NCBI GenBank assembly: GCA_019637265.1
Contig: JAHBVY010000002.1
Coordinates: 1 to 64,000 of the forward strand
Reading direction: 5' to 3'
DNA length: 64,000 nucleotides
Source: Polyangiaceae bacterium
GTDB lineage: Bacteria > Myxococcota_A > Polyangia > Polyangiales > Polyangiaceae
Shown: positions 1 to 64,000 of the stretch, in pieces
Numbering within the stretch: position 1 is the stretch's first letter
Layout: each line of letters opens with the position of its first letter
Notes under the pieces: model-generated
What the model saw: only the letters and a program-made list of their open reading frames with translations
Database searches by the model: none
Told to the model about the DNA's origin: nothing
Program-made: the position numbers and the translations under genes

Positions 1-1
1 G

Positions 2-32
2 GCCCTCACCCTTACCGGGATCAGGTGAGGGC
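2..32 (-). terminator. Hairpin downstream of the first lipoprotein gene
   Basis: A perfect 9-bp inverted repeat (GCCCTCACC at 2-10, GGTGAGGGC at 24-32) with a 13-nt loop lies 12 bases past the stop codon of the lipoprotein gene read leftwards. Its position suggests a transcription terminator, but the window edge hides any U-tract, so it could equally be part of a repeat. Confidence 0.4.
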
Positions 33-43
33 ACCTGCTTATA

Positions 44-1606
44 TCACGGATTGAGGCTCAACACCTCCGCAGCCTCCCCGGCGATGCCTGCGGTGGCGCT
101 GCTCCCGCCGTTGCCCGGCGCACCGGGAGCGCCCAGCGTAACGCCGCCACCCTCACGCACTGGTGCAGCGCCGAGGTGCAGCACACCGGCGGAAACACCG
201 CCCGCGCCGCCCCCCCCGCCGCCGCCTGCGCCGCCTTGACCGCCGACACCTCCTGGGCATCCAAGGCCGTGAGCCTGACCGTAGCCACCCCCATCTAATC
301 CGGCCTGCCCGTCAGCCCCCGCACCACCATCCCCGGCGGTACCGGCCGTCAGCTGCACATCCTTCAGCGTCACCGGCGCGTTGAATAGCACGAGCGCCAC
401 GCTGGCCCCGCCACCGCCACCGCCACCACCGGGTGCTCCACCGCAGCCTCCAGCACCACCGCCACCACCGCCGCCGTTCGTGCCGCCACGACCGCCACCG
501 CCCCCCTGACCCACCTGACCATGTGAGCCGCCAGCGCCGGCCTGCGGCGCCCAACCGCTAGCGGTCAGGATACCGAGCGACGTGGCGCCAGCGCCTGAGG
601 TGCCGACAGGACCGGGGTTACCGTCACTCCCACCTCCACCGGCATTGCAAGCCTCCCCGACATCCCCCCCTTTGCCTCCGTTGGGGTTCGGATTCGTGAT
701 GGTTGGAGAACCGTTACTACCCTGCCCAGGAGGCGCGCCTTCAATGCCCCCGGGCGCTCCGCTTGTCTCCTCACCTGTGCGGGTACACGTGACGGTAATT
801 CCCCGTCCTGGCCGAACCCCGGTCGCATTGTCGCCGTTGATATTAACACCCGACGGCGCCAAGTCTGCCGCCGTCACATCGTCGCGAATCCCAGCAGCAC
901 CACTCGCCCCCTCCTGCGCAATGAACTCCACCTGCTCAAAGCTCAACCCACTCGAGTCCGCGACAAACCCACCCACACTGCTCTCCCCCGGCGTAGCTCC
1001 AGCGGGCGCTCTAAACCTCATGTACTGAACCGACATCTCAGCATTGATGTCCTTCGCCACCAGCGGGACCCCACTCGCAGGCGCCACAGTCGCCTTCAAC
1101 GTCGCATCGAACCCCCACCCATCACACTTAAAGCCACCCCAAACCTCCACGCCCGCAAGCGACGCGTCCAGAGACAGGTTCTCGACGAAATCCCCGCCAT
1201 CGGCGCAGACAAACAAACGCTTCCCGTCAGCCTTCGCTTTCTCCAACCCCGCCTGCACGCTCCCCAGCGGGTCAGCCTGCGTCCCGGCAGAACCCACGCC
1301 TCCAGCCGGACTCACAAACACCGCCAACTCATCATCAATCACACAAGCCTCATCAGCCGGACTCGCCGTCTCATCACAGATTGGCGTCGTGCCCCCCGAA
1401 CCTCCCGTCCCCGCAGTCCCCCCGCTCGCGCCCGAACCAGCTGCTCCTCCCGAACCCGCAGCACCACCAGCGCCTGCGGTCCCGCCCGAGCCCGCTGCGC
1501 CCCCAGAACCCGCGCCTCCACCCCCATTGTACTGCTCGCCCCCACAGGCAGCAAGCAGTGCTGCTAGAGCACAAGTCGTCGTCATCGCAGCCACCGAACT
1601 CTTCAT
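44..1606 (-). CDS. Gly-rich lipoprotein with DUF1565-like domain (paralog 1)
   Basis: Predicted 520-residue exported lipoprotein of unknown function. The ATG at 1606 is chosen because GGAG lies 8 bases upstream and a signal peptide follows directly, with lipobox LAAC and acceptor Cys21; a GTG three codons earlier is less likely. Residues 22-77 are a Gly/Ala/Ser repeat (GGSGGAAGSGG type). Next comes a segment of the sort GTQADPLGSVQAGLEKA that resembles the DUF1565 opening of right-handed beta-helix proteins, then a long Gly-rich C-terminal half with runs such as GGGGGGGGASVALVLFNAPV. The adjacent gene at 1722-3311 is a close paralog. The Gly-rich tail may form a surface or extracellular-matrix layer, but this is inference. 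No enzymatic motif is visible. Confidence 0.85.
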   Translation of the reverse strand: MKSSVAAMTTTCALAALLAACGGEQYNGGGGAGSGGAAGSGGTAGAGGAAGSGGAAGSGASGGTAGTGGSGGTTPICDETASPADEACVIDDELAVFVSPAGGVGSAGTQADPLGSVQAGLEKAKADGKRLFVCADGGDFVENLSLDASLAGVEVWGGFKCDGWGFDATLKATVAPASGVPLVAKDINAEMSVQYMRFRAPAGATPGESSVGGFVADSSGLSFEQVEFIAQEGASGAAGIRDDVTAADLAPSGVNINGDNATGVRPGRGITVTCTRTGEETSGAPGGIEGAPPGQGSNGSPTITNPNPNGGKGGDVGEACNAGGGGSDGNPGPVGTSGAGATSLGILTASGWAPQAGAGGSHGQVGQGGGGGRGGTNGGGGGGGAGGCGGAPGGGGGGGGASVALVLFNAPVTLKDVQLTAGTAGDGGAGADGQAGLDGGGYGQAHGLGCPGGVGGQGGAGGGGGGGAGGVSAGVLHLGAAPVREGGGVTLGAPGAPGNGGSSATAGIAGEAAEVLSLNP

Positions 1607-1721
1607 AAGAATCACTCCAATCCAAGGCGAGGTTGGATTCCAATGTCTATCTGAAACTGACTACTCAAATTCCGTCGCGCAGGACGAATGGCCACCGCCC
1701 CAACGATCGACGAGGAAAACA

Positions 1722-3311
1722 CTAGGGACTGACGCTAATCACATCAGCTGCCTCCCCGACGATGCCCGCGTTGGCGCTGCTCCCGCCGTTGCCCGGCGCA
1801 CCAGGAGCACCTGGGGTGATGCTGCCGCCCTCACGCACTGGCGCAGCGCCGAGGTGCAGCACGCCCGCGGAGACGCCGCCCGCGCCGCCGCCACCGCCAC
1901 CACCTGGGCCACCTTGACCGCCACGCCCGCCGCCACATCCATCATCGGCAGGATTCCCGGCGAATCCCCCCGCGAGCCCATCCTGCCCCTCCGCCCCCGC
2001 GCCGCCATCTCCAGCATCACCGGCAGTCAGCTGCACGTCCTTCAGCCGCACCGGCGCGTTGAACAGCAACAAGGCCACACTGGCGCCACCGCCGCCACCG
2101 CCGCCACCGGGTGCTCCCCCGCAGCCGCCCGCGCCACCGCCACCACCGCCACCGGCCAAACCGCCACGACCACCACCGCCACCCTGACCGACTTTGCCGT
2201 GTTCGCCACCAGTGCCAGCCTGCGGTGCCCAGCCACTCGCAGTCAGGGTACCGTGCATCGTGGCGCCAATGCCTGAGGTGCCGTCGGGACCGGGATTGCC
2301 CCGACTCCCACCTCCGCCTTCATTACAGTCAGCTTCGGGGTCTCCCCCCTTGCCGCCGTTGGGATTCGGAGTCGCGATGGCTGGCGAGCCGTTGGTACCT
2401 TGCGCAGGCACTGGTCCCCCATTGCCCCCAGGACCACCAGTCGTCTGCTCGCTTGTCCGTGTACAGGTAACGGGAGTACCAGGACCACCAGTCGTATCGG
2501 TCGCAGGCTTTCCATTGATGTTAACACCCGACGGCGCCAAGTCTGCCGCCGTCACGTCATCGCGCGTGCCACTCGCACCACTCGCCCCCTCCTGCGCAAT
2601 AAACTCCACCTGTTCAAACGACAGCGCGCTCGATTCACTCACAAATCCGGCAATACTACTCTCTCCCGGCGCCACCCCGGCCGGTGCACTAAACCTCACA
2701 TACCGAAACAACGTCTCTGCGTTGATATCCTTAGCTACCAACGGCACCCCATTCGCTGGCGCCACCGTCGCCTTCAACCCCGCATCAAAACCCCACCCGT
2801 CACACCTAAACCCACCCCACACCTCAACCCCAGCAAGCTCAGCGCCAAGCGAAACATTCTCCTCAAAATCCCCGCCATCCGCGCAAACAAACAGCCGCTT
2901 TCCGTCAGCCTTCGCTTTCTCCAACCCCGCCTGCACGCTCCCCAATGGGTCAGCCTGTGTTCCGGCAGAACCCACACCACCCGCAGGGCTCACAAACACA
3001 GCCAGTTCATCATCGATCACGCAAGCCTCATCCGCTGGACTCGCTGTCTCGTCGCAAGTCGGCGTCGTACCACCCGAGCCCGCAGTCCCCCCGCTAGCCC
3101 CCGAGCCTGCCGCTCCTCCAGAGCCGGCCGTTCCGCCAAACCCACCGCTGCCCGCAACCCCTCCAACACCCGCTGTGCCGGCAACACCCCCGCTGTTGTC
3201 GGTTCCACACGTGTTGTCCTTTGCGCATTCCGGAGGACCGGGAGTGCAGCCCAGTGGCAAGCTCGTCAACACGCCCACTACCCCCAACATACCAAAACTG
3301 AACAACCTCAT
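1722..3311 (-). CDS. Gly-rich lipoprotein with DUF1565-like domain (paralog 2)
   Basis: Predicted 529-residue lipoprotein, tandem paralog of the gene at 44-1606. The ATG at 3311 has GGAG six bases upstream and is followed by a signal peptide with lipobox LPLGC (Cys22); an upstream GTG at 3323 is possible. After a short Cys-containing stretch and a Gly/Ala/Ser repeat, 64 consecutive residues (CDETASPADE to CADGGDF) are identical to the paralog, and similarity continues through the DUF1565-like region and Gly-rich tail. The most divergent part is the signal peptide and linker. The genes are 115 bases apart on one strand and may be co-transcribed, although each has its own ribosome-binding site. 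Function unknown; exported outer-membrane or surface protein is inferred. Confidence 0.85.
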   Translation of the reverse strand: MRLFSFGMLGVVGVLTSLPLGCTPGPPECAKDNTCGTDNSGGVAGTAGVGGVAGSGGFGGTAGSGGAAGSGASGGTAGSGGTTPTCDETASPADEACVIDDELAVFVSPAGGVGSAGTQADPLGSVQAGLEKAKADGKRLFVCADGGDFEENVSLGAELAGVEVWGGFRCDGWGFDAGLKATVAPANGVPLVAKDINAETLFRYVRFSAPAGVAPGESSIAGFVSESSALSFEQVEFIAQEGASGASGTRDDVTAADLAPSGVNINGKPATDTTGGPGTPVTCTRTSEQTTGGPGGNGGPVPAQGTNGSPAIATPNPNGGKGGDPEADCNEGGGGSRGNPGPDGTSGIGATMHGTLTASGWAPQAGTGGEHGKVGQGGGGGRGGLAGGGGGGGAGGCGGAPGGGGGGGGASVALLLFNAPVRLKDVQLTAGDAGDGGAGAEGQDGLAGGFAGNPADDGCGGGRGGQGGPGGGGGGGAGGVSAGVLHLGAAPVREGGSITPGAPGAPGNGGSSANAGIVGEAADVISVSP

Positions 3312-3404
3312 CGGAATCTCCACGAAAACGGGTCACGACGCTCACAAAGAGCTAACTTAAATCGAATAAAGACGCGGCACGGACTCACCACGAGTGATCC
3401 TCAC

Positions 3405-4400
3405 TCAGAATCTACCGGAAATAGTCCACTGACCACCCCCAGCGGCCACACTGAACCCATGCTCGAATCGCGCGGCGCTCCGCGTTGGCTCGGGCCACAG
3501 CAGGTAGGCAGCAGCGCCCAACACCGCGAACCCGGCTCCTACCCCCAAGAACACGTTGCGTGTATTGCGGTCACTCTCCCAGTCTGCAGCGGCGCCGGGG
3601 GCCTCTAGACAGCGCACTTGACGATTTGCTGGACCACAACTCTCGCCACCTAGCTCTTCCCAGCGATCCCTCTCGGAGGCGGCACTCGCGTTGAACACAA
3701 TCGCCACAGCCAGTGACCCCGCCGCCAACACCCCCGCACCCAACACCACCAAGTTCCGCGCCGTGTAATCCGGCCCCTCCTCAGGAGGCATCGGCTCAGG
3801 CACCACCTCCGGCTCCGCCCCCGTCAGCTCCGGCGCCACAGCCACCGACGGATCCCGCTCCAAAATCAGCTCATGGGTCGCCCGCTCACCCGCGGCCGCC
3901 GTGAGCTGCCTCGTCACCGTGAGGTACCCCGGGTGCGACACCACCAGCTCATAGGGCCCCGGTGCCACGTAGAACGACTTCTCACCACGCGCCGCGCCAC
4001 TCACGGACACTTCGGCGCCGTCAGGCTTCGTGACGATATCCAACCGCTGCACCCGCTCCATCACCGCGCGCCGCGCCGCCCGCGTGCGCTCGCTGATGCG
4101 CTCGCCCGCCAGGCTCGCACAGTGGTCCATCATCGCGGCGGCCCGCGCCCACTCCTCACGCTTGCTCAAGGTCTGACCCAGGTCGCAAGCAGCACGTATA
4201 GAACGCTCCGTGCCCCACAGGCTCGTCAGGTAGTCCTCAGCCTTCGCGTAGTCGCCTGCCCGATAGGCCTCCGAGGCGAGACGGTGGAGCTCGTCCGTCG
4301 TGATTTGCTCCGCACCGGCAGATGTCGGCACGGCGAGCGCCCCGAGCACGAGCGCCGCCGCCAAGATAGAGCGACGAACGGGTGGACGGGATGAGGGCAT
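3405..4400 (-). CDS. TPR/PEGA-domain membrane protein ending in ISGRF
   Basis: Predicted 331-residue envelope protein. The ATG at 4400 is preferred because a signal peptide starts there (RRSILAAALVLGALAVPTS, cleavage near AGA-EQ); the frame stays open to 4541 with alternative starts. Mature N-terminus carries a TPR-like region (YRAGDYAKAEDYL), then a PEGA-like domain (VSVSGAARGE, YELVVSHPGYLTV). Two hydrophobic segments lie at about 216-237 and 283-302, followed by a C-terminal tail GGGQWTISGRF. PEGA domains are usually extracytoplasmic beta-sandwiches. The same tail (ISGRF) ends an otherwise different TPR protein at 45698-46687, and both genes lie downstream of a Ser/Thr kinase gene. Function unknown; a scaffold or sensor role near the kinase is inferred. 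Confidence 0.8.
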   Translation of the reverse strand: MPSSRPPVRRSILAAALVLGALAVPTSAGAEQITTDELHRLASEAYRAGDYAKAEDYLTSLWGTERSIRAACDLGQTLSKREEWARAAAMMDHCASLAGERISERTRAARRAVMERVQRLDIVTKPDGAEVSVSGAARGEKSFYVAPGPYELVVSHPGYLTVTRQLTAAAGERATHELILERDPSVAVAPELTGAEPEVVPEPMPPEEGPDYTARNLVVLGAGVLAAGSLAVAIVFNASAASERDRWEELGGESCGPANRQVRCLEAPGAAADWESDRNTRNVFLGVGAGFAVLGAAAYLLWPEPTRSAARFEHGFSVAAGGGQWTISGRF

Positions 4401-4641
4401 GCCGCGCGACGCGGTGCGGTCAGGATGGGCGACCACGAAGGGCGCCCCTACTGAGGCGGGGATGTCACTGCACGACGTGCGCTGGAGAGAGGTGATGAGT
4501 TGCGACATAGAAACAGTAGAATTGGCGCGCTGACAGGGCAAGTGAGCGCAGTATCTCAGCGAGGAGCCTGGCGCCTGACAGAAGGGGGAGCGAAGCGTGC
4601 GCAGTGAAGAAGGTCAGCGCAGCGAATAGAATACACCATGA

Positions 4642-5934
4642 CTAATAGTCCTCGCTAAGGAGACCCTCACCGGATCCTTTCGCGGCGGGCTTCGGGTGCG
4701 CAGGCTTCGACGCCGGTTTGGCTCGAGGAGCAGGCTGAGCCTTCGGCGCAGCGGCTGCCGCCGGTTGCGCTACCGGCTTAGGCGTTGGCGCAGCGGCTGG
4801 CGCCGGCTGCGCTGCGGCATTCGTCTCACTCGGCCCCGCGCTTGGCTCAGCAGCTGCGGTTGGCACCGGCGCTCCCGGCTCGCCAGGCGCGGCCGCCGGC
4901 TCATCCGGCGCAGGCTCGCCAGTCGCAGCGGGCGCCTTCTCACCCGGCTCAGGCTCACCGGTTGCCGCCTGGCCCGGCGCATTCGTCAGGGTGGCTGGCG
5001 TAGTAGAAGCCTCCACGCCTGCCCCACGCTGCTGACCGATCCACACGCCCAGCCCGAGCACACCGAAGAGCAGCGGCACGACCCAAAGGGCGCGCAGCTT
5101 GCTGCGCTTACTTTCAGCCTCGGCGTGCGGTGTGGCCACGCTGCTCGGCACGAAGGCGCTGGGGGTGCGCTCGCTAGCCGCCGCATCGCTAGCGCTCGCG
5201 GCGCTCGCGGCGGGAGCGCGCTCGCTCGGCGCCGCATCGCCAGCCTCCAAGTCGCTCGCAGCAATGGCAGCCTTATCCGGCTTACTCGTGGCTGCGCTGG
5301 TGGCAGTCGCTGCAACTGACCCAACCGCCTGCGCCTTCAGCCTCGCGGTGCTGGGGATCGTCACTGCATTGCGTGACGACTCACCCTCGCTCCGCCCCGC
5401 ATCTTGCACCCCGACCGCACCGAGAACGCCGCGCGCCGCCTCGCTGCTTGGCTCGTCGCCCGCTTCGCCCGAAGCCTCAGCCTGCGTTACTTCGCCTACG
5501 TCGCCAGCCGCCGCCGCGGCTTGCGCCGCGTTCACGTCGGCCGCAGCCAGCTCATCAGCTGACGATGCCTCGGCACTCGTGTCGACTTCAGGCAGTGCAG
5601 CTGACGATGTCTCACCCCGCACGATGACCACATCGGCTTCGGGCGTCGACGCACCCCCAGCTGGCGACGCGCCGGGCTCGAGCTTCGGCAGCGTCACCCA
5701 CCGCTGCTTCCGCATCGCCGCCACCACGGGCGCCGTCGGCTCACGCTTCCCCTTCAGCACGCCCTCCAGCGCGAACGGAGGCTCCAGCTGACGCTCCGTC
5801 CGATCACGCCGCGGCGCCACGGCGCCCTGGTCATCCGGATCACCCGTCAGCTCACCCAACACCCCCTTCGCCTGTGGATCCCCGCCCAAGAGCCACGGCT
5901 CGATGGTGTCCCCGCTGTGCTTGCGCTCCGTCAT
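4642..5934 (-). CDS. Ala/Pro-rich single-span membrane protein coupled to kinase
   Basis: Predicted 430-residue protein I do not recognise. The ATG at 5934 overlaps the stop of the upstream kinase gene in an ATGA arrangement, so the two are translationally coupled; the longer frame upstream would overlap the kinase further. Residues 1-60 are charged and polar (MTERKHSGDTIEPWLLGGDPQ), followed by a low-complexity Ala/Ser/Glu region. One transmembrane segment at about 280-302 (WVVPLLFGVLGLGVWIG) precedes a Pro/Ala/Lys-rich tail ending GLLSEDY. The tail resembles periplasm-spanning PA/PK linkers of TonB-like proteins, but no TonB domain is present. Coupling suggests it is a partner or substrate of the kinase. 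Confidence 0.75.
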   Translation of the reverse strand: MTERKHSGDTIEPWLLGGDPQAKGVLGELTGDPDDQGAVAPRRDRTERQLEPPFALEGVLKGKREPTAPVVAAMRKQRWVTLPKLEPGASPAGGASTPEADVVIVRGETSSAALPEVDTSAEASSADELAAADVNAAQAAAAAGDVGEVTQAEASGEAGDEPSSEAARGVLGAVGVQDAGRSEGESSRNAVTIPSTARLKAQAVGSVAATATSAATSKPDKAAIAASDLEAGDAAPSERAPAASAASASDAAASERTPSAFVPSSVATPHAEAESKRSKLRALWVVPLLFGVLGLGVWIGQQRGAGVEASTTPATLTNAPGQAATGEPEPGEKAPAATGEPAPDEPAAAPGEPGAPVPTAAAEPSAGPSETNAAAQPAPAAAPTPKPVAQPAAAAAPKAQPAPRAKPASKPAHPKPAAKGSGEGLLSEDY

Positions 5935-8045
5935 CGGCGCCCTCCCTTCGCTGGTGGAGCGGCGGACGGCGCCGGGCTCGCGGAGCCGCTCGCTGCGCCT
6001 TGCTTCGTGAGCCACTTGTCGGGGCCGTCGCTCGTGATCTCCTCCACCATCTCCTTGATATCCTCTGGGCTAACCCCAAGCTCTGCCTCCGTGAGCTCCC
6101 CGCTCGACGCGCTGGGAGCAGGTGCTGTCGCAGGGGTGGGTGCTGTCGCAGGGGCGGGTGCTGTCGCAGGGGTGGGTGCTGTCGCCGAGGCGGGTGCGGC
6201 CGCAGCGGGGGGAGCGGCCGAAACATCAGGAAGACTGACGCTGGCCGCGGGCGCGGCAGCCTCCTCAGATTTCGTGAGCGCTCTCACCCCAAGCCAGACG
6301 CCGATGATGATGGCTCCCAGCGTGATCCCGGCGGCCATCCCGTGCCAGGCATTCAAGGCCCGAGGCTCGTTGCTCGCAGACAAAGGCTGTGAGCCAGCAG
6401 GAGGTGGCGTGCTCTTGGCCGGTCCCTCGGACGCCATCGGCGCGGCGTTCGCTCCCGCCCCTTGCACGGCGCCTCCCGGATTGCCGTGTCCTTGCACGGC
6501 CCTCCCGTGTTGCGGGTGACCTCGCTGCGCGTGCCCTTGCCACGCATGCCCGGCAGCTCCAGGCGCACCGTACTGCACCTGCCCCGGCGGTCCGTATCCC
6601 TGACCTGGCGGCGCCTGCCCAGCGGCTCCCGGCGGTCCGTATCCCTGACCTTGGGGCGCATGACCGGCAGCTCCCGGCGCACCGTACCCCTGACCTGGTT
6701 GCGCATTCCCAGCGACTCCCGGCGCATGCCCCTGCGCGCGACCTCGAGCCGCCCCCGGTGTACCGTACCTCTGCGCGTCTCGAGCAGCGCCTCCCGGTGC
6801 ATACATCCCCTGCACCTCCCCGGGCGCCAAATGCACGCGCTGTTTCCCTGGCGAAACACCTTGAGGCGTACCGCCCGGAGCCACCCCAGCGCCGCGCGGC
6901 GCCTCTGAAGGAGCCTCATGGGGACGCAGCAAGCCAGCGCTCTCGGCCGCAGCCGCCGCCGCGCTGAACGCCGCCTTCAGCTCTTCGCGGCGCGTCTCGG
7001 GCATGCGGAACGTGCCACCGTCAGTGTAGCTGCCTTGCGGCGGGTTGAGGATCGTCGCGTCCGACAGCGGCTCGAACGAATCGAGCACCTCCTGCAGCGG
7101 GGCCGTCGACTGAAGCCCCTTCGCGACGACCCGAGGGCGCGCCACCGCCGCGTCCGGGTTGCCGTTCCTCACCGCCGCGTTCAACGCGCGACGCCGCGCG
7201 TCACGCAGCGCGTAGCCGAAATCCAGCATGGTCTGGAACCGCGCGTTGGGGTCCTTCTGCACCGCCCGCTTCACGATCGTCCAGACGTACTCCGGGAAGC
7301 CGGGGAGCACGTCGGGGAGCGGATCGGGATCCATCCCCTCGTGCCGGAGCAGCAGCTCATGCGGCGTGGGCTCACGGCCCGGGGGCATGAACGGGTGCCA
7401 CCCAGCCATCATCTCGTACAGCACGATGCCCAGCGCGTACACGTCCGAGCGCCCGTCTACTAGCTCGCTCTGCCCACTGCAGTGCTCGGGCGACATGTAG
7501 GGCAACGTGCCACGCACCTTGTGTGCGCCCGTCGTCTTGAAGCCGAGGCCCTGCACCTTCGCGATGCCGAGGTCCAGCACCTTCACCTCGTTCGCGTGCG
7601 TGACGAACACGTTCTCCGGCTTGACGTCCCGGTGGATCACCCCAATCTCGTGCGCCGCCTGCAGCGCGTCCGCGATCTGACTCCCGTAGTACAGCGTCGG
7701 CGCGATCTGGACCCGCGGCTCCTGCTGCATCAGCTCACGCAGCGTGTGACCCTTCAGCAGGTCCATCGCGTACCAAAACAGGCCCTCCGGCTCCAGCAAC
7801 CCCGCGTCGTGCACCCGCACGATGTTCCCGTGTTGCATCGTGCTCATCAGCACCGCCTCACGCTGCCAACGCTCGATCGCCCCCTCCACGAACGACTCAC
7901 GCAGGTTCATGATCTTCAGCGCGCGGACGATCCCGAGCAACCGGTGACGCGCCGAGTAGACGCAACCCGTCCCACCGCTCGCGAGCTCCTCGATGAGCTC
8001 GTAGTTCCCAACGACCTTCCCTTTTGTAAACGGTAGCTTTTCCAC
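5931..8045 (-). CDS. Hanks-type Ser/Thr protein kinase, membrane anchored
   Basis: Transfers phosphate from ATP to Ser/Thr of unknown targets. GTG at 8045 is chosen: it has GAGG 9 bases upstream and starts 14 residues before the kinase fold; the frame stays open to 8282 but that would overlap the ogt gene. With this start the kinase domain covers about 14-280: Gly-rich loop ASGGTG at 22-27, ATP-anchoring Lys44 (ALKIM), alpha-C Glu63, catalytic HRDVKPEN at 138-145 and metal-binding DLG at 158-160. A Gly/Pro/Gln-rich linker with repeats of QGYGPPG type follows, then a transmembrane segment at about 570-589 and a short C-terminal part with an 18-bp tandem DNA repeat near 6120-6185 encoding (ATAP[TA]P)n. 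It is active-looking. The next gene overlaps by 4 bases. Confidence 0.9.
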   Translation of the reverse strand: MEKLPFTKGKVVGNYELIEELASGGTGCVYSARHRLLGIVRALKIMNLRESFVEGAIERWQREAVLMSTMQHGNIVRVHDAGLLEPEGLFWYAMDLLKGHTLRELMQQEPRVQIAPTLYYGSQIADALQAAHEIGVIHRDVKPENVFVTHANEVKVLDLGIAKVQGLGFKTTGAHKVRGTLPYMSPEHCSGQSELVDGRSDVYALGIVLYEMMAGWHPFMPPGREPTPHELLLRHEGMDPDPLPDVLPGFPEYVWTIVKRAVQKDPNARFQTMLDFGYALRDARRRALNAAVRNGNPDAAVARPRVVAKGLQSTAPLQEVLDSFEPLSDATILNPPQGSYTDGGTFRMPETRREELKAAFSAAAAAAESAGLLRPHEAPSEAPRGAGVAPGGTPQGVSPGKQRVHLAPGEVQGMYAPGGAARDAQRYGTPGAARGRAQGHAPGVAGNAQPGQGYGAPGAAGHAPQGQGYGPPGAAGQAPPGQGYGPPGQVQYGAPGAAGHAWQGHAQRGHPQHGRAVQGHGNPGGAVQGAGANAAPMASEGPAKSTPPPAGSQPLSASNEPRALNAWHGMAAGITLGAIIIGVWLGVRALTKSEEAAAPAASVSLPDVSAAPPAAAAPASATAPTPATAPAPATAPTPATAPAPSASSGELTEAELGVSPEDIKEMVEEITSDGPDKWLTKQGAASGSASPAPSAAPPAKGGRR

Positions 8046-8214
8046 CCCGGGTCGCCTCAGAGTACGCGAGGGAACCTGACCGTCAACGACTAAAGCGCCG
8101 CCCACCGCCAGTCGACGGGCCGGAGCGGGCTCGCGTTTGAAGGACACCGCGTCCAGCTCGGTCGGCCCCACGGTCAGTTGACGCCTTTTCGTGGTGGGTG
8201 GCGTTTTTTCTTGC

Positions 8215-8727
8215 CTAAGTGCCCGCCTCCAACCGAAGCAGACGCTCCTTGGTGGAGGTGCCGCCGTGGGCCGTGAAGCCACCCAAGCCGCCGCGACCCG
8301 TCACGCGATGGCAGGGGATGAGGATGGGGATCGGGTTGCGACGCATCGCCTGACCCACCGCGCGCGCCGCGCCGGGCGAGCCCAGCTCGGCGGCGAGCTC
8401 CCCGTAGGTGATGGTCTGCCCCGGCGGGACCCGCATCAGGCGCTCGTACACGCGGCGATGGAAGGGCGGCGCCTGGAGCTCGAGCGGCGCGCTCGAGAGA
8501 TCCACCGCGCGGCCCTCGAGCAGCGCGCCAACCTGAGCGATGACGCGGCGAACGGGCCCAGACGGTGGCGCTTCGGTCGCGTGAGGCGAGCGCACGAGCA
8601 GCGCCTGGCGGGTCGCCTCAGCGGTCGCCTCCGGGAGCTGGAGCCCCGTGATTTTTCCACTGCGGAAACTGATGCCACACACCCCGATCGGCGTGGGGAA
8701 CAGCGCGTAGTGCTCGGGCGCGGTCAT
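8215..8727 (-). CDS. ogt: Methylated-DNA--protein-cysteine S-methyltransferase
   Basis: Suicide repair enzyme that moves methyl groups from O6-methylguanine (and O4-methylthymine) to its own cysteine. The 170-residue length fits Ogt/AGT. The C-terminal domain shows the helix-turn-helix region (PPGQTITYGELAAELGSPGAARAVGQAM) and the acceptor motif PIPILIPCHRV followed by GGFTAHGG. The N-terminal ribonuclease-like domain is present but divergent. No Ada-type regulatory domain is attached, so it is the constitutive or stand-alone form. ATG at 8727 directly starts the family fold. The kinase frame begins within or just after its 3' end, but the two genes look independent. Confidence 0.95.
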   Translation of the reverse strand: MTAPEHYALFPTPIGVCGISFRSGKITGLQLPEATAEATRQALLVRSPHATEAPPSGPVRRVIAQVGALLEGRAVDLSSAPLELQAPPFHRRVYERLMRVPPGQTITYGELAAELGSPGAARAVGQAMRRNPIPILIPCHRVTGRGGLGGFTAHGGTSTKERLLRLEAGT

Positions 8728-8842
8728 CGGGCGACTGTAGCTCGGGCGCTCACGGGTGTCAGCGCGCAGCTCACATCGCCCGAACGCTCGCAGCGCTCCG
8801 CTGCTCCTTCAGCGCTCCAGCCCGCCGCGACTTCGACCGGGC

Positions 8843-9535
8843 TCAGCGCGGCGCGTAGGTCATCAAGAGGAACACCTGCGCCTCCTCCGCGCCGGGGTTC
8901 CGATACACGTGCGGGACGTCCGCCGAGAACACCGCGGCGTCCCCCGTCGAAAGCTCGTGCGCCTCACCACCCACTTCCACGTGCAGCTGACCGCGCGCCA
9001 CCACCAGGTTCTCCGAGGTGCCGGGCGCGTGCGCGTCGGCGCGCTCCTCGGCGAAGGGCGCGAGCCGCAGCTCATAGAACTCCACCGTCCGCGCCTGATC
9101 CGCGGGGAAGAGCGCGCGAGAGCCGAAGCTGCCGTCGAGCGAGCGCAGCCAGCGCGCGCGATCCGCGGCGAGCACCATCAGCCCCGGCGGGCTCGGGTTG
9201 CTGATCAGCGCGGAGAACGGCAAGCCGAGCGCATAGGCTATTTTCCACAGCACATTGATGGTCGGCGTGCTCTGCTGATTCTCTATCTGGTTCAGCATCG
9301 CGCGGCTGACGCCGGAGCGCTGCGCCAGCTTCTCGAGCGAGAGGCCTCGCTCGGCGCGCAGCTGCTTCAAGTTCGCGGCGACGACGGGCGTGAGGTCGCT
9401 CGCGTCCGCCTGGCTCACCCCCTCCTCGGCCACGCGCGCCTGGGCGGCGTCACGAGGCAGGCCAGCGCCACGAGGCGCAGGGCCACGAGGCGCAAGGCCA
9501 CGAAGTGGAGCGCCGCGGAGCTTGGCTGTTGCCAT
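8843..9535 (-). CDS. XRE-family regulator with C-terminal cupin domain
   Basis: Predicted 230-residue DNA-binding regulator. An N-terminal extension of about 35 residues contains three copies of a five-residue repeat (RGLAP, RGPAP, RGAGL) encoded by a 15-bp tandem repeat near 9461-9510. A Cro/C1 helix-turn-helix follows (LKQLRAERGLSLEKLAQRSGVSRAMLNQIEN) at about 50-105, and the C-terminal cupin-2 domain (VEVGGEAHELSTGDAAVFSADVPHVYRN) probably binds a small ligand or metal. Such proteins often repress amino-acid, polyamine or stress genes. Its neighbours are ogt and a peroxiredoxin gene, so a stress-related regulon is plausible but not shown. ATG at 9535; no clear alternative start. Confidence 0.9.
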   Translation of the reverse strand: MATAKLRGAPLRGLAPRGPAPRGAGLPRDAAQARVAEEGVSQADASDLTPVVAANLKQLRAERGLSLEKLAQRSGVSRAMLNQIENQQSTPTINVLWKIAYALGLPFSALISNPSPPGLMVLAADRARWLRSLDGSFGSRALFPADQARTVEFYELRLAPFAEERADAHAPGTSENLVVARGQLHVEVGGEAHELSTGDAAVFSADVPHVYRNPGAEEAQVFLLMTYAPR

Positions 9536-9592
9536 AGGGATAAACGACCGGCGGCGACGCGCGAGGAGACCGCGCCGCCGCCGTGTCCCAGA

Positions 9593-10231
9593 TCAGCGGT
9601 TGGGCTGGGGCGTGGTGCGGAGGTAATTCCGGACCACGGTGAAGCCCTTGGGGAAGCGCTGCTTCAGCTCCTCAGGGTCCTGAAGCGAAGGCACGATCAC
9701 CACATCCTCACCGTCCTTCCAGTTGCCCGGCGTGGCCACCAAGTGGTTGTCCGTCAGCTGGAGTGAGTCAATGACGCGCAGCAGCTCATCGAAGTTGCGC
9801 CCGGTGCTCGCCGGGTAGGTGATGATCGCGCGGATCTTGCGCTTCGGGTCGATGAAGAACACCGAGCGCACCGTCAGCGTGTCATTCGCCTCCGGGTGGA
9901 TCATGTCGTAGAGGTTCGAGATGGTGCGATCCTCATCGGCGAAGATCGGGTAATTCAGCTTGGTGGACTGCGTCTCCTCGATGTCCTTGATCCAGCCGTT
10001 GTGAGACTCCACGGAGTCGACCGACAGCGCCGCCACCTTCGCGTTGCGCTTGTCGAACTCGGGCTTCAGCTTCGCGACGAGGCCGAGCTCGGTGGTGCAG
10101 ACCGGCGTGAAATCCTTCGGGTGGGAGAACAAAATCCCCCAAGAATCCCCGAGCCACTCGTGGAACTTGAGCTTCCCATGGGTGGAGTCCTGCTCGAAAT
10201 CCGGTGCCGTGCTGCCGATGTGTAGGGCCAT
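9593..10231 (-). CDS. 1-Cys peroxiredoxin (Prx6 type)
   Basis: Thiol peroxidase reducing hydrogen peroxide and alkyl hydroperoxides in the cytoplasm. The 212-residue protein has the peroxidatic motif DFTPVCTTE with Cys45, which is the only cysteine in the chain, so it is a true 1-Cys enzyme that needs an external thiol. The Prx6/AhpE-like long C-terminal domain (LLRVIDSLQLTDNHLVATPGNW) is present, matching the family length of about 210-220. ATG at 10231 has AGAGG seven bases upstream. A strong sigma70-like promoter and an inverted repeat lie directly upstream, so it is probably a regulated single-gene transcript. Confidence 0.95.
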   Translation of the reverse strand: MALHIGSTAPDFEQDSTHGKLKFHEWLGDSWGILFSHPKDFTPVCTTELGLVAKLKPEFDKRNAKVAALSVDSVESHNGWIKDIEETQSTKLNYPIFADEDRTISNLYDMIHPEANDTLTVRSVFFIDPKRKIRAIITYPASTGRNFDELLRVIDSLQLTDNHLVATPGNWKDGEDVVIVPSLQDPEELKQRFPKGFTVVRNYLRTTPQPNR

Positions 10232-10255
10232 GATGTCGCCTCTTCCTTTCTGGTT

Positions 10256-10269
10256 CGTTCGTAAGAACG
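10256..10269. promoter_or_regulatory. Inverted repeat CGTTC-N4-GAACG in peroxiredoxin leader
   Basis: Perfect 5-bp arms separated by GTAA, located between the predicted -10 box and the start codon of the peroxiredoxin gene. Placement just downstream of a promoter fits a repressor operator. The nearby XRE-cupin protein is a candidate binder by proximity only. Confidence 0.4.
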
Positions 10270-10274
10270 AGCGG

Positions 10275-10302
10275 AGTATCCGCTATAACAGACACCTGTC
10301 AA
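10275..10302 (-). promoter_or_regulatory. Sigma70-like promoter of the peroxiredoxin gene
   Basis: Read leftwards the sequence shows a consensus -35 TTGACA (10302-10297), a 16-bp spacer and a -10 GATACT (10280-10275; 4 of 6 consensus bases), about 45 bases before the ATG at 10231. It is one of the best promoter matches in this otherwise very GC-rich window. Confidence 0.6.
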
Positions 10303-10418
10303 CCCCCTCCCCTGCGGCGCCTTGACGCGCCCCGGAGCACTTGCAGTTTGTTCAGGGGGTTCGCCCCCGCTGCACCCACCCCGAGCCCCGCGAGCCCATC
10401 GTTAGACCCTATGACGAT

Positions 10419-10455
10419 CAGCGCTCATCGTCCTATCCACTGACGATGAGCGCTG
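10419..10455 (-). terminator. Long perfect hairpin after the TauD-like gene
   Basis: Arms of 14 bp (CAGCGCTCATCGTC at 10419-10432 and its complement at 10442-10455) enclose a 9-nt loop. It lies 50 bases past the stop of the dioxygenase gene and before the peroxiredoxin promoter, so it probably ends the dioxygenase transcript, though no T-run follows it on the transcribed side. Confidence 0.5.
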
Positions 10456-10504
10456 CCTCTCCCAACAGGCCACATACCGCCCGGCGTGGAGACGAGCGGG
10501 CGCC

Positions 10505-11404
10505 TCACTCGAAGCCGCGGGGCGCGTCGCCGGCGACGGTCACGCGGTGCATCACGCGGCGGCCCTGGTAGTCCGCGGCGGCGTAGTGGCTGGTCACGCG
10601 GTTGTCCCAGATCGCCAAGTCTCCGGGCGCCCAGCGCCAGCGCACGACGTGCTCCGGCAGCGTGATGTGCTCGTAGAGCAGCGACAGCAGCGCGCTGCTC
10701 TCGAGGTGGGACAGGCCCTCGATGTGAGACGTGAAGGTGGGGTTGACGAACAGCGCCGGCTCGCCTGTTTCCGGGTGGATACGCACCACGGGGTGGCGCG
10801 CGGGCGGCAGCGCCTGGACGCGCTCGTCACCGCCGGTTTGGCGCAAGCGCTCGAAGGTGTGACGCGCGGTGTGCACCGCGACGAGGCCGACCAGCGCGCG
10901 CTGGAGCGGCGCCGAGAGCGTGCGGTAGGCGCCGACCAAGTCGGCCCACAGCGTGTCGCCGCCCGTCTCGGGCAGGAGCTTGGCCGCGAGCACCGACGCC
11001 GCCGGGGGCTCCGCCGAGAAGGTGACGTCCGTGTGCCAGCGGTTGTTGTAGCTGGTCGACGCCGCCTGATCCCCGACCCCCAGCGCGTAGCGCTCGCTGT
11101 CCAACACCAGCACCTCGGGGTGCGCGTCGTCCAGCCCCCCTTGGAGCGGGTGCGCAGGAGTCAGCTCACCGAACCACCTGGCGAAGGCGACTTGCTCCGT
11201 GGGCGTCACCGGTTGATCGCGGAAGAACAGCACCCGGCGCTGGTTCAGCGCGGCGCGCAGCGCGCGCGCCGTCTCCTCGGGGAGCGGGCGACGCAAGTCG
11301 ACTCCCTCCACGGTGGCTCCGATGCGGCTCGTGAGCGGCGTGAGTCGAAGCGGGGGCTGCGCGGGCTGAATCTGAGTATTTAGATCAACAATTTGTTGGG
11401 TCAT
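10505..11404 (-). CDS. TauD/TfdA-family Fe(II)/2-oxoglutarate dioxygenase
   Basis: Predicted 299-residue oxygenase that couples oxidative decarboxylation of 2-oxoglutarate to substrate hydroxylation. Metal ligands are visible: His124 and Asp126 in RWHTDVTF and His273 in SHYAAADY, with the 2-oxoglutarate-binding Arg at about 283 (GRRVMHR). Overall layout matches taurine dioxygenase and alpha-ketoglutarate-dependent sulfonate or 2,4-D oxygenases. No sulfonate transporter or other tau gene is adjacent, so the substrate cannot be named. The gene is divergent from the ABC-F gene over an AT-rich promoter region. ATG at 11404. Confidence 0.9.
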   Translation of the reverse strand: MTQQIVDLNTQIQPAQPPLRLTPLTSRIGATVEGVDLRRPLPEETARALRAALNQRRVLFFRDQPVTPTEQVAFARWFGELTPAHPLQGGLDDAHPEVLVLDSERYALGVGDQAASTSYNNRWHTDVTFSAEPPAASVLAAKLLPETGGDTLWADLVGAYRTLSAPLQRALVGLVAVHTARHTFERLRQTGGDERVQALPPARHPVVRIHPETGEPALFVNPTFTSHIEGLSHLESSALLSLLYEHITLPEHVVRWRWAPGDLAIWDNRVTSHYAAADYQGRRVMHRVTVAGDAPRGFE

Positions 11405-11515
11405 CTACGGTCAAACGTAGCTCCATCGCGCCAACGCGCCATATTCATGACTTTATTAGTATAGAATTGCCTGTGCGCCTTGCTCGGCTGGGCGATTGCT
11501 GCGACCTTCCGCCGC
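11405..11515. promoter_or_regulatory. AT-rich divergent promoter region (tauD-like / ABC-F)
   Basis: This short spacer is markedly AT-rich around 11441-11470. Rightwards it carries TAGAAT (11462-11467), 5 of 6 matches to a -10 box; leftwards TATACT (11463-11458), also 5 of 6. No good -35 is seen for either. The two overlapping -10 boxes would make the divergent genes compete. If rightward transcription starts near 11474, the GTG at 11516 is the more natural ABC-F start than the TTG at 11480. Confidence 0.45.
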
Positions 11516-13138
11516 GTGCTGCGTCTCGACTCCGTCTCCAAGCGCCACGGCAAGCAGATCCTGTTCCTGGAGGCTTCCATGGGGGCGTTCCGTGGGGAGC
11601 GGGTGGGCCTGGTGGGGCCGAACGGCGCGGGCAAATCCACCGTGTTCCGGATGATCGTCGGGGAAGATCAGCCGGACAACGGCCAGGTGGTGCTCGATCG
11701 CGGCGTCACGGTCGGCTACTTCAGCCAAGACGTGGGGGAGATGCGCGGCCGCAGCGTGGTCGCGGAGACGCTCGCCGGCGCGGGCGAGGTCTCGGAGGTG
11801 GGCGCCGAGCTGGCGCAGCTCGAAGAGCAGCTCGCCGATCCATCGCTGGCCGATCAGCTCGATCGCCTGATCGAGCGCTTCGGTCAGGTGCAGGCGCGCT
11901 ACGACGAGCTGGGAGGCTACGCCCTGGAGCCGCGCGCGCGGGAGATCCTCGCGGGGCTGAGCTTCGACGACAGCGTGGTGGACGGCGACGTGGGCGCGCT
12001 CTCCGGCGGCTGGAAGATGCGGGTGGCGCTCGCGCGCATCTTGCTCATGCGCCCTGACGTGCTCCTGCTCGATGAGCCGACCAACCACCTGGACCTCGAG
12101 TCCATCCTGTGGCTCGAGCAGTTCCTCAAGGGCTTCGAGGGCGCGCTGATAGTCACCTCCCATGACCGTGAGTTCTTGAACCGCGTCGCCACCAAAATAG
12201 TCGAGATTGAGGGAGGAGAGCTGACGACTTACTCGGGCAACTACGACTTCTACGAGGAGCAGCGCGCGCGCGAGGCGGCGCAGGCGGAGGCCCAGTACGC
12301 GCGGCACCAGGCGATGCTCGCCAAGGAGAAGGCGTTCATCGCGCGCTTCAAGGCGCGCGCGAGCCACGCGGCGCAGGTGCAGAGCCGCGTGAAGAAGCTC
12401 GAGAAGATCGACGTGATGGAGCCGCCGAAGCGCCGCCGAAGCGTCGCCTTCGAGTTCCGCTCGCCGCCGCGCTCGGGCGACGACGTGCTCAAGATGGATC
12501 ACGTCAGTAAAGCTTACGGCGAGCGGGTCATCTACACTGACTTCGACTGGCTCATCCGCCGTGGGGAGCGCTGGTGCGTGATGGGCGTGAACGGCGCCGG
12601 CAAGTCCACCTTACTGAAGCTGGCGAGCGGCGCCTCCGAGCCCGACACCGGCCGGGTGACGCTCGGCGCCAGCGTGAAGCTCGGCTACTTCGCGCAGCAC
12701 ACCATGGACGTGCTCGACGCGAGCCTGAGCGTGCTGGAGACCCTCCAAACCGCCTTCTCCACCGCGAGCATCGGCTCTTTGAAGACGCTCGCCGCGGCCT
12801 TCGGCTTCTCCGGGGACGACGTGGAGAAGCCATGCGGCGTGCTCTCCGGTGGGGAGAAGGCGCGCGTGGTGCTGGCGAAGATGCTCTACGACCCGCCCAA
12901 CTTCTTGGTGCTGGACGAGCCCACCAACCACTTAGACCTCGAGACCAAGGAGGTGCTGGTGGGGGCGCTCCGCGACTACGAGGGCAGCATGCTGCTCGTC
13001 TCCCACGACCGGAGCTTCCTGGCGGCGCTGTCGAACCGCGTGCTCGAGCTGACGCCCGAAGGCCACCACGTGTACCTGGGCGGCTACACGGAGTACGTCG
13101 CGGCCAGCGGGCACGAAGCGCCGACCCGAGCGCGCTGA
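11516..13138 (+). CDS. ABC-F family ATP-binding protein (two ATPase domains)
   Basis: Soluble tandem ATPase of the ABC-F class, which act on the ribosome as translation factors or resistance/protection proteins rather than as transporters. Domain 1 has Walker A GPNGAGKST, signature LSGGWKMRVALA and Walker B VLLLDEPTNHLD; domain 2 has GVNGAGKST, LSGGEKARVVLA and FLVLDEPTNHLD. A charged linker between them (about 235-290) contains the arm/P-site-tip region. There is no transmembrane domain. GTG at 11516 is preferred because VLRLDSVSKRHGK matches the usual family N-terminus; an in-frame TTG at 11480 would add 12 residues. Closest to Uup/YbiT/EttA-type housekeeping members by layout, but I cannot assign a subfamily. 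Confidence 0.92.
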   Translation: MLRLDSVSKRHGKQILFLEASMGAFRGERVGLVGPNGAGKSTVFRMIVGEDQPDNGQVVLDRGVTVGYFSQDVGEMRGRSVVAETLAGAGEVSEVGAELAQLEEQLADPSLADQLDRLIERFGQVQARYDELGGYALEPRAREILAGLSFDDSVVDGDVGALSGGWKMRVALARILLMRPDVLLLDEPTNHLDLESILWLEQFLKGFEGALIVTSHDREFLNRVATKIVEIEGGELTTYSGNYDFYEEQRAREAAQAEAQYARHQAMLAKEKAFIARFKARASHAAQVQSRVKKLEKIDVMEPPKRRRSVAFEFRSPPRSGDDVLKMDHVSKAYGERVIYTDFDWLIRRGERWCVMGVNGAGKSTLLKLASGASEPDTGRVTLGASVKLGYFAQHTMDVLDASLSVLETLQTAFSTASIGSLKTLAAAFGFSGDDVEKPCGVLSGGEKARVVLAKMLYDPPNFLVLDEPTNHLDLETKEVLVGALRDYEGSMLLVSHDRSFLAALSNRVLELTPEGHHVYLGGYTEYVAASGHEAPTRAR

Positions 13139-13547
13139 AGCGCGCGGAATGTCCCGCTCCAACCAAGGCAGGCTCAGGTCATCTAAACTGACTGGCACAC
13201 GTCGACATCGTGCCGCGGTTGGCGGCGCGCCCGAGGTGCCGTTCAGCCAGCGCGCGATGAGCCTCCTGAGCCTGGACCCGGCCAAGCGGCCTAGCAGCCC
13301 ACGGTGGAATTCCGAGCCGGGGACAGCGGTTGAGCTAGGCCCCGGCGGAGAATTCGCACTCATCAGGTCAAGAATTAGATCGGCGATTCACCGACATTTC
13401 TCCGCCAAACTGGGCTAGCACCCGCTCATTGTCCCATGCTCTGAACAGTCTTTTCGGAAGTGGGCCACTAGCGAGCCTCCGCACCTTACTGGAGGCTTCA
13501 CCGCGCCTGGCAGGACGCTCGGCGAACGAACCATCGGAGAAATACTC
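13139..13547. other. Intergenic region with a long-range inverted repeat
   Basis: No convincing gene: a small open frame at 13149-13418 lacks codon-like composition and a ribosome-binding site. The region contains an inverted repeat GGCGGAGAA (13344-13352) / TTCTCCGCC (13398-13406) around a 45-nt loop that itself holds a short GGCG/CGCC-type pairing. It could be a structured leader or part of a regulatory site for the YceI-like gene that follows. Confidence 0.4.
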
Positions 13548-14189
13548 ATGCGAACTCAGATCCTGATTTGCCTGGCTGCCGCCACCCTCGCCTTCGGCTG
13601 CGACGACCCCGCGGAGGGCAAGGCGAAGGCGACCGTCGGCTCCGCCATCGCGACCGCCTCCGCGCCGCCCCCGGCGGCCGAGGCCAAGACGGAGAAGGCC
13701 TCCTTCTCCGAGGCTCAAGGCAAGGTGGAGTGGGAGGGCTCCAAGGTGAGCGGCAGCCACACCGGTAACTTCGGCAAGTTCAAGGGCGAGGTGGAGCTGG
13801 TGGACGGCAAGGCCGAGGGCGGCAAGGTCAGCGTGGACATCGACATGACCTCGGTCACCAGCGACAACGACCAGCTCACGAAGCACCTCTTGAGCGACGA
13901 CTTCTTCTCCACGGAGAAATTCCCCGCGGCAAAATTCGTCTCCACTGAGGTGAAGGCCGGCGGCGAGGGCAGCGCCACCCACACCATCACGGGTAACCTG
14001 ACGATGCGCGGCGAGACCAAGTCGATCAGCTTCCCGGCGACGCTCGGCGTGGCGGAGAAGGAGGTCACCGTGAAGAGCGAGTTCTCGATCAACCGCAAGG
14101 ACTTCGGCATCGTCTACGCGGGCAAGGCGGATGACCTCATCCGCGACAACGTGGTGATCAAGCTCGACCTCAAGGTGCCGCGCGGCTGA
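13548..14189 (+). CDS. YceI-like lipocalin-fold lipoprotein
   Basis: Predicted 213-residue exported protein of the YceI family, which bind isoprenoid or other lipid-like molecules in a beta-barrel. ATG at 13548 has GGAG eight bases upstream. The N-terminus is a signal peptide with Cys at residue 18 (LAAATLAFGC), so a lipoprotein is likely. An Ala/Pro linker is followed by the YceI domain (about 55-213) with typical strands such as VSVDIDMTSVTSDNDQLTKHLLSDDFFSTEKFP and TITGNLTMRGETKSISFPA. Length and motifs fit the family. A GTAGGGGC-type palindrome lies 50 bases downstream. Possible link to stress or quinone-related chemistry is family knowledge only. Confidence 0.92.
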   Translation: MRTQILICLAAATLAFGCDDPAEGKAKATVGSAIATASAPPPAAEAKTEKASFSEAQGKVEWEGSKVSGSHTGNFGKFKGEVELVDGKAEGGKVSVDIDMTSVTSDNDQLTKHLLSDDFFSTEKFPAAKFVSTEVKAGGEGSATHTITGNLTMRGETKSISFPATLGVAEKEVTVKSEFSINRKDFGIVYAGKADDLIRDNVVIKLDLKVPRG

Positions 14190-14238
14190 GGATGAAAGGG
14201 GGGGCTCACGCGATCCGGATCGCTGTGGAGAGGTCGCT

Positions 14239-14264
14239 GTAGGGGCGCCGCTGGCTGCGCCCCA
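14239..14264. repeat. GTAGGGGC-type palindromic repeat
   Basis: GTAGGGGCGC and GCGCCCCAC form a palindrome with 7-bp core arms (14242-14248 / 14257-14263). It lies about 50 bases after the YceI gene and belongs with the similar palindromes at 25959, 26019, 30016 and 51783. Confidence 0.6.
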
Positions 14265-14359
14265 CGCGGTCTAGTCAGTCGTACATCCTACCTGCGCTCG
14301 CCCAGCGGCTGGATGCGCTCGGTGTTCCGCGGCGTCGCAACCGCGGGTAGAGTCGGGGG

Positions 14360-14842
14360 ATGGGCTTCGACAAGGGCGCGCTCGTGGGGCAGGTGGTGCA
14401 GGAGCTGAGTGATGAGCTCACGCGGCTCCGCGCCATCGCGGACGCGACGCGCCAGGGGGCGATCCACGAAGAGGCGAAGCCGGAGAACGACAAGGACACG
14501 CGGGCACTCGAGCAGAGCTACCTCGCGCGGGGCCAGGCGGAGCGCGTCGCGCTGGCAGAGGCCGCGCTCCAGCTGCTGCGTTTTTGGGAGCCGAACGCGG
14601 GCCCTGGGGAGCGCGTGGCGCTGGGGAGCGTGGTGGAGCTCACGGTGGACGAGGAGCCGCGCTGGGTGTTCGTGGCGCCAGCGGGCGGCGGCCTGCGTGT
14701 TTCCTCGGGGAAACGTTCGGTGCAGCTCGTCACGCCCGAGGCGCCGCTCGGTCGCGCGCTGATCGGGAAACAGGCGGGGGAGTGCTTCGAGCTGACGCTA
14801 GCGGGCGTGAAGCGCGAGTACGAAGTGCTCGAGCTGCACTAA
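14360..14842 (+). CDS. GreA/GreB C-terminal-domain-like protein
   Basis: Predicted 160-residue protein. The N-terminal half is a helical, probably coiled-coil segment containing EAKPENDKDTRALEQSYLARGQA, reminiscent of the GreA coiled-coil tip where acidic residues reach the RNA polymerase active site. The C-terminal half matches the GreA/B FKBP-like domain (VALGSVVELTVDEE, FVAPAGGG, VTPEAPLGRALIGKQAG, EYEVLEL). A role at the RNA polymerase secondary channel is inferred from the family; it is not a canonical GreA because the coil is short and divergent. Isolated gene; ATG at 14360. Confidence 0.8.
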   Translation: MGFDKGALVGQVVQELSDELTRLRAIADATRQGAIHEEAKPENDKDTRALEQSYLARGQAERVALAEAALQLLRFWEPNAGPGERVALGSVVELTVDEEPRWVFVAPAGGGLRVSSGKRSVQLVTPEAPLGRALIGKQAGECFELTLAGVKREYEVLELH

Positions 14843-14927
14843 CGGCCGTCGGCTCAGCGTGTTTGGTTTTTTTGGGTTTGGCATCTCGCCGCGTGGCGCT
14901 GGTCAGTCAACCGAACCATGGAGCGCG

Positions 14928-15713
14928 CTAACGCGAGGCGACTCGCTTCGTCTTCGAGGCACGTTTGGCGTCGCCAGGTGCCTTCGTGCTGCGCTTCGCG
15001 TCACGCGCCTTGGCGCTCTTCGCGTCACCCTGGGGCGGCACCTTCGCGCTCTTCGCGGCGCCTTTCGGCTCAGGCGCCTTCCCGCTCTTCGCATCACCCT
15101 GGGGCGGCACCTTCGCGCTCTTCGCGTCACGCGCCTTGGCGCTCTTCGCGTCACCCTGGGGCGGCGCCTTGGCGCTCTTCGCGGTGACCTTCGGGGGCGG
15201 CACCAGCTTGGCGATCAGCTCCTTGCGGTAGTTCACCACGCGCCAGGTGCCGTCGCCGGGGACGCACCAGCGGCCGAGCTTGGGGCTATTGCGCCCTTGG
15301 TAGCTCGCGAGCCACTCGTGGAACCAGACGCGACCGAGCTTCTCCTGGCAGAGCTCGCGGTTGGCGGTGATGAGCGCCCCCATGCGGCGGATGTTGGTCA
15401 CGCCGTCGAGCAGCCGCTCCTTCGCCGCCTGGCAAGCGGGGGACGGATCGCTGACGGGGTCCACATCATCGCGACAGCCGGCCACGAAGCGCGCGCGGAT
15501 CTGGCCGAGGCCGTAGTCCTCACCGTCCGCGGAGATCACGCGCGGGTGCCAGTAGCTCTCGAAGTGGATGATGGCGACGCCCGTCAGCGGGTCGAAGTCG
15601 CGCGCCTTCGCCTCGGCTTGCAGCGCCTCGGCGTAGCGCTTGGCCTCCGCCTCGGGGATCTGAGGGCGCGACAGTTGAATCGCCGCGATGATGACGGCCA
15701 GCGGACGGATCAC
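14928..15713 (-). CDS. Lytic transglycosylase-like exported protein with Lys/Ala-rich tail
   Basis: Predicted 261-residue peptidoglycan-cleaving enzyme of the SLT/goose-lysozyme-like fold. GTG at 15713 is chosen because a hydrophobic export segment (IRPLAVIIAAIQL) starts there; the frame is open further upstream but without a signal. The catalytic Glu is probably Glu52 in HFESYWHPRVIS, followed by DYGLGQIRARF, the usual GLGQ-type signature. Several Cys residues may form disulfides. The C-terminal 85 residues are a basic repeat (KSAKAPPQGDAKSAK types) encoded by near-identical DNA repeats at about 14990-15190, plausibly binding anionic wall polymers. It is divergent from the tetR-led efflux operon. 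Confidence 0.8.
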   Translation of the reverse strand: MIRPLAVIIAAIQLSRPQIPEAEAKRYAEALQAEAKARDFDPLTGVAIIHFESYWHPRVISADGEDYGLGQIRARFVAGCRDDVDPVSDPSPACQAAKERLLDGVTNIRRMGALITANRELCQEKLGRVWFHEWLASYQGRNSPKLGRWCVPGDGTWRVVNYRKELIAKLVPPPKVTAKSAKAPPQGDAKSAKARDAKSAKVPPQGDAKSGKAPEPKGAAKSAKVPPQGDAKSAKARDAKRSTKAPGDAKRASKTKRVASR

Positions 15714-15965
15714 ACCCCTTCGGTGCCTCGGGTCGCCGCCGCGGGGCAACTTCCTGCGCGCCGAAAGCTCCCTCGCCGCGCGGCCGCGCACACCCACTCG
15801 AGCGGTCGGACGGACGTCCGCGCTAAAAATGCGCGAAGCGGCTCGTCCCCCCTTGGCAGCGCGCCCCGAGTGCACCAAAGAGCGGGCGCTCGGCGCCCTG
15901 AGTCAGCGTGACGGCGCGGCGCGAAGTGGTGGATCCTCCCTTGACGCCGCCGAACGGCGCGCTAA

Positions 15966-15998
15966 TGAATCGCCGCTCACGAAGTGAATCTGCGTTCA
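15966..15998. promoter_or_regulatory. Two candidate TetR operators upstream of the efflux operon
   Basis: The 410-base gap between the transglycosylase gene and tetR (15714-16123) holds TGAATCGCCGCTCA (15966-15979) and TGAATCTGCGTTCA (15985-15998). The second is an inverted repeat TGAA-N6-TTCA; the first an imperfect copy on the same helix face 19 bp away. A weak promoter (TTGACG near 15941, 16-bp spacer) lies just before them, with an extra CGCCG-AA-CGGCG palindrome in its spacer. This is where autorepression by the TetR protein would be expected. The rest of the gap shows no gene. Confidence 0.45.
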
Positions 15999-16123
15999 TC
16001 GCCCGTCACCGTCGTGCCGAGTGCGCCACGGCGGGTCGCCTGGAGTCTCCCAGCGCTCACGGCGACTCGTTGGCACCGCGCGGCGCACGCACGGCGCTCC
16101 CCAACCCCCTGCCCCCCTCCCTC

Positions 16124-16738
16124 ATGAATCGCCCAGCGCGCAAGCCGTCGCTGCAAACGCAGCTCAAGGAGGCCTCTCGCACGGCCATCCTCGACGCCGC
16201 GAGCGACGTGTTCACGCTGCGCGGGCGCGACGCGAAGATGTCGGAGATCGCGGAGCGCGCCGGGGTCGCGACGGGCACGCTCTACAACTACTTCAAGAGC
16301 AAAGAGCACGTGTTCGACGCGCTGGCCCAGCGCGGCAAAGAGGAGTTCAAGGAGAGCCTCCAGCGCTCGCGCTTGGCGGCTCGGCCGCTCGAGCGGCTCA
16401 CCCAGATCGTCACCAGCGCGTTCACCTTCCTGGATGAGCGCGGCGCGCTGTTCGCGGTGCACGTGGAGCGTGAGAGCTCGCGCATCGTGTGGCTGTCACG
16501 CCCGGCGGCGAAGGAGCCGGTGCGTGAGCTCATCTATCAGCTGACCCGCGAGGCGATCCGCGAAGGTCAAGAAGCCGGACTGATTCGTCAGGATGCCCCG
16601 CTCGACCTGCTGGTGCATAGCCTGCTCGCCTTCATGGAAGGCGCCATCGCCACCTGGCTCCTCGGCGGCCGCCGTGAAGCGCTGAGCCCACAGGCCGAGG
16701 TGGTGGTGAGACTGTTCATTCAAGGAGCCCACAAGTGA
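16124..16738 (+). CDS. TetR/AcrR-family transcriptional regulator
   Basis: Predicted 204-residue repressor. ATG at 16124 gives the usual family N-terminus; the frame is open upstream to 15908 but that part is not TetR-like and covers the likely operators. Helix-turn-helix at about 20-65 (ILDAASDVFTLRGRDAKMSEIAERAGVATGTLYNYFKSKEHVFDAL). The C-terminal ligand domain is of the AcrR type (LLVHSLLAFMEGAIATWLLGG). Its TGA stop overlaps the ATG of the periplasmic adaptor gene by one base, so it is the first gene of the efflux operon and probably represses it, being released by an exported toxic compound. Confidence 0.93.
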   Translation: MNRPARKPSLQTQLKEASRTAILDAASDVFTLRGRDAKMSEIAERAGVATGTLYNYFKSKEHVFDALAQRGKEEFKESLQRSRLAARPLERLTQIVTSAFTFLDERGALFAVHVERESSRIVWLSRPAAKEPVRELIYQLTREAIREGQEAGLIRQDAPLDLLVHSLLAFMEGAIATWLLGGRREALSPQAEVVVRLFIQGAHK

Positions 16739-17697
16739 TGCGTCACCCACTGCTGTTACCTCTTGTTCTCAGCGCGACGCTGCTCGGCTGCTCACGCAAG
16801 GACGCGAGCCAGGCGCTGCCCCCGGCGGATCCGTCCGCGGCGGCCCCGGTCTCGAGTCTATTGAAGACGTCGAGCGAGCGCCCGCCGCAGGAGGCGCGCT
16901 CCAAGCTGAGCGCCTCGGGGACCACCTACGCCATCCATCAAGCGTCGCTCAGCGCGCGGAGCTCCGGGGTGATCGTGCGGCTCAACGTGGAGGCGGGCGA
17001 TCGCGTGAAGAAAGGTCAGCTGCTCTTCCAAGTGGACGGGCGCGGCGCCGCCCTCGGTGTGGCGCAGGCGCAGGTGGGCCTGAAGAGCGCGGAGATCAAC
17101 TTGAAGGGCGCCAAGGAGGACCTCGACCGTAAGGAGGGACTGGCAAAGACAGGCTCTGTGACGGAAGCGGCGCTGGTCGCGTCGCGGCTCCAGTACGACG
17201 CCGCCGAGCTCGGGGTGAAGCAGGCGCGCGTGGCGCTGAGCAACGCGCAGTTCTTCGCGGGGGAGACCAGCGTGCGCGCGCCGTTCGACGGGGTGATCGC
17301 GGAGAAGCACCTGAACCAGGGGGAGTCGGTGGGCGCCATGGCGCAGCCGGTGCTCTTGGTGCAGGACATCTCGAAGCTCGAGGTCCGCGCGCGGCTCCCT
17401 GAGAACGCCCTCGCCACCCTGCGCCCCGGCAGCCCCGCCACCGCGCACTTTCGCTCCATCGATCGCACCGTGCAGGTGACGATCAAGCGCATCAGCCCGA
17501 GCGTGGATATGAGGACGCGCACCATCGAGGTGGTGTGTGAGCTCGACAATCCGGAGGAGGTCTACAAGGCAGGCATGCTGGTGGAGCTGGACTTCACGCC
17601 GCGCTCCGAGGCCAGCCCGGGGCCCGCCGCGCCAGCGCCCGGCGCGACCACCGCGGCTCAGGCCCCCCCCCCCGCGCCCGCAGGTGCCGGTCAATGA
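16738..17697 (+). CDS. RND efflux periplasmic adaptor (MFP) lipoprotein
   Basis: Predicted 319-residue membrane-fusion protein linking the RND pump to the outer-membrane channel. ATG at 16738 overlaps the tetR stop and has GGAG nine bases upstream. The N-terminus is a lipoprotein signal (LVLSATLLGCSRKD). Barrel-sandwich/biotinyl-lipoyl halves flank a coiled-coil hairpin (IHQASLSARSSGVIVRLNVEAGDRVKKGQLLF and later SVRAPFDGVIAEKHLNQGESV), then the beta-barrel domain (KLEVRARLPENAL). The C-terminus is a short Pro/Ala tail and lacks a full membrane-proximal domain, so the protein is at the short end for the family. Its stop overlaps the pump gene by 4 bases (ATGA). Confidence 0.95.
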   Translation: MRHPLLLPLVLSATLLGCSRKDASQALPPADPSAAAPVSSLLKTSSERPPQEARSKLSASGTTYAIHQASLSARSSGVIVRLNVEAGDRVKKGQLLFQVDGRGAALGVAQAQVGLKSAEINLKGAKEDLDRKEGLAKTGSVTEAALVASRLQYDAAELGVKQARVALSNAQFFAGETSVRAPFDGVIAEKHLNQGESVGAMAQPVLLVQDISKLEVRARLPENALATLRPGSPATAHFRSIDRTVQVTIKRISPSVDMRTRTIEVVCELDNPEEVYKAGMLVELDFTPRSEASPGPAAPAPGATTAAQAPPPAPAGAGQ

Positions 17698-20600
17698 ACC
17701 TCGCAGAAATCTCGATCAAGCGCCCCGTCTTCGCGTCGATGCTGATCGCGGCGCTGGTGGTCTTCGGGCTCATCAGCTACCCGCGGGTCGGCGTCGACTT
17801 GATGCCGGAGGTCGACTTCCCGGTCATCACGGTGACCGTCGTCTACCCCGGGGCCGACCCGGAGACGATGGAGCAGAACGTCGCCGACCCCATCGAGGAG
17901 TCGCTGAACACGCTGGGTGGCATCCGCGCGCTGCGCTCGAACAACCTCGAGAGCGTCAGCATCATCGTCGCGGAGTTCGAGCTCGAGATCAACGGCGACC
18001 AGGCGCTCCAGGACGTGCGTGATCGCGTCTCCCGCATCACCAACACGCTGCCGGACAACGCGGATCCGCCCATCGTCGAGAAGTTCGACATCGGGGCGGA
18101 GCCGATCATCACCGTGGCATTGGCAGCCGATCTGCCGATTGGTGAGCTGACGGATCTCGCCGAGAACACCGTGAAGGCGCGCCTCCAGCGCATCAACGGC
18201 GTGGGCACGGTGGACATCGTGGGCGGCCAGGAGCGCGAGGTGCAGATCCTGGTGGACCCGATCCGCCTCGCGGGGCTCGGCCTCACGGTGGAGGACATCG
18301 GCAACTCGGTGCGCGCGCAGAACCTGGAGGTGCCCGCCGGGAGCTTCTCTCAGGGCGACTCCGAGCTCACCGTGAAGACCAAGGGGGAGATCACCTCCCC
18401 GGAGGAGATCGGCGACATCTTGGTGCTGGGCGCCACCTCCAACCTCCGCGTCCGCGACTTGGCGGAGGTGAAGGACGGCGTGAAGCGCGCGACCAGCGCG
18501 TCGCTGCTCGACGGCAGGCCCGCCATCTCCCTCGTCATCAACAAGCAGTCCGGCAGCAACACGGTGGCCGTCGCTCACGAGGTGAAGCAGGTGGTGAGCG
18601 AGCTCAAAGACGAGCTCGCCGCGCGGGACATCAGCCTGACCATCCCCACCGACAACTCGGTGTACATCGAGCACTCCATCGGAGAAGTTCAGTTCGATTT
18701 ACTGTTTGGCGGCGCCCTCGCGGTGTTCGTCATCATGCTGTTCTTGCTGGACTTCCGCGCGACCATCATCAGCGCCATCGCCATCCCCACCAGCGTGATC
18801 GCGACCTTCGCGTTCATCTCGGTGATGGGCTTCACCTTCAACAACATGACGATGCTCGCGATGAGCCTCGCCATCGGCATCTTGGTGGACGACGCGATCG
18901 TCGTCATCGAGAACATCCACCGCCACCTTCAGCTCGGTAAATCCCCGCTCCAGGCGGCGAAGGACGCCACCTCCGAGATCTTCCTCGCGGTGCTCGCGAT
19001 GACCAGCACCATCATCGCGGTGTTCTTCCCGGTGGCGGTGATGAAGGGCATCGTGGGGCGCTTCTTCTTGCAGTTCGGCCTCACGGTGAGCTTCGCGGTG
19101 GCGGTGTCCATGCTCGTCAGCTTCACGCTGACGCCGATGCTCTCCTCACGGTTCCTCAAGGAGAACCACGAGCATGGCTTCATCGCGAAGCGCATCGACG
19201 CCTTCCTGCGCGGGATGGATCGCGTCTACGGCATGATCATCCGTTGGTCGCTGCGCCACCGCGCGATCACCCTGGGCGCCACCATCCTCACGCTCATCTT
19301 CTCGGGCTACTTGGTCACCAAGGTGCCCGCTGAGTTCGTGCCCACGGAAGATCAGTCGCGCTTCACCGTGACCCTCGAGGCGCCGCCAGGGACCACGCTC
19401 GCCGCCACCACGAAGGCGGCCGAGGCGGTCGCCGCGGATCTGCGCGCCAACGCGCCCAGCGTCACCAACACACTGGTCACCGTCGGCAGCGGCGCGATGG
19501 GTCAGATCAACGTCGCGGACATCTTGGTCAATATGTCCGGCCCGAAGTCGCGCGAGTTCCACCAGCTCGACTTGATGGCCTGGGTGCGCGAGCGCTACCA
19601 AGGCGTGAAAGATGGCACCACCTTGCGCGTCGCCGCGGAGGCTGGCCCCGGCGGCGGCGCGCCGATCCAGTATGCCCTGCGCGGCTCCAATCTCGAGCTC
19701 TTGGTCGAGACGGCCGAGAAGCTGAAGGCGGAGCTGGTCCAGGTGCAGGGCCTGGTGGACGTCGCTGTCTCGTACCAGAGCGGTAAGCCGGAGCTCAGCT
19801 ACCGAGTGGACCGCGATCGCGCCTCGGCGCTCGGGGTGCCGGTGGCTAGCGTCGCCACCACGCTGCGCGCGTTCCTGGCGGGGGACGCGGTGAGCGAGCT
19901 GAAGGACGGCGGCGAGACCTACGACATCGTGGTGAAGCTGCCGGAGAGCCAGGAGAGCCGCATGGAAACGCTGAGCTCGCTCAAGGTGCGCAGCGTGACG
20001 GGCGAGCTGGTGGACTTGGAGAACCTGATCCAGGGCGAGCGCACGGTCGGGCCCACCAAGATCGATCGCGAGGAGCGCCAGCGCCAAGTGATCGTCAGCG
20101 CGAACCTGGATGGGCTAGCGCAAGGTGACGCGACCGCCATCGTGGACGCGAAGGCCAAGGCGCTGCTCCCTCGTGAGGTGACCGGCACCTTCACCGGCAC
20201 CAGCCAGATCATGGAGGAGTCCTTCGGCTACATGATCGAGGCGCTGATGATCGCCGTGCTGCTCGTGTACATGATCCTCGCGGCGCAGTTCGACAGCTTC
20301 ATTCACCCGATCACCATCATGGTGTCGCTGCCGCTCAGCGTGATCGGCGCCTTCGGCGCGCTGTTCCTCACCGGGATGAGCCTCTCCATCTTCGCGATGA
20401 TCGGCATCATCATGCTGATGGGGTTGGTGACGAAGAACGCCATCTTGATGGTCGACTTCACCGAGCAGCTGCGGCGTGAAGGCAAACCGATGCTGGAGGC
20501 GCTGGAGGTGGCGGGCGTGCTGCGCCTGCGGCCCATCCTCATGACCGGCTTCGCGATGATCTTCGGCATGCTGCCGGTGGCGCTGGCGCTGGGTGAAGGC

Positions 20601-20801
20601 GGTGAGGCGCGCGCGCCGATGGCGGTGTGCGTGATCGGCGGCCTCATCACCTCCACCGTGCTCACGCTGGTGGTGGTGCCGGTCATCTACACGCTCATGG
20701 ACGCCCTCACCCACAACCGCTTCACGCGCGCGCTGGAGGGCAAGCTGTTCGGCGCTTCCATCAAGGCCGAACCGATCAAGGCAGAGGAGACGACGGCATG
20801 A
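17694..20801 (+). CDS. RND-family efflux pump, HAE1 type
   Basis: Inner-membrane proton-driven exporter of hydrophobic compounds or drugs, 1035 residues as expected for AcrB-like pumps. It has the N-terminal first helix (ISIKRPVFASMLIAALVVFGLISYPRVGVDLMPEVDFPVI), two large periplasmic loops and twelve membrane segments. The proton-relay Asp pair is present in LAIGILVDDAIVVIENI of TM4, and the second half repeats motifs such as GLVTKNAILMVDF and RLRPILMT. It is sandwiched between its adaptor and its outer-membrane channel with 4-base overlaps at both ends, so the tripartite complex is co-translated. Substrate unknown. Confidence 0.97.
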   Translation: MNLAEISIKRPVFASMLIAALVVFGLISYPRVGVDLMPEVDFPVITVTVVYPGADPETMEQNVADPIEESLNTLGGIRALRSNNLESVSIIVAEFELEINGDQALQDVRDRVSRITNTLPDNADPPIVEKFDIGAEPIITVALAADLPIGELTDLAENTVKARLQRINGVGTVDIVGGQEREVQILVDPIRLAGLGLTVEDIGNSVRAQNLEVPAGSFSQGDSELTVKTKGEITSPEEIGDILVLGATSNLRVRDLAEVKDGVKRATSASLLDGRPAISLVINKQSGSNTVAVAHEVKQVVSELKDELAARDISLTIPTDNSVYIEHSIGEVQFDLLFGGALAVFVIMLFLLDFRATIISAIAIPTSVIATFAFISVMGFTFNNMTMLAMSLAIGILVDDAIVVIENIHRHLQLGKSPLQAAKDATSEIFLAVLAMTSTIIAVFFPVAVMKGIVGRFFLQFGLTVSFAVAVSMLVSFTLTPMLSSRFLKENHEHGFIAKRIDAFLRGMDRVYGMIIRWSLRHRAITLGATILTLIFSGYLVTKVPAEFVPTEDQSRFTVTLEAPPGTTLAATTKAAEAVAADLRANAPSVTNTLVTVGSGAMGQINVADILVNMSGPKSREFHQLDLMAWVRERYQGVKDGTTLRVAAEAGPGGGAPIQYALRGSNLELLVETAEKLKAELVQVQGLVDVAVSYQSGKPELSYRVDRDRASALGVPVASVATTLRAFLAGDAVSELKDGGETYDIVVKLPESQESRMETLSSLKVRSVTGELVDLENLIQGERTVGPTKIDREERQRQVIVSANLDGLAQGDATAIVDAKAKALLPREVTGTFTGTSQIMEESFGYMIEALMIAVLLVYMILAAQFDSFIHPITIMVSLPLSVIGAFGALFLTGMSLSIFAMIGIIMLMGLVTKNAILMVDFTEQLRREGKPMLEALEVAGVLRLRPILMTGFAMIFGMLPVALALGEGGEARAPMAVCVIGGLITSTVLTLVVVPVIYTLMDALTHNRFTRALEGKLFGASIKAEPIKAEETTA

Positions 20802-22363
20802 AGCAGCTCGCGAATCACCCACACGCCCCGCGGCGCCTCACGTCCTCCATCGCGATGGGGCTCGGCGTCTTCGCGATCTCGCTCTCGGCGGCGGCGCAGC
20901 CGGTGGATCCAGGGCCCACCGCCGGGCCCACGGCGGCGCCGGCTCCCGAGGCGCCGGCCGAAGCCAAACGCGCCACATCAGGTCAGCCTGACTTGCTAGC
21001 GGAGGCGCTGCGTCGCCGCCCAGGCGGTGAAACGGCGGCGAGCATCGGGCGTCGCGCTCGGCGCCACAGCCCCGCGGTGCGCGTTCAAGAGGCGGAGATC
21101 CGCGCGTCGGCGGCCAAGGTGGATCAAGCGATGATCCAGTTCCTGCCGCAGCTCAAGCTGCAGGCGCGCTACACCCGCATCTCCCCGCTCGACGCCGCGC
21201 TCGGTGGCGGCGCCATCGCCGGCGCGGCGAACCCTGGCCTGCTCCGGGTGGGGCCCTGCCCGGACGGCGTGGGGCAGTGCGTGGTGGACAGCCAAGGAGT
21301 GCCCGCTGGCGCCTCCGCGTTCAACATCGCCGTCCCACTCGACAACTACTCGCTCAGCGCCACCCTGGCCGTCCCCATCTCTGACTATATCCTGCGGCTG
21401 CCCAGCAGCCGCGCGGCGGTGAAGGCGAACCTCGAGGCGAGCCAAGCCAACAAGCGAGCGCAGCTCCGCAAGGCGGAGGCGGACGCGCAGCTCGCCTACT
21501 ACAACTGGGTGAGCGGCGTGGCGCAGCTCGCGGTGGCGGAGCACGCGCTGACGCGGCTCGAGCGCCTCCAGAAGGACGGCGAGGCGATGCTGGCCCAAGG
21601 CGTGGCGACGCGCGCCGACGTGCTCAGGCTGAAGAGCATGGTGGCCAGCGGGAAGGTCGCCATCACGCAGGCGCGCGCCTACCTGCGCATCGCGGAGAAG
21701 AACCTCGCGTTGCTCACCGGCGACAAGGAGCCGAGCTACACCATCGGGGAGGACATCCTCGCGGCGCCGAAGGAGCTCGCGCGCTCGAACGACCTGGAGC
21801 AGCTGGTCCGTGAAGGCCTCACCAAGCGCCCGGAGCTGCGCGCCTTGGCCAAGACCAAGCACGCGCTGAAGAAGAGCACCAGCGTGGTGCGCGCCGGCAA
21901 GTACCCACGGCTCGACGGGTTCGCTGACTACACCTACGCCAAGCCGGGCCGCAACACCTTCTCCGCCCCCAAGTGGGAGGGGAGCTGGAGCATCGGCGCG
22001 CAGCTCAGCTGGACGCTGAACGACATCCCGGGCGCGGAGGCGAGCGCGGTGGAGCTGGAGGCCAACCTGGAGCAGGTGATCGCGAACGAGTCCCTGCTGC
22101 GCCAAGGCATCGAGCACGAGATCACCGCCGCCTACTTCGACCGTGAGCAAGCGCGCGTCGCGCGCGGCGCCGCGGAGGACGGCGAAGAGGCCGCGCGGGA
22201 GGCGCTCGCCAGCAAGATGGAGCAGTTCCGCGTCGGTGAGGCCACCGCGACGGACGTGATCAACGCCGAGCAGGAGCTGGTGCACGCCACCTTGCAGCGC
22301 ATGAACGCCTACATCGCGCTGCACGTGGCGCGCGTGCGCCTGGCGTACGCCACCGGGCGCTGA
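20798..22363 (+). CDS. TolC-family outer-membrane efflux channel
   Basis: Predicted 521-residue outer-membrane protein closing the tripartite efflux system. ATG at 20798 overlaps the pump stop (ATGA); the longer frame from 20627 is an artefact within the pump gene. A signal peptide (SIAMGLGVFAISLSAAAQP) is followed by a Pro/Ala linker of about 40 residues and two OEP repeats built of long helices (HSPAVRVQEAEIRASAAKVDQAM, AYFDREQARVARGAAEDGEEAAREALASKMEQFRVGEATATDVINAEQEL is summarised here by its ends HEITAAYFDRE and GEATATDVINAEQEL). The last gene of the operon; a dispersed 20-bp repeat lies just after it. Confidence 0.95.
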   Translation: MKQLANHPHAPRRLTSSIAMGLGVFAISLSAAAQPVDPGPTAGPTAAPAPEAPAEAKRATSGQPDLLAEALRRRPGGETAASIGRRARRHSPAVRVQEAEIRASAAKVDQAMIQFLPQLKLQARYTRISPLDAALGGGAIAGAANPGLLRVGPCPDGVGQCVVDSQGVPAGASAFNIAVPLDNYSLSATLAVPISDYILRLPSSRAAVKANLEASQANKRAQLRKAEADAQLAYYNWVSGVAQLAVAEHALTRLERLQKDGEAMLAQGVATRADVLRLKSMVASGKVAITQARAYLRIAEKNLALLTGDKEPSYTIGEDILAAPKELARSNDLEQLVREGLTKRPELRALAKTKHALKKSTSVVRAGKYPRLDGFADYTYAKPGRNTFSAPKWEGSWSIGAQLSWTLNDIPGAEASAVELEANLEQVIANESLLRQGIEHEITAAYFDREQARVARGAAEDGEEAAREALASKMEQFRVGEATATDVINAEQELVHATLQRMNAYIALHVARVRLAYATGR

Positions 22364-22397
22364 AGTCGGTTCGAATAGCTGACAGCTCAGGGGATTG

Positions 22398-22417
22398 GGG
22401 GGTTAGACGGCACCGCG
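22398..22417 (+). repeat. Dispersed 20-bp repeat, copy 1
   Basis: GGGGGTTAGACGGCACCGCG, one mismatch from the consensus GGGGGTTGGACGGCACCGCG. It lies between the convergent TolC and ABC ATPase genes, 12 bases from the stop of the latter. Confidence 0.75.
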
Positions 22418-22429
22418 ATGGTGCGCGCC

Positions 22430-23350
22430 TCACGCCTCCCCTTGGATCGCCTCACGAACGAACAGGTCCTCCAAGGTGGTGTGATGGGGCGACACGGAGA
22501 CCACCTTGGCGCCCGCCTCCAGCGCCTGGCGCAGCACCTCCTCCACCTGGTCGCCGGGCACCTCCACGCGCGCGCGGTCCCCCGCCCAGGCCAGCCCCAG
22601 GCCGGCCGCTTCGAGCGCGCCCGCGAGCGAGCCACCCACCTGCCCCAGCACCACCTCCGTCGACTGCGCCTCCGCGCGGAGCAGCTCGCTCAGGGCACCT
22701 GACACCACCACCACGCCCGAGCGCAAGATCGCGACGCGGTCACACAAGGCCTCCACGTCCGCCAAGATGTGCGTCGAGAAGAAGATGGTGCGCCCCGCCT
22801 GGCGCTCCTCCAGGATCAAATCCTTCACCTCCCGGCGCCCCACTGGGTCGAGCCCGCTCATCGGCTCGTCCAAGATCAGCAGCTCAGGGTCCGCCACCAG
22901 CGCCGCCGCGAGCCCGGTCCGCTGCAGCATCCCCTTGCTCAGTCGCCTCACCTGACGGTCCGCCGCGTACCAAACCCCCGTCCGCTCGAGGCTCCGCCGC
23001 GCTCGGTCGCGGCACGCCGCGCCGCGCAGACCCGACAGCTCCCCGCACATCTCCACGAACTCGCGGGGCGTGAGGTAGGGGTACACGTAGGGATTTTCCG
23101 GCAGGAAACCCACGCGCCGCAGCACCCGCGGATCACCGATCGGCGCGCCCAAGAGCTCCGCGCGCCCCCGCGTCGGGGCGATGAGGCCAGTCAGCATCTT
23201 GATGGTGGTCGTCTTCCCGGCGCCGTTCGGGCCCAAGAAGCCAAACACGCTCCCGGCGTCGACGCTGAAGGTGACCCCGCGCACCGCCTCGACGCGCCGC
23301 ATCCAGAACCCTTGGACGAAGGTCTTCGAGAGCCCCTCCACTCGGATCAT
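22430..23350 (-). CDS. ABC transporter ATPase (CcmA/ABC-2 type)
   Basis: Predicted 306-residue ATP-binding subunit. ATG at 23350 starts the standard N-terminus (MIRVEGLSKTFVQGFWMRRVEAVRGV); the frame is open upstream to 23419 without family similarity. Walker A GPNGAGKTTTIK, signature LSKGMLQRTGLA, Walker B LLILDEPMSGLDP and the H-loop STH are all intact. The last about 80 residues form the DUF4162-like C-terminal domain of multidrug/bacitracin-type exporters. No permease gene is visible next to it, so it is an orphan in this window or works with a permease elsewhere. Confidence 0.93.
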   Translation of the reverse strand: MIRVEGLSKTFVQGFWMRRVEAVRGVTFSVDAGSVFGFLGPNGAGKTTTIKMLTGLIAPTRGRAELLGAPIGDPRVLRRVGFLPENPYVYPYLTPREFVEMCGELSGLRGAACRDRARRSLERTGVWYAADRQVRRLSKGMLQRTGLAAALVADPELLILDEPMSGLDPVGRREVKDLILEERQAGRTIFFSTHILADVEALCDRVAILRSGVVVVSGALSELLRAEAQSTEVVLGQVGGSLAGALEAAGLGLAWAGDRARVEVPGDQVEEVLRQALEAGAKVVSVSPHHTTLEDLFVREAIQGEA

Positions 23351-23546
23351 CGGCGCAGACACGAGGAGCCAGCCTACCCAGCCCCCCGAGCCCCCGCCAC
23401 CCACCAAGGCGCTGTTCACCCGCTGAGTGGGCGCGCCATCCAGGGGGCGCCGAGCTGCGAGCGCCGAACGTCCCTACCGCGAGCGCCGCCCGGAGCACCC
23501 TGGTGCTAGCCAACCCCCCAAGCCCGAGCACCCAGCATTCCCCGGG

Positions 23547-23578
23547 CGCTGAGGCACGCAGCCGCTGAGGCACGCAGC
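23547..23578. repeat. Two tandem 16-bp units upstream of the OmpA-family gene
   Basis: CGCTGAGGCACGCAGC occurs twice head to tail. The 343-base gap 23351-23693 also contains CCAACCCCCCAAGCCCGAG at about 23511, which resembles the flank of the dispersed 20-bp repeat. No gene is visible in the gap. Confidence 0.6.
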
Positions 23579-23598
23579 CGCGTCTCACTGCGTCAAAA

Positions 23599-23636
23599 CG
23601 CTCGCATCTTCACGCGAGCGCTTCGGTCGCGCGAAG
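23599..23636 (+). promoter_or_regulatory. Two adjacent hairpins before the OmpA-family gene
   Basis: CGCTCGC-N8-GCGAGCG (23599-23620) is followed directly by CTTCG-N6-CGAAG (23621-23636), ending 57 bases before the ATG at 23694. They may be leader structures controlling this abundant-envelope-protein gene, or an operator. Confidence 0.4.
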
Positions 23637-23693
23637 TAAGGTGATAGAACCCGCCCCGGAGCCGCACTTGGCCGCGCTCCGCGTGAGGACGAC

Positions 23694-25946
23694 ATGAGAA
23701 CGAGAGCTGGTTTCGCATCCTTCTTGGCCCTGAGCACCCTGGCTAGCGGCGTCGTCGCTCAAACGGGTGATCCCGCTCCCACGGACCCTGCCGAGCCGCC
23801 CGCGGCCGAGGCCCCCGCCGCGCCCCCCGCCGAAGCCGCGCCCCCCCCCGGCGCGAGCGCGGGCGGCAGCGCGGAGTGGAGCTTCTCTGGCTTCGGTGGT
23901 GAGGCGAGCGCCGAGAGCTCGGGCGCCGCCGCTGGCCCTGCCACGCCAACGGACCCAGTGGTTTGGCGTCGCGAGTCCTTGAAGATCTCGAACAGCCTCT
24001 CCGGCTCCACGGGCCTCTTGCGCGTCGCCGAGGCGGGCTCCGGCGCGCCGGGCACCTTCCGGCTGCAGTTCCTCACCGGCTTCTACTCCGGGTCGGATTT
24101 CCTGTGTGGCAGCGGTGGTGAGCGCACCTGTCCAACCCCCTCGGGCGCCAGCGCCCCCGGCGCCGACGAGGTGAGCCGCCTGGGCGTCAACCTGTCGCTC
24201 TCCGCGACCATCCTCCCCTTCTTCGAGGCCTACCTGGCGCTCACCTCCTACGCCACGTCCAACGACCAAGGGCGGCCGGAGCTGCTCCAGGTGATGGGGG
24301 ACACGAACCTCGGCCTCAAGTTCTTCACCCCGCACGAGGACGATCAGCTGTTCTCCTTCGGCGGTGAGGCGCAGCTGTTCTTGCTGAACGGCACCGGCGG
24401 CGTGGGCCTGGATGGTGGCAGCACCAGCTTCGCGCTGCGCGGCCTCGCCACCTTGGATCTCCACAACCGCACGGCGGAGGAGGAGCGCATCCCGCTGCGC
24501 GCGCACGTCAACCTCGGTTACTACTTCGACAACTCCGGGGAGATCGTGGCGGACACCGAGTCGCGCCGCGGGCGCCCCATCTCGCGCATCGAGCGCTTCG
24601 GGCTCGAGGTGAACCGCACGGACGCCCTGCAGATTGGGCTCGGCGTGGAGGGTGTGTTCGACATCTTCCGCCCGTTCCTCGAGTACACGGTGGACGTCCC
24701 GGTGAATCGTCAGGGCTACACCTGCAATCGCTCCTTGGTGGTTGGCGAGCAGTGCCTGGAGGACGGCTCTGGCTTCAGCACCACGCCGCAGCGCCTGACC
24801 CTCGGCGCGCGGGTCCACCCGTGGCTGGATGGCCTCGGCTTCACCGCCGCGTTCGACATCGGCACCGGCGCCACCAGCAGCTTCCTGGAGGAGGTCGCGC
24901 CGGAGCTGCCCTGGGCGCTGTGGCTGGGCGTTGGCTACGCCTACGACGTGAACGAGGTGGAGCCCACCGTGAAGGTGGTGGAGATCGAGAAGCCTGCCGC
25001 CGCGAGCGGGCCCCAGCGCTACGTGATCGCCGGCGCCGTGGTCGACGAGTCCACCAAGCACCCGATCCCGGGCGCCATCCTGACCTTCGAGGGTCGTCCG
25101 CTCACCGGCATGGTGGCGCGCGCCGACGGCAGCTTCATCAGCGCGGATCTGGACCCCGGCACCTACACGATGCGGGTCTCGGCGGAGGGTTACCGCGCCG
25201 CCGAGTGCAGCGCCACGCTGGTGGTCGTCACGCCGACGCCAGCGCCAGGCCAAGCGGCGCCCAGCGCGCCCACCGGCCCCAGCATCACCCAGGTGACCTG
25301 CGAGCTCTCGGCGCTGCCCAAGGTGGGGAACGTGGTGGGTCAGCTGCAAGACTCGGAGGGCGGCACCGTGACCGGCGCCACCGTGAAGATCACGGATCCG
25401 CTGGGCCGTGAGCTCGAGCTGAGCGCCGACGCCAGCGGCGCATTCCGCTTCGAGAACGTGGTGCCTGGCACCGCGAAGATCACCGTCACGGCGCCTGACT
25501 ACTTCGTCAGCGTGACTGAGTGGGACGTGCAGGCGCAGCAAGACGTGCAGGCGCGCATCTCGCTGAACAAGCGCCCCAAGACGGCGAACGTCGTGGCCAC
25601 GGCCAAGGAGCTGCAGCTCAGGAAGCAGGTGCACTTCGAGCACAACTCCTCGACCATCTCGCCGGACTCCATGGCGCTGCTCCAGGAGATCGCCGAGGTG
25701 CTGCGCGCCAAGCCAGAGATCACCTCCCTCGAGATCCAGGGTCACACGGACAACACCGGCTCCGCCGAGTACAACATGCGCCTCAGCAATGAGCGCGCCG
25801 CGGCGGTGCGCGACGCCCTGATCAAGATGGGCATCAACGGCTCACGCCTCACGGCGAAGGGCTACGGCCAAACCAAGCCGCTCGTCCCCAACGTCTCCGA
25901 CGCGAACCGCACCCGCAACCGCCGCGTGCAGCTGATGATCCAGTAG
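23694..25946 (+). CDS. OmpA-family outer-membrane protein with two carboxypeptidase-regulatory-like domains
   Basis: Predicted 750-residue envelope protein. ATG at 23694 has GAGG five bases upstream. Signal peptide at 1-22 (FLALSTLASGVVAQ), Pro/Ala linker, then a beta-barrel-like half (about 90-430) with regular aromatic strands. Two CarboxypepD_reg/SdrD-like beta domains follow (AGAVVDESTKHPIPGAILTFEG at about 440 and GNVVGQLQDSEGGTVTGATVKI at about 545). The C-terminal OmpA domain (about 640-750) binds peptidoglycan: EIQGHTDNTGSAEYNMRLSNERA and RLTAKGYGQTKP are typical, including the Asp and Arg that contact diaminopimelate. Probably tethers the outer membrane to the wall. Confidence 0.93.
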   Translation: MRTRAGFASFLALSTLASGVVAQTGDPAPTDPAEPPAAEAPAAPPAEAAPPPGASAGGSAEWSFSGFGGEASAESSGAAAGPATPTDPVVWRRESLKISNSLSGSTGLLRVAEAGSGAPGTFRLQFLTGFYSGSDFLCGSGGERTCPTPSGASAPGADEVSRLGVNLSLSATILPFFEAYLALTSYATSNDQGRPELLQVMGDTNLGLKFFTPHEDDQLFSFGGEAQLFLLNGTGGVGLDGGSTSFALRGLATLDLHNRTAEEERIPLRAHVNLGYYFDNSGEIVADTESRRGRPISRIERFGLEVNRTDALQIGLGVEGVFDIFRPFLEYTVDVPVNRQGYTCNRSLVVGEQCLEDGSGFSTTPQRLTLGARVHPWLDGLGFTAAFDIGTGATSSFLEEVAPELPWALWLGVGYAYDVNEVEPTVKVVEIEKPAAASGPQRYVIAGAVVDESTKHPIPGAILTFEGRPLTGMVARADGSFISADLDPGTYTMRVSAEGYRAAECSATLVVVTPTPAPGQAAPSAPTGPSITQVTCELSALPKVGNVVGQLQDSEGGTVTGATVKITDPLGRELELSADASGAFRFENVVPGTAKITVTAPDYFVSVTEWDVQAQQDVQARISLNKRPKTANVVATAKELQLRKQVHFEHNSSTISPDSMALLQEIAEVLRAKPEITSLEIQGHTDNTGSAEYNMRLSNERAAAVRDALIKMGINGSRLTAKGYGQTKPLVPNVSDANRTRNRRVQLMIQ

Positions 25947-26054
25947 GCCAACGCCCGGTAGGGGCAGGCCCCCGTGCCTGCCCTGCCGCGCCCTACGTCT
26001 CGCGTGGGCCAACGCCCGTAGGGGCAGGCCCCCGTGCCTGCCCTGCCGCGCCCT
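25947..26054. repeat. Two direct copies of a 48-bp unit with GTAGGGGC palindrome
   Basis: A 48-49-base unit (25946-25994 and 26007-26054) is repeated with a single indel, each containing GGGCAGGC-N6-GCCTGCCC. The pair starts immediately after the OmpA-family stop codon. The palindrome could stabilise or terminate the transcript; it belongs to the same family as the elements at 14239, 30016 and 51783. Confidence 0.75.
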
Positions 26055-26072
26055 GGACGCGGCGTACGTAAC

Positions 26073-26164
26073 GCGTCAGGAACCCTTACGAATCGTCACG
26101 CGGCGCCCCACCTGACTTGCACAGGCTCGGCGTCAGGCAGTCTTACGAATCGTCGCGCGGCGCC
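26073..26164. repeat. Duplicated 3' end of rbfA
   Basis: A 35-base segment at 26130-26164, covering the last codons and stop of rbfA plus 13 bases beyond, recurs at 26073-26107 with 31 of 35 bases identical. The downstream copy is noncoding. The period is 57 bases. Confidence 0.7.
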
Positions 26165-26553
26165 TCGGACGGTGGGAGCGCCGCTGGCGGCGCCTCCTCG
26201 CCCTGGCTCAGCTCGTCCAGGATGCGCGTCACCTGGCGCTCGTTGTCGACGCCGACGTCGTAGTAGAAGCGCAGCTCGGGCAGGCGCTTCATCCGCACCT
26301 CGCGCCCCAGGGCGCGCCGCAGGTGCCCTGCCATGCTCCCGAGTGAGCTCATCAGGCGCCGCCGGCTCTTCTCGTCGTCCCCCGCGAGCAAGCGCACGTT
26401 CACCTTGGCGATGCCGAGGTCGTCAGTCATGTGCACGGAGGTGATCACCAGCGCCGCGAGGCGCGGGTCGTCCGCTTCCTTGCGGATCAGCTCCGCGAGC
26501 CGCGCCCGGAGGCCTTCGGCCACGCGCTGGGGCCGCATCCCGTCACTCTTCAT
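26143..26553 (-). CDS. rbfA: 30S ribosome-binding factor A
   Basis: Small KH-domain protein that helps 16S rRNA processing and 30S maturation. The 136-residue protein shows the family hallmarks RPQRVAEGLRARLAELI at the N-terminus, VITSVHMTDDLGIAKVNV in the middle and LPELRFYYDVGVDNERQVTRILDEL near the end. ATG at 26553 lies 9 bases after the infB stop, matching the common nusA-infB-rbfA order, and it is the last gene of the operon here; truB does not follow. The C-terminal 20 residues are a Pro/Ala tail whose coding end is duplicated downstream. Confidence 0.96.
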   Translation of the reverse strand: MKSDGMRPQRVAEGLRARLAELIRKEADDPRLAALVITSVHMTDDLGIAKVNVRLLAGDDEKSRRRLMSSLGSMAGHLRRALGREVRMKRLPELRFYYDVGVDNERQVTRILDELSQGEEAPPAALPPSEAPRDDS

Positions 26554-26562
26554 GGGTGTGAC

Positions 26563-29265
26563 TCAGAGCGTCTGCTTGACCTGCTCGAACTCGAAGGCCT
26601 CCACCTGGTCGCCCACCTCGAGGCCGCTGAAGCCGTCCACCGAGAGGCCGCACTCGAAGCCGTTCTTCACCTCACGCACGTCGTCCTTGAAGCGCTTGAG
26701 GCTCGTGATCTTCCCTTCGTGGATCACCACGCCATCACGCAGTACGCGGGCGCCCGCGTTACGGCGCACGAGGCCATCCGTTATCATGCAGCCCGCGATG
26801 GTGCCCGCCTTGGAGACGCGGAACACCTGCAGCACCTCCGCCTTGCCGAGCGCGCGCTCCACCAGGGTGGGCGCCAAGAGGCCCTCCATGCTGGCCTTCA
26901 CGTCGTCCACCACGGCGTAGATGATCTCGTAGCGGCGGATCTCGATGCCCTCTTGCTGCGCGAGCTGCGCGGCCTTGCCCGCGGGGCGCACGTTGAACCC
27001 GATGATCATGGCGTCCGCCGCGACCGCCAGGTTCACGTCGCTCTCGGTGATGCTGCCGGCCGCGGCGTGCACCACGGTGACCTTCACCTTCTCGGTGCTG
27101 AGCTGCTCCAGCGAAGACCGCAGCGCCTCCACCGAGCCCTGCACGTCCGCCTTGATGATGACCTTCAGCTCGAGCGCCTGGCTCTGGCTCATCTGCCGCG
27201 CCAGCTCCTCCAGCGACATCTTGTGGGGGCGCGGCGCGATGGTGCTGGAGCGGTTCTTGGATTTACGCTGCGCCGCGATCTCCTGCGCCTTCTTCAGGTC
27301 CTTCACGGCGTGAACCGAGTCACCCGCGAAGGGCACGTCGTCGAGCCCGATGACGGACACCGGCGTGGAGGGGCCGGCTTCGTTCACCTTGCGCCCAGTG
27401 TGGTCGTGCATCGCGCGGATCTTGCCGAAGGCGCGGCCCGCGAGGATGTAGTCGCCGCGGTGCAGCGTGCCGTCGGTCACCAGCACCGTGGCGAGGGCGC
27501 CCATGCCGCGATCGAGCTGCGCCTCCACCACCACGCCGTCCGCCGGGTTCTTCGGGTTCGCGCGCAGCTCGAGCACCTCCGCCTGGAGGATCACTTGCTC
27601 GAGCAGGTTGTCGATGCCCTGCCCGGTGGCGGCGGACACCTCGGTGAACAAGGTGTCGCCACCCCACTCCTCCGGGACCAGCCGCTGCTCGCTCAGCTCG
27701 CGCCGCACGCGCTCGGGCTGCGCCTGCTCTTTGTCAATCTTGTTGACCGCCACCACGATCGGCACGCCCGCGGCGCGCGCGTGGTTGATGGCCTCCTTCG
27801 TCTGAGGCATCACGCCGTCGTCCGCCGCCACCACCAGGATGACGAGGTCGGTGCACTTCGCGCCGCGCGCCCGCATGGCGGAGAACGCCGCGTGACCTGG
27901 GGTATCCAGGAAGGTGATCTTCCCGTGCTTGGTCTTCACCGAGTAGGCGCCGATGTGCTGCGTGATGCCGCCCGCCTCACCGGCCGCGACGTCCGCCTTG
28001 CGGATGCGATCGAGCAAGCTCGTCTTGCCGTGATCGACGTGGCCCATCACCGCCACCACGGGCGGCCTCGGGATGCTGTCCATGTCCTCGACGCTGGCCG
28101 CCTCTTCTTCCTCGAAGCCGCGCGCCGCCTTGAGCGCCTCTTCCTCGCTCACCGCGACGTTCTCGACCTCCCAACCAAACTCGTTGGCGACGATCTTCGC
28201 GGTGTCGGCGTCGAGCGTGCTGTTGATGTGCACGCCGCTCATCCCCAGCTGCATCAGCTTGGTGAGCAGCTGGTTCGCCTTGAGGCCCATGCGCTGGCCG
28301 AGCTGCTGCAGCGTGATGGTGTCCTCGATGCGGACCACCTTCTTATGCGCGGAGCGCTCCTGAGTGAGGATGGCGCCGCCACCGCGCTTGGGCGCCAACG
28401 GGAAGCGCCGGTTACCCGGGCGCCCACCAGGACCTGGCCGCATCGACCCGGGCCCCATCGGGCCACGACCGCGCGGGCCTCCACCGGGGCCAGCGCCCGC
28501 CTTGGCGTCGTACTGCACGCGGCGCGGCGTGGGGCCACGCGGCGCTTGCGGCATCGGCACGCCGGGGCGGCCCTTCCACACGTCGATGCCCGTCTTCGGG
28601 GCGGTGCTGGGGCGAGAAGCCGCCGAAGCCGCCGCCGGCGGTGGTTCGGAAGCCTGCTCAGACTGGCTGACGACTGGCGCTGCGGGAGCGGCCGCCACGG
28701 GCGGCTCGGATACGGGCGCCTCGGGGGGCGGCGGCAGCGCGGGCTCCGCGCGCGCGGGCTCCGGCTCCGGCGCGGGCGACGGGGCCTCCTTCACCTGGCT
28801 TTGAACCGAGGGCGCGGGCGGAGCCTCCTCCACCACGGGCGGGCGCGGCGGCTCGGGCGCGGGAGGCTCTACGGCGGGCGCGACTGGCGCGGGGGCCTCG
28901 AGCGCCGGCGGAGGAGCTGCGGGGCGCGCCTCCACCACCACGACGGGCGGCGGCTCGGGCTCCACGGGCGCCGCCGAGGCGGTGGGCGATGAACGTGGCG
29001 GCGTGAGCGGCGCTGCCGAGGCGGTGGGCGACGAGACGTCGGCGCGGCGGCGCCGCTTCACCACGGTGGCGTGGATGCGCTGCTCCTCCACCTTCTCACC
29101 GTTTTGCTTGTCGAGGTGACGCCTCACCCGATCGACCACATCCGCGGGCACCGCGCTCATGTGATTCCGGACCTCGGGCACCCCAAGATCCCGCAACAAG
29201 GTCATGACCGCCTTGTTGTCGATGCCCAGCTCACGGGCGACCTCGTACACACGCACCTTACTCAT
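26563..29265 (-). CDS. infB: Translation initiation factor IF-2
   Basis: GTPase that brings initiator tRNA to the 30S subunit. At 900 residues it is a long IF-2. The N-terminal IF2_N domain ([25 protein letters not shown]) is followed by a Pro/Ala/Glu-rich linker to about residue 230 and a Gly/Arg-rich stretch, then a second IF2_N region. The GTPase domain has G1 [10 protein letters not shown]3 DTPGH, G4 NKID; domains II-IV follow with the tRNA-binding end [24 protein letters not shown]. Its ATG overlaps the ylxR stop (ATGA). The low-complexity linker is the expected variable part. Confidence 0.97.
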
Positions 29266-30002
29266 CGAACCTCCGTGGATTCATCCACGCTCTGCACGCC
29301 GCCTCCCCCGCTCGATCCGGGGGCAGGCCTCACCACGCTAGCGACCGCCACGGCGGTCCTTACCGCCGAAGCGAGCCGCGCATCAAGCACTGCGACAACC
29401 GCGGCCTCGGACCGCCCCAGCGCCGCGCCGAGCCGAGCCTTCGTCCCCCATTCGACCAGCTCACCGGCGCGCCGCATCAGCTCCACCGAGCTCAGCCGGC
29501 TGGCCGCCGCCGCGTCCTCCGCGAGCCACACCAGGTGCGCCTCCCCGCGGCCCACGGCGTCCGTCACCGCGTCCGACCCCACCGCCAGCTTGCGGCTGCG
29601 GTGCGCCGCGAGCAGCAGGCCCGTGAGGCGCCGCCCGCCCGCCACCGTGAGCAGCTCGGCGAGCGCCTCCGCGCGCACCCTCACCGGGGCCTTGAAGCTC
29701 CGCGCGAGCCCGCGCTTGGCGGCGCCCTCGAGGCAGCGCCCAACGGGGTGCACCCAGGCGCCGCGCCCGAAGGCCTTGCCCACCAGGTCCACCGCCACCG
29801 GGTGCTCCGCGTCCTCCGTGAGCACGAGCCGCACCAGCGAGGCCTGCGTCGCCTCCTCCCCACAGCCGACGCAGGTGCGCACCGGCGGAACCGCTCCGAG
29901 CGCATCGCGCGCTGGGCGCGAGCCTGCGTCGGGGCGCACCTTCGCCCGACCGCGCTGAGGCGCAGCCCGGTGAGGCTTGGGGGGTTGGGGGTGAGACATC
30001 AT
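29262..30002 (-). CDS. YlxR (DUF448) - L7Ae-like fusion protein
   Basis: Predicted 246-residue RNA-binding protein. Residues about 40-110 match the YlxR/DUF448 fold (RTCVGCGEEATQASLVRLVL, GRGAWVHPVGRCLEGA), and about 125-215 match the L7Ae/YlxQ fold (LTGLLLAAHRSRKLAVGSDAVTDAVGRGEAHLVWLAEDA). In Firmicutes these are two separate genes (ylxR and ylxQ) between nusA and infB; here they are one reading frame. Start is ATG at 30002 or 29999 (three start codons in a row); no clear ribosome-binding site. A GTAGGGGC-type palindrome sits just upstream. Role in ribosome or RNase P/rRNA-related RNA binding is family inference. Confidence 0.88.
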   Translation of the reverse strand: MMSHPQPPKPHRAAPQRGRAKVRPDAGSRPARDALGAVPPVRTCVGCGEEATQASLVRLVLTEDAEHPVAVDLVGKAFGRGAWVHPVGRCLEGAAKRGLARSFKAPVRVRAEALAELLTVAGGRRLTGLLLAAHRSRKLAVGSDAVTDAVGRGEAHLVWLAEDAAAASRLSSVELMRRAGELVEWGTKARLGAALGRSEAAVVAVLDARLASAVRTAVAVASVVRPAPGSSGGGGVQSVDESTEVR

Positions 30003-30015
30003 CAATCGTCAGGAC

Positions 30016-30040
30016 GGGCGGGTTTCAAACCCGCCCCTAC
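30016..30040. repeat. GTAGGGGC-type palindrome between nusA and ylxR
   Basis: Arms GGGCGGGTTT (30016-30025) and AAACCCGCCC (30027-30036) are a perfect 10-bp inverted repeat with a one-base loop, followed by CTAC. Inside the operon it could act as an RNA processing or stability hairpin between nusA and the ylxR start at 30002. Confidence 0.7.
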
Positions 30041-30117
30041 GGGGTCAGAGAGCGCCTGGACGGACTAGTCAGGGTTTCTTACGGGTTAGAGAACGCTCGA
30101 GCGGATTAGTCAGGATT
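30038..30117. repeat. Imperfect direct repeat in the nusA-ylxR spacer
   Basis: Two copies of a 38-39-base segment (30038-30076 and 30080-30117), both containing TACGGG, AGAG and TAGTCAGG, are about 80% identical. No gene is present in this spacer; the duplication accounts for most of its length. Confidence 0.6.
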
Positions 30118-30179
30118 GCTGTCGTTCTTGGAGGGCGCCGTGAGCGGCGCCCGCGGGGTAGTCATCAGGAGGGTGTCCC

Positions 30180-31808
30180 TCAGCTCTCCGTGGCGCGCGC
30201 CTGGGCGGCGCGCCGCGCTGCCTCGATCTCCGGGAGATCTTGAGCGAGGAAATGCTGCGCGCCGTGTTGCACCAGGCGCGCCTTCTTGATGCCGAGGCCG
30301 CTCTTGATCGCGAGCCGATCGGGATCTTCCCGCGCCAGGTCTTGCACCGTGCGGTAGCCCGACTCCTCGAGCAGGTGCAGCGTGCGGAGCCCCACGCCGC
30401 GCACGAAGCGCAGCATGTCGCGATCCGTCAGGCCATCTGCGCTCTCCACCGCCGCGGCGAGCCGCTCCTGGCGCATGCGCTCCATGGTGCCATCCGCGCG
30501 CGCCTTCAAATCCTCGGCGGCCTCGCTGCTCTCGATGCCGGGGATGGTGACCAGCTCCTCCACCGCCGCCTCCGCGACCTCCTCCAAGGCGCGGAACCCG
30601 AGGCGGTACATCTGCTTGGCGAGCTCGTCGTCGATGCCGTCGATCTCGCGCAGCGCCTGCAGCGCCTCCTCCTCCATCTGCTTGAACTTGGACTCGGAGA
30701 TGATGTCGAGCTTCCACGCCGTGAGCTGCGAAGCGAGCCGCACGTTCTGACCCTTGCGCCCGATGGCGAGCGACAGCTTCTCGTCGGGCACCACCAGCTC
30801 CATGCGGTGGTCCGCCTCATCGACGATCACCTTGTTCACCTCGGCCGGCTGAATCGCGGCGATGACGTAGCGCGCCGGATCGCGATCGTAAGGAACAATG
30901 TCGATCTTCTCGCCGCGCAGCTCCTGCACCACCGCCTGCACGCGCGAGCCCTTGATGCCCACGCAGGCGCCCACCGGATCCACGTCGCTGTCGCGCGTGC
31001 TCACCGCGATCTTGCTGCGGGAGCCGGCCTCGCGCGCCACGCCCACGATCTTCACGATGCCTTCGTCGATCTCGGGCACCTCCGCCTCGAACAGCTTCTC
31101 CACCAGGCTCGGCGCGCTGCGGCTGAGGATCACGATCGCGCCGCGCGCCTCGCGATCGATGTCCTTCACGAAGGCCACGATGCGATCCCCGGGGCGATAC
31201 GTCTCGCGCGGCGTCTGCTCGCGGTACGGCAGCACCCCCTCCGTCCGCCCCAGATCCACGATCACGTTGTGACCCTTCTCGAAGCGCCGGATGATGCCGC
31301 GGATGAGCTGACCTTTGCGGTCCTTGTACTCGTTGTAGATGAGGTCACGCTCGGCGTCGCGCACGCGCTGGAGCAGCACCTGCTTGGCGCTCTGCGCCGC
31401 GATACGCCCGAACTGGCTCCGCGCCTGCTTCATCTTCAGCAGGTCGCCGAACTCTTTGTCCTGCTGTCGCGCGCGCTCGGCGTCCTTCGGGTGCCAGAAC
31501 ACCTGGAACCCGAGCTCCTCACCGAGCTCGGCGTCCAGCCCATGGCGCTTGGCGTCGGCGACGGCGATCTCCCGCTCGGGCTCCTCCACCTCTTCCACCA
31601 CGGTCATGTACTGGAAGAGATCGATCTGCCCCGTCTCCGGGCTGAACCGCGCCTCGAGCTCCCGCACCTGACCGAAGGCGGCTTGCGCTGCCTTCAAGAT
31701 GGCCTGCTCGATCGTCTCGATCAGGATCTGTGTGTCGATGCCCTTCTCCTGCGCCACTTGCTCGACGATGAGGCCCAGATCTTCGCCAACTGATTGTGCT
31801 TGTGCCAT
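30180..31808 (-). CDS. nusA: Transcription termination/antitermination factor NusA
   Basis: RNA polymerase-associated factor acting in pausing, termination and antitermination. ATG at 31808 (GGAG 10 bases upstream) fits the family N-terminus; a GTG at 31835 overlapping the rimP stop is possible. The 542-residue protein has the N-terminal polymerase-binding domain, S1 domain ([22 protein letters not shown]), KH domains ([19 protein letters not shown] and [19 protein letters not shown]) and then C-terminal helical repeats with helix-hairpin-helix character (LYRLG region and [24 protein letters not shown]). It follows rimP by 23 bases and precedes ylxR/L7Ae. Confidence 0.96.
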
Positions 31809-31831
31809 GGCGTTTCCGCTCCGTTTGACGC

Positions 31832-32404
31832 TCACTTGCGCCGGTTCCTCGTGGGGCGACCCTTCGCTTGTGGCTCGGCCACCGAGCGCCCCGGCTTCGC
31901 TGCCTGCCAGTCGAGCACCAGGTGCGCTGACTGGATGTTCGAGAGCTCGATGACGAGCTCGCCTGCGTCTGCGTGGAGGAGCACGTTCCCGGCCTCATCG
32001 AGACCGCGGAGCGCACCCCGGTGGGTGTACTGACCCTCGATCGGCTCCCGCAGCTTCAGCTTCGCTTGCTGCCCCGTGAAGCGCGCGTAGTCCGCGGGCT
32101 GATACAGCCGCCGCTCCACCCCCGGTGAGCCGACCTCCAAGCGATACCGGCCCGGGATGACGTCGGTGACGTCGAGGGCAGCGGACAAATCCCGCGACAC
32201 CTCGCTGCACAGATCCAGCGTGATCCCCTCGCCCGAGACGCGCGACTCCGGTCGCTCCAAGGTGATGGAGAGCACGGAGTCCCCACCGCGCCCCGCCCAC
32301 ACCAGCTCCACCGGCTGCACCCCGTGAGCGCGCAGCACCGGCTCGATCAACGCCAGGAGCGCGTCTCGATCCAGACCAGTGAGCTTTTCGTGTGGGATTT
32401 GCAT
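31832..32404 (-). CDS. rimP: Ribosome maturation factor RimP
   Basis: 30S assembly factor, first gene of the rimP-nusA-ylxR-infB-rbfA operon. ATG at 32404 begins the family fold (MQIPHEKLTGLDRDALLALIEPVLRAHGVQPVELVW); the frame is open to 32761 but the extra part includes the leader terminator and is not RimP-like. The 190-residue product has the N-terminal alpha/beta domain and the motif YRLEVGSPGVERRLYQPADYARFTG, and the C-terminal SH3-like domain (LKLREPIEGQYTHRGALRGLDE). The C-terminus is a basic tail (KGRPTRNRRK). No clear Shine-Dalgarno sequence is seen. Confidence 0.94.
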   Translation of the reverse strand: MQIPHEKLTGLDRDALLALIEPVLRAHGVQPVELVWAGRGGDSVLSITLERPESRVSGEGITLDLCSEVSRDLSAALDVTDVIPGRYRLEVGSPGVERRLYQPADYARFTGQQAKLKLREPIEGQYTHRGALRGLDEAGNVLLHADAGELVIELSNIQSAHLVLDWQAAKPGRSVAEPQAKGRPTRNRRK

Positions 32405-32590
32405 GGAGCGGGGTGATGTCGCCGCGGGCGATCTTTCGGCTTGGCCGCCCGCGCTGGGCATGCACCCGGCAGGGGAGCGAGCGGCGAGAGCCAACCGCTC
32501 TGGTGGGTGCACGCGCCTGGCTGGGTTAGAAGACCCGCCAGAGACCAACGCTGGCCGCGGAGCCAGAACCAAGGCCAGGTCGCCCAGGCC

Positions 32591-32618
32591 AAAAAAAAGC
32601 GGACCCAAAGGGGCCCGC
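32591..32618 (-). terminator. Intrinsic terminator in the rimP-nusA leader
   Basis: Read leftwards, an 8-bp stem (GCGGGCCC / GGGTCCGC with one G-U pair) and a 4-base loop are followed by eight T residues: a textbook intrinsic terminator. It lies 187 bases before rimP and 330 bases after serA. An AT-rich stretch at about 32735-32770 between serA and the hairpin is the likely operon promoter, so the terminator would sit inside the leader. The rest of the 545-base gap (32405-32948) holds dispersed-repeat copy 2 and no gene. Confidence 0.8.
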
Positions 32619-32846
32619 TGGGATCCACCGGCGCGCAATCTACTGGACTCGGGTGGGCTCTGCAAGCCACCCCGGGCTAGTGAGCACCGCCACGACCCAG
32701 GCCCCCGCGATGCACACCAACCCCCCGAGCCCGATCGAACAAAATAATTCAATGATTTCAATGAGTTGAAGGATCGAACGCGCTCAGGAGCCCGACGGGA
32801 GCTCGAGCCATTGGCTGGACCCTCCGCACGAGGCCTTCGCTCAGGA

Positions 32847-32866
32847 GGGGGTTGGACGGCACCGCG
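32847..32866 (+). repeat. Dispersed 20-bp repeat, copy 2
   Basis: Exact match to GGGGGTTGGACGGCACCGCG, in the gap between serA and the rimP operon, 83 bases past the serA stop. A partial related sequence, CCAACCCCCCGAGCCCGA, occurs in the other orientation near 32709. Confidence 0.8.
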
Positions 32867-32948
32867 ACGAGCGTCGCCGCGAGCCTGCGCCCAGAGCCAG
32901 CACCAAGGCGCTCGGAGGCCGTGAAGCGCGTGAGCCCGCTCCCCGACG

Positions 32949-34160
32949 CTAGGCCAGGTTCGGGAGCGTCAGCACGGCGACGTGGAGCACGTCCGGGCTG
33001 AACGCGCGGATCTCCTGGAGGCAGGCGTCCGCGGGGCGAGAGCTCAGGCGGATGCGCGCGCAACCGGCGCGCGCGCCATCGAACACGGCGTTGTCGAGCT
33101 CCTCCACGTTGAGGCCGTGGCGCTTGAGCACGGAGAGGGTGTTCGCGAGCACGCCCACTTTGTCCAAGTGCCTGACGACCAGCTGATAACGCGCCGCCGA
33201 GGTGACGCTCACGTTCACCACGTTCGGCACCTGACCCTCCACCAAGAACGCGCGGAGCACCCGCACGCACTCATCCGCGAGGCCGCGCTGCGCCTGATCC
33301 GTGGAGGCCCCGATGTGCGGCGTCGCGTAGCAGAGCGGGTGTGACAGGAGCGCGTGCTGATACTCACCAGTGCGCGCCGTGGGCTCGCCTGGCAGCACGT
33401 CCAGCCCCACGCGGAGCTCACGCTTCGCCATCTCGGCGAGCAGCGCCTCCACGTCCACCAGCTCGCTCTGCGCGGTGTTGATCAGGATGGATCCGTGCGG
33501 AAGCGCCGCCAGCTCCGCCGCCCCCACGATGTTTCGCGTGCGCTCGTTCAGCGACAAATGCAGGCTCAACACGTCGCTCTCCGCCGCCAGCTCGCGGATG
33601 CTCGCCGCGTAGCCCACCTCGAGCTGCTGCGCCTTGGCGCGCGTCAGCGAGCGACTCCAAGCGCGCACCGACATCCCATAAGCGTGGCCGAGCTCCGCCA
33701 CGCGGCGGCCCACGTGACCCAGCCCCACCACCCCGAGGCGCCGACCCGCCAGGCCCACGGCGCGCGCGTAGTCGCCCTTCTCCCAGCGACCCTCACGCAG
33801 GCTCAGCGTGGCGTCGAGCACTCGCCGATCGAGCGCGCCCATCAAGGTGAAGGTGAGCTCCGCCACGGCGCAGGCGTTCTTACCCGGCGTGTTGGCCACG
33901 TACACGCCGCGCGCGTTCGCGGTGGCCACGTCGATGCGACCCGTCCCCGCGCCGGCGCGCACGATCAAGCTGAGCGATGGGTTGGCCTCGATCGCCTCGG
34001 CGCTCACCTCCGTGCCGCGCACCACCAGCACGCCCACCCCGGCCAAGGCCTCACGCAAACCGTCCGCGGTCAGGTCAGGCTGGTAGTCGACCTCCACCCC
34101 CAGCGAACGGATCTCAACCAGGCTCGCCTCAGGCAAGCGATCAGCCACCAGAACACGCAT
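32949..34160 (-). CDS. D-3-phosphoglycerate dehydrogenase-like protein with ACT domain
   Basis: Member of the SerA family, which oxidises 3-phosphoglycerate in serine synthesis. The 403-residue protein has the NAD-binding motif GVVGLGHVGRRVAELGHAYGM and a C-terminal ACT domain (RYQLVVRHLDKVGVLANTLSVLKRHGLNVEEL) for effector binding, as in the E. coli-type short form. The catalytic Glu (DVLPGEP) and His (TPHIGAS) are present, but the Arg of the NASRGTVVD motif is Gln here (INTAQSELVD). Unless another residue compensates, substrate binding or catalysis should be impaired or altered, so the protein may act on a different 2-hydroxyacid. ATG at 34160; monocistronic. Confidence 0.88.
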   Translation of the reverse strand: MRVLVADRLPEASLVEIRSLGVEVDYQPDLTADGLREALAGVGVLVVRGTEVSAEAIEANPSLSLIVRAGAGTGRIDVATANARGVYVANTPGKNACAVAELTFTLMGALDRRVLDATLSLREGRWEKGDYARAVGLAGRRLGVVGLGHVGRRVAELGHAYGMSVRAWSRSLTRAKAQQLEVGYAASIRELAAESDVLSLHLSLNERTRNIVGAAELAALPHGSILINTAQSELVDVEALLAEMAKRELRVGLDVLPGEPTARTGEYQHALLSHPLCYATPHIGASTDQAQRGLADECVRVLRAFLVEGQVPNVVNVSVTSAARYQLVVRHLDKVGVLANTLSVLKRHGLNVEELDNAVFDGARAGCARIRLSSRPADACLQEIRAFSPDVLHVAVLTLPNLA

Positions 34161-34265
34161 ATCGGGCGCGATCTACTTTGCCGGTTCACCCCTGGCAATC
34201 CCTCCCGCGCGCTCCATCAGTGTGCCTGTCCATTTGTCGCAGGGGAGGCCGGAGAAACCGCGGCT

Positions 34266-34850
34266 TCAATCTCGAGGAGCGCCCCCTGGCTCGAGCACGA
34301 CTGATTCGAGCGCGCCGAGCGGTGACCGCGCGTCGCGCTCACGCGGCGGCGGGAGGACGCGCTCATCGCCCAGCGCGAGCAGCACCTGCTCCCCCTCCTC
34401 CACCACCAGCGGCGCCAAATCGAGCTGCGCCGCGGGGGTGAAGCGCGCCTCGAACGCGCCCTGCTTCACCCAGGTGTAGAGCGAGCCATCGGGCCCCTCG
34501 CGGAGCGCCGCCAAGCGGAGCGGCTCCTCCGTGCCGTCGCTGAGCTGCAGCGTGGCCTCGACGACCGCGGCGGATGAGCCGCTCTGGCCCCCGAGGTTCA
34601 CACGGCTGACGAAATACGGCGTGTCCTCCACCGTGAGGTAGGTCCAATCGTAGTCGTTCGTCAGGATGTAACGGCCATCATCAGGGTGCCGCGCCATCCA
34701 GCGCGCGAACGCCTTGGCCATCCCGGGGTGCTCGATCCGCTCACCGTCGTGCCAAAACCGCCCCGCGGCATCGAGCACGATGCTGCTCTCCCGTGAGCGC
34801 CCCTCCGGCGCGGGGAAGCGAAAGAACTCGGGGTGATCGCCTGGCTTCAT
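34266..34850 (-). CDS. DUF1285-like protein
   Basis: Predicted 194-residue soluble protein without signal peptide. The core RFWHDGERIEHPGMAKAFARWM followed by DDGRYILTNDYDWTYLTVEDTPYFV resembles the DUF1285 fold found in many proteobacteria. The function of that family is unknown. The gene begins 10 bases after the stop of the FG-GAP lipoprotein and is probably in its operon. The C-terminal 40 residues are Pro/Arg-rich and variable. Assignment to DUF1285 is from remembered motif shape and is moderate. Confidence 0.65.
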   Translation of the reverse strand: MKPGDHPEFFRFPAPEGRSRESSIVLDAAGRFWHDGERIEHPGMAKAFARWMARHPDDGRYILTNDYDWTYLTVEDTPYFVSRVNLGGQSGSSAAVVEATLQLSDGTEEPLRLAALREGPDGSLYTWVKQGAFEARFTPAAQLDLAPLVVEEGEQVLLALGDERVLPPPRERDARSPLGALESVVLEPGGAPRD

Positions 34851-34860
34851 GCTGGGGCTC

Positions 34861-36831
34861 TCACTCTTGCGTGATCCGCACGAGCTCCCCGGCCGTCACC
34901 GGGAACGTCCCGCGCGAGCGCGCGCCGTTCGGCCACAGCACCTCCGCCGTCGCCTCCGTGCAGGCGCCGACACCAAACGTGAGCGGCAGCTCGTGCTGCA
35001 TCCCGAAGTGACCGTAACCACCACCCACCTCCTTCACCTGCACGCGGCCACCGGCGCTGAGGCGCACCTTCGCCCCGATCGCGGCGCGGTTGCTCCCCGC
35101 CGCGCCCGTGAGCCGCACGCTCACGGACTGGGCGCGCGTCGAGGCGTCGCTCTCGTAGAGGTGCACCTCCGGCGCGTCCCACTCCCGCGCGCAGTCGCGC
35201 ATGCGGCTCGAGCCCACCACGACGTCCAAGTCGCCGTCGCGATCGAAGTCGGCGATGGCGAGGCCCACCGAGCAAGGGTGCTCGAGCCCCCAAGCGCCGG
35301 CCACCTCCTTGAAGCTGCCGTCCGCCTGCTGATGGAACACGCGCAGCGCTTGATCCGGGTAGTCGCTGGTGGTCAGCACCACGTCGCTCCGGCCATCGAG
35401 GTCCAGATCCACGATCGCCGCGTTGATGCCGCCTTCGTTCCACGAAGGATCCGGGTGCGGCAAGGCGAGGCCGCTCTCACTGAGCCCGGGCCGGCGGTAG
35501 CGGAGCTCACCACTGGTCAGGTCAGCGACCAAAAGCCGCGACGCGTCGCTCCCCTCGCCGGCCCACCAGTGGCGGATCTCGGCGTTGTACAGATCGGCGA
35601 TGCCGTCGCCATCCACGTCGCCGCAAGCCGTGGTGAAGGTGTTGCCGTTGTTGCGCCAAGCCTCCGCGTCCGAGGACGACCAGTAGCTGTCCGCGGGGTC
35701 CGGGCACACGATGTTGGGTGAGGAGGCGGGGCACATCGGGTCGCTCTGCACGGTGCACCAGCAGAGGAAGAACTGGTTGTCTTGGTAGCTCAGGTTTTCG
35801 TCGCCGGAGAAGCCGCTCGGGCGCCCCACGTCCGTGAAGCGCCCGGCGCCGTCGTTCAGGTACAGCTGGTTGAACTGCCGCCCATAGGCGCTGATCAAGA
35901 GGTCCACGTCGCCGTCGTCGTCCACGTCGCACGCGGTGGCGCCGTACGCGGGGCGGTGGTTGCGACCGTCAGCGTAGCCGACCGTCTCCGTGCGGAGCCC
36001 GCTGCCACCGGTCACGTCAGTGAAGCTGCCATCACCCGCGCCCAGGTAGAGCCGCGCCTGGGTGCCGGCGTTCGACTGCCCATAGCGGTCGTACCAACCC
36101 ACCACGAACAGATCGATGAAGCCATCCAGGTTCACGTCCACGAAGCTGGCCCCGGAGGTGGCGTGGGCGACGGAGCCGTGAGGCGTGAGCTCGGGCGCGA
36201 CGCTGAAGTTGCCTTCGCCGTCGTTCAGTAGGATTTGGCTGCGGTCCAGGTCGGCGGGGGTGGGGATCAGCGCGACCTTGGTTTTGTCGGTGAAGGTGCC
36301 GCTGAACAGATCCAAATCGCCGTCGTTGTCGATGTCCGCCGCGATCGCGAACTGCGCAGAGCGCTGGTTCTCCGTGTCACCGTCGAGGGGCGCGCCGTAG
36401 CCGCTGGGGAGCGACCGATCGACGAACTCACGACCGCCGCCCGCCTTGGGGCGATTCATCAAGATGCGCGTGGCGGGCGCGCTGTTCGGCGCGCGCGCGT
36501 TGGGCGCCCCGCCGTGCACGATGAGATCGGGGTAGTCGTCCCCATCCAAGTCCACCGCCGCCACGCGACCGCCGAGCACGCCGGTCAGCCCCCAGGCGCT
36601 GGTCGCGCGCTCGAAGCGCGGCGCCTCACTGGCGTGCACGTCGCAGTCCGGCGCGCCGCCGCCGGTGCCCGCCGCACCCGCCGCGCCGGCGCTGCCAGCA
36701 GCTCCAGAAGAGCCAGCGGCGCCCGAAGCGCCGGCGGCGCCGCCGGGCGACTCAGAGTCCGAGGAGCACCCGGAGGCGATCCCACCGAGTAAGAAGAGGG
36801 CCGACGCGGCGCCAGCCAAGCGCTTGTGCAT
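34861..36831 (-). CDS. FG-GAP/VCBS and ASPIC-UnbV (CRTAC1-like) lipoprotein
   Basis: Predicted 656-residue surface lipoprotein. Signal peptide with lipobox GIASGC, then an Ala/Gly/Ser linker (SGAAGSSGAAGSAGAAG). At least five FG-GAP repeats form a beta-propeller, each with a calcium loop such as DIDNDGDLDLFSG, DVDDDGDVDLLIS, DVDGDGIADLYNA, DLDLDGRSDVVLT and DFDRDGDLDVVVG. The C-terminal ASPIC/UnbV domain contains NRAAIGAKVRLSAGG and VLWPNGARSRGTF. Similar proteins are secreted adhesion or matrix proteins in animals and bacteria. ATG at 36831; the leader contains a copy of the upstream gene's 3' end. Confidence 0.88.
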   Translation of the reverse strand: MHKRLAGAASALFLLGGIASGCSSDSESPGGAAGASGAAGSSGAAGSAGAAGAAGTGGGAPDCDVHASEAPRFERATSAWGLTGVLGGRVAAVDLDGDDYPDLIVHGGAPNARAPNSAPATRILMNRPKAGGGREFVDRSLPSGYGAPLDGDTENQRSAQFAIAADIDNDGDLDLFSGTFTDKTKVALIPTPADLDRSQILLNDGEGNFSVAPELTPHGSVAHATSGASFVDVNLDGFIDLFVVGWYDRYGQSNAGTQARLYLGAGDGSFTDVTGGSGLRTETVGYADGRNHRPAYGATACDVDDDGDVDLLISAYGRQFNQLYLNDGAGRFTDVGRPSGFSGDENLSYQDNQFFLCWCTVQSDPMCPASSPNIVCPDPADSYWSSSDAEAWRNNGNTFTTACGDVDGDGIADLYNAEIRHWWAGEGSDASRLLVADLTSGELRYRRPGLSESGLALPHPDPSWNEGGINAAIVDLDLDGRSDVVLTTSDYPDQALRVFHQQADGSFKEVAGAWGLEHPCSVGLAIADFDRDGDLDVVVGSSRMRDCAREWDAPEVHLYESDASTRAQSVSVRLTGAAGSNRAAIGAKVRLSAGGRVQVKEVGGGYGHFGMQHELPLTFGVGACTEATAEVLWPNGARSRGTFPVTAGELVRITQE

Positions 36832-36840
36832 CCACCGATG

Positions 36841-36941
36841 CTACCACGCGTGGCGCCGCTCACCCGCTGCGATCGCGCTCACCATCTGATCGTCAGCGGG
36901 CGACTACCACGCGTGGCGCTGCTCACCCGCTGCGATCGCGC
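36841..36941. repeat. Duplicated 3' end of the FecR-VIT-vWA gene
   Basis: The last 38 bases of the giant gene, from its TAG stop codon inwards (36904-36941), recur at 36841-36878 with 37 of 38 identical. The noncoding copy lies directly before the ATG of the FG-GAP lipoprotein gene. Period 63 bases. Confidence 0.8.
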
Positions 36942-39900
36942 CGCGGGTCACCTTCACGGTGAAGCGCTGACCATCCCAGCGGATGTCGCTGCGAACCAGG
37001 GCGATGGGATCATCCGAGAGGTCGCTCATCAGCTGCGCCGTGTAGCGCAAGCGCTCGTAGTCGCTGTTCGGCACCAGGGCCGCGCTGAGCCCGACCTCCA
37101 CCGCGTGGTTCACGTCGCCCACGTGCGCCAGCACGTCGCCCTCGAAGGTGAGCAGGTTCACCCGCGCGGCGAGATCTTCCCACGTGAGGATGACCAAGGT
37201 GCCCTCGCCGCTGAACAGCTGCAGCTCCTTCAGCTTGCGCTCGAGGTTCGCCTTGCGACGCTCCGGGTCGGTGGGTGGCTGCCCCGGCGGGTCCGCGGGC
37301 GGCTCCGCCAAGAGCCGCGCGAAGCCCGCCGCGGACAAGAGCTTGGCCCACTGCCGTGGATCCTTCGGGCCCGGCGTGCCCTCCGCGCTCGCCACCTGAC
37401 GCTGGATACGCAGCGCCTCATCGGTGCGCCCGCTGCCCGCCGCGGCCGCCGCGAGCCGCAGATCGGCGATGGGGCTGTTCGGCTGCAGCTCACCCAGGGT
37501 GCGGTACTGACGGTAGGCCGGCTCATACCAGCCGCGCGCCAAGTAGATGTCGCCGAGCAGGCCGCGCGACGCGGGGTTCGCGGGATCGAACTCGACGATC
37601 TCCGAGTAGGTGCGCACCGCCTCCGCGTCGAGCTTGGCGCGCGCTAGTACGTCGCCCAGACGACGCGCGATGTCGGGCGTCATGAAGCCGCGGTCGCGCA
37701 GCCGGCGACCGTGCGCCAGCGCCTCGTCCTTCTTGCCGCTCTCGCTCAGCAGCTTCACGAGCCGAATGTCGCCGTTCGGATCCTCCGGCGCCTGAGCCAT
37801 GAAGGCGCGCAGCCGCGCGATGCGCTTGTCCAGATCCTTGATCTCGCTGAGCTCGCGATCCACGTCAGCCCAGGTGACCTTCGAGCCGAACAGCTCGCGC
37901 TCCACGGCGAGGCGCAGCGCGCTGTCCACGCTGCGGCGCAGCAAGAGCTTGGCGACGAACTTCTGCACGTCCGGGCGCCCGGTGAACAGCCGCAGCATGC
38001 TCACCGCCGCCTCAGGGGTGCTCACCCGCGCCTGCATCAGCTCGAGGAAGGCGCGCTCGCTGCGCCAGTCCTTGAGCTCACAGCCTTCGTACGCCGAGCG
38101 GTAGCGGTCGATGAGGTCGCTCGCGGTGCTCACCGTGGCGAGACGGCGGCGCCACAGCAGCATCCGCTCGGCCAGCGGGCGCTCCGCGGCGTCGCTGCAG
38201 GTGCGCACCAGGTAAACGTCAGGTGGCCTGATGGATGGCATCGCCGGGTCGAACGAGTCCATGCTGGGCGCGGGGTTGGGCGCGGCGAGCGCGCCGGACT
38301 CCTTGCGGTTCTTCTCCAAAGCGTAGGCGCGCTGAGGTGCGGGCCGCGCGAGGCCACCCGGGGCGTTGCCGTAGCCGCGCCCGGAGTGGCCGATGCTCCC
38401 GCCGCCGAGCGCCCCCAGATCGCCAGGCTTGGACTCCTCCAGCTCTGGGGCGGGCTCGTAAGCTGGCGCGGGAGCGACGGGCGACGGCTGGTCGCCCGAT
38501 TCGCCCTCTTGGTCAGCCATGCTGCTCACCACGCCGCTCTGCTGCTCACCGCCCTTGTCGTACTCAGCTGGCGGCGCGGCCGCGCCCACCGGCGCTTCGT
38601 CCTTGCTCAGGGTGCGCTCGATCTGACTGCACCCGAGCGCCACCTCCGGCACCGTGGGCGCGCCGAGCGTCTTCGTCAGGCGCCACTCCGCTTCACGGCT
38701 CAGCGCGCCGAGCCGCACACCGCGCAGCGGCGAGCTGCGCCGCTGGATCCCCATGCGGCTGTACGCCGCCTCACTCTCGAGCGCCAAGATGCTGGTGAAC
38801 GGCGTCATCAGGCCGTACTCGAGGCCCAGCGAGGAGATGCGGCCGCGCTCCGCCTCCGCGCCTTGGGCCGAGCCGAGCAAGCGCCGCACGTACTCCGCGG
38901 CCCAGAGCCGCGGCACGAAGGCTTGAATCACCGAGTCGTCGACCTTCACCGGGTAGCTCTTCTCGAACGGCTTCCCCGCGAGCTGCCCGCGCACCTTCAC
39001 CTCCGAAGGCAGCTCGTGGTGCGTGCGCGCCAGAAGGACGACCTCCTGACCTTGGCTCACCTTGCCGCTGTTACTGACGAAGGGCTCATCGAGGCCCGCG
39101 CCCAGGTCCATCTCGAAGTCCGTGAGCGTCGGGCGCTTCACGCTGGAGAGCAGCGCCAAGGCCTCCGTGGTGGTGTGGTCCGTCTCCTCCACCGTGAAGC
39201 GCTCCCCGCCGCCCGCGCGCGCGAGCTCCCCGAGCAGCGCGTGATCCGACTCGGGGCCGACGGCCACCGTGAACAGCCGCGCGCGGCTGGTGCTGAGCGC
39301 GCGCCGCAGGCGCTCGATCAGCTGCTCCCCGGTGAGCTCGCCGCTGGTGGCGACGCCATCCCCCAAGTACACCACCGCGGGCTGCGCCGCGCCGTGCAGG
39401 CGCTTCAGCGACACGTCGAACGACGACGCCAGATCCGTCGCGCCGCCGCTCGAGTGCTCCGCGAGCGCGGCGAGCGCCGCCGCTATTTCTCCCTCCGTCG
39501 CTGACGCGAGGCCCTCCTTCGGGTGCAGCACCGTGGTGCGCACGTCGACGCTCACCAGCGCGAAGCGATCTTTGTCGCTCATCGCGCGCAGCACGGCCTC
39601 CGCCGTCTGCGCCTTCAGCTGCCGACTGGCCTCGTCACCCGCTGCGGAGGTGTCCACCACCACCACCACCTCGGCGGGGGGCGCCTCCGCGGTGCTCCAG
39701 TCGATGTCCGGCGTGTAGCGCGCGAGCAGGTAGTCCGCCGTCTCGCCGCGCGCCTTGTAGCGCGCGATGCGCAGCGGCGGGCGGTCCTCCTTGAAGCTCG
39801 CCTCCAGCTGGAAGTCGGCGCGCGGAGTGAACCCGGAGCGGCGCATCGTCACGCGGCGGCCCTTCTCCTCCAAGCGCGCGTCGGCGAGCGTCGCTATTTT

Positions 39901-41067
39901 CATCTTCTCCCCCGCCTCACCGAGATCCACCGTGAGCGAGAACTCACCGATGCGCACCGGCTCCCCGCGCCCCATCGGGTAGAGGTACTCGAGCAAGTCA
40001 CCCACCACCGGCCGAAGCTCGAGGTAGCGGAGCACCACGCGGCGCGTTTGGCCGCTCTTCACGGGGAAAATGCGCGCGCGGTAGGTGCTCTGGTTCACCC
40101 ACTCGAGCAGCGCCGGCGCGTGACCACTCGAGCGCGCGGCGCTGTAGCCCGCTTGGGCTTCGCGGCGCTCTTGGAACTCACCTTCCACCAAGCTGCCGTC
40201 CGTCTCCACCGCGAAGCCCGTGACGCTGGCCGACGCGGGGAGGGTGAACCAGTACCACCCCTCCACGTCGCGCCCGCCCGGGTTGAAGAAGGTCTGGTCG
40301 ACCTCCGTTTCGGCCAGCCCGCCGCGCACCACCGCGCGCACCGCCTGCTTCGAGATCTCGAGCTTCCTCGCTTGGCTCCCGAGCGGCGCGCCCACGTCCA
40401 CCCCGTAGATCGTCCCGCCGCCCACACCGGCGCGCCCCTTCCCGGCGTAATCTGCCATCCCGCCGGTCCAGTCGTCCCAGAAGCCGAGCGGCGCCACCTC
40501 GGGCGCGCTCGCGCCCTTCACCGTCGCTTGCTCACCGGCGTTCACCTCCACGCGCCCCCCCGGCGACGTCACCGTCGCCATCCCCGCGGCGACGTAGACC
40601 ACCGTCAGCTCCCCATCGCGCCGCAAGCTGACGCCCGCCTCCGCCGCGGAGACGCTCACCTCACCCAGCTGGTGCGTCAACGCGCGGCGATCGCTCGGCG
40701 GCGCGCTGAGCCAATACTCGCCGCGCGCGAGGTCCACCTGACCATCACCCAGCTTGACCTGACTGTCTCCACGTAGGAACACGGTGGCACCGTCAGGCAA
40801 CCTCACCAAAGCTCGCGCGCCCGCGCCCGTCGTGAGCGACGCGTCGGAGAGCAGCGCCATCCCGTTGGTGCCCCGCTCCTCACCGCGCCCGCGGTCCACC
40901 CGCACGTCGCCGCTCGACAGCTCGAGCCGCGCCTGGATCGCGGGCGCCGCGCTCGGCGGCGGCGGGCGCCGCACCACGTAGACGACGGCCGCAGAGCCCA
41001 CCAGCACCGCCGACACCAACCCCAAACGGATGAGCCAAGCTTTGATCGGACTACCCTTCGTACTCAT
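36904..41067 (-). CDS. FecR-VIT-vWA-TPR giant membrane protein
   Basis: Predicted 1387-residue protein. ATG at 41067 has GGAGAG upstream. One transmembrane segment at about 10-32 is followed by a FecR domain (about 45-190; LELSSGDVRV, GARALVRLPDGATVFLRGDSQV), a VIT domain (about 235-360; ETEVDQTFFNPGGRDVEGWYWFTLP, a match to inter-alpha-trypsin inhibitor heavy chains), and a vWA domain (about 475-640). The vWA MIDAS is partly degenerate: DTSAAG replaces DxSxS, whereas the later GGATDL and YLGDGVAT are kept. Helical, TPR-like repeats with long loops fill the C-terminal half (YSEIVEFDPANPASRGLLGDIYLARGWYEPAYRQY). Extracytoplasmic, probably a large adhesive or scaffold protein. It follows a second vWA gene by about 240 bases. 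Confidence 0.88.
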   Translation of the reverse strand: MSTKGSPIKAWLIRLGLVSAVLVGSAAVVYVVRRPPPPSAAPAIQARLELSSGDVRVDRGRGEERGTNGMALLSDASLTTGAGARALVRLPDGATVFLRGDSQVKLGDGQVDLARGEYWLSAPPSDRRALTHQLGEVSVSAAEAGVSLRRDGELTVVYVAAGMATVTSPGGRVEVNAGEQATVKGASAPEVAPLGFWDDWTGGMADYAGKGRAGVGGGTIYGVDVGAPLGSQARKLEISKQAVRAVVRGGLAETEVDQTFFNPGGRDVEGWYWFTLPASASVTGFAVETDGSLVEGEFQERREAQAGYSAARSSGHAPALLEWVNQSTYRARIFPVKSGQTRRVVLRYLELRPVVGDLLEYLYPMGRGEPVRIGEFSLTVDLGEAGEKMKIATLADARLEEKGRRVTMRRSGFTPRADFQLEASFKEDRPPLRIARYKARGETADYLLARYTPDIDWSTAEAPPAEVVVVVDTSAAGDEASRQLKAQTAEAVLRAMSDKDRFALVSVDVRTTVLHPKEGLASATEGEIAAALAALAEHSSGGATDLASSFDVSLKRLHGAAQPAVVYLGDGVATSGELTGEQLIERLRRALSTSRARLFTVAVGPESDHALLGELARAGGGERFTVEETDHTTTEALALLSSVKRPTLTDFEMDLGAGLDEPFVSNSGKVSQGQEVVLLARTHHELPSEVKVRGQLAGKPFEKSYPVKVDDSVIQAFVPRLWAAEYVRRLLGSAQGAEAERGRISSLGLEYGLMTPFTSILALESEAAYSRMGIQRRSSPLRGVRLGALSREAEWRLTKTLGAPTVPEVALGCSQIERTLSKDEAPVGAAAPPAEYDKGGEQQSGVVSSMADQEGESGDQPSPVAPAPAYEPAPELEESKPGDLGALGGGSIGHSGRGYGNAPGGLARPAPQRAYALEKNRKESGALAAPNPAPSMDSFDPAMPSIRPPDVYLVRTCSDAAERPLAERMLLWRRRLATVSTASDLIDRYRSAYEGCELKDWRSERAFLELMQARVSTPEAAVSMLRLFTGRPDVQKFVAKLLLRRSVDSALRLAVERELFGSKVTWADVDRELSEIKDLDKRIARLRAFMAQAPEDPNGDIRLVKLLSESGKKDEALAHGRRLRDRGFMTPDIARRLGDVLARAKLDAEAVRTYSEIVEFDPANPASRGLLGDIYLARGWYEPAYRQYRTLGELQPNSPIADLRLAAAAAGSGRTDEALRIQRQVASAEGTPGPKDPRQWAKLLSAAGFARLLAEPPADPPGQPPTDPERRKANLERKLKELQLFSGEGTLVILTWEDLAARVNLLTFEGDVLAHVGDVNHAVEVGLSAALVPNSDYERLRYTAQLMSDLSDDPIALVRSDIRWDGQRFTVKVTRGAIAAGEQRHAW

Positions 41068-41207
41068 GTCGCTCTCTCCCAATGGCTGACGCTCATCACT
41101 CGCGCCGCTGATGCACTGAAACCTGATGGCGCGCTGAAGCGCCGCGCCCTGCCCATGAGCGCGCTCACGACTCGCCCCGGTGGCGCCGCTCGCGGCCGCC
41201 CGCGTCC

Positions 41208-41270
41208 AGCACCAGAGCCCCCGCGCACAGCGCCAGAGCCCACGGGCACAGCGCCAGAGCCCACGGGCAC
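41208..41270. repeat. Three tandem 21-bp units
   Basis: Units of 21 bp at 41208-41228 (divergent), 41229-41249 and 41250-41270 (identical to each other, AGCGCCAGAGCCCACGGGCA type). They lie in the spacer between the two vWA genes, 34 bases after the upstream gene's stop. Confidence 0.75.
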
Positions 41271-41303
41271 AGCGGGGCCCGCCGCGCGGCGAGCCCCTCC
41301 ACG

Positions 41304-42809
41304 CTAGTAGCCAAGCCCCACCGCGCGCTCCGCGTTGGCGCGCGTTTGCGCGCGAGACTTCTTGGCTGGCGCCGCGGGCGCCGGCGCGGCCGCGACCCCG
41401 GGTGCCGCGGGCTCCGCTGGTGCGTCCGCGAAGCCCTCGCTCGCCGCCGCCAGGGCGCTCGCCTGGCGGTCCAAGTCCTTCTTCACCGACTCTTCACCCT
41501 TGGACAGCTTGCTGCGCTTGGCCTCCAAGGCCGCCAGCTGGGAGCCGAGCCGCGCTCGCGCGTCGCTCGCGCGCCCCGAGGCGACCAGCTGGTTGGCCTC
41601 GATCAGCACCTGGGCGGTCTCGCTGCGGGAGACGCGCGCCGCCACGATGGAGTCCAGCGGGCTCCACTCGGCCTCCTCGAAGCTGAGCGCGCGGTTCAAT
41701 TCGCCATCAGCCACGCTGCGCCCCCCGCGCACCAAGTCATCATAGCTGACGAATACGCCCGCCACCCGCTGCTCACCCGCGGACGCGCTCGGCGTCTCCA
41801 CCCGGACCAGCACGGTGCGCTCCTCACCGGCGGAGAGCGCACCGATCGGGATGACCAGCTCACTGCCCGTTTGTTGGTAACGGCGATCGTACACCTGACT
41901 GACGAGGACGCCCGGCGCGAGCGACACGATGATCTGAGCGTCCTTCGCGACGGTGGCCGCCAAGGCTTGGCGCTCCGCCTCGAAGATCCGCGGGAGGGAC
42001 GCGGCGTCCTCCACGAAGTAGTGGCGGCCATTCGAGGCGCGCGCGATGGCCGCCAGGATGCGCTCGTTGTACTCGACGTCGACGCCGATGGTGCTGATGG
42101 GGATGCCGCGGTCGCGGAGCCGCTCGCTCTGCCGCTCGAAGCCGCCCACGTCGAGCACGCCGCGCGTCGGCTCACCATCGGTGAGCAAGAGCACGCGATT
42201 CACCCTGCCTTCACCCGCCGTCATCGAGCTGCCGCTCGTGAGCGCCTGCTCCGCGGCGTCCAAGGCGCACGAGATGCACGTGTTGCCGCCCGGCGTTACT
42301 TGACGGAGCGCCGCGAGCGCGCGTGAGCGGGAGGCTTCGTCGATCGCCACCGGGGCGACCAGCGTCTTCGCGTCGACGTCGTAAGTGATCACGCTCACCA
42401 CGTCGCCCGTTCGGAGCCCCTCGATCGCGGTGCGCGCGGCGGCCAAGGCGTTGGTCAGGCGCTTGCCCCGCATCGAGCCCGAGCGATCGATCACGATGGC
42501 GAGGTTCAGCGCTGGGCGCGCGCCGGTGCCAAAGTCAGGCGCGGCTTCCATCCGCACCATCAGGTACGTCTCGCCCATGCGCTCGGCGGCCATCACCGGG
42601 TGCCCCAGCCGCGCGGAGACCTCGAGCGTGCCCTCGCGGGTGAAGTCTGCGCGCGGTGGGCGGCTCGGGTCGGGCTCGGCGACGAGCAGCTCACCGCCGG
42701 TTTGCTGAGCGATGGGCTCGGCTCGAGGAGCGGGGGTGGCGGACCAAACCCCGAGGGAGGTAGCGCCCATCCCAAGCGCTGCGAGGATCCCGAAAGTACG
42801 CACCAGCAT
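41304..42809 (-). CDS. vWA-domain exported protein
   Basis: Predicted 501-residue protein with an N-terminal signal or anchor (GILAALGMGATSLGVWSA). The vWA domain (about 100-280) keeps a full MIDAS metal site: DRSGSM, GGNTCISCALD and LLTDGEPTRG. It resembles YfbK-type proteins with vWA plus a C-terminal beta/helical part. A helical Lys/Ala-rich tail of about 120 residues follows (ALEAKRSKLSKGEESVKKDLDRQ). ATG at 42809 has AAGG eight bases upstream. The gene sits between a pseudokinase gene and the FecR-VIT-vWA gene on the same strand, so the three may form one functional unit. Confidence 0.88.
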   Translation of the reverse strand: MLVRTFGILAALGMGATSLGVWSATPAPRAEPIAQQTGGELLVAEPDPSRPPRADFTREGTLEVSARLGHPVMAAERMGETYLMVRMEAAPDFGTGARPALNLAIVIDRSGSMRGKRLTNALAAARTAIEGLRTGDVVSVITYDVDAKTLVAPVAIDEASRSRALAALRQVTPGGNTCISCALDAAEQALTSGSSMTAGEGRVNRVLLLTDGEPTRGVLDVGGFERQSERLRDRGIPISTIGVDVEYNERILAAIARASNGRHYFVEDAASLPRIFEAERQALAATVAKDAQIIVSLAPGVLVSQVYDRRYQQTGSELVIPIGALSAGEERTVLVRVETPSASAGEQRVAGVFVSYDDLVRGGRSVADGELNRALSFEEAEWSPLDSIVAARVSRSETAQVLIEANQLVASGRASDARARLGSQLAALEAKRSKLSKGEESVKKDLDRQASALAAASEGFADAPAEPAAPGVAAAPAPAAPAKKSRAQTRANAERAVGLGY

Positions 42810-42872
42810 GTGGTTTCCTTGGCTCGAGTGAGGAGCCGAAGCCCCGGTAACGTCGCCCCCCGGCTACGGCTT

Positions 42873-43907
42873 TCAGTCTACGCGAAGATCGCCGAAGGGA
42901 TCTGAAGCGGGTGGCGGTTCTGCTCCGACACCGCTCGAAGTCGCGGCCTTGAACCAATACGTCACGCCGCCAGCGAGCAAGCACAGCAGCAACAACAAGG
43001 TCCATGCCAGCGCCCCCGGGATCTGCCGTGGAGCGTTCGAAGGCGCCTGTTCGGTGGGAGCGGCTTCAGCCTGTTCAGTGGGCTCAATGGCTCGAGGCGC
43101 ATCGGGCCCAGCGCCCGATGGCTCGGGGTTTGGGGGTCGGACGGCACCGCGCTGCGAGTCGCTGAGTGGCTCGGCGCTGGGCACCATGGGCGCGGCACCC
43201 GGAGCCTCGACGGCAGGCATCTCGACGGTGGGCGCGACGCCGGGAGCCGCTTCGGTGGGTGTGGCGCCGGGAGGTGCTTCGGTGGGCGCAGCGTCTGGAG
43301 GTGCAGCGGGCGATGGTTCGTCGGACGCCGGTTCGGGGGACGAAGACTCCGGGAGCGCTTCGCGGAGCAGGTGCTCCAGGTCGTGCAGCACGTCCACGGC
43401 GGCGGGCGGCCGGTCTTCGGGGCGCTTCTCCAAGAGCTCGAGCAAGAGCGTCTCGATACCATGTGGTAATGAGGTGCGCAGGGACTCGGGCAGCGGTGGG
43501 GGCGGCGCCTCGCACTGCAAGCTCACGAGCTCCCGGATGGAGCTGGATTGAAACGGTGGGGCCCCCGAGAGCATTTCGTACAGCACCAAACCGAGGCTGT
43601 ACAAATCCGACGGGGCGTCCGCAGAGCTGCCCTCGATGCGTTCGGGGCTCAGGTACGTCAGCGCGCCCGCGCGCGAGGAGTCCAGCGCCACAGCCATGCC
43701 AAACCCCCCGATCCCGATCCGACCCTCCGAGGACATGCGGATGTGCTCGGGGCGAAGGTCCCCATGGAACCGCGGAGGCTCTTCCTGGTGCGCCGCCGCG
43801 AGCGCCTGGGTGAGCTGCACCGCGATGGGCAGCGCCGCTTGCCAAGGCAACGCGCCGTGCTGATCGAGCCGCTCCCGCAGCGTCTCCCCGAGACCCTCAG
43901 CTTGCAT
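42873..43907 (-). CDS. Ser/Thr pseudokinase, membrane anchored, N-lobe missing
   Basis: Predicted 344-residue protein with only the C-lobe of a Hanks-type kinase. ATG at 43907; the frame is open to 43967 without further similarity. There is no Gly-rich loop or ATP-anchoring Lys. The catalytic loop reads HGDLRPEHI (48-56), so His and Asp remain, but the usual Lys is Arg and the Asn is His; the DFG motif is GGFG with Asp replaced by Gly68. The activation-segment SPE is kept (YLSPERIEG). ATP/Mg binding is therefore unlikely. A Pro/Glu/Ala-rich linker (170-300) contains dispersed-repeat copy 3 in frame, followed by a transmembrane segment at about 310-330. It is upstream of two vWA genes. Confidence 0.85.
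   Translation of the reverse strand: MQAEGLGETLRERLDQHGALPWQAALPIAVQLTQALAAAHQEEPPRFHGDLRPEHIRMSSEGRIGIGGFGMAVALDSSRAGALTYLSPERIEGSSADAPSDLYSLGLVLYEMLSGAPPFQSSSIRELVSLQCEAPPPPLPESLRTSLPHGIETLLLELLEKRPEDRPPAAVDVLHDLEHLLREALPESSSPEPASDEPSPAAPPDAAPTEAPPGATPTEAAPGVAPTVEMPAVEAPGAAPMVPSAEPLSDSQRGAVRPPNPEPSGAGPDAPRAIEPTEQAEAAPTEQAPSNAPRQIPGALAWTLLLLLCLLAGGVTYWFKAATSSGVGAEPPPASDPFGDLRVD
43132..43151 (+). repeat. Dispersed 20-bp repeat, copy 3 (inside pseudokinase gene)
   Basis: GGGGGTCGGACGGCACCGCG, one mismatch from consensus, in frame in the linker of the pseudokinase, where the sense strand encodes GAVRPPNPEP. The flank TCGGGGTTTGGGGG extends the similarity to copy 4. Confidence 0.75.
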
Positions 43908-44026
43908 CGAGCCCGGTTCTACGCGCGGGAGCGCGAGACGACTCCCGCAATCTGCACGCTGCCTCACTTCCGTCTGAGCGCTTCCTCCCTTGCACCTGGG
44001 TGCCCAGCGCGTACCCTGCCGCCCCG

Positions 44027-44767
44027 ATGGACGCCTCAGGAAGCCACGAAGCCAACCGCGCCTATTACGACGCCTTCAGCCAACGCTATGAGGCGCACCG
44101 CGGCCAGAACGATCCGGGCGGCTACCACGAGCTGCTGGATGAGCTGGAGTCCGCCTTCGTGCGCCGCTACGCGACGGGGCGCGACCTGCTCGAGGTGGGC
44201 TGTGGCACCGGGCTCGTGCTGGAGCGGCTGGCGCGCTTCACCCGCAGCGCGAAGGGCATCGACCTCAGCCCTGGGATGCTGGCGAAGGCCGAGGCGCGCG
44301 GCCTCGACGTGGTGCTGGGCTCGGCCACGGAGCTGCCGTTCGAGGACGCCCAATTCGACGTCACCTGTTCCTTCAAGGTGCTGGCGCACATCCCCGATCT
44401 GGAGCGCGCGCTCTCGGAGATGGCGCGGGTCACGCGCCCCGGCGGCGTCGTGATCGCCGAGCTGTACAACCCGCAGAGCTTCCGCGGCCTGGTCAAGCGA
44501 CTGGGCCCGTCGCAGCCCATCGCCAGCCAAGCTGACGAGAGCCACGTGTACACGGCGTACCACACGCCGGAGCAAATCGCTGCGCTCGCGCCGCCCGGCT
44601 GTGAGCTGGTGGACAGCCGCGGGGTGCGCATCGTGACGCCCGCCGCGGTCGCGATGCGGGTGCCGCTGCTCCGCGGGCTCCTCCGCACCGCCGAGCTGGC
44701 GCTGTGCGACTCACCGCTGAAGCGCTTCGGCGGCTTCTACATCGCGGCCTTCGCCAAGCGCGCCTGA
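44027..44767 (+). CDS. Class I SAM-dependent methyltransferase
   Basis: Predicted 246-residue methyltransferase. ATG at 44027 gives the usual start MDASGSHEANRAYYDAFSQRYEAHRGQNDPGGY; the frame is open to 44000 upstream (GTG). Motif I LLEVGCGTGLVLERLARF, the post-I acidic residue (GIDLSPGML) and motif III (ARVTRPGGVVIAEL) are intact. The pattern is that of UbiE/type-11 methyltransferases, but the substrate cannot be told. The gene is 19 bases upstream of prmA and they may be co-transcribed. Confidence 0.9.
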   Translation: MDASGSHEANRAYYDAFSQRYEAHRGQNDPGGYHELLDELESAFVRRYATGRDLLEVGCGTGLVLERLARFTRSAKGIDLSPGMLAKAEARGLDVVLGSATELPFEDAQFDVTCSFKVLAHIPDLERALSEMARVTRPGGVVIAELYNPQSFRGLVKRLGPSQPIASQADESHVYTAYHTPEQIAALAPPGCELVDSRGVRIVTPAAVAMRVPLLRGLLRTAELALCDSPLKRFGGFYIAAFAKRA

Positions 44768-44785
44768 CGCGAGCGCGCAAACACC

Positions 44786-45610
44786 ATGGCGCTGTTCAGC
44801 CTCCGCATCATCACCAGCGAGCCGGAGCTCACCAGCCTTCAGCTGTTCGAGCTGGGCGCGCAGGGCATCGAGGAGCGCGAGCACCCGGCGGGGGCGGAGC
44901 TGGTGCTCTACGCCGAGGCGGAGGCCGAGCTCTTGGGGCTCTCCGCAGAGCTCGATCCGGCGCATATCCAGGGGGTTCGCGTCGTCATCGAGCGGGACGG
45001 CTGGGAGACGGCGTGGGGCGATCAGCTCGAGCCCATCGAGCTGTGCCGAGGCTACTGGGTGAAGCCGACCACCGCCCACGCCCACGCACCGGCAGGTGTC
45101 CGTACTATCGCCATCGAGCCGGACTTGGCCTTCGGCATCGGCAACCACCCCACCACCCAGCTCGCGGCGGAGGCGCTGCTCGTCCACGCCCGCGGCGCAC
45201 AGCGGGTGCTCGACGTGGGCACGGGCACCGGGGTGCTCTCGTTCCTCGCGCGCCTGCAGGGCGCCGAGCGCGTGCTGGGCCTCGAGATCGAGCCGCGGGC
45301 GCTGCGCTCCGCGCGCAAGAACGCGGCGCTCAACCCGCGCGTTTCGCCGGTGGAGTTCAGCGCCACGCCGCTCGCGGAGCTCGCCGAAGAGCCCTGGGAC
45401 GTGGTGGTGGCGAACATCGAGACACCGGTGCTGCTCGAGCTGGCGCCCGCATTGATGCGCGCCGCGGCGCGCTCCCGCGCTCTGATCTTGACAGGGGTGC
45501 TGTCCGATCAGCTGGGGGAGCTGCTCCGCGCCTACGAGGGCCTCGGCGCGCGGCCGCTCAGCATCGCCGACCGCGACGACTGGCGCCTGGTGGTGCTGAA
45601 GCCAAGCTGA
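44786..45610 (+). CDS. prmA: Ribosomal protein L11 methyltransferase-like enzyme
   Basis: Trimethylates the N-terminus and lysines of ribosomal protein L11. The 274-residue protein has the N-terminal substrate-recognition domain and linker (WETAWGDQLEPIELCRGYWVKP), then the Rossmann domain with IEPDLAFGIGNHPTTQLAAEALL, DVGTGTGVLSFLAR and VVANIETPVLLELAPAL. In canonical PrmA the last motif is NILANPL; here it is VANIETPVL, a mild deviation. Length is a little below the family norm. Stop at 45610; weak ribosome-binding site before ATG 44786. Confidence 0.88.
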   Translation: MALFSLRIITSEPELTSLQLFELGAQGIEEREHPAGAELVLYAEAEAELLGLSAELDPAHIQGVRVVIERDGWETAWGDQLEPIELCRGYWVKPTTAHAHAPAGVRTIAIEPDLAFGIGNHPTTQLAAEALLVHARGAQRVLDVGTGTGVLSFLARLQGAERVLGLEIEPRALRSARKNAALNPRVSPVEFSATPLAELAEEPWDVVVANIETPVLLELAPALMRAAARSRALILTGVLSDQLGELLRAYEGLGARPLSIADRDDWRLVVLKPS

Positions 45611-45697
45611 GCCTCGCAAGTTGCCCAAGTGGTCTTTGGTCAGCTAAGCTGTCTTGACTACTTCCAGAGCGGCGAGCCCTGAAGGGGGTCGGTCGAG

Positions 45698-46687
45698 CTA
45701 AAACCGCCCGCTGATCCCGATGCTGCCGCCGCCCGCGCCGACGTGCGCCGTGGGCACCACGCTGGGCGACGGCGCGCGCCCCGTGGCACCCGTCCGCGTG
45801 AGGTTACGCGGCAGCGGCGTGTAGCGCACGTCCGTGTGGCTCGGGACGAAGCCGAGCTGCGCTTGCAGCACACCGAGCAGGCTCACCCCGACGAAGCTCC
45901 AGCCGGCGACGGTGGCGACGTTGGAGAGGGTGCGCACGTCCTCGCTGAGCGCGACGTCATCGATCGTCTCGCCGCGCGCGCCCGCCGCCACCGCCTCACG
46001 GTGAAGCGAGAGCTCCATCACCACCGCCGTCAGGGTGACGCCCGCCAACAGCCCCTCGGCGATGAGCAGCGTGTAGCCGAGCGCGTAGTCGCGGTTCTGA
46101 AACTGCCCCACACCGAACGGCACCATCGCTAGCCAGCGACTGCTCACCGTGGTGTAGCTCTGCACCTCGGCGTACTTCTCCAGCGCCTTCACGCGCTGCG
46201 CCTCGCGCAGACGGCGCGCCTCCTCTTCACGCTGCAGCGCGAGCTCGCGCGCGCGCCGCGCCTCCTCCTGCGCGCGCAGCTCCTCGAGCATGCCGACGCG
46301 CAGCTGGATGTAGCGCTGCACCAGCTCCGGCGGGAACACGCGTTGGTCGGGCGCGTCCAGCGTGGGCCCCTCCTGAATCGCCCGCGTCAGCTCGGCGTCG
46401 GCGTCGGCGTCGCGACCGCTGCCGATGAGGCAGGCCGCGCGGTAGAGCCGCGCCTCGCGGATCACCTCGGCGTCGCGCAAGCGACGCTCCCCGCGCAGGC
46501 CCAGCGCCTCGCCCAGGAGCTTGGCGCACTCGTCGTAGCGACCCGCTTGGTACGCGAGCCGACCGCGCTCGAGCTCCACCAGCTCCCCCGTCCCGCTCGG
46601 ATCGTCGTCGGCGCGCGCCGGCCCCGCCAACAGGACGAGGGCGCCGAGCGACGCGCAGGAGACACGGAGTGAGCGGAGCGAAATCAC
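45698..46687 (-). CDS. TPR/coiled-coil membrane protein ending in ISGRF
   Basis: Predicted 329-residue envelope protein. GTG at 46687 starts a signal peptide (LRVSCASLGALVLLAGPARA). TPR-like helices (LERGRLAYQAGRYDECAKLLGEAL and RLYRAACLIGSGRDADADAELTRAI) are followed by a charged coiled coil (EEARRARELALQREEEARRL) at about 140-170 and two or more hydrophobic segments (LLIAEGLLAGVTLTAVVMEL; VATVAGWSFVGVSLLGVL). The C-terminus is GAGGGSIGISGRF, the same tail as the PEGA protein at 3405-4400. It starts 40 bases after the stop of a Ser/Thr kinase and probably works with it. Function unknown. Confidence 0.8.
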   Translation of the reverse strand: MISLRSLRVSCASLGALVLLAGPARADDDPSGTGELVELERGRLAYQAGRYDECAKLLGEALGLRGERRLRDAEVIREARLYRAACLIGSGRDADADAELTRAIQEGPTLDAPDQRVFPPELVQRYIQLRVGMLEELRAQEEARRARELALQREEEARRLREAQRVKALEKYAEVQSYTTVSSRWLAMVPFGVGQFQNRDYALGYTLLIAEGLLAGVTLTAVVMELSLHREAVAAGARGETIDDVALSEDVRTLSNVATVAGWSFVGVSLLGVLQAQLGFVPSHTDVRYTPLPRNLTRTGATGRAPSPSVVPTAHVGAGGGSIGISGRF

Positions 46688-46727
46688 CAGCGGGCCCGAA
46701 CGCTACCGCAATCCGGCACGAACCGGC

Positions 46728-48662
46728 TCAAAACTGCAGCGTCGTCACTTGCCCCGCGTTGATCTGCACCGCGCGCGTCTGCGAGGCGCGATCCGAGCCC
46801 TCCGGCGGCGTCAGGGTGCAGGCGCCGCGCGACCTCATTTGACTCATGGGGATCTGACGCTCCATCGGCAGCTTGGCGGCGCCGGGGAACAGCGCCGGGC
46901 AGGTCAGGGTGGCGCCCGGCTCGCCCCCGCTCACGCTGAGCGTGGCCTCCCGCGCCTTGATGCGACCGTAGACCACCTGCACGCCCTCCCCCGCCTCGAT
47001 GTTCACCACCCTGACGGGTGGATCCGCGGCGCAGCACTTCTCGTCCGTGGGCGCGAAGCTGAAGCGGTGCGGCCCCACGCTGAGCGGGAACTGCTTACCG
47101 AACGGCGCCGGCGCGCCATCCACCGAGGCGGTGCCCGCCGCGGGCCCCTGAATCACCACTTGCACCAGCCGCGTCGCGCCGGCTGCCGCCGGCTGCTCTG
47201 GGCGAGTGACGACGCGCTTGGGCGTCGTACGCGGCGCCGATGCGGAGCCCACGGGGGGAGGAGCCGTGGGTGTTGGCTCCGCCGTCACCACGCTGGCCCG
47301 TACCGGGGCGGGCTCCGGCGCGCGCCCCGAAGGCGACACCGAAGGCGCCTCACCCAGGGGGCGCACCTCGAGCCCTCGGCTCACCCCGAACGCCAAGGCG
47401 CCGAGCCCCAAGCAACCCGCCACCACACCCAACGTGCGCACCACCACGCGCCGCCGCGCCGCGCGGCGCGAGAGCCCCGTCACCTGCTTCAGGAGCGCCG
47501 CGTCCCCCGGCTTGAAGGCGAGCGCGCGGTTCCACAGCTGACTCGCCCTCACCACGTCGCCCCGCTCATGCGCGCGGGTGGCCAAGGCGCTCAGCCGCGC
47601 GACGATGCGCTCCGTGTATTCCTCACGGTAAACAAGCGGCTCCGCGAAGTAGCCCCCCAGCTCACGCTCCGGGTCCTCGAAGCCCAATTCCTCGAGGATA
47701 TTCGTGAGCTCCTCGCGCACTTGCTGCGCCGAGGGGGTGCGCTCTTCCGGCGCCTTGGCCAGCGCGCGATCCACCACGGCGCTCAGCTGCGCGCCCACCT
47801 GGGGACGCTCCTTCACCGCTGGCTCATACAGGCCGTCGAGCACGCGCCGCAGCACCTGCGCCGGGTTTCGCCCCACGAACGGCAGGTGCCCTACCAGCGC
47901 CTCGTACAGGAGCACGCCGATCCCGAAGACGTCAGCGCGCTCGTCCACCTCCCCGCACTCGATCTGCTCGGGCGCCATGTGCGCGGGGGAGCCCAGCACC
48001 TGCCCGGTGGAGGTGACGCCCTGCGCGTCCAGCACCTTGGCGATGCCAAAGTCAGTTAGCTTGACCTTCGGCGGGGCGCGCAGCGGCCCGCTCTCGGGCT
48101 CCGAAGGGCGCGGGTTGGAAGGTGAGCTGACCACGCGCGGCAGCGGCCGCGTGCCGGGCAGCTCCACCAGCACGTTCTCCGGCTTGATGTCGCGGTGCAC
48201 CACGCCGTGGCCGTGCGCGTGCTCCAGCGCCTTGACCACCTCCAGCACCAAGAGCACCGCGATCTCCGGTGGCAGCTCGCGGTGCTCCGCAAGCAGGGCG
48301 CGCAGGGTGATGCCGCTTATCAGCTCCACCACCAGGAAGCGCTCGCTGTCCTCCTCGCGCGAGACGTCGAACACCTCTACGATGTTCGGGTGGCGCAGCT
48401 TCGCGACCGCCTTCGCCTCACTGGTGAAGCGCGCGGCGACCTCCGGGTTCTCGCGCAGGTGCCGGTGGATGATCTTGACGGCGACCTCGCGGTCGAGCCG
48501 CGGATCACGCGCGCGGTACACCGTGGCCATGCCACCGTGGCCGACCTCGTCGAGCAGCTCGTACTGATCGAGGTGCGGCTGCTGCAGCGGGTTCGAACGG
48601 CGGCTCTCCACTCGGCTCCTCGGCGCGGGGGGCCTCGGGCCACCTCCGCAAGCAACTAGCAT
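46728..48662 (-). CDS. Hanks-type Ser/Thr kinase with PEGA-like periplasmic domain
   Basis: Predicted 644-residue kinase. ATG at 48662 has GGAG nine bases upstream. Gly-loop VGHGGMA (40-46), Lys63 (VAVKII), HRDIKPEN (156-163) and DFG (204-206) are all intact. The segment between HRD and DFG is unusually long: about 29 extra residues at 170-198, Pro/Ser-rich (VVSSPSNPRPSEPES). After the kinase domain comes a helical TPR-like segment (RASQLWNRALAFKPGDAALL), a transmembrane helix (TLGVVAGCLGLGALAFGV, about 400-418), a Pro/Ala linker and a C-terminal PEGA-like beta domain (ASVDGAPAPFGKQFPLSVGPHRFSF). The downstream gene encodes an ISGRF-tailed protein. Confidence 0.93.
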   Translation of the reverse strand: MLVACGGGPRPPAPRSRVESRRSNPLQQPHLDQYELLDEVGHGGMATVYRARDPRLDREVAVKIIHRHLRENPEVAARFTSEAKAVAKLRHPNIVEVFDVSREEDSERFLVVELISGITLRALLAEHRELPPEIAVLLVLEVVKALEHAHGHGVVHRDIKPENVLVELPGTRPLPRVVSSPSNPRPSEPESGPLRAPPKVKLTDFGIAKVLDAQGVTSTGQVLGSPAHMAPEQIECGEVDERADVFGIGVLLYEALVGHLPFVGRNPAQVLRRVLDGLYEPAVKERPQVGAQLSAVVDRALAKAPEERTPSAQQVREELTNILEELGFEDPERELGGYFAEPLVYREEYTERIVARLSALATRAHERGDVVRASQLWNRALAFKPGDAALLKQVTGLSRRAARRRVVVRTLGVVAGCLGLGALAFGVSRGLEVRPLGEAPSVSPSGRAPEPAPVRASVVTAEPTPTAPPPVGSASAPRTTPKRVVTRPEQPAAAGATRLVQVVIQGPAAGTASVDGAPAPFGKQFPLSVGPHRFSFAPTDEKCCAADPPVRVVNIEAGEGVQVVYGRIKAREATLSVSGGEPGATLTCPALFPGAAKLPMERQIPMSQMRSRGACTLTPPEGSDRASQTRAVQINAGQVTTLQF

Positions 48663-48780
48663 ACCCGATGGCTCCACTCCGGGAAGCGCCATGGGCGGTC
48701 ACGGCCAAACGCGAGCTGATACCCCAAGGTTTTTTGGGGGTTTGGCAGCGCGCTTCACGGCGCGCGTCCCCTGAACAAAC

Positions 48781-48853
48781 CTCAGCGCACGCGCCCCAAA
48801 CTTCAGCGCACGCGCCCCAAACCTCAGCGCACGCGCCCCAAACCTCAGCGCAC
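48781..48853. repeat. Tandem 21-bp array covering the 3' end of pyk
   Basis: Units of 21 bp (CTCAGCGCACGCGCCCCAAA type) at 48781-48801, 48802-48822, 48823-48843 and a partial unit 48844-48853. The partial unit contains the pyk stop codon (48845-48847), so the array is an expansion of the gene's 3' end into noncoding DNA. One base differs in the second unit. Confidence 0.85.
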
Positions 48854-50248
48854 CAGCTCCACCCGAATCGCGCTCGTCGACCCCCGGAGCCCGATCGGCG
48901 CGCCGTAGGTCATCACGAAGCGCTGCCCAGCCTGGGCCAGGCCCAGCTCCTTCAACACCCCGCTGGCGCGGCGCACCAGCTGATCCACGTCGCCGCCCGA
49001 CATGTCGAGGTAACGCGGGATCACGCCCCAGTAGAGCGCGAGGCGACGCAGGGTCTTCTCGTCCGGGCTGAGCGCGAGGATCGGCGCTGGGGGGCGCGCC
49101 TTGGAGATCAAGCGCGCGGTGCCGCCGCTCTCGGTGAGCGCCACCAAGATGCTGGCGTGGATGGTCTTGGCGACGTCACACGCGGCGTTCGCGATCGCCT
49201 CCGGGGTGCTGTCACCCGGCTCCGACGGCAGCGGGTTGTAGAAGCGACTCGACTCCGCCTGACGGATGATGCGGTCCATCATCGCGCAGGCGCGCAGCGG
49301 GTAGCTCCCGGTGGCGGTCTCCGCGCTGAGCATCACCGCGTCGGCGCCATCGAAGATGGCGCCAGCGACGTCGCTCGCCTCGGCGCGCGTGGGGCGCGGA
49401 GCGTCCACCATCGACTGCAGCATCTCCGTCGCCACGATGACGGGCCGCTGATGCCGCCGGCAGGTGCCGATGATCTCCTTCTGCATCACCGGCACCATCT
49501 CCGGCGGCAGCTCCACCCCCAAGTCGCCGCGCGCCACCATCACGGCGTCCGCGGCGCGCACGATAGGGTCGATCTGCTCCACCGCGCTCGGCGTCTCGAT
49601 CTTGGCGACGATGGGCGTCACCCGCCCGTGCACCTCCATCAGCTGGCGCAGCTCCCGGATATCGTCAGCATGACGAACGAATGACAGCGCCACCAGGTCG
49701 ACGCCGATGTCGAGCCCCACCTCCAGGTCACGCCTGTCTTTGTCGGTGAGCGCGCTGAGCCGCACCCGCTTCGAGGGCAGGTTCACGCCCATGCGCGAGC
49801 GCACCGCGCCGCCGTGCAGCACCCGAGTTTCCACACGGAATTCACGGATGAGCACCACCTCCAGCTCCACCTGGCCGTCGCCCAAGAGGATGCGATCCCC
49901 CGGGCGCACGTCCTCCGTCAGCCCCTGGTAGTCGATGGCGATGGTGTCCGCGCTGCCGCTCGATCCCTCCACCAAGGAGACGGTGGCGCCGGCCTCCACC
50001 AGGCTCGGCCCCTCGAAGCCCGTGCGGATCTTGGGGCCACACAGGTCCTGCAAGATGGCGATCGGCTTCTTGAGCTCGAGGCTCACCGCGCGGATCTGCT
50101 CGACCCTACGCCGGTGCTCTTCAGCGGTGCCATGAGAGAAGTTGAGCCGCGCCACGTCCATGCCCGCCTCGACGAGCGAGCGCAGGGCGTCCAGAGAGTC
50201 CACCGCGGGGCCCATCGTGCACACGATCTTCGCGCGACGCACTTCCAT
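48845..50248 (-). CDS. pyk: Pyruvate kinase
   Basis: Transfers phosphate from phosphoenolpyruvate to ADP in the last step of glycolysis. ATG at 50248 begins the family N-terminus (MEVRRAKIVCTMGPAVDSLDALRSLVEAGMDVARLNFSHG); the frame is open upstream to 50380 without similarity. The 467-residue protein has the A-domain motifs VAKIETPSAVEQIDPI, the MARGDLGVELPPE Mg site, EMLQSM and SAETATGSYPL, the B domain (DGQVELEV) and the C-terminal domain. It is divergent from lysA and its 3' end is extended by a 21-bp repeat array. Confidence 0.96.
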   Translation of the reverse strand: MEVRRAKIVCTMGPAVDSLDALRSLVEAGMDVARLNFSHGTAEEHRRRVEQIRAVSLELKKPIAILQDLCGPKIRTGFEGPSLVEAGATVSLVEGSSGSADTIAIDYQGLTEDVRPGDRILLGDGQVELEVVLIREFRVETRVLHGGAVRSRMGVNLPSKRVRLSALTDKDRRDLEVGLDIGVDLVALSFVRHADDIRELRQLMEVHGRVTPIVAKIETPSAVEQIDPIVRAADAVMVARGDLGVELPPEMVPVMQKEIIGTCRRHQRPVIVATEMLQSMVDAPRPTRAEASDVAGAIFDGADAVMLSAETATGSYPLRACAMMDRIIRQAESSRFYNPLPSEPGDSTPEAIANAACDVAKTIHASILVALTESGGTARLISKARPPAPILALSPDEKTLRRLALYWGVIPRYLDMSGGDVDQLVRRASGVLKELGLAQAGQRFVMTYGAPIGLRGSTSAIRVELVR

Positions 50249-50412
50249 GCGCGCGACATTGCACCCAGCGCGCGGCGAGCGCAACGCGCCTCGCTTTTGG
50301 CGTGGCGAGCACGACGCGCCTCCTTGGCTAGGGACTGTCGGCTTGGAGCTCGCGTCGGGCGTTGCTCCGTTGTGACGCATCTGTCATGTAGCGGCCGGGC
50401 AGGTTGCTCTGC

Positions 50413-50432
50413 CGCGGTGCCGTCCAACCCCC
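50413..50432 (-). repeat. Dispersed 20-bp repeat, copy 6
   Basis: Exact copy of GGGGGTTGGACGGCACCGCG on the minus strand, ending 19 bases before the lysA ATG. The following stretch CACCCCCTCCCTCAT matches the sequence just before the tetR start at 16124 (CCAACCCCCT...CCCTCCCTCAT). Confidence 0.8.
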
Positions 50433-50451
50433 TCACCCCCTCCCTCATCCC

Positions 50452-51720
50452 ATGGCTGACCCCGCACCTCCCTTCGGCTTTCACCGTGACGCGCTGGGTC
50501 GCGCTTGCTTGGGCGGGGCGCCGCTCAGTGAGTTGCTCGCGGCGAGCGGCCTCGAAACGCCGGCCTACGTGTATGACCTCGACGCGATCCAGGACGCCAC
50601 CTCAAGGCTCGTGAGCGCGCTCGGTCCAGGCAACTTGGTGGCCTACGCGGTGAAGGCGAACAGCGCGGGCAGCGTGGTGCGCGCCGTGGCCGAGGCGGGC
50701 GCCGGGGCAGATTTGGTGAGCGGCGGAGAGCTGCAAGTGGCGCTCGCTTGCGGCATCACGCCGGAGCGCATCGTGATGAGCGGCGTCGCCAAATCGGACG
50801 CCGAGCTAGACCGCGCGATCTCGCTCGGCCTCTGCGCCATTCAAGTGGAGAGCGTGGAGGAGCTGCCGCGCGTGAGCGCGCGGGCGGCGGCGCTGGGCGC
50901 GGTGGGGCGCGTTTCCCTGCGGATTAATCCCGGCGTGGAGATCGACTCGCACGCGCACATCGCCACCGGGCACGACGAGGCGAAGTTCGGCATCTTGGAG
51001 CAAGACTTACCGGCGGCGCTCGAGATCTTGCGGCGCGAGGCGTCGCTCTCGCTGGTGGGGGTGTCCACCCACGTGGGCTCGATGCTGCGTGAGCCGGAGC
51101 CTTATTTGGAGTCGGCGCGGGTGGTGTGTCAGGTGGCGCTGCATTGCCGGGCCTCCGGGCACCCGCTCGAGTTCGTCGACTTCGGTGGTGGCTTCGGCAT
51201 CGACTACGGCGGGGAGCCAGCGGACGCGCCGGAGGTGTTCGCGCGGGCGGCGCTCGGCTTGCTCGCCGAGTGGGGCCTCGCGGATCTGCGGCTGGTGGTG
51301 GAGCCCGGGCGCGCGCTGGTGGGGCCGTACGGGGTGCTGCTCACTCGCGCCATTCAGACGAAGCGGAGCGGTGGGCGCCACACCTTGATGATCGACGCGG
51401 GGATGAACGACCTCATTCGCCCCGCGCTGTACGCGGCGAAGCACCGCGTGGAGCCGTGCGATGCCCTGCCCGGTGCGCTGCCGTTCCGCGTGGTGGGGCC
51501 GGTGTGTGAGAGCTCGGATGATTTCGGGGAGCACCCGCTGGGTGACGCGCCGAGCGGCCTGTTCGTGGTGCGCGACGCGGGGGCCTACGGCTTCACGATG
51601 GCGAGCGAGTACAACGGGCGCGCGCTCCCAGGGGAGATCAGCGTCAGGGCAGGGCGCGTGGTGAAGGCCGCGCCGAGCCCCGGCGTCGCCGCTTGGGTGA
51701 CGCGACGGCTCGAGGCTTGA
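50452..51720 (+). CDS. lysA: Diaminopimelate decarboxylase
   Basis: PLP enzyme making L-lysine from meso-diaminopimelate. ATG at 50452 follows the dispersed-repeat copy; an upstream frame to 50404 is not family-like. The 422-residue protein has the PLP Lys in VAYAVKAN, the phosphate-binding GGGFGIDYGG, the substrate motif EPGRALVGPYGVLL, and the active-site Cys in GPVCESSDDFGEH. All catalytic residues seem intact and length fits the family. It is alone on its strand here, divergent from pyk; no dapF or other lysine gene is adjacent. Confidence 0.95.
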   Translation: MADPAPPFGFHRDALGRACLGGAPLSELLAASGLETPAYVYDLDAIQDATSRLVSALGPGNLVAYAVKANSAGSVVRAVAEAGAGADLVSGGELQVALACGITPERIVMSGVAKSDAELDRAISLGLCAIQVESVEELPRVSARAAALGAVGRVSLRINPGVEIDSHAHIATGHDEAKFGILEQDLPAALEILRREASLSLVGVSTHVGSMLREPEPYLESARVVCQVALHCRASGHPLEFVDFGGGFGIDYGGEPADAPEVFARAALGLLAEWGLADLRLVVEPGRALVGPYGVLLTRAIQTKRSGGRHTLMIDAGMNDLIRPALYAAKHRVEPCDALPGALPFRVVGPVCESSDDFGEHPLGDAPSGLFVVRDAGAYGFTMASEYNGRALPGEISVRAGRVVKAAPSPGVAAWVTRRLEA

Positions 51721-51782
51721 GGCGACCAGGGAGGCGCTGGCGCCTCCGGCGCGCGCTCACACTCCGACATCCAGCGGTTCTC

Positions 51783-51808
51783 GTAGGGGCAGGCCCCCGT
51801 GCCTGCCC
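51783..51808. repeat. GTAGGGGC-type palindrome after lysA
   Basis: GTAGGGGCAGGCCCCCGTGC continuing to CTGCCC, with arms GGGCAGGC / GCCTGCCC and a 6-base loop, 63 bases after the lysA stop. It is identical over its core to the two copies after the OmpA-family gene. Confidence 0.75.
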
Positions 51809-51888
51809 TTCGTTGGCCGGTGTCATCCGCGAAGGGGTCGCCGCCCACGGTGGGCGCCGCGCCTCAGGTGAGCCTGGCTGACCGCTCC

Positions 51889-54141
51889 TCAGCTTCGATC
51901 GCGGCCCTGACGCCGTAGTCCAAGGCCCTGACGTTCTGACTCGGGCTCACGCTCGGCGCGCCGGACGCCGCTCTCGCGACCGTGCACGTCGGAGCTGGGC
52001 GGCGCGGTGCTCGCGCGCTTCTTCACGGCCTTCATGGTCGTGGTGGAGCGACGCGACTTGGGCTCCGTGGCGGCGCGCAGGGTGGCGCTGGAGCGGCGCG
52101 GGGGCGCGGTGCTCCGCGTGCGGTACACGTTGCCTTGCACCACCACCTCGATGCCAAGCGCGCGGCACCGCCCCGCGAGCTTCTCCAGATCCACCCCGGG
52201 CGCAATCAAGAGGCCACCGGGCGGCGACGGCTCCACGAAGAGATCCGTCGTCTGACGACGGGTCCGCAGCATCTCGCACAGCTCGGCGTCATCCACCCAC
52301 AAGAACCCCTGGCACGCCACGAACTCCGCGCGACCGAGCACGGCGCTCGCCTGGTGCAGCAAGCGCTCGATGGGATCCGGCAAGGCGGTGATGGTGCGCA
52401 GCCGCTCGGTGATGACGTCCATCCCGAACCCTGCGGAGAGCGCCCGCGACAGCGACTGCTGCGTGAGCACCACGTCGAGGTGCCCCTGGGCGCGCCCGAT
52501 CTCCACGAACGGCGCCACCGAGACCACGTGCCCCACCCGCGTCTCGCTGCCGAAGCGCAGCGCGTGGTTGTCGAGGAAGCTGGCCGGCACCGTGCGGGTG
52601 ACCGGCACCTCGCCCTGGATGTAAGCGCGGCCGCGCGCCGTGAGCCGCACGGTGGCGCCGCCTCCCTCGGCGTCCTCCACGTCACCCAAATCCACCACGC
52701 CCAAGTAGAACAGGCTCTCGAACACGATGCGCCGCGCGACGCTGATCGGCGTGGGCGTGGGCGCGCCCTGCCTCACCGCCCAACGCTCGAGCAGCCGCGC
52801 CACGCCGGGGCTCCGCGCGTCCGAGCGGACGTAGCCCGCCAGCGCGTCCCACGGCACCCAGCTGCCCTCACCGAGCTCACTCAGCGCGTCCAGCACGATC
52901 TCTTGGATGACGCCGACGCAGCTCGCCTCGCGTGACTCGCGCGGGGCGCGCAACACCTCGGCGTCGGGGCGCGCCTCGTCCCAAGCGCCGCCGCGCTTCC
53001 ACGCCTCGAACAGCATCAGCCCCAGCTCGGCGAAGGTGAGCGAACCGGGCGGACCACTGACGTTCACCACCGCGGGGTCCCACACGCCCGTCGCGCGGCT
53101 CAGCGCGGCGAGCAGTGACACGCACTCGAGATCGCGCCCGAAACGCGTGGAGAACCGATTGAGCAGCGATCGCGGTGTGCCGACGGTGGGCTTCACCTCT
53201 ACCGAGGGGTCCCGCACGCTGAGCGCCATCGCCATCACGAGGGGGGAAGGATCCTCACTGAAGCGCGCGCGGCGCGGCGCGTGATCTTCCTCGAGCACGG
53301 AAGAGCGGATCTCCCCGCGCATCTTCGCGCGCTCACGCTCGCGCTTGGCGCCGACGAGCCGCGCCACCTCCGTGGGGATCAGGTGACGGTTCGGGTGCAC
53401 CGGGATCAAGTAGCCGCGCCGCTCGAGCGCGAAACCCACCCCGCGCCTCGACGGGGTGGCGCCGCTCGCGCCGCGCAGCCGCAGCGGCTCACGCTCTAGC
53501 TCGAGCAGCTCCTCCGTGTCCACCTCGCCGCCCACCTGCTCGATGGCCTGGAGCAGGTTGCGCTCCATGGGCGCCAGCGACTCCACCCCCGCCGCCAATT
53601 GGTCAGGGCAGCTGAGCTGATCCCAGGCCTCCTCCAAAGCGATGGAGTACGGCGGCGCCACGGCGCGCCCCAGGTAGTGCGAGGCGATGCCCGCCTTCAC
53701 CTCGGGGCTCGCCTGCGCGATCAGCGCGCGGAGCCCACGCGGGTGCTCGCCCTCCCAGGTGCTGAGCTCCAGCAAGAAGGCGCTCGGCAAGATCAGCTCG
53801 ATGCCGCCCTCACCACCGCGCGCGAACACGAGGCCCCGCGCCGCGAGCGGCTCGAGCGCCGCCGGCAGCGACTCCACCCGCAAGAGCCCACCTTCCTCCG
53901 CGATGCGGTAGAGCAGCTCCCGCGTCGGCCCAGGCAAGAGGCTGGGATCCTTCAGCTCCGAGAGGCCCACCAAGGCGCGCGCCACCTGGGAGGGGGCGTC
54001 AATGCGCTTCGCCTCGTCCACGCTGATGCGCAGCCGGCGGATGAGCCCCTGGAGCTCCTTGTCCGGGATGGCACGGAGGACGTCCGTGAGCTTGCTTGGC
54101 CTGCCCCGCCCGCGCCGCGCCGTGGAATTCTGTCGGATCAT
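51889..54141 (-). CDS. XPB/Ssl2 N-terminal-domain-like DNA-binding protein
   Basis: Predicted 750-residue protein of the helicase-associated (Helicase_C_3, XPB/Ssl2-N-like) group but with no helicase motifs. ATG at 54141 has GGAG 10 bases upstream; the frame is open to 54291. The N-terminus starts with an AT-hook-like RRGRGRPSK. The central part consists of winged-helix-like helices (LEREPLRLRGA and VFESLFYLGVVDLG). The hallmark segment is near 560-640: HLDVVLTQQSLSRALSAGFGMDVITERLRTITALPDPIERLL. The C-terminal 100 residues are a basic Ser/Arg-rich tail (RRSSATLRAATEPKSRRS). Function unknown; DNA or chromatin binding is inferred. Confidence 0.75.
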   Translation of the reverse strand: MIRQNSTARRGRGRPSKLTDVLRAIPDKELQGLIRRLRISVDEAKRIDAPSQVARALVGLSELKDPSLLPGPTRELLYRIAEEGGLLRVESLPAALEPLAARGLVFARGGEGGIELILPSAFLLELSTWEGEHPRGLRALIAQASPEVKAGIASHYLGRAVAPPYSIALEEAWDQLSCPDQLAAGVESLAPMERNLLQAIEQVGGEVDTEELLELEREPLRLRGASGATPSRRGVGFALERRGYLIPVHPNRHLIPTEVARLVGAKRERERAKMRGEIRSSVLEEDHAPRRARFSEDPSPLVMAMALSVRDPSVEVKPTVGTPRSLLNRFSTRFGRDLECVSLLAALSRATGVWDPAVVNVSGPPGSLTFAELGLMLFEAWKRGGAWDEARPDAEVLRAPRESREASCVGVIQEIVLDALSELGEGSWVPWDALAGYVRSDARSPGVARLLERWAVRQGAPTPTPISVARRIVFESLFYLGVVDLGDVEDAEGGGATVRLTARGRAYIQGEVPVTRTVPASFLDNHALRFGSETRVGHVVSVAPFVEIGRAQGHLDVVLTQQSLSRALSAGFGMDVITERLRTITALPDPIERLLHQASAVLGRAEFVACQGFLWVDDAELCEMLRTRRQTTDLFVEPSPPGGLLIAPGVDLEKLAGRCRALGIEVVVQGNVYRTRSTAPPRRSSATLRAATEPKSRRSTTTMKAVKKRASTAPPSSDVHGRESGVRRAEREPESERQGLGLRRQGRDRS

Positions 54142-54478
54142 GCAGATTCGGCTCCCGTTTCGTTCGCCTGAGGATGGCTGAGCTGCCTCATACACGCACC
54201 CATGCCGAGGCATTCCCGGCAAGCGGAGCCCTGAGGCTCGCACGCCGCCCCCAGCACGTGCCCCGGATGAAGCCGGGGTCAGGCCACCCACGAGAGCTAG
54301 GCCGCGTGGGGAGACCGCAGGGGGGAGATCTTGGAGTCTTGCACGCTTTGCCGTTCGTTCGCACGGCTTTTCGGTCGGCCGATGGCTCCGCCCTGGACTT
54401 CCTCCGCTTCACCTCCCTTCCTTTCCTCCCTCTCACCCGCCCTGCGCCTCGACCGAGCTGCTCGCAGGACCCGGGTTT

Positions 54479-54498
54479 GGGGGTTGGACGGCACCGCG
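54479..54498 (+). repeat. Dispersed 20-bp repeat, copy 4
   Basis: Exact GGGGGTTGGACGGCACCGCG in the 757-base gap 54142-54898, with the longer flank CCCGGGTTT seen also at copy 3. This gap has no gene; an AT-rich patch follows at 54530-54556 (with TTGACA at 54544). Confidence 0.8.
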
Positions 54499-54584
54499 CC
54501 GCTCCCAATGCGAGCGTACACCAGAGCTAACCATTTGAATTAATTGACATTTTAGGCCGCCCCTTGCGTGCCTTGTCAGGCCCT

Positions 54585-54648
54585 GGTCTCATCAAGCTGC
54601 GGGGATCTCCGTCCCTCGCACCACCCGAAGGGACCGAAGCGTGAGACC
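54585..54648. other. Nested hairpin element, possible structured RNA
   Basis: An outer inverted repeat GGTCTCA (54585-54591) / TGAGACC (54642-54648) encloses an inner one GTCCCT (54611-54616) / AGGGAC (54629-54634). It lies after the AT-rich promoter-like patch and 250 bases before the first TPR lipoprotein gene. It could be a leader structure or a small RNA. Confidence 0.35.
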
Positions 54649-54898
54649 AAGCTCAGCAAACCCCTGAGCAACCACCACTAGCGCGAGCCGACCCTGCGCC
54701 TCGCGCGGCTGTGGTGCGCCCACCGCACCAAACCGACACCGATCCGAACGGCCCAGCACGACCATGCAATACCAACCCCGCTCGAGGATCCGTGAGGCGT
54801 ACCAGCGGGCCTAGCGGACACCATCCAAGGCATCCGGAATCTCTGCACCGCTGGGTACCGGCCAGCTTGCAACATCCACTGACAGCACGAGTCACATC

Positions 54899-56884
54899 AT
54901 GCCTAACCCACCTCACTCCCGACGCTCGCTCCTCTCTCACCTGCTCGCGCTGGCCGCTATATCGATCGCTACGCTGACTATCGGCTGTGGCGGTGCTCGC
55001 GCGGGTGCGGCTGGCCCCGGTGCGGCGGCGCCTACGGCGGCTCTCGTGGATCCGTGTGGCCCTGAGCAGTTCTGGACGCCTGAGCGGCGCGCGGAGCTCA
55101 CGGCGAGCATCCGGAGCGTGAAGCTCAGCTGGACTGACCGCACCGCGGAGATCACCGGAGCAGAGATGGACCGCATCGCCGCCGAGCGAGCTGGGATGTG
55201 TGAGTCCATGGTGGCTCAGAAGGCGCCGGAGGAGGCACAGGAGAAGGTGGGGCTCTGCCTGCGCGCCAGCCTGCTGCGGCAGTGGGCGCTCTACGAGGCG
55301 CTCAAAGCGCCGAGCGTGGCAAAGCTGGTCAATTTGGATCACGTCCTCGCGGACATCACCGATGGCATGCGCACCTGCCAGAAGGACGTTGTCTGGCGGA
55401 GCTATGACGCGCGCCTGCCAGACGCAGGCCAGTTCAAAGCTCAGGAGCTCACCGCCGTCGCCTGGGTGTACCGGAAGCTTGAGGACGAGCGCGCTGAGGA
55501 GGCCACAGCGCTCGCCCTCGCCGCCGCGGAGGCGAGCGGCTCGAAGGCCCTGAAGATCGCCGCGCTGCTCAACGCGGCCAACTACGCGGCCTCAAGCACG
55601 GATAGAAGCCACCCCCAAGCCCAGGCCTTGGCCTCCCAAGCGCTCGCGCTCGCCAAGGCCGAAGGCTGGCGCAGCTACCAGGCGGTGGCTGAGGCGGTGC
55701 TCGCGCAGGTGGCGCTTCGTCAAGAGAACTACGCGGAGGCTGAGCGGCTCGCCGTGAACGCCCTCAGGGTGACAGAGGAGATCTACGGCGTGGAGAGCTT
55801 GGAGTCCGCGCTCATGCTGGACGCCTTGGGCGACGTGCACCAACACCAGGGGGAGTTCGCGAAGGCAGTCTCCCACCATCAGCGCGCGCTCGCGATGTGC
55901 CGCAAACTAGCCGCCCCACAGCACCCTTGTCTCGTGAACCTCGCCTTCAGGGTGGCCGCCACCCTCGACAAACGAGGTAACCACGACGAGGCCCTCCAGC
56001 ACTATGGCGAGATCCTGACGATTTTTCAAAGCCAACTTGGAGCAACGCATCCACATAGCGCCATCGTCCACGCCTTCGTCGGTATCAGTTATTTCCGGCG
56101 GGAAGACTACACGAAGGCGCGCGAGCATTATGACCAGGCGCTGGCCCTGGCCGCGAACGCGGCGGGGATGGAGCACCCGTACGCCACCTTCGCCCACAGC
56201 CGCCTCGGCGAGCTGCATCAGTACCTGGGTGATTGGGGCCAGGCGCTGAAGCACTATGAGGCGGCGCTCAGCGCCTTGATCGAGGCCATCGGGCCAGAGC
56301 ACGAGGACGTCGCCAGCGCGCACCTCAACGTCGCCAGCGTCCAGTTCAAGCTCGAAGACTACCTGAACGCCAGCCATCACCAGGTGAAGGCGCTCACCAT
56401 CCTGATCGAGATCCGGGGCTCAGAGCACCTTGAAGTGGCTTACGCCCACACCGAGCTCGGCAACACCCTCGGCAAAGCCGGGCACCCCGACAAGGCGCTC
56501 CCCCACCACCAGCGCGCGCTCGCCATTCGCCTGAAGGCGCTGGGCGCAGAGCACCCAGGCACCGCTGAGAGCCGAGCCAAGGTCGGCGTCGCGCTGTTTC
56601 ACACTGGGCAGCGCGCGGAGGGGATCGCCTCCTTGAAAGAGGCGCTGGCCACTCGGATGCAGGTGCTCGGCGCGGAGCACCCAGACACCCTCGGGAACCA
56701 CAGCGCCTTGGGATCCATCTACCATCTGGATGAGCAGCACGCTCTAGCGCTGGAGCACTATCGTCACGTCCTGATCACCTTCCGGAAAATCGCGCCAGAC
56801 GAACGAGAGGCCCAGGAGTTCTTCCTCCAACGCATCCAGCAGGTGTGCGACGCAGGCCACGCCCCCGCCTGCGATGTCCGCTGA
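54899..56884 (+). CDS. TPR-repeat lipoprotein (paralog 1)
   Basis: Predicted 661-residue exported protein. The signal peptide ends in a near-lipobox with Cys30 (SIATLTIGCGG). A conserved N-terminal domain of about 120 residues (FWTPERRAELTASIRSV, MDRIAAERAGMCESMVAQKAP) precedes about nine kinesin-light-chain-type TPRs (each with the LG.EHP element, e.g. LGAEHPGTAESRAKVGVALFH). It ends in a Cys pair (VCDAGHAPACDVR). The N-terminal domain resembles the extracytoplasmic region that myxobacterial Ser/Thr kinases carry between their membrane segment and TPRs. Function unknown; protein interaction is inferred. A paralog follows. Confidence 0.88.
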   Translation: MPNPPHSRRSLLSHLLALAAISIATLTIGCGGARAGAAGPGAAAPTAALVDPCGPEQFWTPERRAELTASIRSVKLSWTDRTAEITGAEMDRIAAERAGMCESMVAQKAPEEAQEKVGLCLRASLLRQWALYEALKAPSVAKLVNLDHVLADITDGMRTCQKDVVWRSYDARLPDAGQFKAQELTAVAWVYRKLEDERAEEATALALAAAEASGSKALKIAALLNAANYAASSTDRSHPQAQALASQALALAKAEGWRSYQAVAEAVLAQVALRQENYAEAERLAVNALRVTEEIYGVESLESALMLDALGDVHQHQGEFAKAVSHHQRALAMCRKLAAPQHPCLVNLAFRVAATLDKRGNHDEALQHYGEILTIFQSQLGATHPHSAIVHAFVGISYFRREDYTKAREHYDQALALAANAAGMEHPYATFAHSRLGELHQYLGDWGQALKHYEAALSALIEAIGPEHEDVASAHLNVASVQFKLEDYLNASHHQVKALTILIEIRGSEHLEVAYAHTELGNTLGKAGHPDKALPHHQRALAIRLKALGAEHPGTAESRAKVGVALFHTGQRAEGIASLKEALATRMQVLGAEHPDTLGNHSALGSIYHLDEQHALALEHYRHVLITFRKIAPDEREAQEFFLQRIQQVCDAGHAPACDVR

Positions 56885-56943
56885 TCGCCAGCGCGAAGCC
56901 GCGCGCACCACTCCTTCCTCTGATCTCCACTGAAAGGTCCACC

Positions 56944-58767
56944 GTGCGCCACCTCACCCGAACCCGCTCATCCGCGCTCATCGCGGCTTCGTTGTTCGTA
57001 ACGCTGACTAGCGGCTGTGGCGGCGCTCGTAGCCCCGCGGCAGCGCCGGGCCTCTCCGGCAGCCCCTGCAGCTCCCAGCCGTTCTGGACCGCGGAGCGTC
57101 GCTCGGAGGTCGAAGCGGGCATCCGCAGCCTGGGCACCAGCTGGTCAGCTCAGACGTCGAAATACGTCACCGCGGAGATGGACCAGATCACCGCCACGCA
57201 AGCAGGGATCTGCCAGGCCATGGTGGCTCAGAAGGCGCCGCCCGAGGTGGCTCAGAAGGTGGGCCTCTGCCTGCGCAGCTCCGTGCTGCAGCAGGCTGCC
57301 CTGTACCAGGCGCTCAAGCGGCCCCCGGCGGCTCGGCTCGCAAACGTCTACGTAGCGCTCGCCATGATCACGGACGGCACCGGGTCCTGCCAGAAGGACG
57401 CGGTTTGGCAGAGTTACGATGGGGAGCTGACGGATGAGCGGCTGTTCAAGGCCCAGGAGCTCAGCGCCATCGCGGAGGTGGCCCGCACGCTGGATGACGA
57501 GCGCGCGGAGGAGGCCTCCGCGCTGGCATCAGCCGCCGCGGAGCTGAGCGGCTCAAAGAACATGAGAATTGCTGCGCTGCTCAGCGCGGCCCTCTTCGCC
57601 ACAGAGCAACGCATGGACTACCAGCGCGCTAAGGCGCTGGCCTCGCAGGCGTTCACGCTAGCCGATGGAGCTGGCCAGCAGTTTCCGCGGGCATTAGCAC
57701 AACAAATGCTGGCGCGAATCGCGACGAGCGAGGAGCGCTACACAGAGGCAGAGGCGCTCTACCAAGGCTCCATCAAGACGCTCGAAGTCCTCTTAGGCAA
57801 GGAGAGCCTCCTCATCGCCGAGACGATCCATGCCCTGGGTCAGCTCGAGATGGCCAAGGGGAGGTACCGCCCGGCGCTCGTCCGCCATGAACAGGCGACC
57901 GCGCTGCGCGTGTCCACGCTAGGCCCCGCGCACCCGCTCATCGCGGACAGCTACGCCGCCACCGGCATCATGTACACGCGCCTTGGGGACTTCGACAAGG
58001 CGATCGCTCTGCAACAAAAGGCGATCCAGATCCTCGAAGGCGCGCTCGGGGCGGACCACCCAAACACCTTGGTCAATTACATTTACCTCGGCGCCGTGCA
58101 CAGCTCGCGAGGCCACCACGACAAGGCGCTTCAAGTCTATGACAAGGCCCTCAAGAGCAACCTGAGCGTCTTCGGACCCGAACACCAACGTATCGGCGGG
58201 CTCTACAGCATGATCGGTGAGACCCACAGCTGGCTCGAGAACTACAGCGAGGCGGCCAAGTACCATGAGAGGGCCCTCAAGATCTTGCTAGCGTCGCCTC
58301 AGTCAGAAGCGATACAGGCCGCCGTCTCGCACAGCTACACCTACGGCGGCCGGGCGCAGCGCGCGCTCGGTAACCACGAGGCAGCGCTGAAGCTCCACGA
58401 GGGAGCGCTCGAGGTGAGCCTGAAGTTCTTCAGCCCCGAGTCCACCGACGTCGCGGTCGCCTACCTCGACATGGGCATCGAGCACGCCCACCTGGGGCGC
58501 ACCGCTGAGGCGCTCGAACTCTACCACCGCGCGCTCCGCATCGAGCAGAACGTACCGAAGCCTGACGATTCGCTCCTGGCCACCATCTATACCTACATCG
58601 GCGACGCGCACGACGCCTTCAAGGATTACGACAAGGCCATCCAGACCTACACGCAGGGCCTCCGCCTGGCTCAGGGCGTCTCCGATGAGCACAACACCGA
58701 GAACCTCATCTCACGGCTGAAAGATCTCTGCGAAGCCGGCCACCCCACCGCCTGCGACATCCGCTGA
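56944..58767 (+). CDS. TPR-repeat lipoprotein (paralog 2)
   Basis: Predicted 607-residue tandem paralog of the preceding gene, 59 bases downstream and probably in one transcript. GTG at 56944 has AAGG six bases upstream and starts a signal peptide with Cys25 (FVTLTSGCGGAR); the frame is open further upstream but without a signal. The same N-terminal domain (FWTAERRSEVEAGIRSL, GICQAMVAQKAPPEVAQKVGLCLR) and KLC-type TPRs follow, ending CEAGHPTACDIR. Pairing suggests a duplicated scaffold. Confidence 0.87.
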   Translation: MRHLTRTRSSALIAASLFVTLTSGCGGARSPAAAPGLSGSPCSSQPFWTAERRSEVEAGIRSLGTSWSAQTSKYVTAEMDQITATQAGICQAMVAQKAPPEVAQKVGLCLRSSVLQQAALYQALKRPPAARLANVYVALAMITDGTGSCQKDAVWQSYDGELTDERLFKAQELSAIAEVARTLDDERAEEASALASAAAELSGSKNMRIAALLSAALFATEQRMDYQRAKALASQAFTLADGAGQQFPRALAQQMLARIATSEERYTEAEALYQGSIKTLEVLLGKESLLIAETIHALGQLEMAKGRYRPALVRHEQATALRVSTLGPAHPLIADSYAATGIMYTRLGDFDKAIALQQKAIQILEGALGADHPNTLVNYIYLGAVHSSRGHHDKALQVYDKALKSNLSVFGPEHQRIGGLYSMIGETHSWLENYSEAAKYHERALKILLASPQSEAIQAAVSHSYTYGGRAQRALGNHEAALKLHEGALEVSLKFFSPESTDVAVAYLDMGIEHAHLGRTAEALELYHRALRIEQNVPKPDDSLLATIYTYIGDAHDAFKDYDKAIQTYTQGLRLAQGVSDEHNTENLISRLKDLCEAGHPTACDIR

Positions 58768-58824
58768 GGCCCCGCAAGCGCACCCGCCACCTCAAACACC
58801 TGCGGCCATGCTAGACCGCCCCCC

Positions 58825-60114
58825 ATGATCCTGCGCGATCCGGTGCATGGCCTCGTGTCCTTCGAGAGCGACGAGGACGCCATCGTGGAGGCGCTGCTCG
58901 GCGCTCGTGAGCTGCAGCGGCTGCGCCACATCCGTCAGCTCGGGCTCACCTCCCTCGTGTACCCCGGCGCCGATCACACGCGCTTCGCGCACGCGGTGGG
59001 CGCCGCCTTCGTGATGACGCGCTTCGCCTCGCGGCTCCGGCAGGAGCACGGCGCGCTGCCGTTCTGGCAGCGGCTCACCAGCGAGCACGCCCGCGAGGGC
59101 GTGGCCGCGGCGCTGCTCCACGACATCGGCCACGGCCCCTTCTCACACCTGTTCGAGGAGGCCTTCCCCGACGGCCCGCGCCACGAAGCCTGGACCGAGC
59201 GCATCCTGCTCGACCCTGCCACGGAGGTGAACCAAATCCTCTGCCGCGTCGACCCCACGCTGCCCACCCGGGTGAGCGAGCTGGTCCACGGCCGCCACCG
59301 CCTCACGTACCTCGCGCGCACCGTGAGCGGCACCTTCGACGTCGATCGCTGCGACTACCTGCTGCGTGACGCGCATTTCACCGGTGTCAGCTACGGGCGC
59401 TTCGACCTCGACTGGCTCATCCGCAGCCTGCGCCTCGGCGCCGCGAACGAAGAAGCCGCGCCCCCCTTGGCCATCGACGGCACCCGCGGCATGCCGGCGA
59501 TCGAGAGCTTCATCTTGGCGCGCTTCTTCATGTTCCAGCAGGTTTATTTCCACAAGGCAAGTCGCGCTAGCGAGTGGATGCTGCGATCCATCATGACCCG
59601 CGTACGGCAGCTCCTACTCGACGGCGCGCGGCTCCCCGCATTGCCGCGCGGCATCGAGGATTTGGCGCGCCGCGGCGACACCAGCTTGGATGAGTACCTG
59701 AAGCTGGACGACGCGCGGATGTGGACGGCGCTCGCCGGCCTGTGTGAGGTGACCGACGAGCCGCTCCGCGATCTCTGCCAGCGCCTGTGCCAGCGCCGGC
59801 TGTTCAAGACCATCGAGCTCTATGGTCCGCACGGCGGGAAGGAGGCGCGCGAGCGAGCGCGGGAGCAAGTGGAGGACATCGCGCGCGAGCGCGGGCTCGC
59901 CCCGGAGCTCTACGTGGGGCTGGATGTCACCCGGCTCGCGGCCTTCGACGAGCGCGACACCTCGCTCAGCGTGGCGCTCCCGGGCGGGAAGAGCGAGAGC
60001 CCAGCGCACGTCTCCTTCTTGCTCCGCCGCCTGGCGGGCGAATCGCTGGAGCAAGTGCGCCTGATCGTGGCGCCCGAGCTGCGCGAGGCCGCGCGGGAGG
60101 CGCTCCGGCTGTGA
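58825..60114 (+). CDS. HD-domain phosphohydrolase (dNTPase/SAMHD1-like)
   Basis: Predicted 429-residue metal-dependent phosphohydrolase. The N-terminus MILRDPVHGLVSF is characteristic of HD proteins of the YwfO/SAMHD1 type. Metal ligands: His56 (TRFAHAVGAAFVM), His99-Asp100 (ALLHDIGHGPFSHLF) and a distal Asp in FDVDRCDYLLRDA. These enzymes cleave dNTPs or related nucleotides. The C-terminal half contains a Tyr/Arg-rich allosteric-like region. Its stop overlaps the next gene's GTG (GTGA). ATG at 58825. Confidence 0.93.
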   Translation: MILRDPVHGLVSFESDEDAIVEALLGARELQRLRHIRQLGLTSLVYPGADHTRFAHAVGAAFVMTRFASRLRQEHGALPFWQRLTSEHAREGVAAALLHDIGHGPFSHLFEEAFPDGPRHEAWTERILLDPATEVNQILCRVDPTLPTRVSELVHGRHRLTYLARTVSGTFDVDRCDYLLRDAHFTGVSYGRFDLDWLIRSLRLGAANEEAAPPLAIDGTRGMPAIESFILARFFMFQQVYFHKASRASEWMLRSIMTRVRQLLLDGARLPALPRGIEDLARRGDTSLDEYLKLDDARMWTALAGLCEVTDEPLRDLCQRLCQRRLFKTIELYGPHGGKEARERAREQVEDIARERGLAPELYVGLDVTRLAAFDERDTSLSVALPGGKSESPAHVSFLLRRLAGESLEQVRLIVAPELREAAREALRL

Positions 60115-60830
60115 GGTCCAGAGTCATCGCCGCCGCGCTCTGCCTAGCGAGCACCGCGCAGGCAGAGACCCCGAACACCCACATCCAGTACGCGGAGACC
60201 CTCACGGATGACGAGCGTGAAGCGGACGACGCCCTAGCCGATGGTTCCGCACGGAAACACACCGAGCCCGGCACCGCCAGCACGCCAGGCGCCGAGTACC
60301 CCCTCAGCCCCCTCGTCACCCCCCGCCTCTTGGGGGAGACGGACGGCGCCTACGGCCGCTTCGATGGCGATCTCGACTTCGCCGTGGCGCTCGGCGCACG
60401 CCTGGGCGACTCCCGCGCCGGCGCGCTCCAGCTCTCGCTCCACGACTTCTGGACGCTCGGCGTCGTCGTCACCCTCAGCTCTGATTTAGGCACGGACACT
60501 GACGAACCCGGCGCCGCCAGCTTCGAGCTCGACCTCCGTCCGCTGTTCCTCCCGCGCTGGGCCTACGATCTGGAGCAAGGCCCCGCCTGGCTCGATCTGA
60601 TGATCGACTCGCTCAGCATCGCCGGGGGTGGCTACTTCGCCGCGCCCCAAGGCGGCAGCTTCGGCGACAAGCGCGGCTGGCTCGCCTCGGTCAGCCTCGG
60701 CATCCCCCTCATGGGGGAGGCCTCCGGCCTCTGGCTCCGCGCCCGCGGCACCCGCCGCTTCACCCACAGCGAGAACCAGCTCCTCATCACCCTGGGTTGG
60801 CACACTACCCTGACCAGTCCCTGGCTGTGA
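60111..60830 (+). CDS. Small outer-membrane barrel-like protein
   Basis: Predicted 239-residue exported protein, unrecognised. GTG at 60111 overlaps the HD gene stop in a GTGA arrangement and starts a signal peptide (VRSRVIAAALCLASTAQA). The frame from 59787 in another phase is an artefact. The mature region has alternating hydrophobic and aromatic strands (LQLSLHDFWTLGVVVTLSSDLG, LWLRARGTRRFTHSENQLLITLGWHTTL), suggesting a beta-barrel or beta-sandwich, ending in TSPWL. Translational coupling with the HD enzyme is noted but their link is unclear. Confidence 0.7.
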   Translation: MRSRVIAAALCLASTAQAETPNTHIQYAETLTDDEREADDALADGSARKHTEPGTASTPGAEYPLSPLVTPRLLGETDGAYGRFDGDLDFAVALGARLGDSRAGALQLSLHDFWTLGVVVTLSSDLGTDTDEPGAASFELDLRPLFLPRWAYDLEQGPAWLDLMIDSLSIAGGGYFAAPQGGSFGDKRGWLASVSLGIPLMGEASGLWLRARGTRRFTHSENQLLITLGWHTTLTSPWL

Positions 60831-60833
60831 TCC

Positions 60834-62789
60834 CTACCGCTCCTCCAACATCTCACGGATCGCCTCGCGCTCACGCGCGACGTGATCCATCACGGGGCCG
60901 CGCAGCCTTGAATCCGTAAGGAAATGGAAGCTCGGCGTGAGCGTCGGGTCGAAGCCGCGCGCGAGCTTGTGCTCTCCACCCGCGCCTGGCTCGAAGCGGC
61001 GGAGCCCCGCCTCGATGCAGTGCTCCACCCCGCGGTAGTAACAGACGTTGAAGTGCAGGTGTCGGAGCTCGCGGAAGGCACCCCAATAGCGACCGTACAG
61101 CGCCTCTTCCCCCACCAAGTTGATGGCGCCAGCGAGCGCGCGTCCGCGCGCGTGGGGCGATCCGCGCGGCACCGCGCGCACCACCTGCAGCGCGCTCGGC
61201 ATGCGCTGGAACACCTGCTCGAAGAAGGCGCGGTTCAGGTACTGACGCCCCCAATAGAATTTGCGCACCGTCGTCAGGTAGAGCTCGAACGCCTCATCCA
61301 CGCGCTCAGCGTCTAGCTCAGCTCCGCCGCACACCTGGAGCTCCACTCCCTGCTCCACCAGCGCGCGCCGCTCACGGCGGATCTGGTTTCGACGCTTGGA
61401 GCTGAAGCGCCCGAGGAAGTCTTCGAAGCTCGTGTAACCGGGGTTGGTGAAATGAAACTGCACCCCGTGGCGCTCGATGAGCGCGGGCTCTTCGCTCAGC
61501 ATTGCTGCTTGCTCGCGCGACGGAAACAAGAGGTGCGCGCCGCTCAGCTCGAAGCGCTCGCACAGCGCCATGACGCCGCCCATGAACGCTGGCAGTAGCG
61601 CCGAGAGCGACTCACCGGGCGCCACCAGCAGCCGCGGCCCCGTCGCTGGGGTGAACGGCACCGCGATGATGAGCTTTGGGTAATAGGGCGCGCCCAAGCG
61701 CTGCTCACAGAACTGCGCCCAGCCCTGATCGAACACGAACTCTCCCTGACTGTGCGCCTTCAAGTAAGCCGGCGCGAGCACGAGCGGCTCGTGGCTCGCG
61801 GCGTCACGTAGCGCCAGGTGCATGGGCAGCCAGCCTTCCCGACGACTCACGCAGCCGGTGTCCTCCAGCGCCTCGAGCCAGTCGTAGCTGAGCATGGGCG
61901 GCGCGGCGCCGCGCAGGCGCTCCCAGGTTTCGCGCCCAATGTCGCTGAGGCGCTCGTGAGTGGTGAAGAGCAGCTCTCGCTGCTTCGGCGCAGGCGCCTC
62001 CACAGCGCCATTCGGCTCTCTCGTCGCACCCTCCGCCTCCACAGCGCCACGCGCCTCCACAACCTCCGCCGCGCCCTCCGCCTCCACAACGCCACGCGAC
62101 TCCTCAGCGCCGTGCGAGCAGTGCGCCCCGGCCTCCATCGGGAACACGACGCCACGCGCCGCATTGGGTGTCAGCCCCAAGGCCGCATCGAGCAGCGCAA
62201 ACACGACCGTGTTCAAGCGACCTTCCGGCGGTGTCCTCACCACCTGAGCCCACGCAGGGGACAGCCAAACCCCAAAACGATCGGACGCCTCCTGAAGTAA
62301 GTCAGCCTGCTGGTCCGCCGAGGCCCGACGGAGCGCGGGCTTGAGCCACAAGCACAGCGCCATCACGCGGTGATAGCCGTGCACCGCCCGCACCCACAGG
62401 GGGAGCTCGGCATCAGGTAACATCTCGCTCACTGCGCTGTCCGGCTCAGCGCCCCCCGGCAGATGATTCGCTACACTGTCTTTATCGAGGGAAGATGGCT
62501 CGTTCGGGGGTTGGACGGCACCGCGCTCGAGCAGCGCCGTGAGCTCCGCTGCGCGCGCCTCGAGCGTGCTCAGCGCCAGCACGTCGATCTCGCGTAGCGA
62601 CCCTGGGAACGCCTGCGAGAGCTCCCGCAGCGCCTGGCGTGCGTCAGCCGCACTGTTCTTCTGCTGCCGCAGCGCCGCCAAGCGGCGGTACTTGTCGGCG
62701 AGCGCCCCTAGCTCCTCGGCGCGCGGCAGGGGCAGCGCCACCTCATCGTCAGGCCAACTGACAGCAGGAGTCTCCGAGGCAGCGCTCAC
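60834..62789 (-). CDS. FemAB-like (DUF482) acyltransferase with N-terminal extension
   Basis: Predicted 651-residue protein. GTG at 62789 overlaps the stop of the upstream PLD gene (GTGA) and has GGAG six bases upstream, so it is preferred over GTG 62819. The C-terminal two-thirds (from about LLFTTHERLSDIGRETW) match the FemAB-like/GNAT family PF04339: MLSYDWLEALEDTGCVSRREGW, RRNQIRRERRALVEQGVEL, YLTTVRKFYWGRQYLN, ALYGRYWGAFRELRHLHFNVCYYRGVEHCIE, KLARGFDPTLTPSFHFL. The family is of unknown substrate, suspected in peptidoglycan or aminoacyl transfer. The N-terminal 270 residues are a helical low-complexity extension with Glu/Ala/Val repeats and in-frame repeat copy 5 (RGAVQPPNEPSS). Confidence 0.85.
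   Translation of the reverse strand: MSAASETPAVSWPDDEVALPLPRAEELGALADKYRRLAALRQQKNSAADARQALRELSQAFPGSLREIDVLALSTLEARAAELTALLERGAVQPPNEPSSLDKDSVANHLPGGAEPDSAVSEMLPDAELPLWVRAVHGYHRVMALCLWLKPALRRASADQQADLLQEASDRFGVWLSPAWAQVVRTPPEGRLNTVVFALLDAALGLTPNAARGVVFPMEAGAHCSHGAEESRGVVEAEGAAEVVEARGAVEAEGATREPNGAVEAPAPKQRELLFTTHERLSDIGRETWERLRGAAPPMLSYDWLEALEDTGCVSRREGWLPMHLALRDAASHEPLVLAPAYLKAHSQGEFVFDQGWAQFCEQRLGAPYYPKLIIAVPFTPATGPRLLVAPGESLSALLPAFMGGVMALCERFELSGAHLLFPSREQAAMLSEEPALIERHGVQFHFTNPGYTSFEDFLGRFSSKRRNQIRRERRALVEQGVELQVCGGAELDAERVDEAFELYLTTVRKFYWGRQYLNRAFFEQVFQRMPSALQVVRAVPRGSPHARGRALAGAINLVGEEALYGRYWGAFRELRHLHFNVCYYRGVEHCIEAGLRRFEPGAGGEHKLARGFDPTLTPSFHFLTDSRLRGPVMDHVAREREAIREMLEER
62506..62525 (+). 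repeat. Dispersed 20-bp repeat, copy 5 (inside FemAB-like gene)
   Basis: Exact GGGGGTTGGACGGCACCGCG within the N-terminal extension of the FemAB-like gene; the sense strand encodes RGAVQPPNEP. The reading phase differs from the copy in the pseudokinase by no shift (GAVxPPN in both). Confidence 0.8.
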
Positions 62790-63943
62790 ATCAGGCTCCG
62801 AAACTGATAGAAGAACCACTCCAGCATCCGCACGAAGACCGAGCGCTGCTCGAAGCGCTCGAGTGAGACCTCCTCGGCGCGGGTGAGGTCATCCTGAAAG
62901 CTGCGATCCATCAGCTCCCCGAAGCCCTCGTCGGTCACCGCCAGGTTCACCTCGAGGTTCATCGAGAAGGACAGGTGATCGAGGTTGTAGGTACCCACGG
63001 TGCACCAGCGCCCATCCACCACCGCGGTCTTGGCGTGGAGCACGTTGCCGCCGAATCGGTAGATCCGCACGCCAGCGCGGAGCAGCTTAAGCCACATGGC
63101 CTGACTAGCGTACTGCACCACCCAGACGTCGATTTTACCCGGCAAGAGCACGCGCACATCCACGCCGCGGCGCACCGCTGCGATCAAGGCGCGCACCACC
63201 TTGGGGTTGGGCACGAAGTAAGAGTTCGAGATCCAAACGCGCTGCTTCGCGAACCAAATATTGGCGAGGTACGCGCGGTGGATCTCGCGGCGCGAGCGGT
63301 TGCCCTCGCTGAGCACCTGCACCGCCTGACTCGTGTGACGTGGCATGGGCCGCGCCGGAACCGAGCTGACGTCGCCACCGTGGCGGCGCCAGGTGCGCTC
63401 GAAGACGCGCACGAAGTCACGCGCTTCAGGGCCAATCACGCGCACCATGTCGTCACGCCAGGGCTCCACCTTCGGATCCGTGGGGCACCACTCCTCAGCG
63501 ATGTTGATGCCCCCGGTGAACCCCACCTGCGCGTCCACCACCAAGATCTTGCGATGATCGCGGCGTGAGATGCGCGCGCCACGGATCCGACGACGCCACG
63601 AGAAGATGGGGTTGTACTCCAGCACGAGCACCCCCTCACGCCGCATCTGCTCGAACATCCCGATGTCCGCGTCCACCGAGCCCACCGCGTCGTAGATCAC
63701 GCGCACGTCGAGGCCGCGCTGGGCGGCGCGCATCAGCGCGTTCGCGAAGCGCCAACCGACGGTGTCCGACCCGAACCAATACATCTCGAGCAGCACCTGC
63801 TCCCGAGCTTGATCGATCGCGCCTAGCATGGCGGGGTACGCCTCCACCCCGTTCCTGAGCAGGCTCACGTGATGACCATCGATGAAGCGCTCCGAGGGCA
63901 GCGACGCGCGCCGAAGCGGCAGCTCGAGGGGCGCGTCGTCCAT
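62786..63943 (-). CDS. Phospholipase D-family cardiolipin synthase-like enzyme
   Basis: Predicted 385-residue phosphatidyltransferase/phospholipase. Two HKD motifs are present: HRKILVVDAQVGFTGGINIAEEW and LHAKTAVVDGRWCTVGTYNLD. The N-terminal membrane segments of Cls1-type synthases are absent, so it is like ClsB/YwiE-short forms; a hydrophobic C-terminus (MLEWFFYQFRSLM) may touch the membrane. It probably condenses phosphatidyl groups into cardiolipin. Its stop overlaps the GTG of the FemAB-like gene, so the two are co-translated. ATG at 63943; bases 63944-64000 hold its upstream region and nothing else I can support. Confidence 0.92.
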   Translation of the reverse strand: MDDAPLELPLRRASLPSERFIDGHHVSLLRNGVEAYPAMLGAIDQAREQVLLEMYWFGSDTVGWRFANALMRAAQRGLDVRVIYDAVGSVDADIGMFEQMRREGVLVLEYNPIFSWRRRIRGARISRRDHRKILVVDAQVGFTGGINIAEEWCPTDPKVEPWRDDMVRVIGPEARDFVRVFERTWRRHGGDVSSVPARPMPRHTSQAVQVLSEGNRSRREIHRAYLANIWFAKQRVWISNSYFVPNPKVVRALIAAVRRGVDVRVLLPGKIDVWVVQYASQAMWLKLLRAGVRIYRFGGNVLHAKTAVVDGRWCTVGTYNLDHLSFSMNLEVNLAVTDEGFGELMDRSFQDDLTRAEEVSLERFEQRSVFVRMLEWFFYQFRSLM

Positions 63944-64000
63944 GGCCGCCTGAGCCTATCGCGAGCGCTCAGCCCGCGCCTCCACCGAGGCCACGAGGAT

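Follow-up and report, generated by a model that had tools for sequence, protein, structure and literature searches.

Results

The window, i.e., the whole stretch of 64,000 nucleotides that was analysed, carries rbfA, encoding the ribosome-binding factor A (26143-26553, minus strand, 136 aa; Pfam PF02033 (RBFA), E 7.7e-23), whose stop codon (26145-26143, minus strand, TTA on the plus strand) lies within one copy of a direct repeat. As claimed in the original prediction, a segment of 35 nt at the end of this gene recurs at a start-to-start spacing of 57 with 31/35 identities, and our repeat search recovered both copies. The gene-side copy (26130-26164, minus strand) comprises the last six codons (APRDDS), the stop TAA and 13 bp beyond it, and the downstream, noncoding copy (26073-26107, minus strand) repeats all of these with four changes. 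Beyond the rbfA stop, 18 codons can be read in the rbfA frame up to a second TAA, that of the copied APRDDS-stop. The copies are separated by a spacer of 22 bp (26108-26129, minus strand); with 35 bp of the 57-bp period aligned and the other 22 bp not, no clean tandem unit can be made out.

Chance is a very unlikely source of this likeness. When the 400 bp around the repeat were resampled with a Markov-1 model and searched at periods up to 120, the score of the rbfA repeat (23) was reached in 0 of 20000 resamples, and any local repeat with a score of at least 18 appeared in 1 of 20000. On a larger scale, 306 repeat pairs scoring at least 18 were present in 864 kb of real sequence vs. 1 in one order-3 Markov resample. 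Elsewhere in the genome, the 40 of 168 candidates scored included no further copy of the rbfA repeat; the best non-self match covered 18 bp (E 0.058), a level expected by chance. The repeat is therefore of local origin and does not belong to a dispersed element.

Two other genes of the window end in the same way: the FecR-VIT gene (36904-41082; Pfam VIT, VWA, FecR), where 36841-36878 repeats 36904-36941 with a period of 63, and pyk (48845-50380; Pfam PK), with a repeat of period 21 from 48776 on. In both the stop is included, and in all three cases the duplicated stop falls in the reading frame of its own gene and the period is a multiple of 3, the pyk end showing several in-frame stops in succession. 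The claim that three gene ends had been copied within 64 kb thus held, all three being present and not attributable to chance. The window holds three stop-spanning repeats where the 80 stretches described below predict 0.72 (Poisson p ~0.04); of the 89 windows of this length in the genome, about 3 would be expected to reach such a value.

A fourth repeat (25955-26054), with a period of 60, is located directly behind an OmpA-like gene and contains a dispersed palindrome, GTAGGGGCAGGCCCCCGTGCCTGCCC, at 25958-25983 and 26018-26043, which we take to be REP-like. The palindrome occurs again at 51783-51808 and was found at 73 genomic places with at most 3 mismatches, the reversed control giving 0. 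In the variant GTAGGGGCAGCCCCCCGTGGCTGCCC the stem is kept through paired changes, and several copies of the palindrome are paired, 43-60 bp apart. Tandem repeats were also observed inside two called genes on the minus strand, at 14994-15194 (periods 126/69/57; gene 14928-15713) and at 6121-6220 (period 18; gene 5931-8045), and probably correspond to repetitive protein segments.

The distribution of local repeats with respect to genes was analyzed in 80 regularly spaced stretches of 20 kb, which make up 1.6 of the 5.7 Mb of the genome (28%; 21 contigs) and exclude the window. Genes were called with a self-trained, home-made caller (1271 genes and 86% coding over the 80 stretches plus the window), and called start positions are for this reason especially rough. 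Local repeats were searched as ungapped alignments (+1/-2, score at least 18, period 12-250) and merged into clusters, and the counts expected for each class were obtained by placing the same repeat footprints at random. A total of 233 clusters was classed, while 57 were set aside for touching a gap longer than 400 bp or an end. Stop-spanning clusters numbered 18 vs. 4.01 expected (4.5 times the uniform value) and wholly intergenic ones 59 vs. 10.03 (5.9 times); there were 3 start-spanning clusters (3.80 expected), 11 mixed (17.12) and 142 coding (197.72). Stops exceeded starts (18 to 3, p 0.002), whereas the stop-spanning share of stop-spanning and intergenic clusters taken together was 18/77 vs. 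28.6% expected (p 0.38). Stricter score cut-offs gave 16/65 (p 0.42) and 16 stops to 2 starts at 20, and 12/46 (p 0.35) and 12 to 2 at 23. Adding the window brought the counts to 21 stop-spanning, 3 start-spanning and 63 intergenic clusters (21/84, p 0.63).

The periods of coding clusters were multiples of 3 in 142/142 cases. Those of stop-spanning clusters outside the window ranged from 18 to 180, with remainders modulo 3 in the ratio 7:2:9, and the 59 intergenic clusters gave 18:14:27, where some may be missed coding repeats. An earlier, smaller sample of 40 stretches had 6 stop-spanning and 2 start-spanning clusters outside the window, and its gene caller, which missed genes, probably left coding repeats in the intergenic class. 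The excess of multiple-of-3 periods seen in that sample (7/9 with the window, 4/6 without) was gone in the larger one.

Coverage by repeat copies was profiled in 20-bp steps around gaps of 30-400 bp, the window again being excluded. Starting 80-100 bp inside the 3' end of genes, the successive values were 0.008, 0.009, 0.009, 0.015 and, in the last 20 bp of the gene, 0.027; outside they were 0.045, 0.066, 0.072, 0.087 (60-80 bp) and 0.078, and 0.077 at more than 100 bp beyond the end. Coverage in the 80-stretch sample accordingly shows no maximum at the stop codon: it grows across the 3' end of the gene and levels off further out. On the start side, the 20 bp next to the gene had a coverage of 0.007, and no step at a greater distance exceeded 0.030. 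The density of repeats per 10 kb was 11.85 in convergent gaps, 6.19 in codirectional ones and 2.23 in divergent ones; in the codirectional ones periods were multiples of 3 in 19/45 repeats, of which some may be missed coding repeats. In a search for a motif shared by the duplications, the words of gaps as a whole, compared with coding sequence, showed a modest enrichment of the CTGAC type (CTGACT 3.2 times), T or A runs and words of the dispersed palindrome. Near-perfect likeness over the full unit was found in 9/158 noncoding duplications, few being fresh enough for reading breakpoints.

Comparison with relatives, for which 400 kb each were searched, placed the overall density of this genome (6.27 repeats per 10 kb of gap) between 3.74 in G021, 0.98 in G022 (related at the family level) and 8.88 in G032, so that it is not exceptional. 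Convergent gaps were the densest in all three, although on small counts; the full order convergent > codirectional > divergent appeared in G021 only, and divergent gaps stood above codirectional ones in G022 and G032, also on small counts. By gene-end class, G021 had 1 stop-spanning, 0 start-spanning and 5 intergenic repeats and G022 had 0, 0 and 2, too few for a test. As regards the locus itself, a search among named genomes with RbfA gave no relative. Of the 52 further genomes in which RbfA was matched, 29 were examined (loci L012-L040). Some local repeat, counted anywhere in the rbfA neighbourhood, was present at 7 of the 29, which is of little weight, and the repeat pieces listed from these loci differ in sequence from that of the window. 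In the same-genus genome (G001) infB is followed by a DUF503 gene (L121:2597-2917) and the contig ends there, before rbfA, whereas in the window rbfA comes directly after infB (26553-26563).

Discussion

The repeat at the end of rbfA is very probably what is left of one short local (tandem) duplication, since decayed, and part of a genome-wide background of such duplications filtered by selection. A single duplication with a period of 57 bp would have run across the 3' end of the gene, the copying step being presumably slippage during replication or another local event of this sort. Since the coding end and the stop are retained in the gene-side copy, RbfA would have stayed unchanged; the downstream copy would then drift as noncoding DNA, apparently under neutrality, and the remaining 22 bp of the unit may have lost their likeness since. 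Across the genome, purifying selection would filter short duplications, tolerating them in gaps and over stops, leaving them rare over starts and promoters, and keeping them inside genes only when the period is a multiple of 3. Noncoding duplications that overlap a stop would survive because the protein is left unchanged, while those that overlap a start mostly would not. The coverage profile and the densities by gap type agree with such a filter. Small noncoding duplications spread over the genome, together with selection, can produce a pattern as striking as three copied gene ends in 64 kb, and the densities of repeats at stops, at starts, in intergenic and in coding DNA offer a simple yardstick for claims of a process acting at gene ends.

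The gradient from convergent to divergent gaps could have another source. Duplications might arise more often behind genes, for instance at sites of transcription termination or of encounter between convergent transcripts, in which case the gradient in this genome would reflect mutation and not only selection. We regard this as unlikely, and a mutation bias behind genes and selection elsewhere are indistinguishable with the present data.

The original prediction went further and saw in the three window cases the sign of a process that specifically duplicates gene ends, to be recognized by a genome-wide excess of repeats at stop codons. The excess was real over starts and over a uniform distribution, and to this extent speaks for a mutational process specific to stop codons or gene ends; it disappeared when stops were compared with wholly intergenic DNA, and the deficit of starts with respect to stops is equally explained by selection against start duplications. 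Since in the 80 stretches repeats are no denser at stops than in intergenic DNA and their coverage does not culminate at the stop, the data call for no stop-directed process, and we consider one very improbable. Repeats targeted to stop codons were the subject of no paper among the matches listed, which is no proof of their absence from print.

It is equally improbable that the 3' flank is a functional RNA element or a terminator that was duplicated and kept. Arms able to pair, CCTGAC (26111-26116) in the spacer and GTCAGG (26132-26137) in the gene-side copy, could belong to such an element, but the fold of the repeat region was no better than that of shuffled sequences (z -0.87, 37/200 as good), no Rfam match was obtained there up to E 1, and promoter-like or terminator-like sites in this region were none. 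Nothing found suggests any activity of the copy behind rbfA.

That the duplication is a selected backup, providing a second stop codon in frame, is scarcely credible, for although the three window cases with their multiple-of-3 periods and in-frame second stops agree with it, pyk has more successive in-frame stops than a backup needs and the periods outside the window spread as 7:2:9 with no clear in-frame excess, so that the three cases do not establish an in-frame second stop as a general feature.

The reading as a decayed local duplication can finally be set beside known kinds of bacterial repeats. Tandem repeats of constant size have been described in Bacillus and others, with a period of 52 or 20-21 nt (Subirana and Messeguer, PMC8161180). 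Like those repeats, the ones of this genome are local and differ in sequence between places of one genome; unlike them, the stop-spanning repeats have periods that are not constant, given the range reported above. The rbfA end shares with the presumably REP-like palindrome adjoining it (25958-25983, 26018-26043) the fact of being repeated, and departs from it in having no second place among the candidates scored, as against 73 for the palindrome. The closest likeness is with the close direct repeats, or short tandem duplications, of bacterial genomes, reportedly the subject of work by Achaz, Rocha and colleagues. The rbfA copies are two similar sequences at a short distance, tens of bases apart, with a likeness beyond chance, and they are local and in noncoding DNA, no further site being present among the 40 of 168 candidates scored; among the features tested nothing essential sets them apart, the stop codon lying by happenstance within one of the two.
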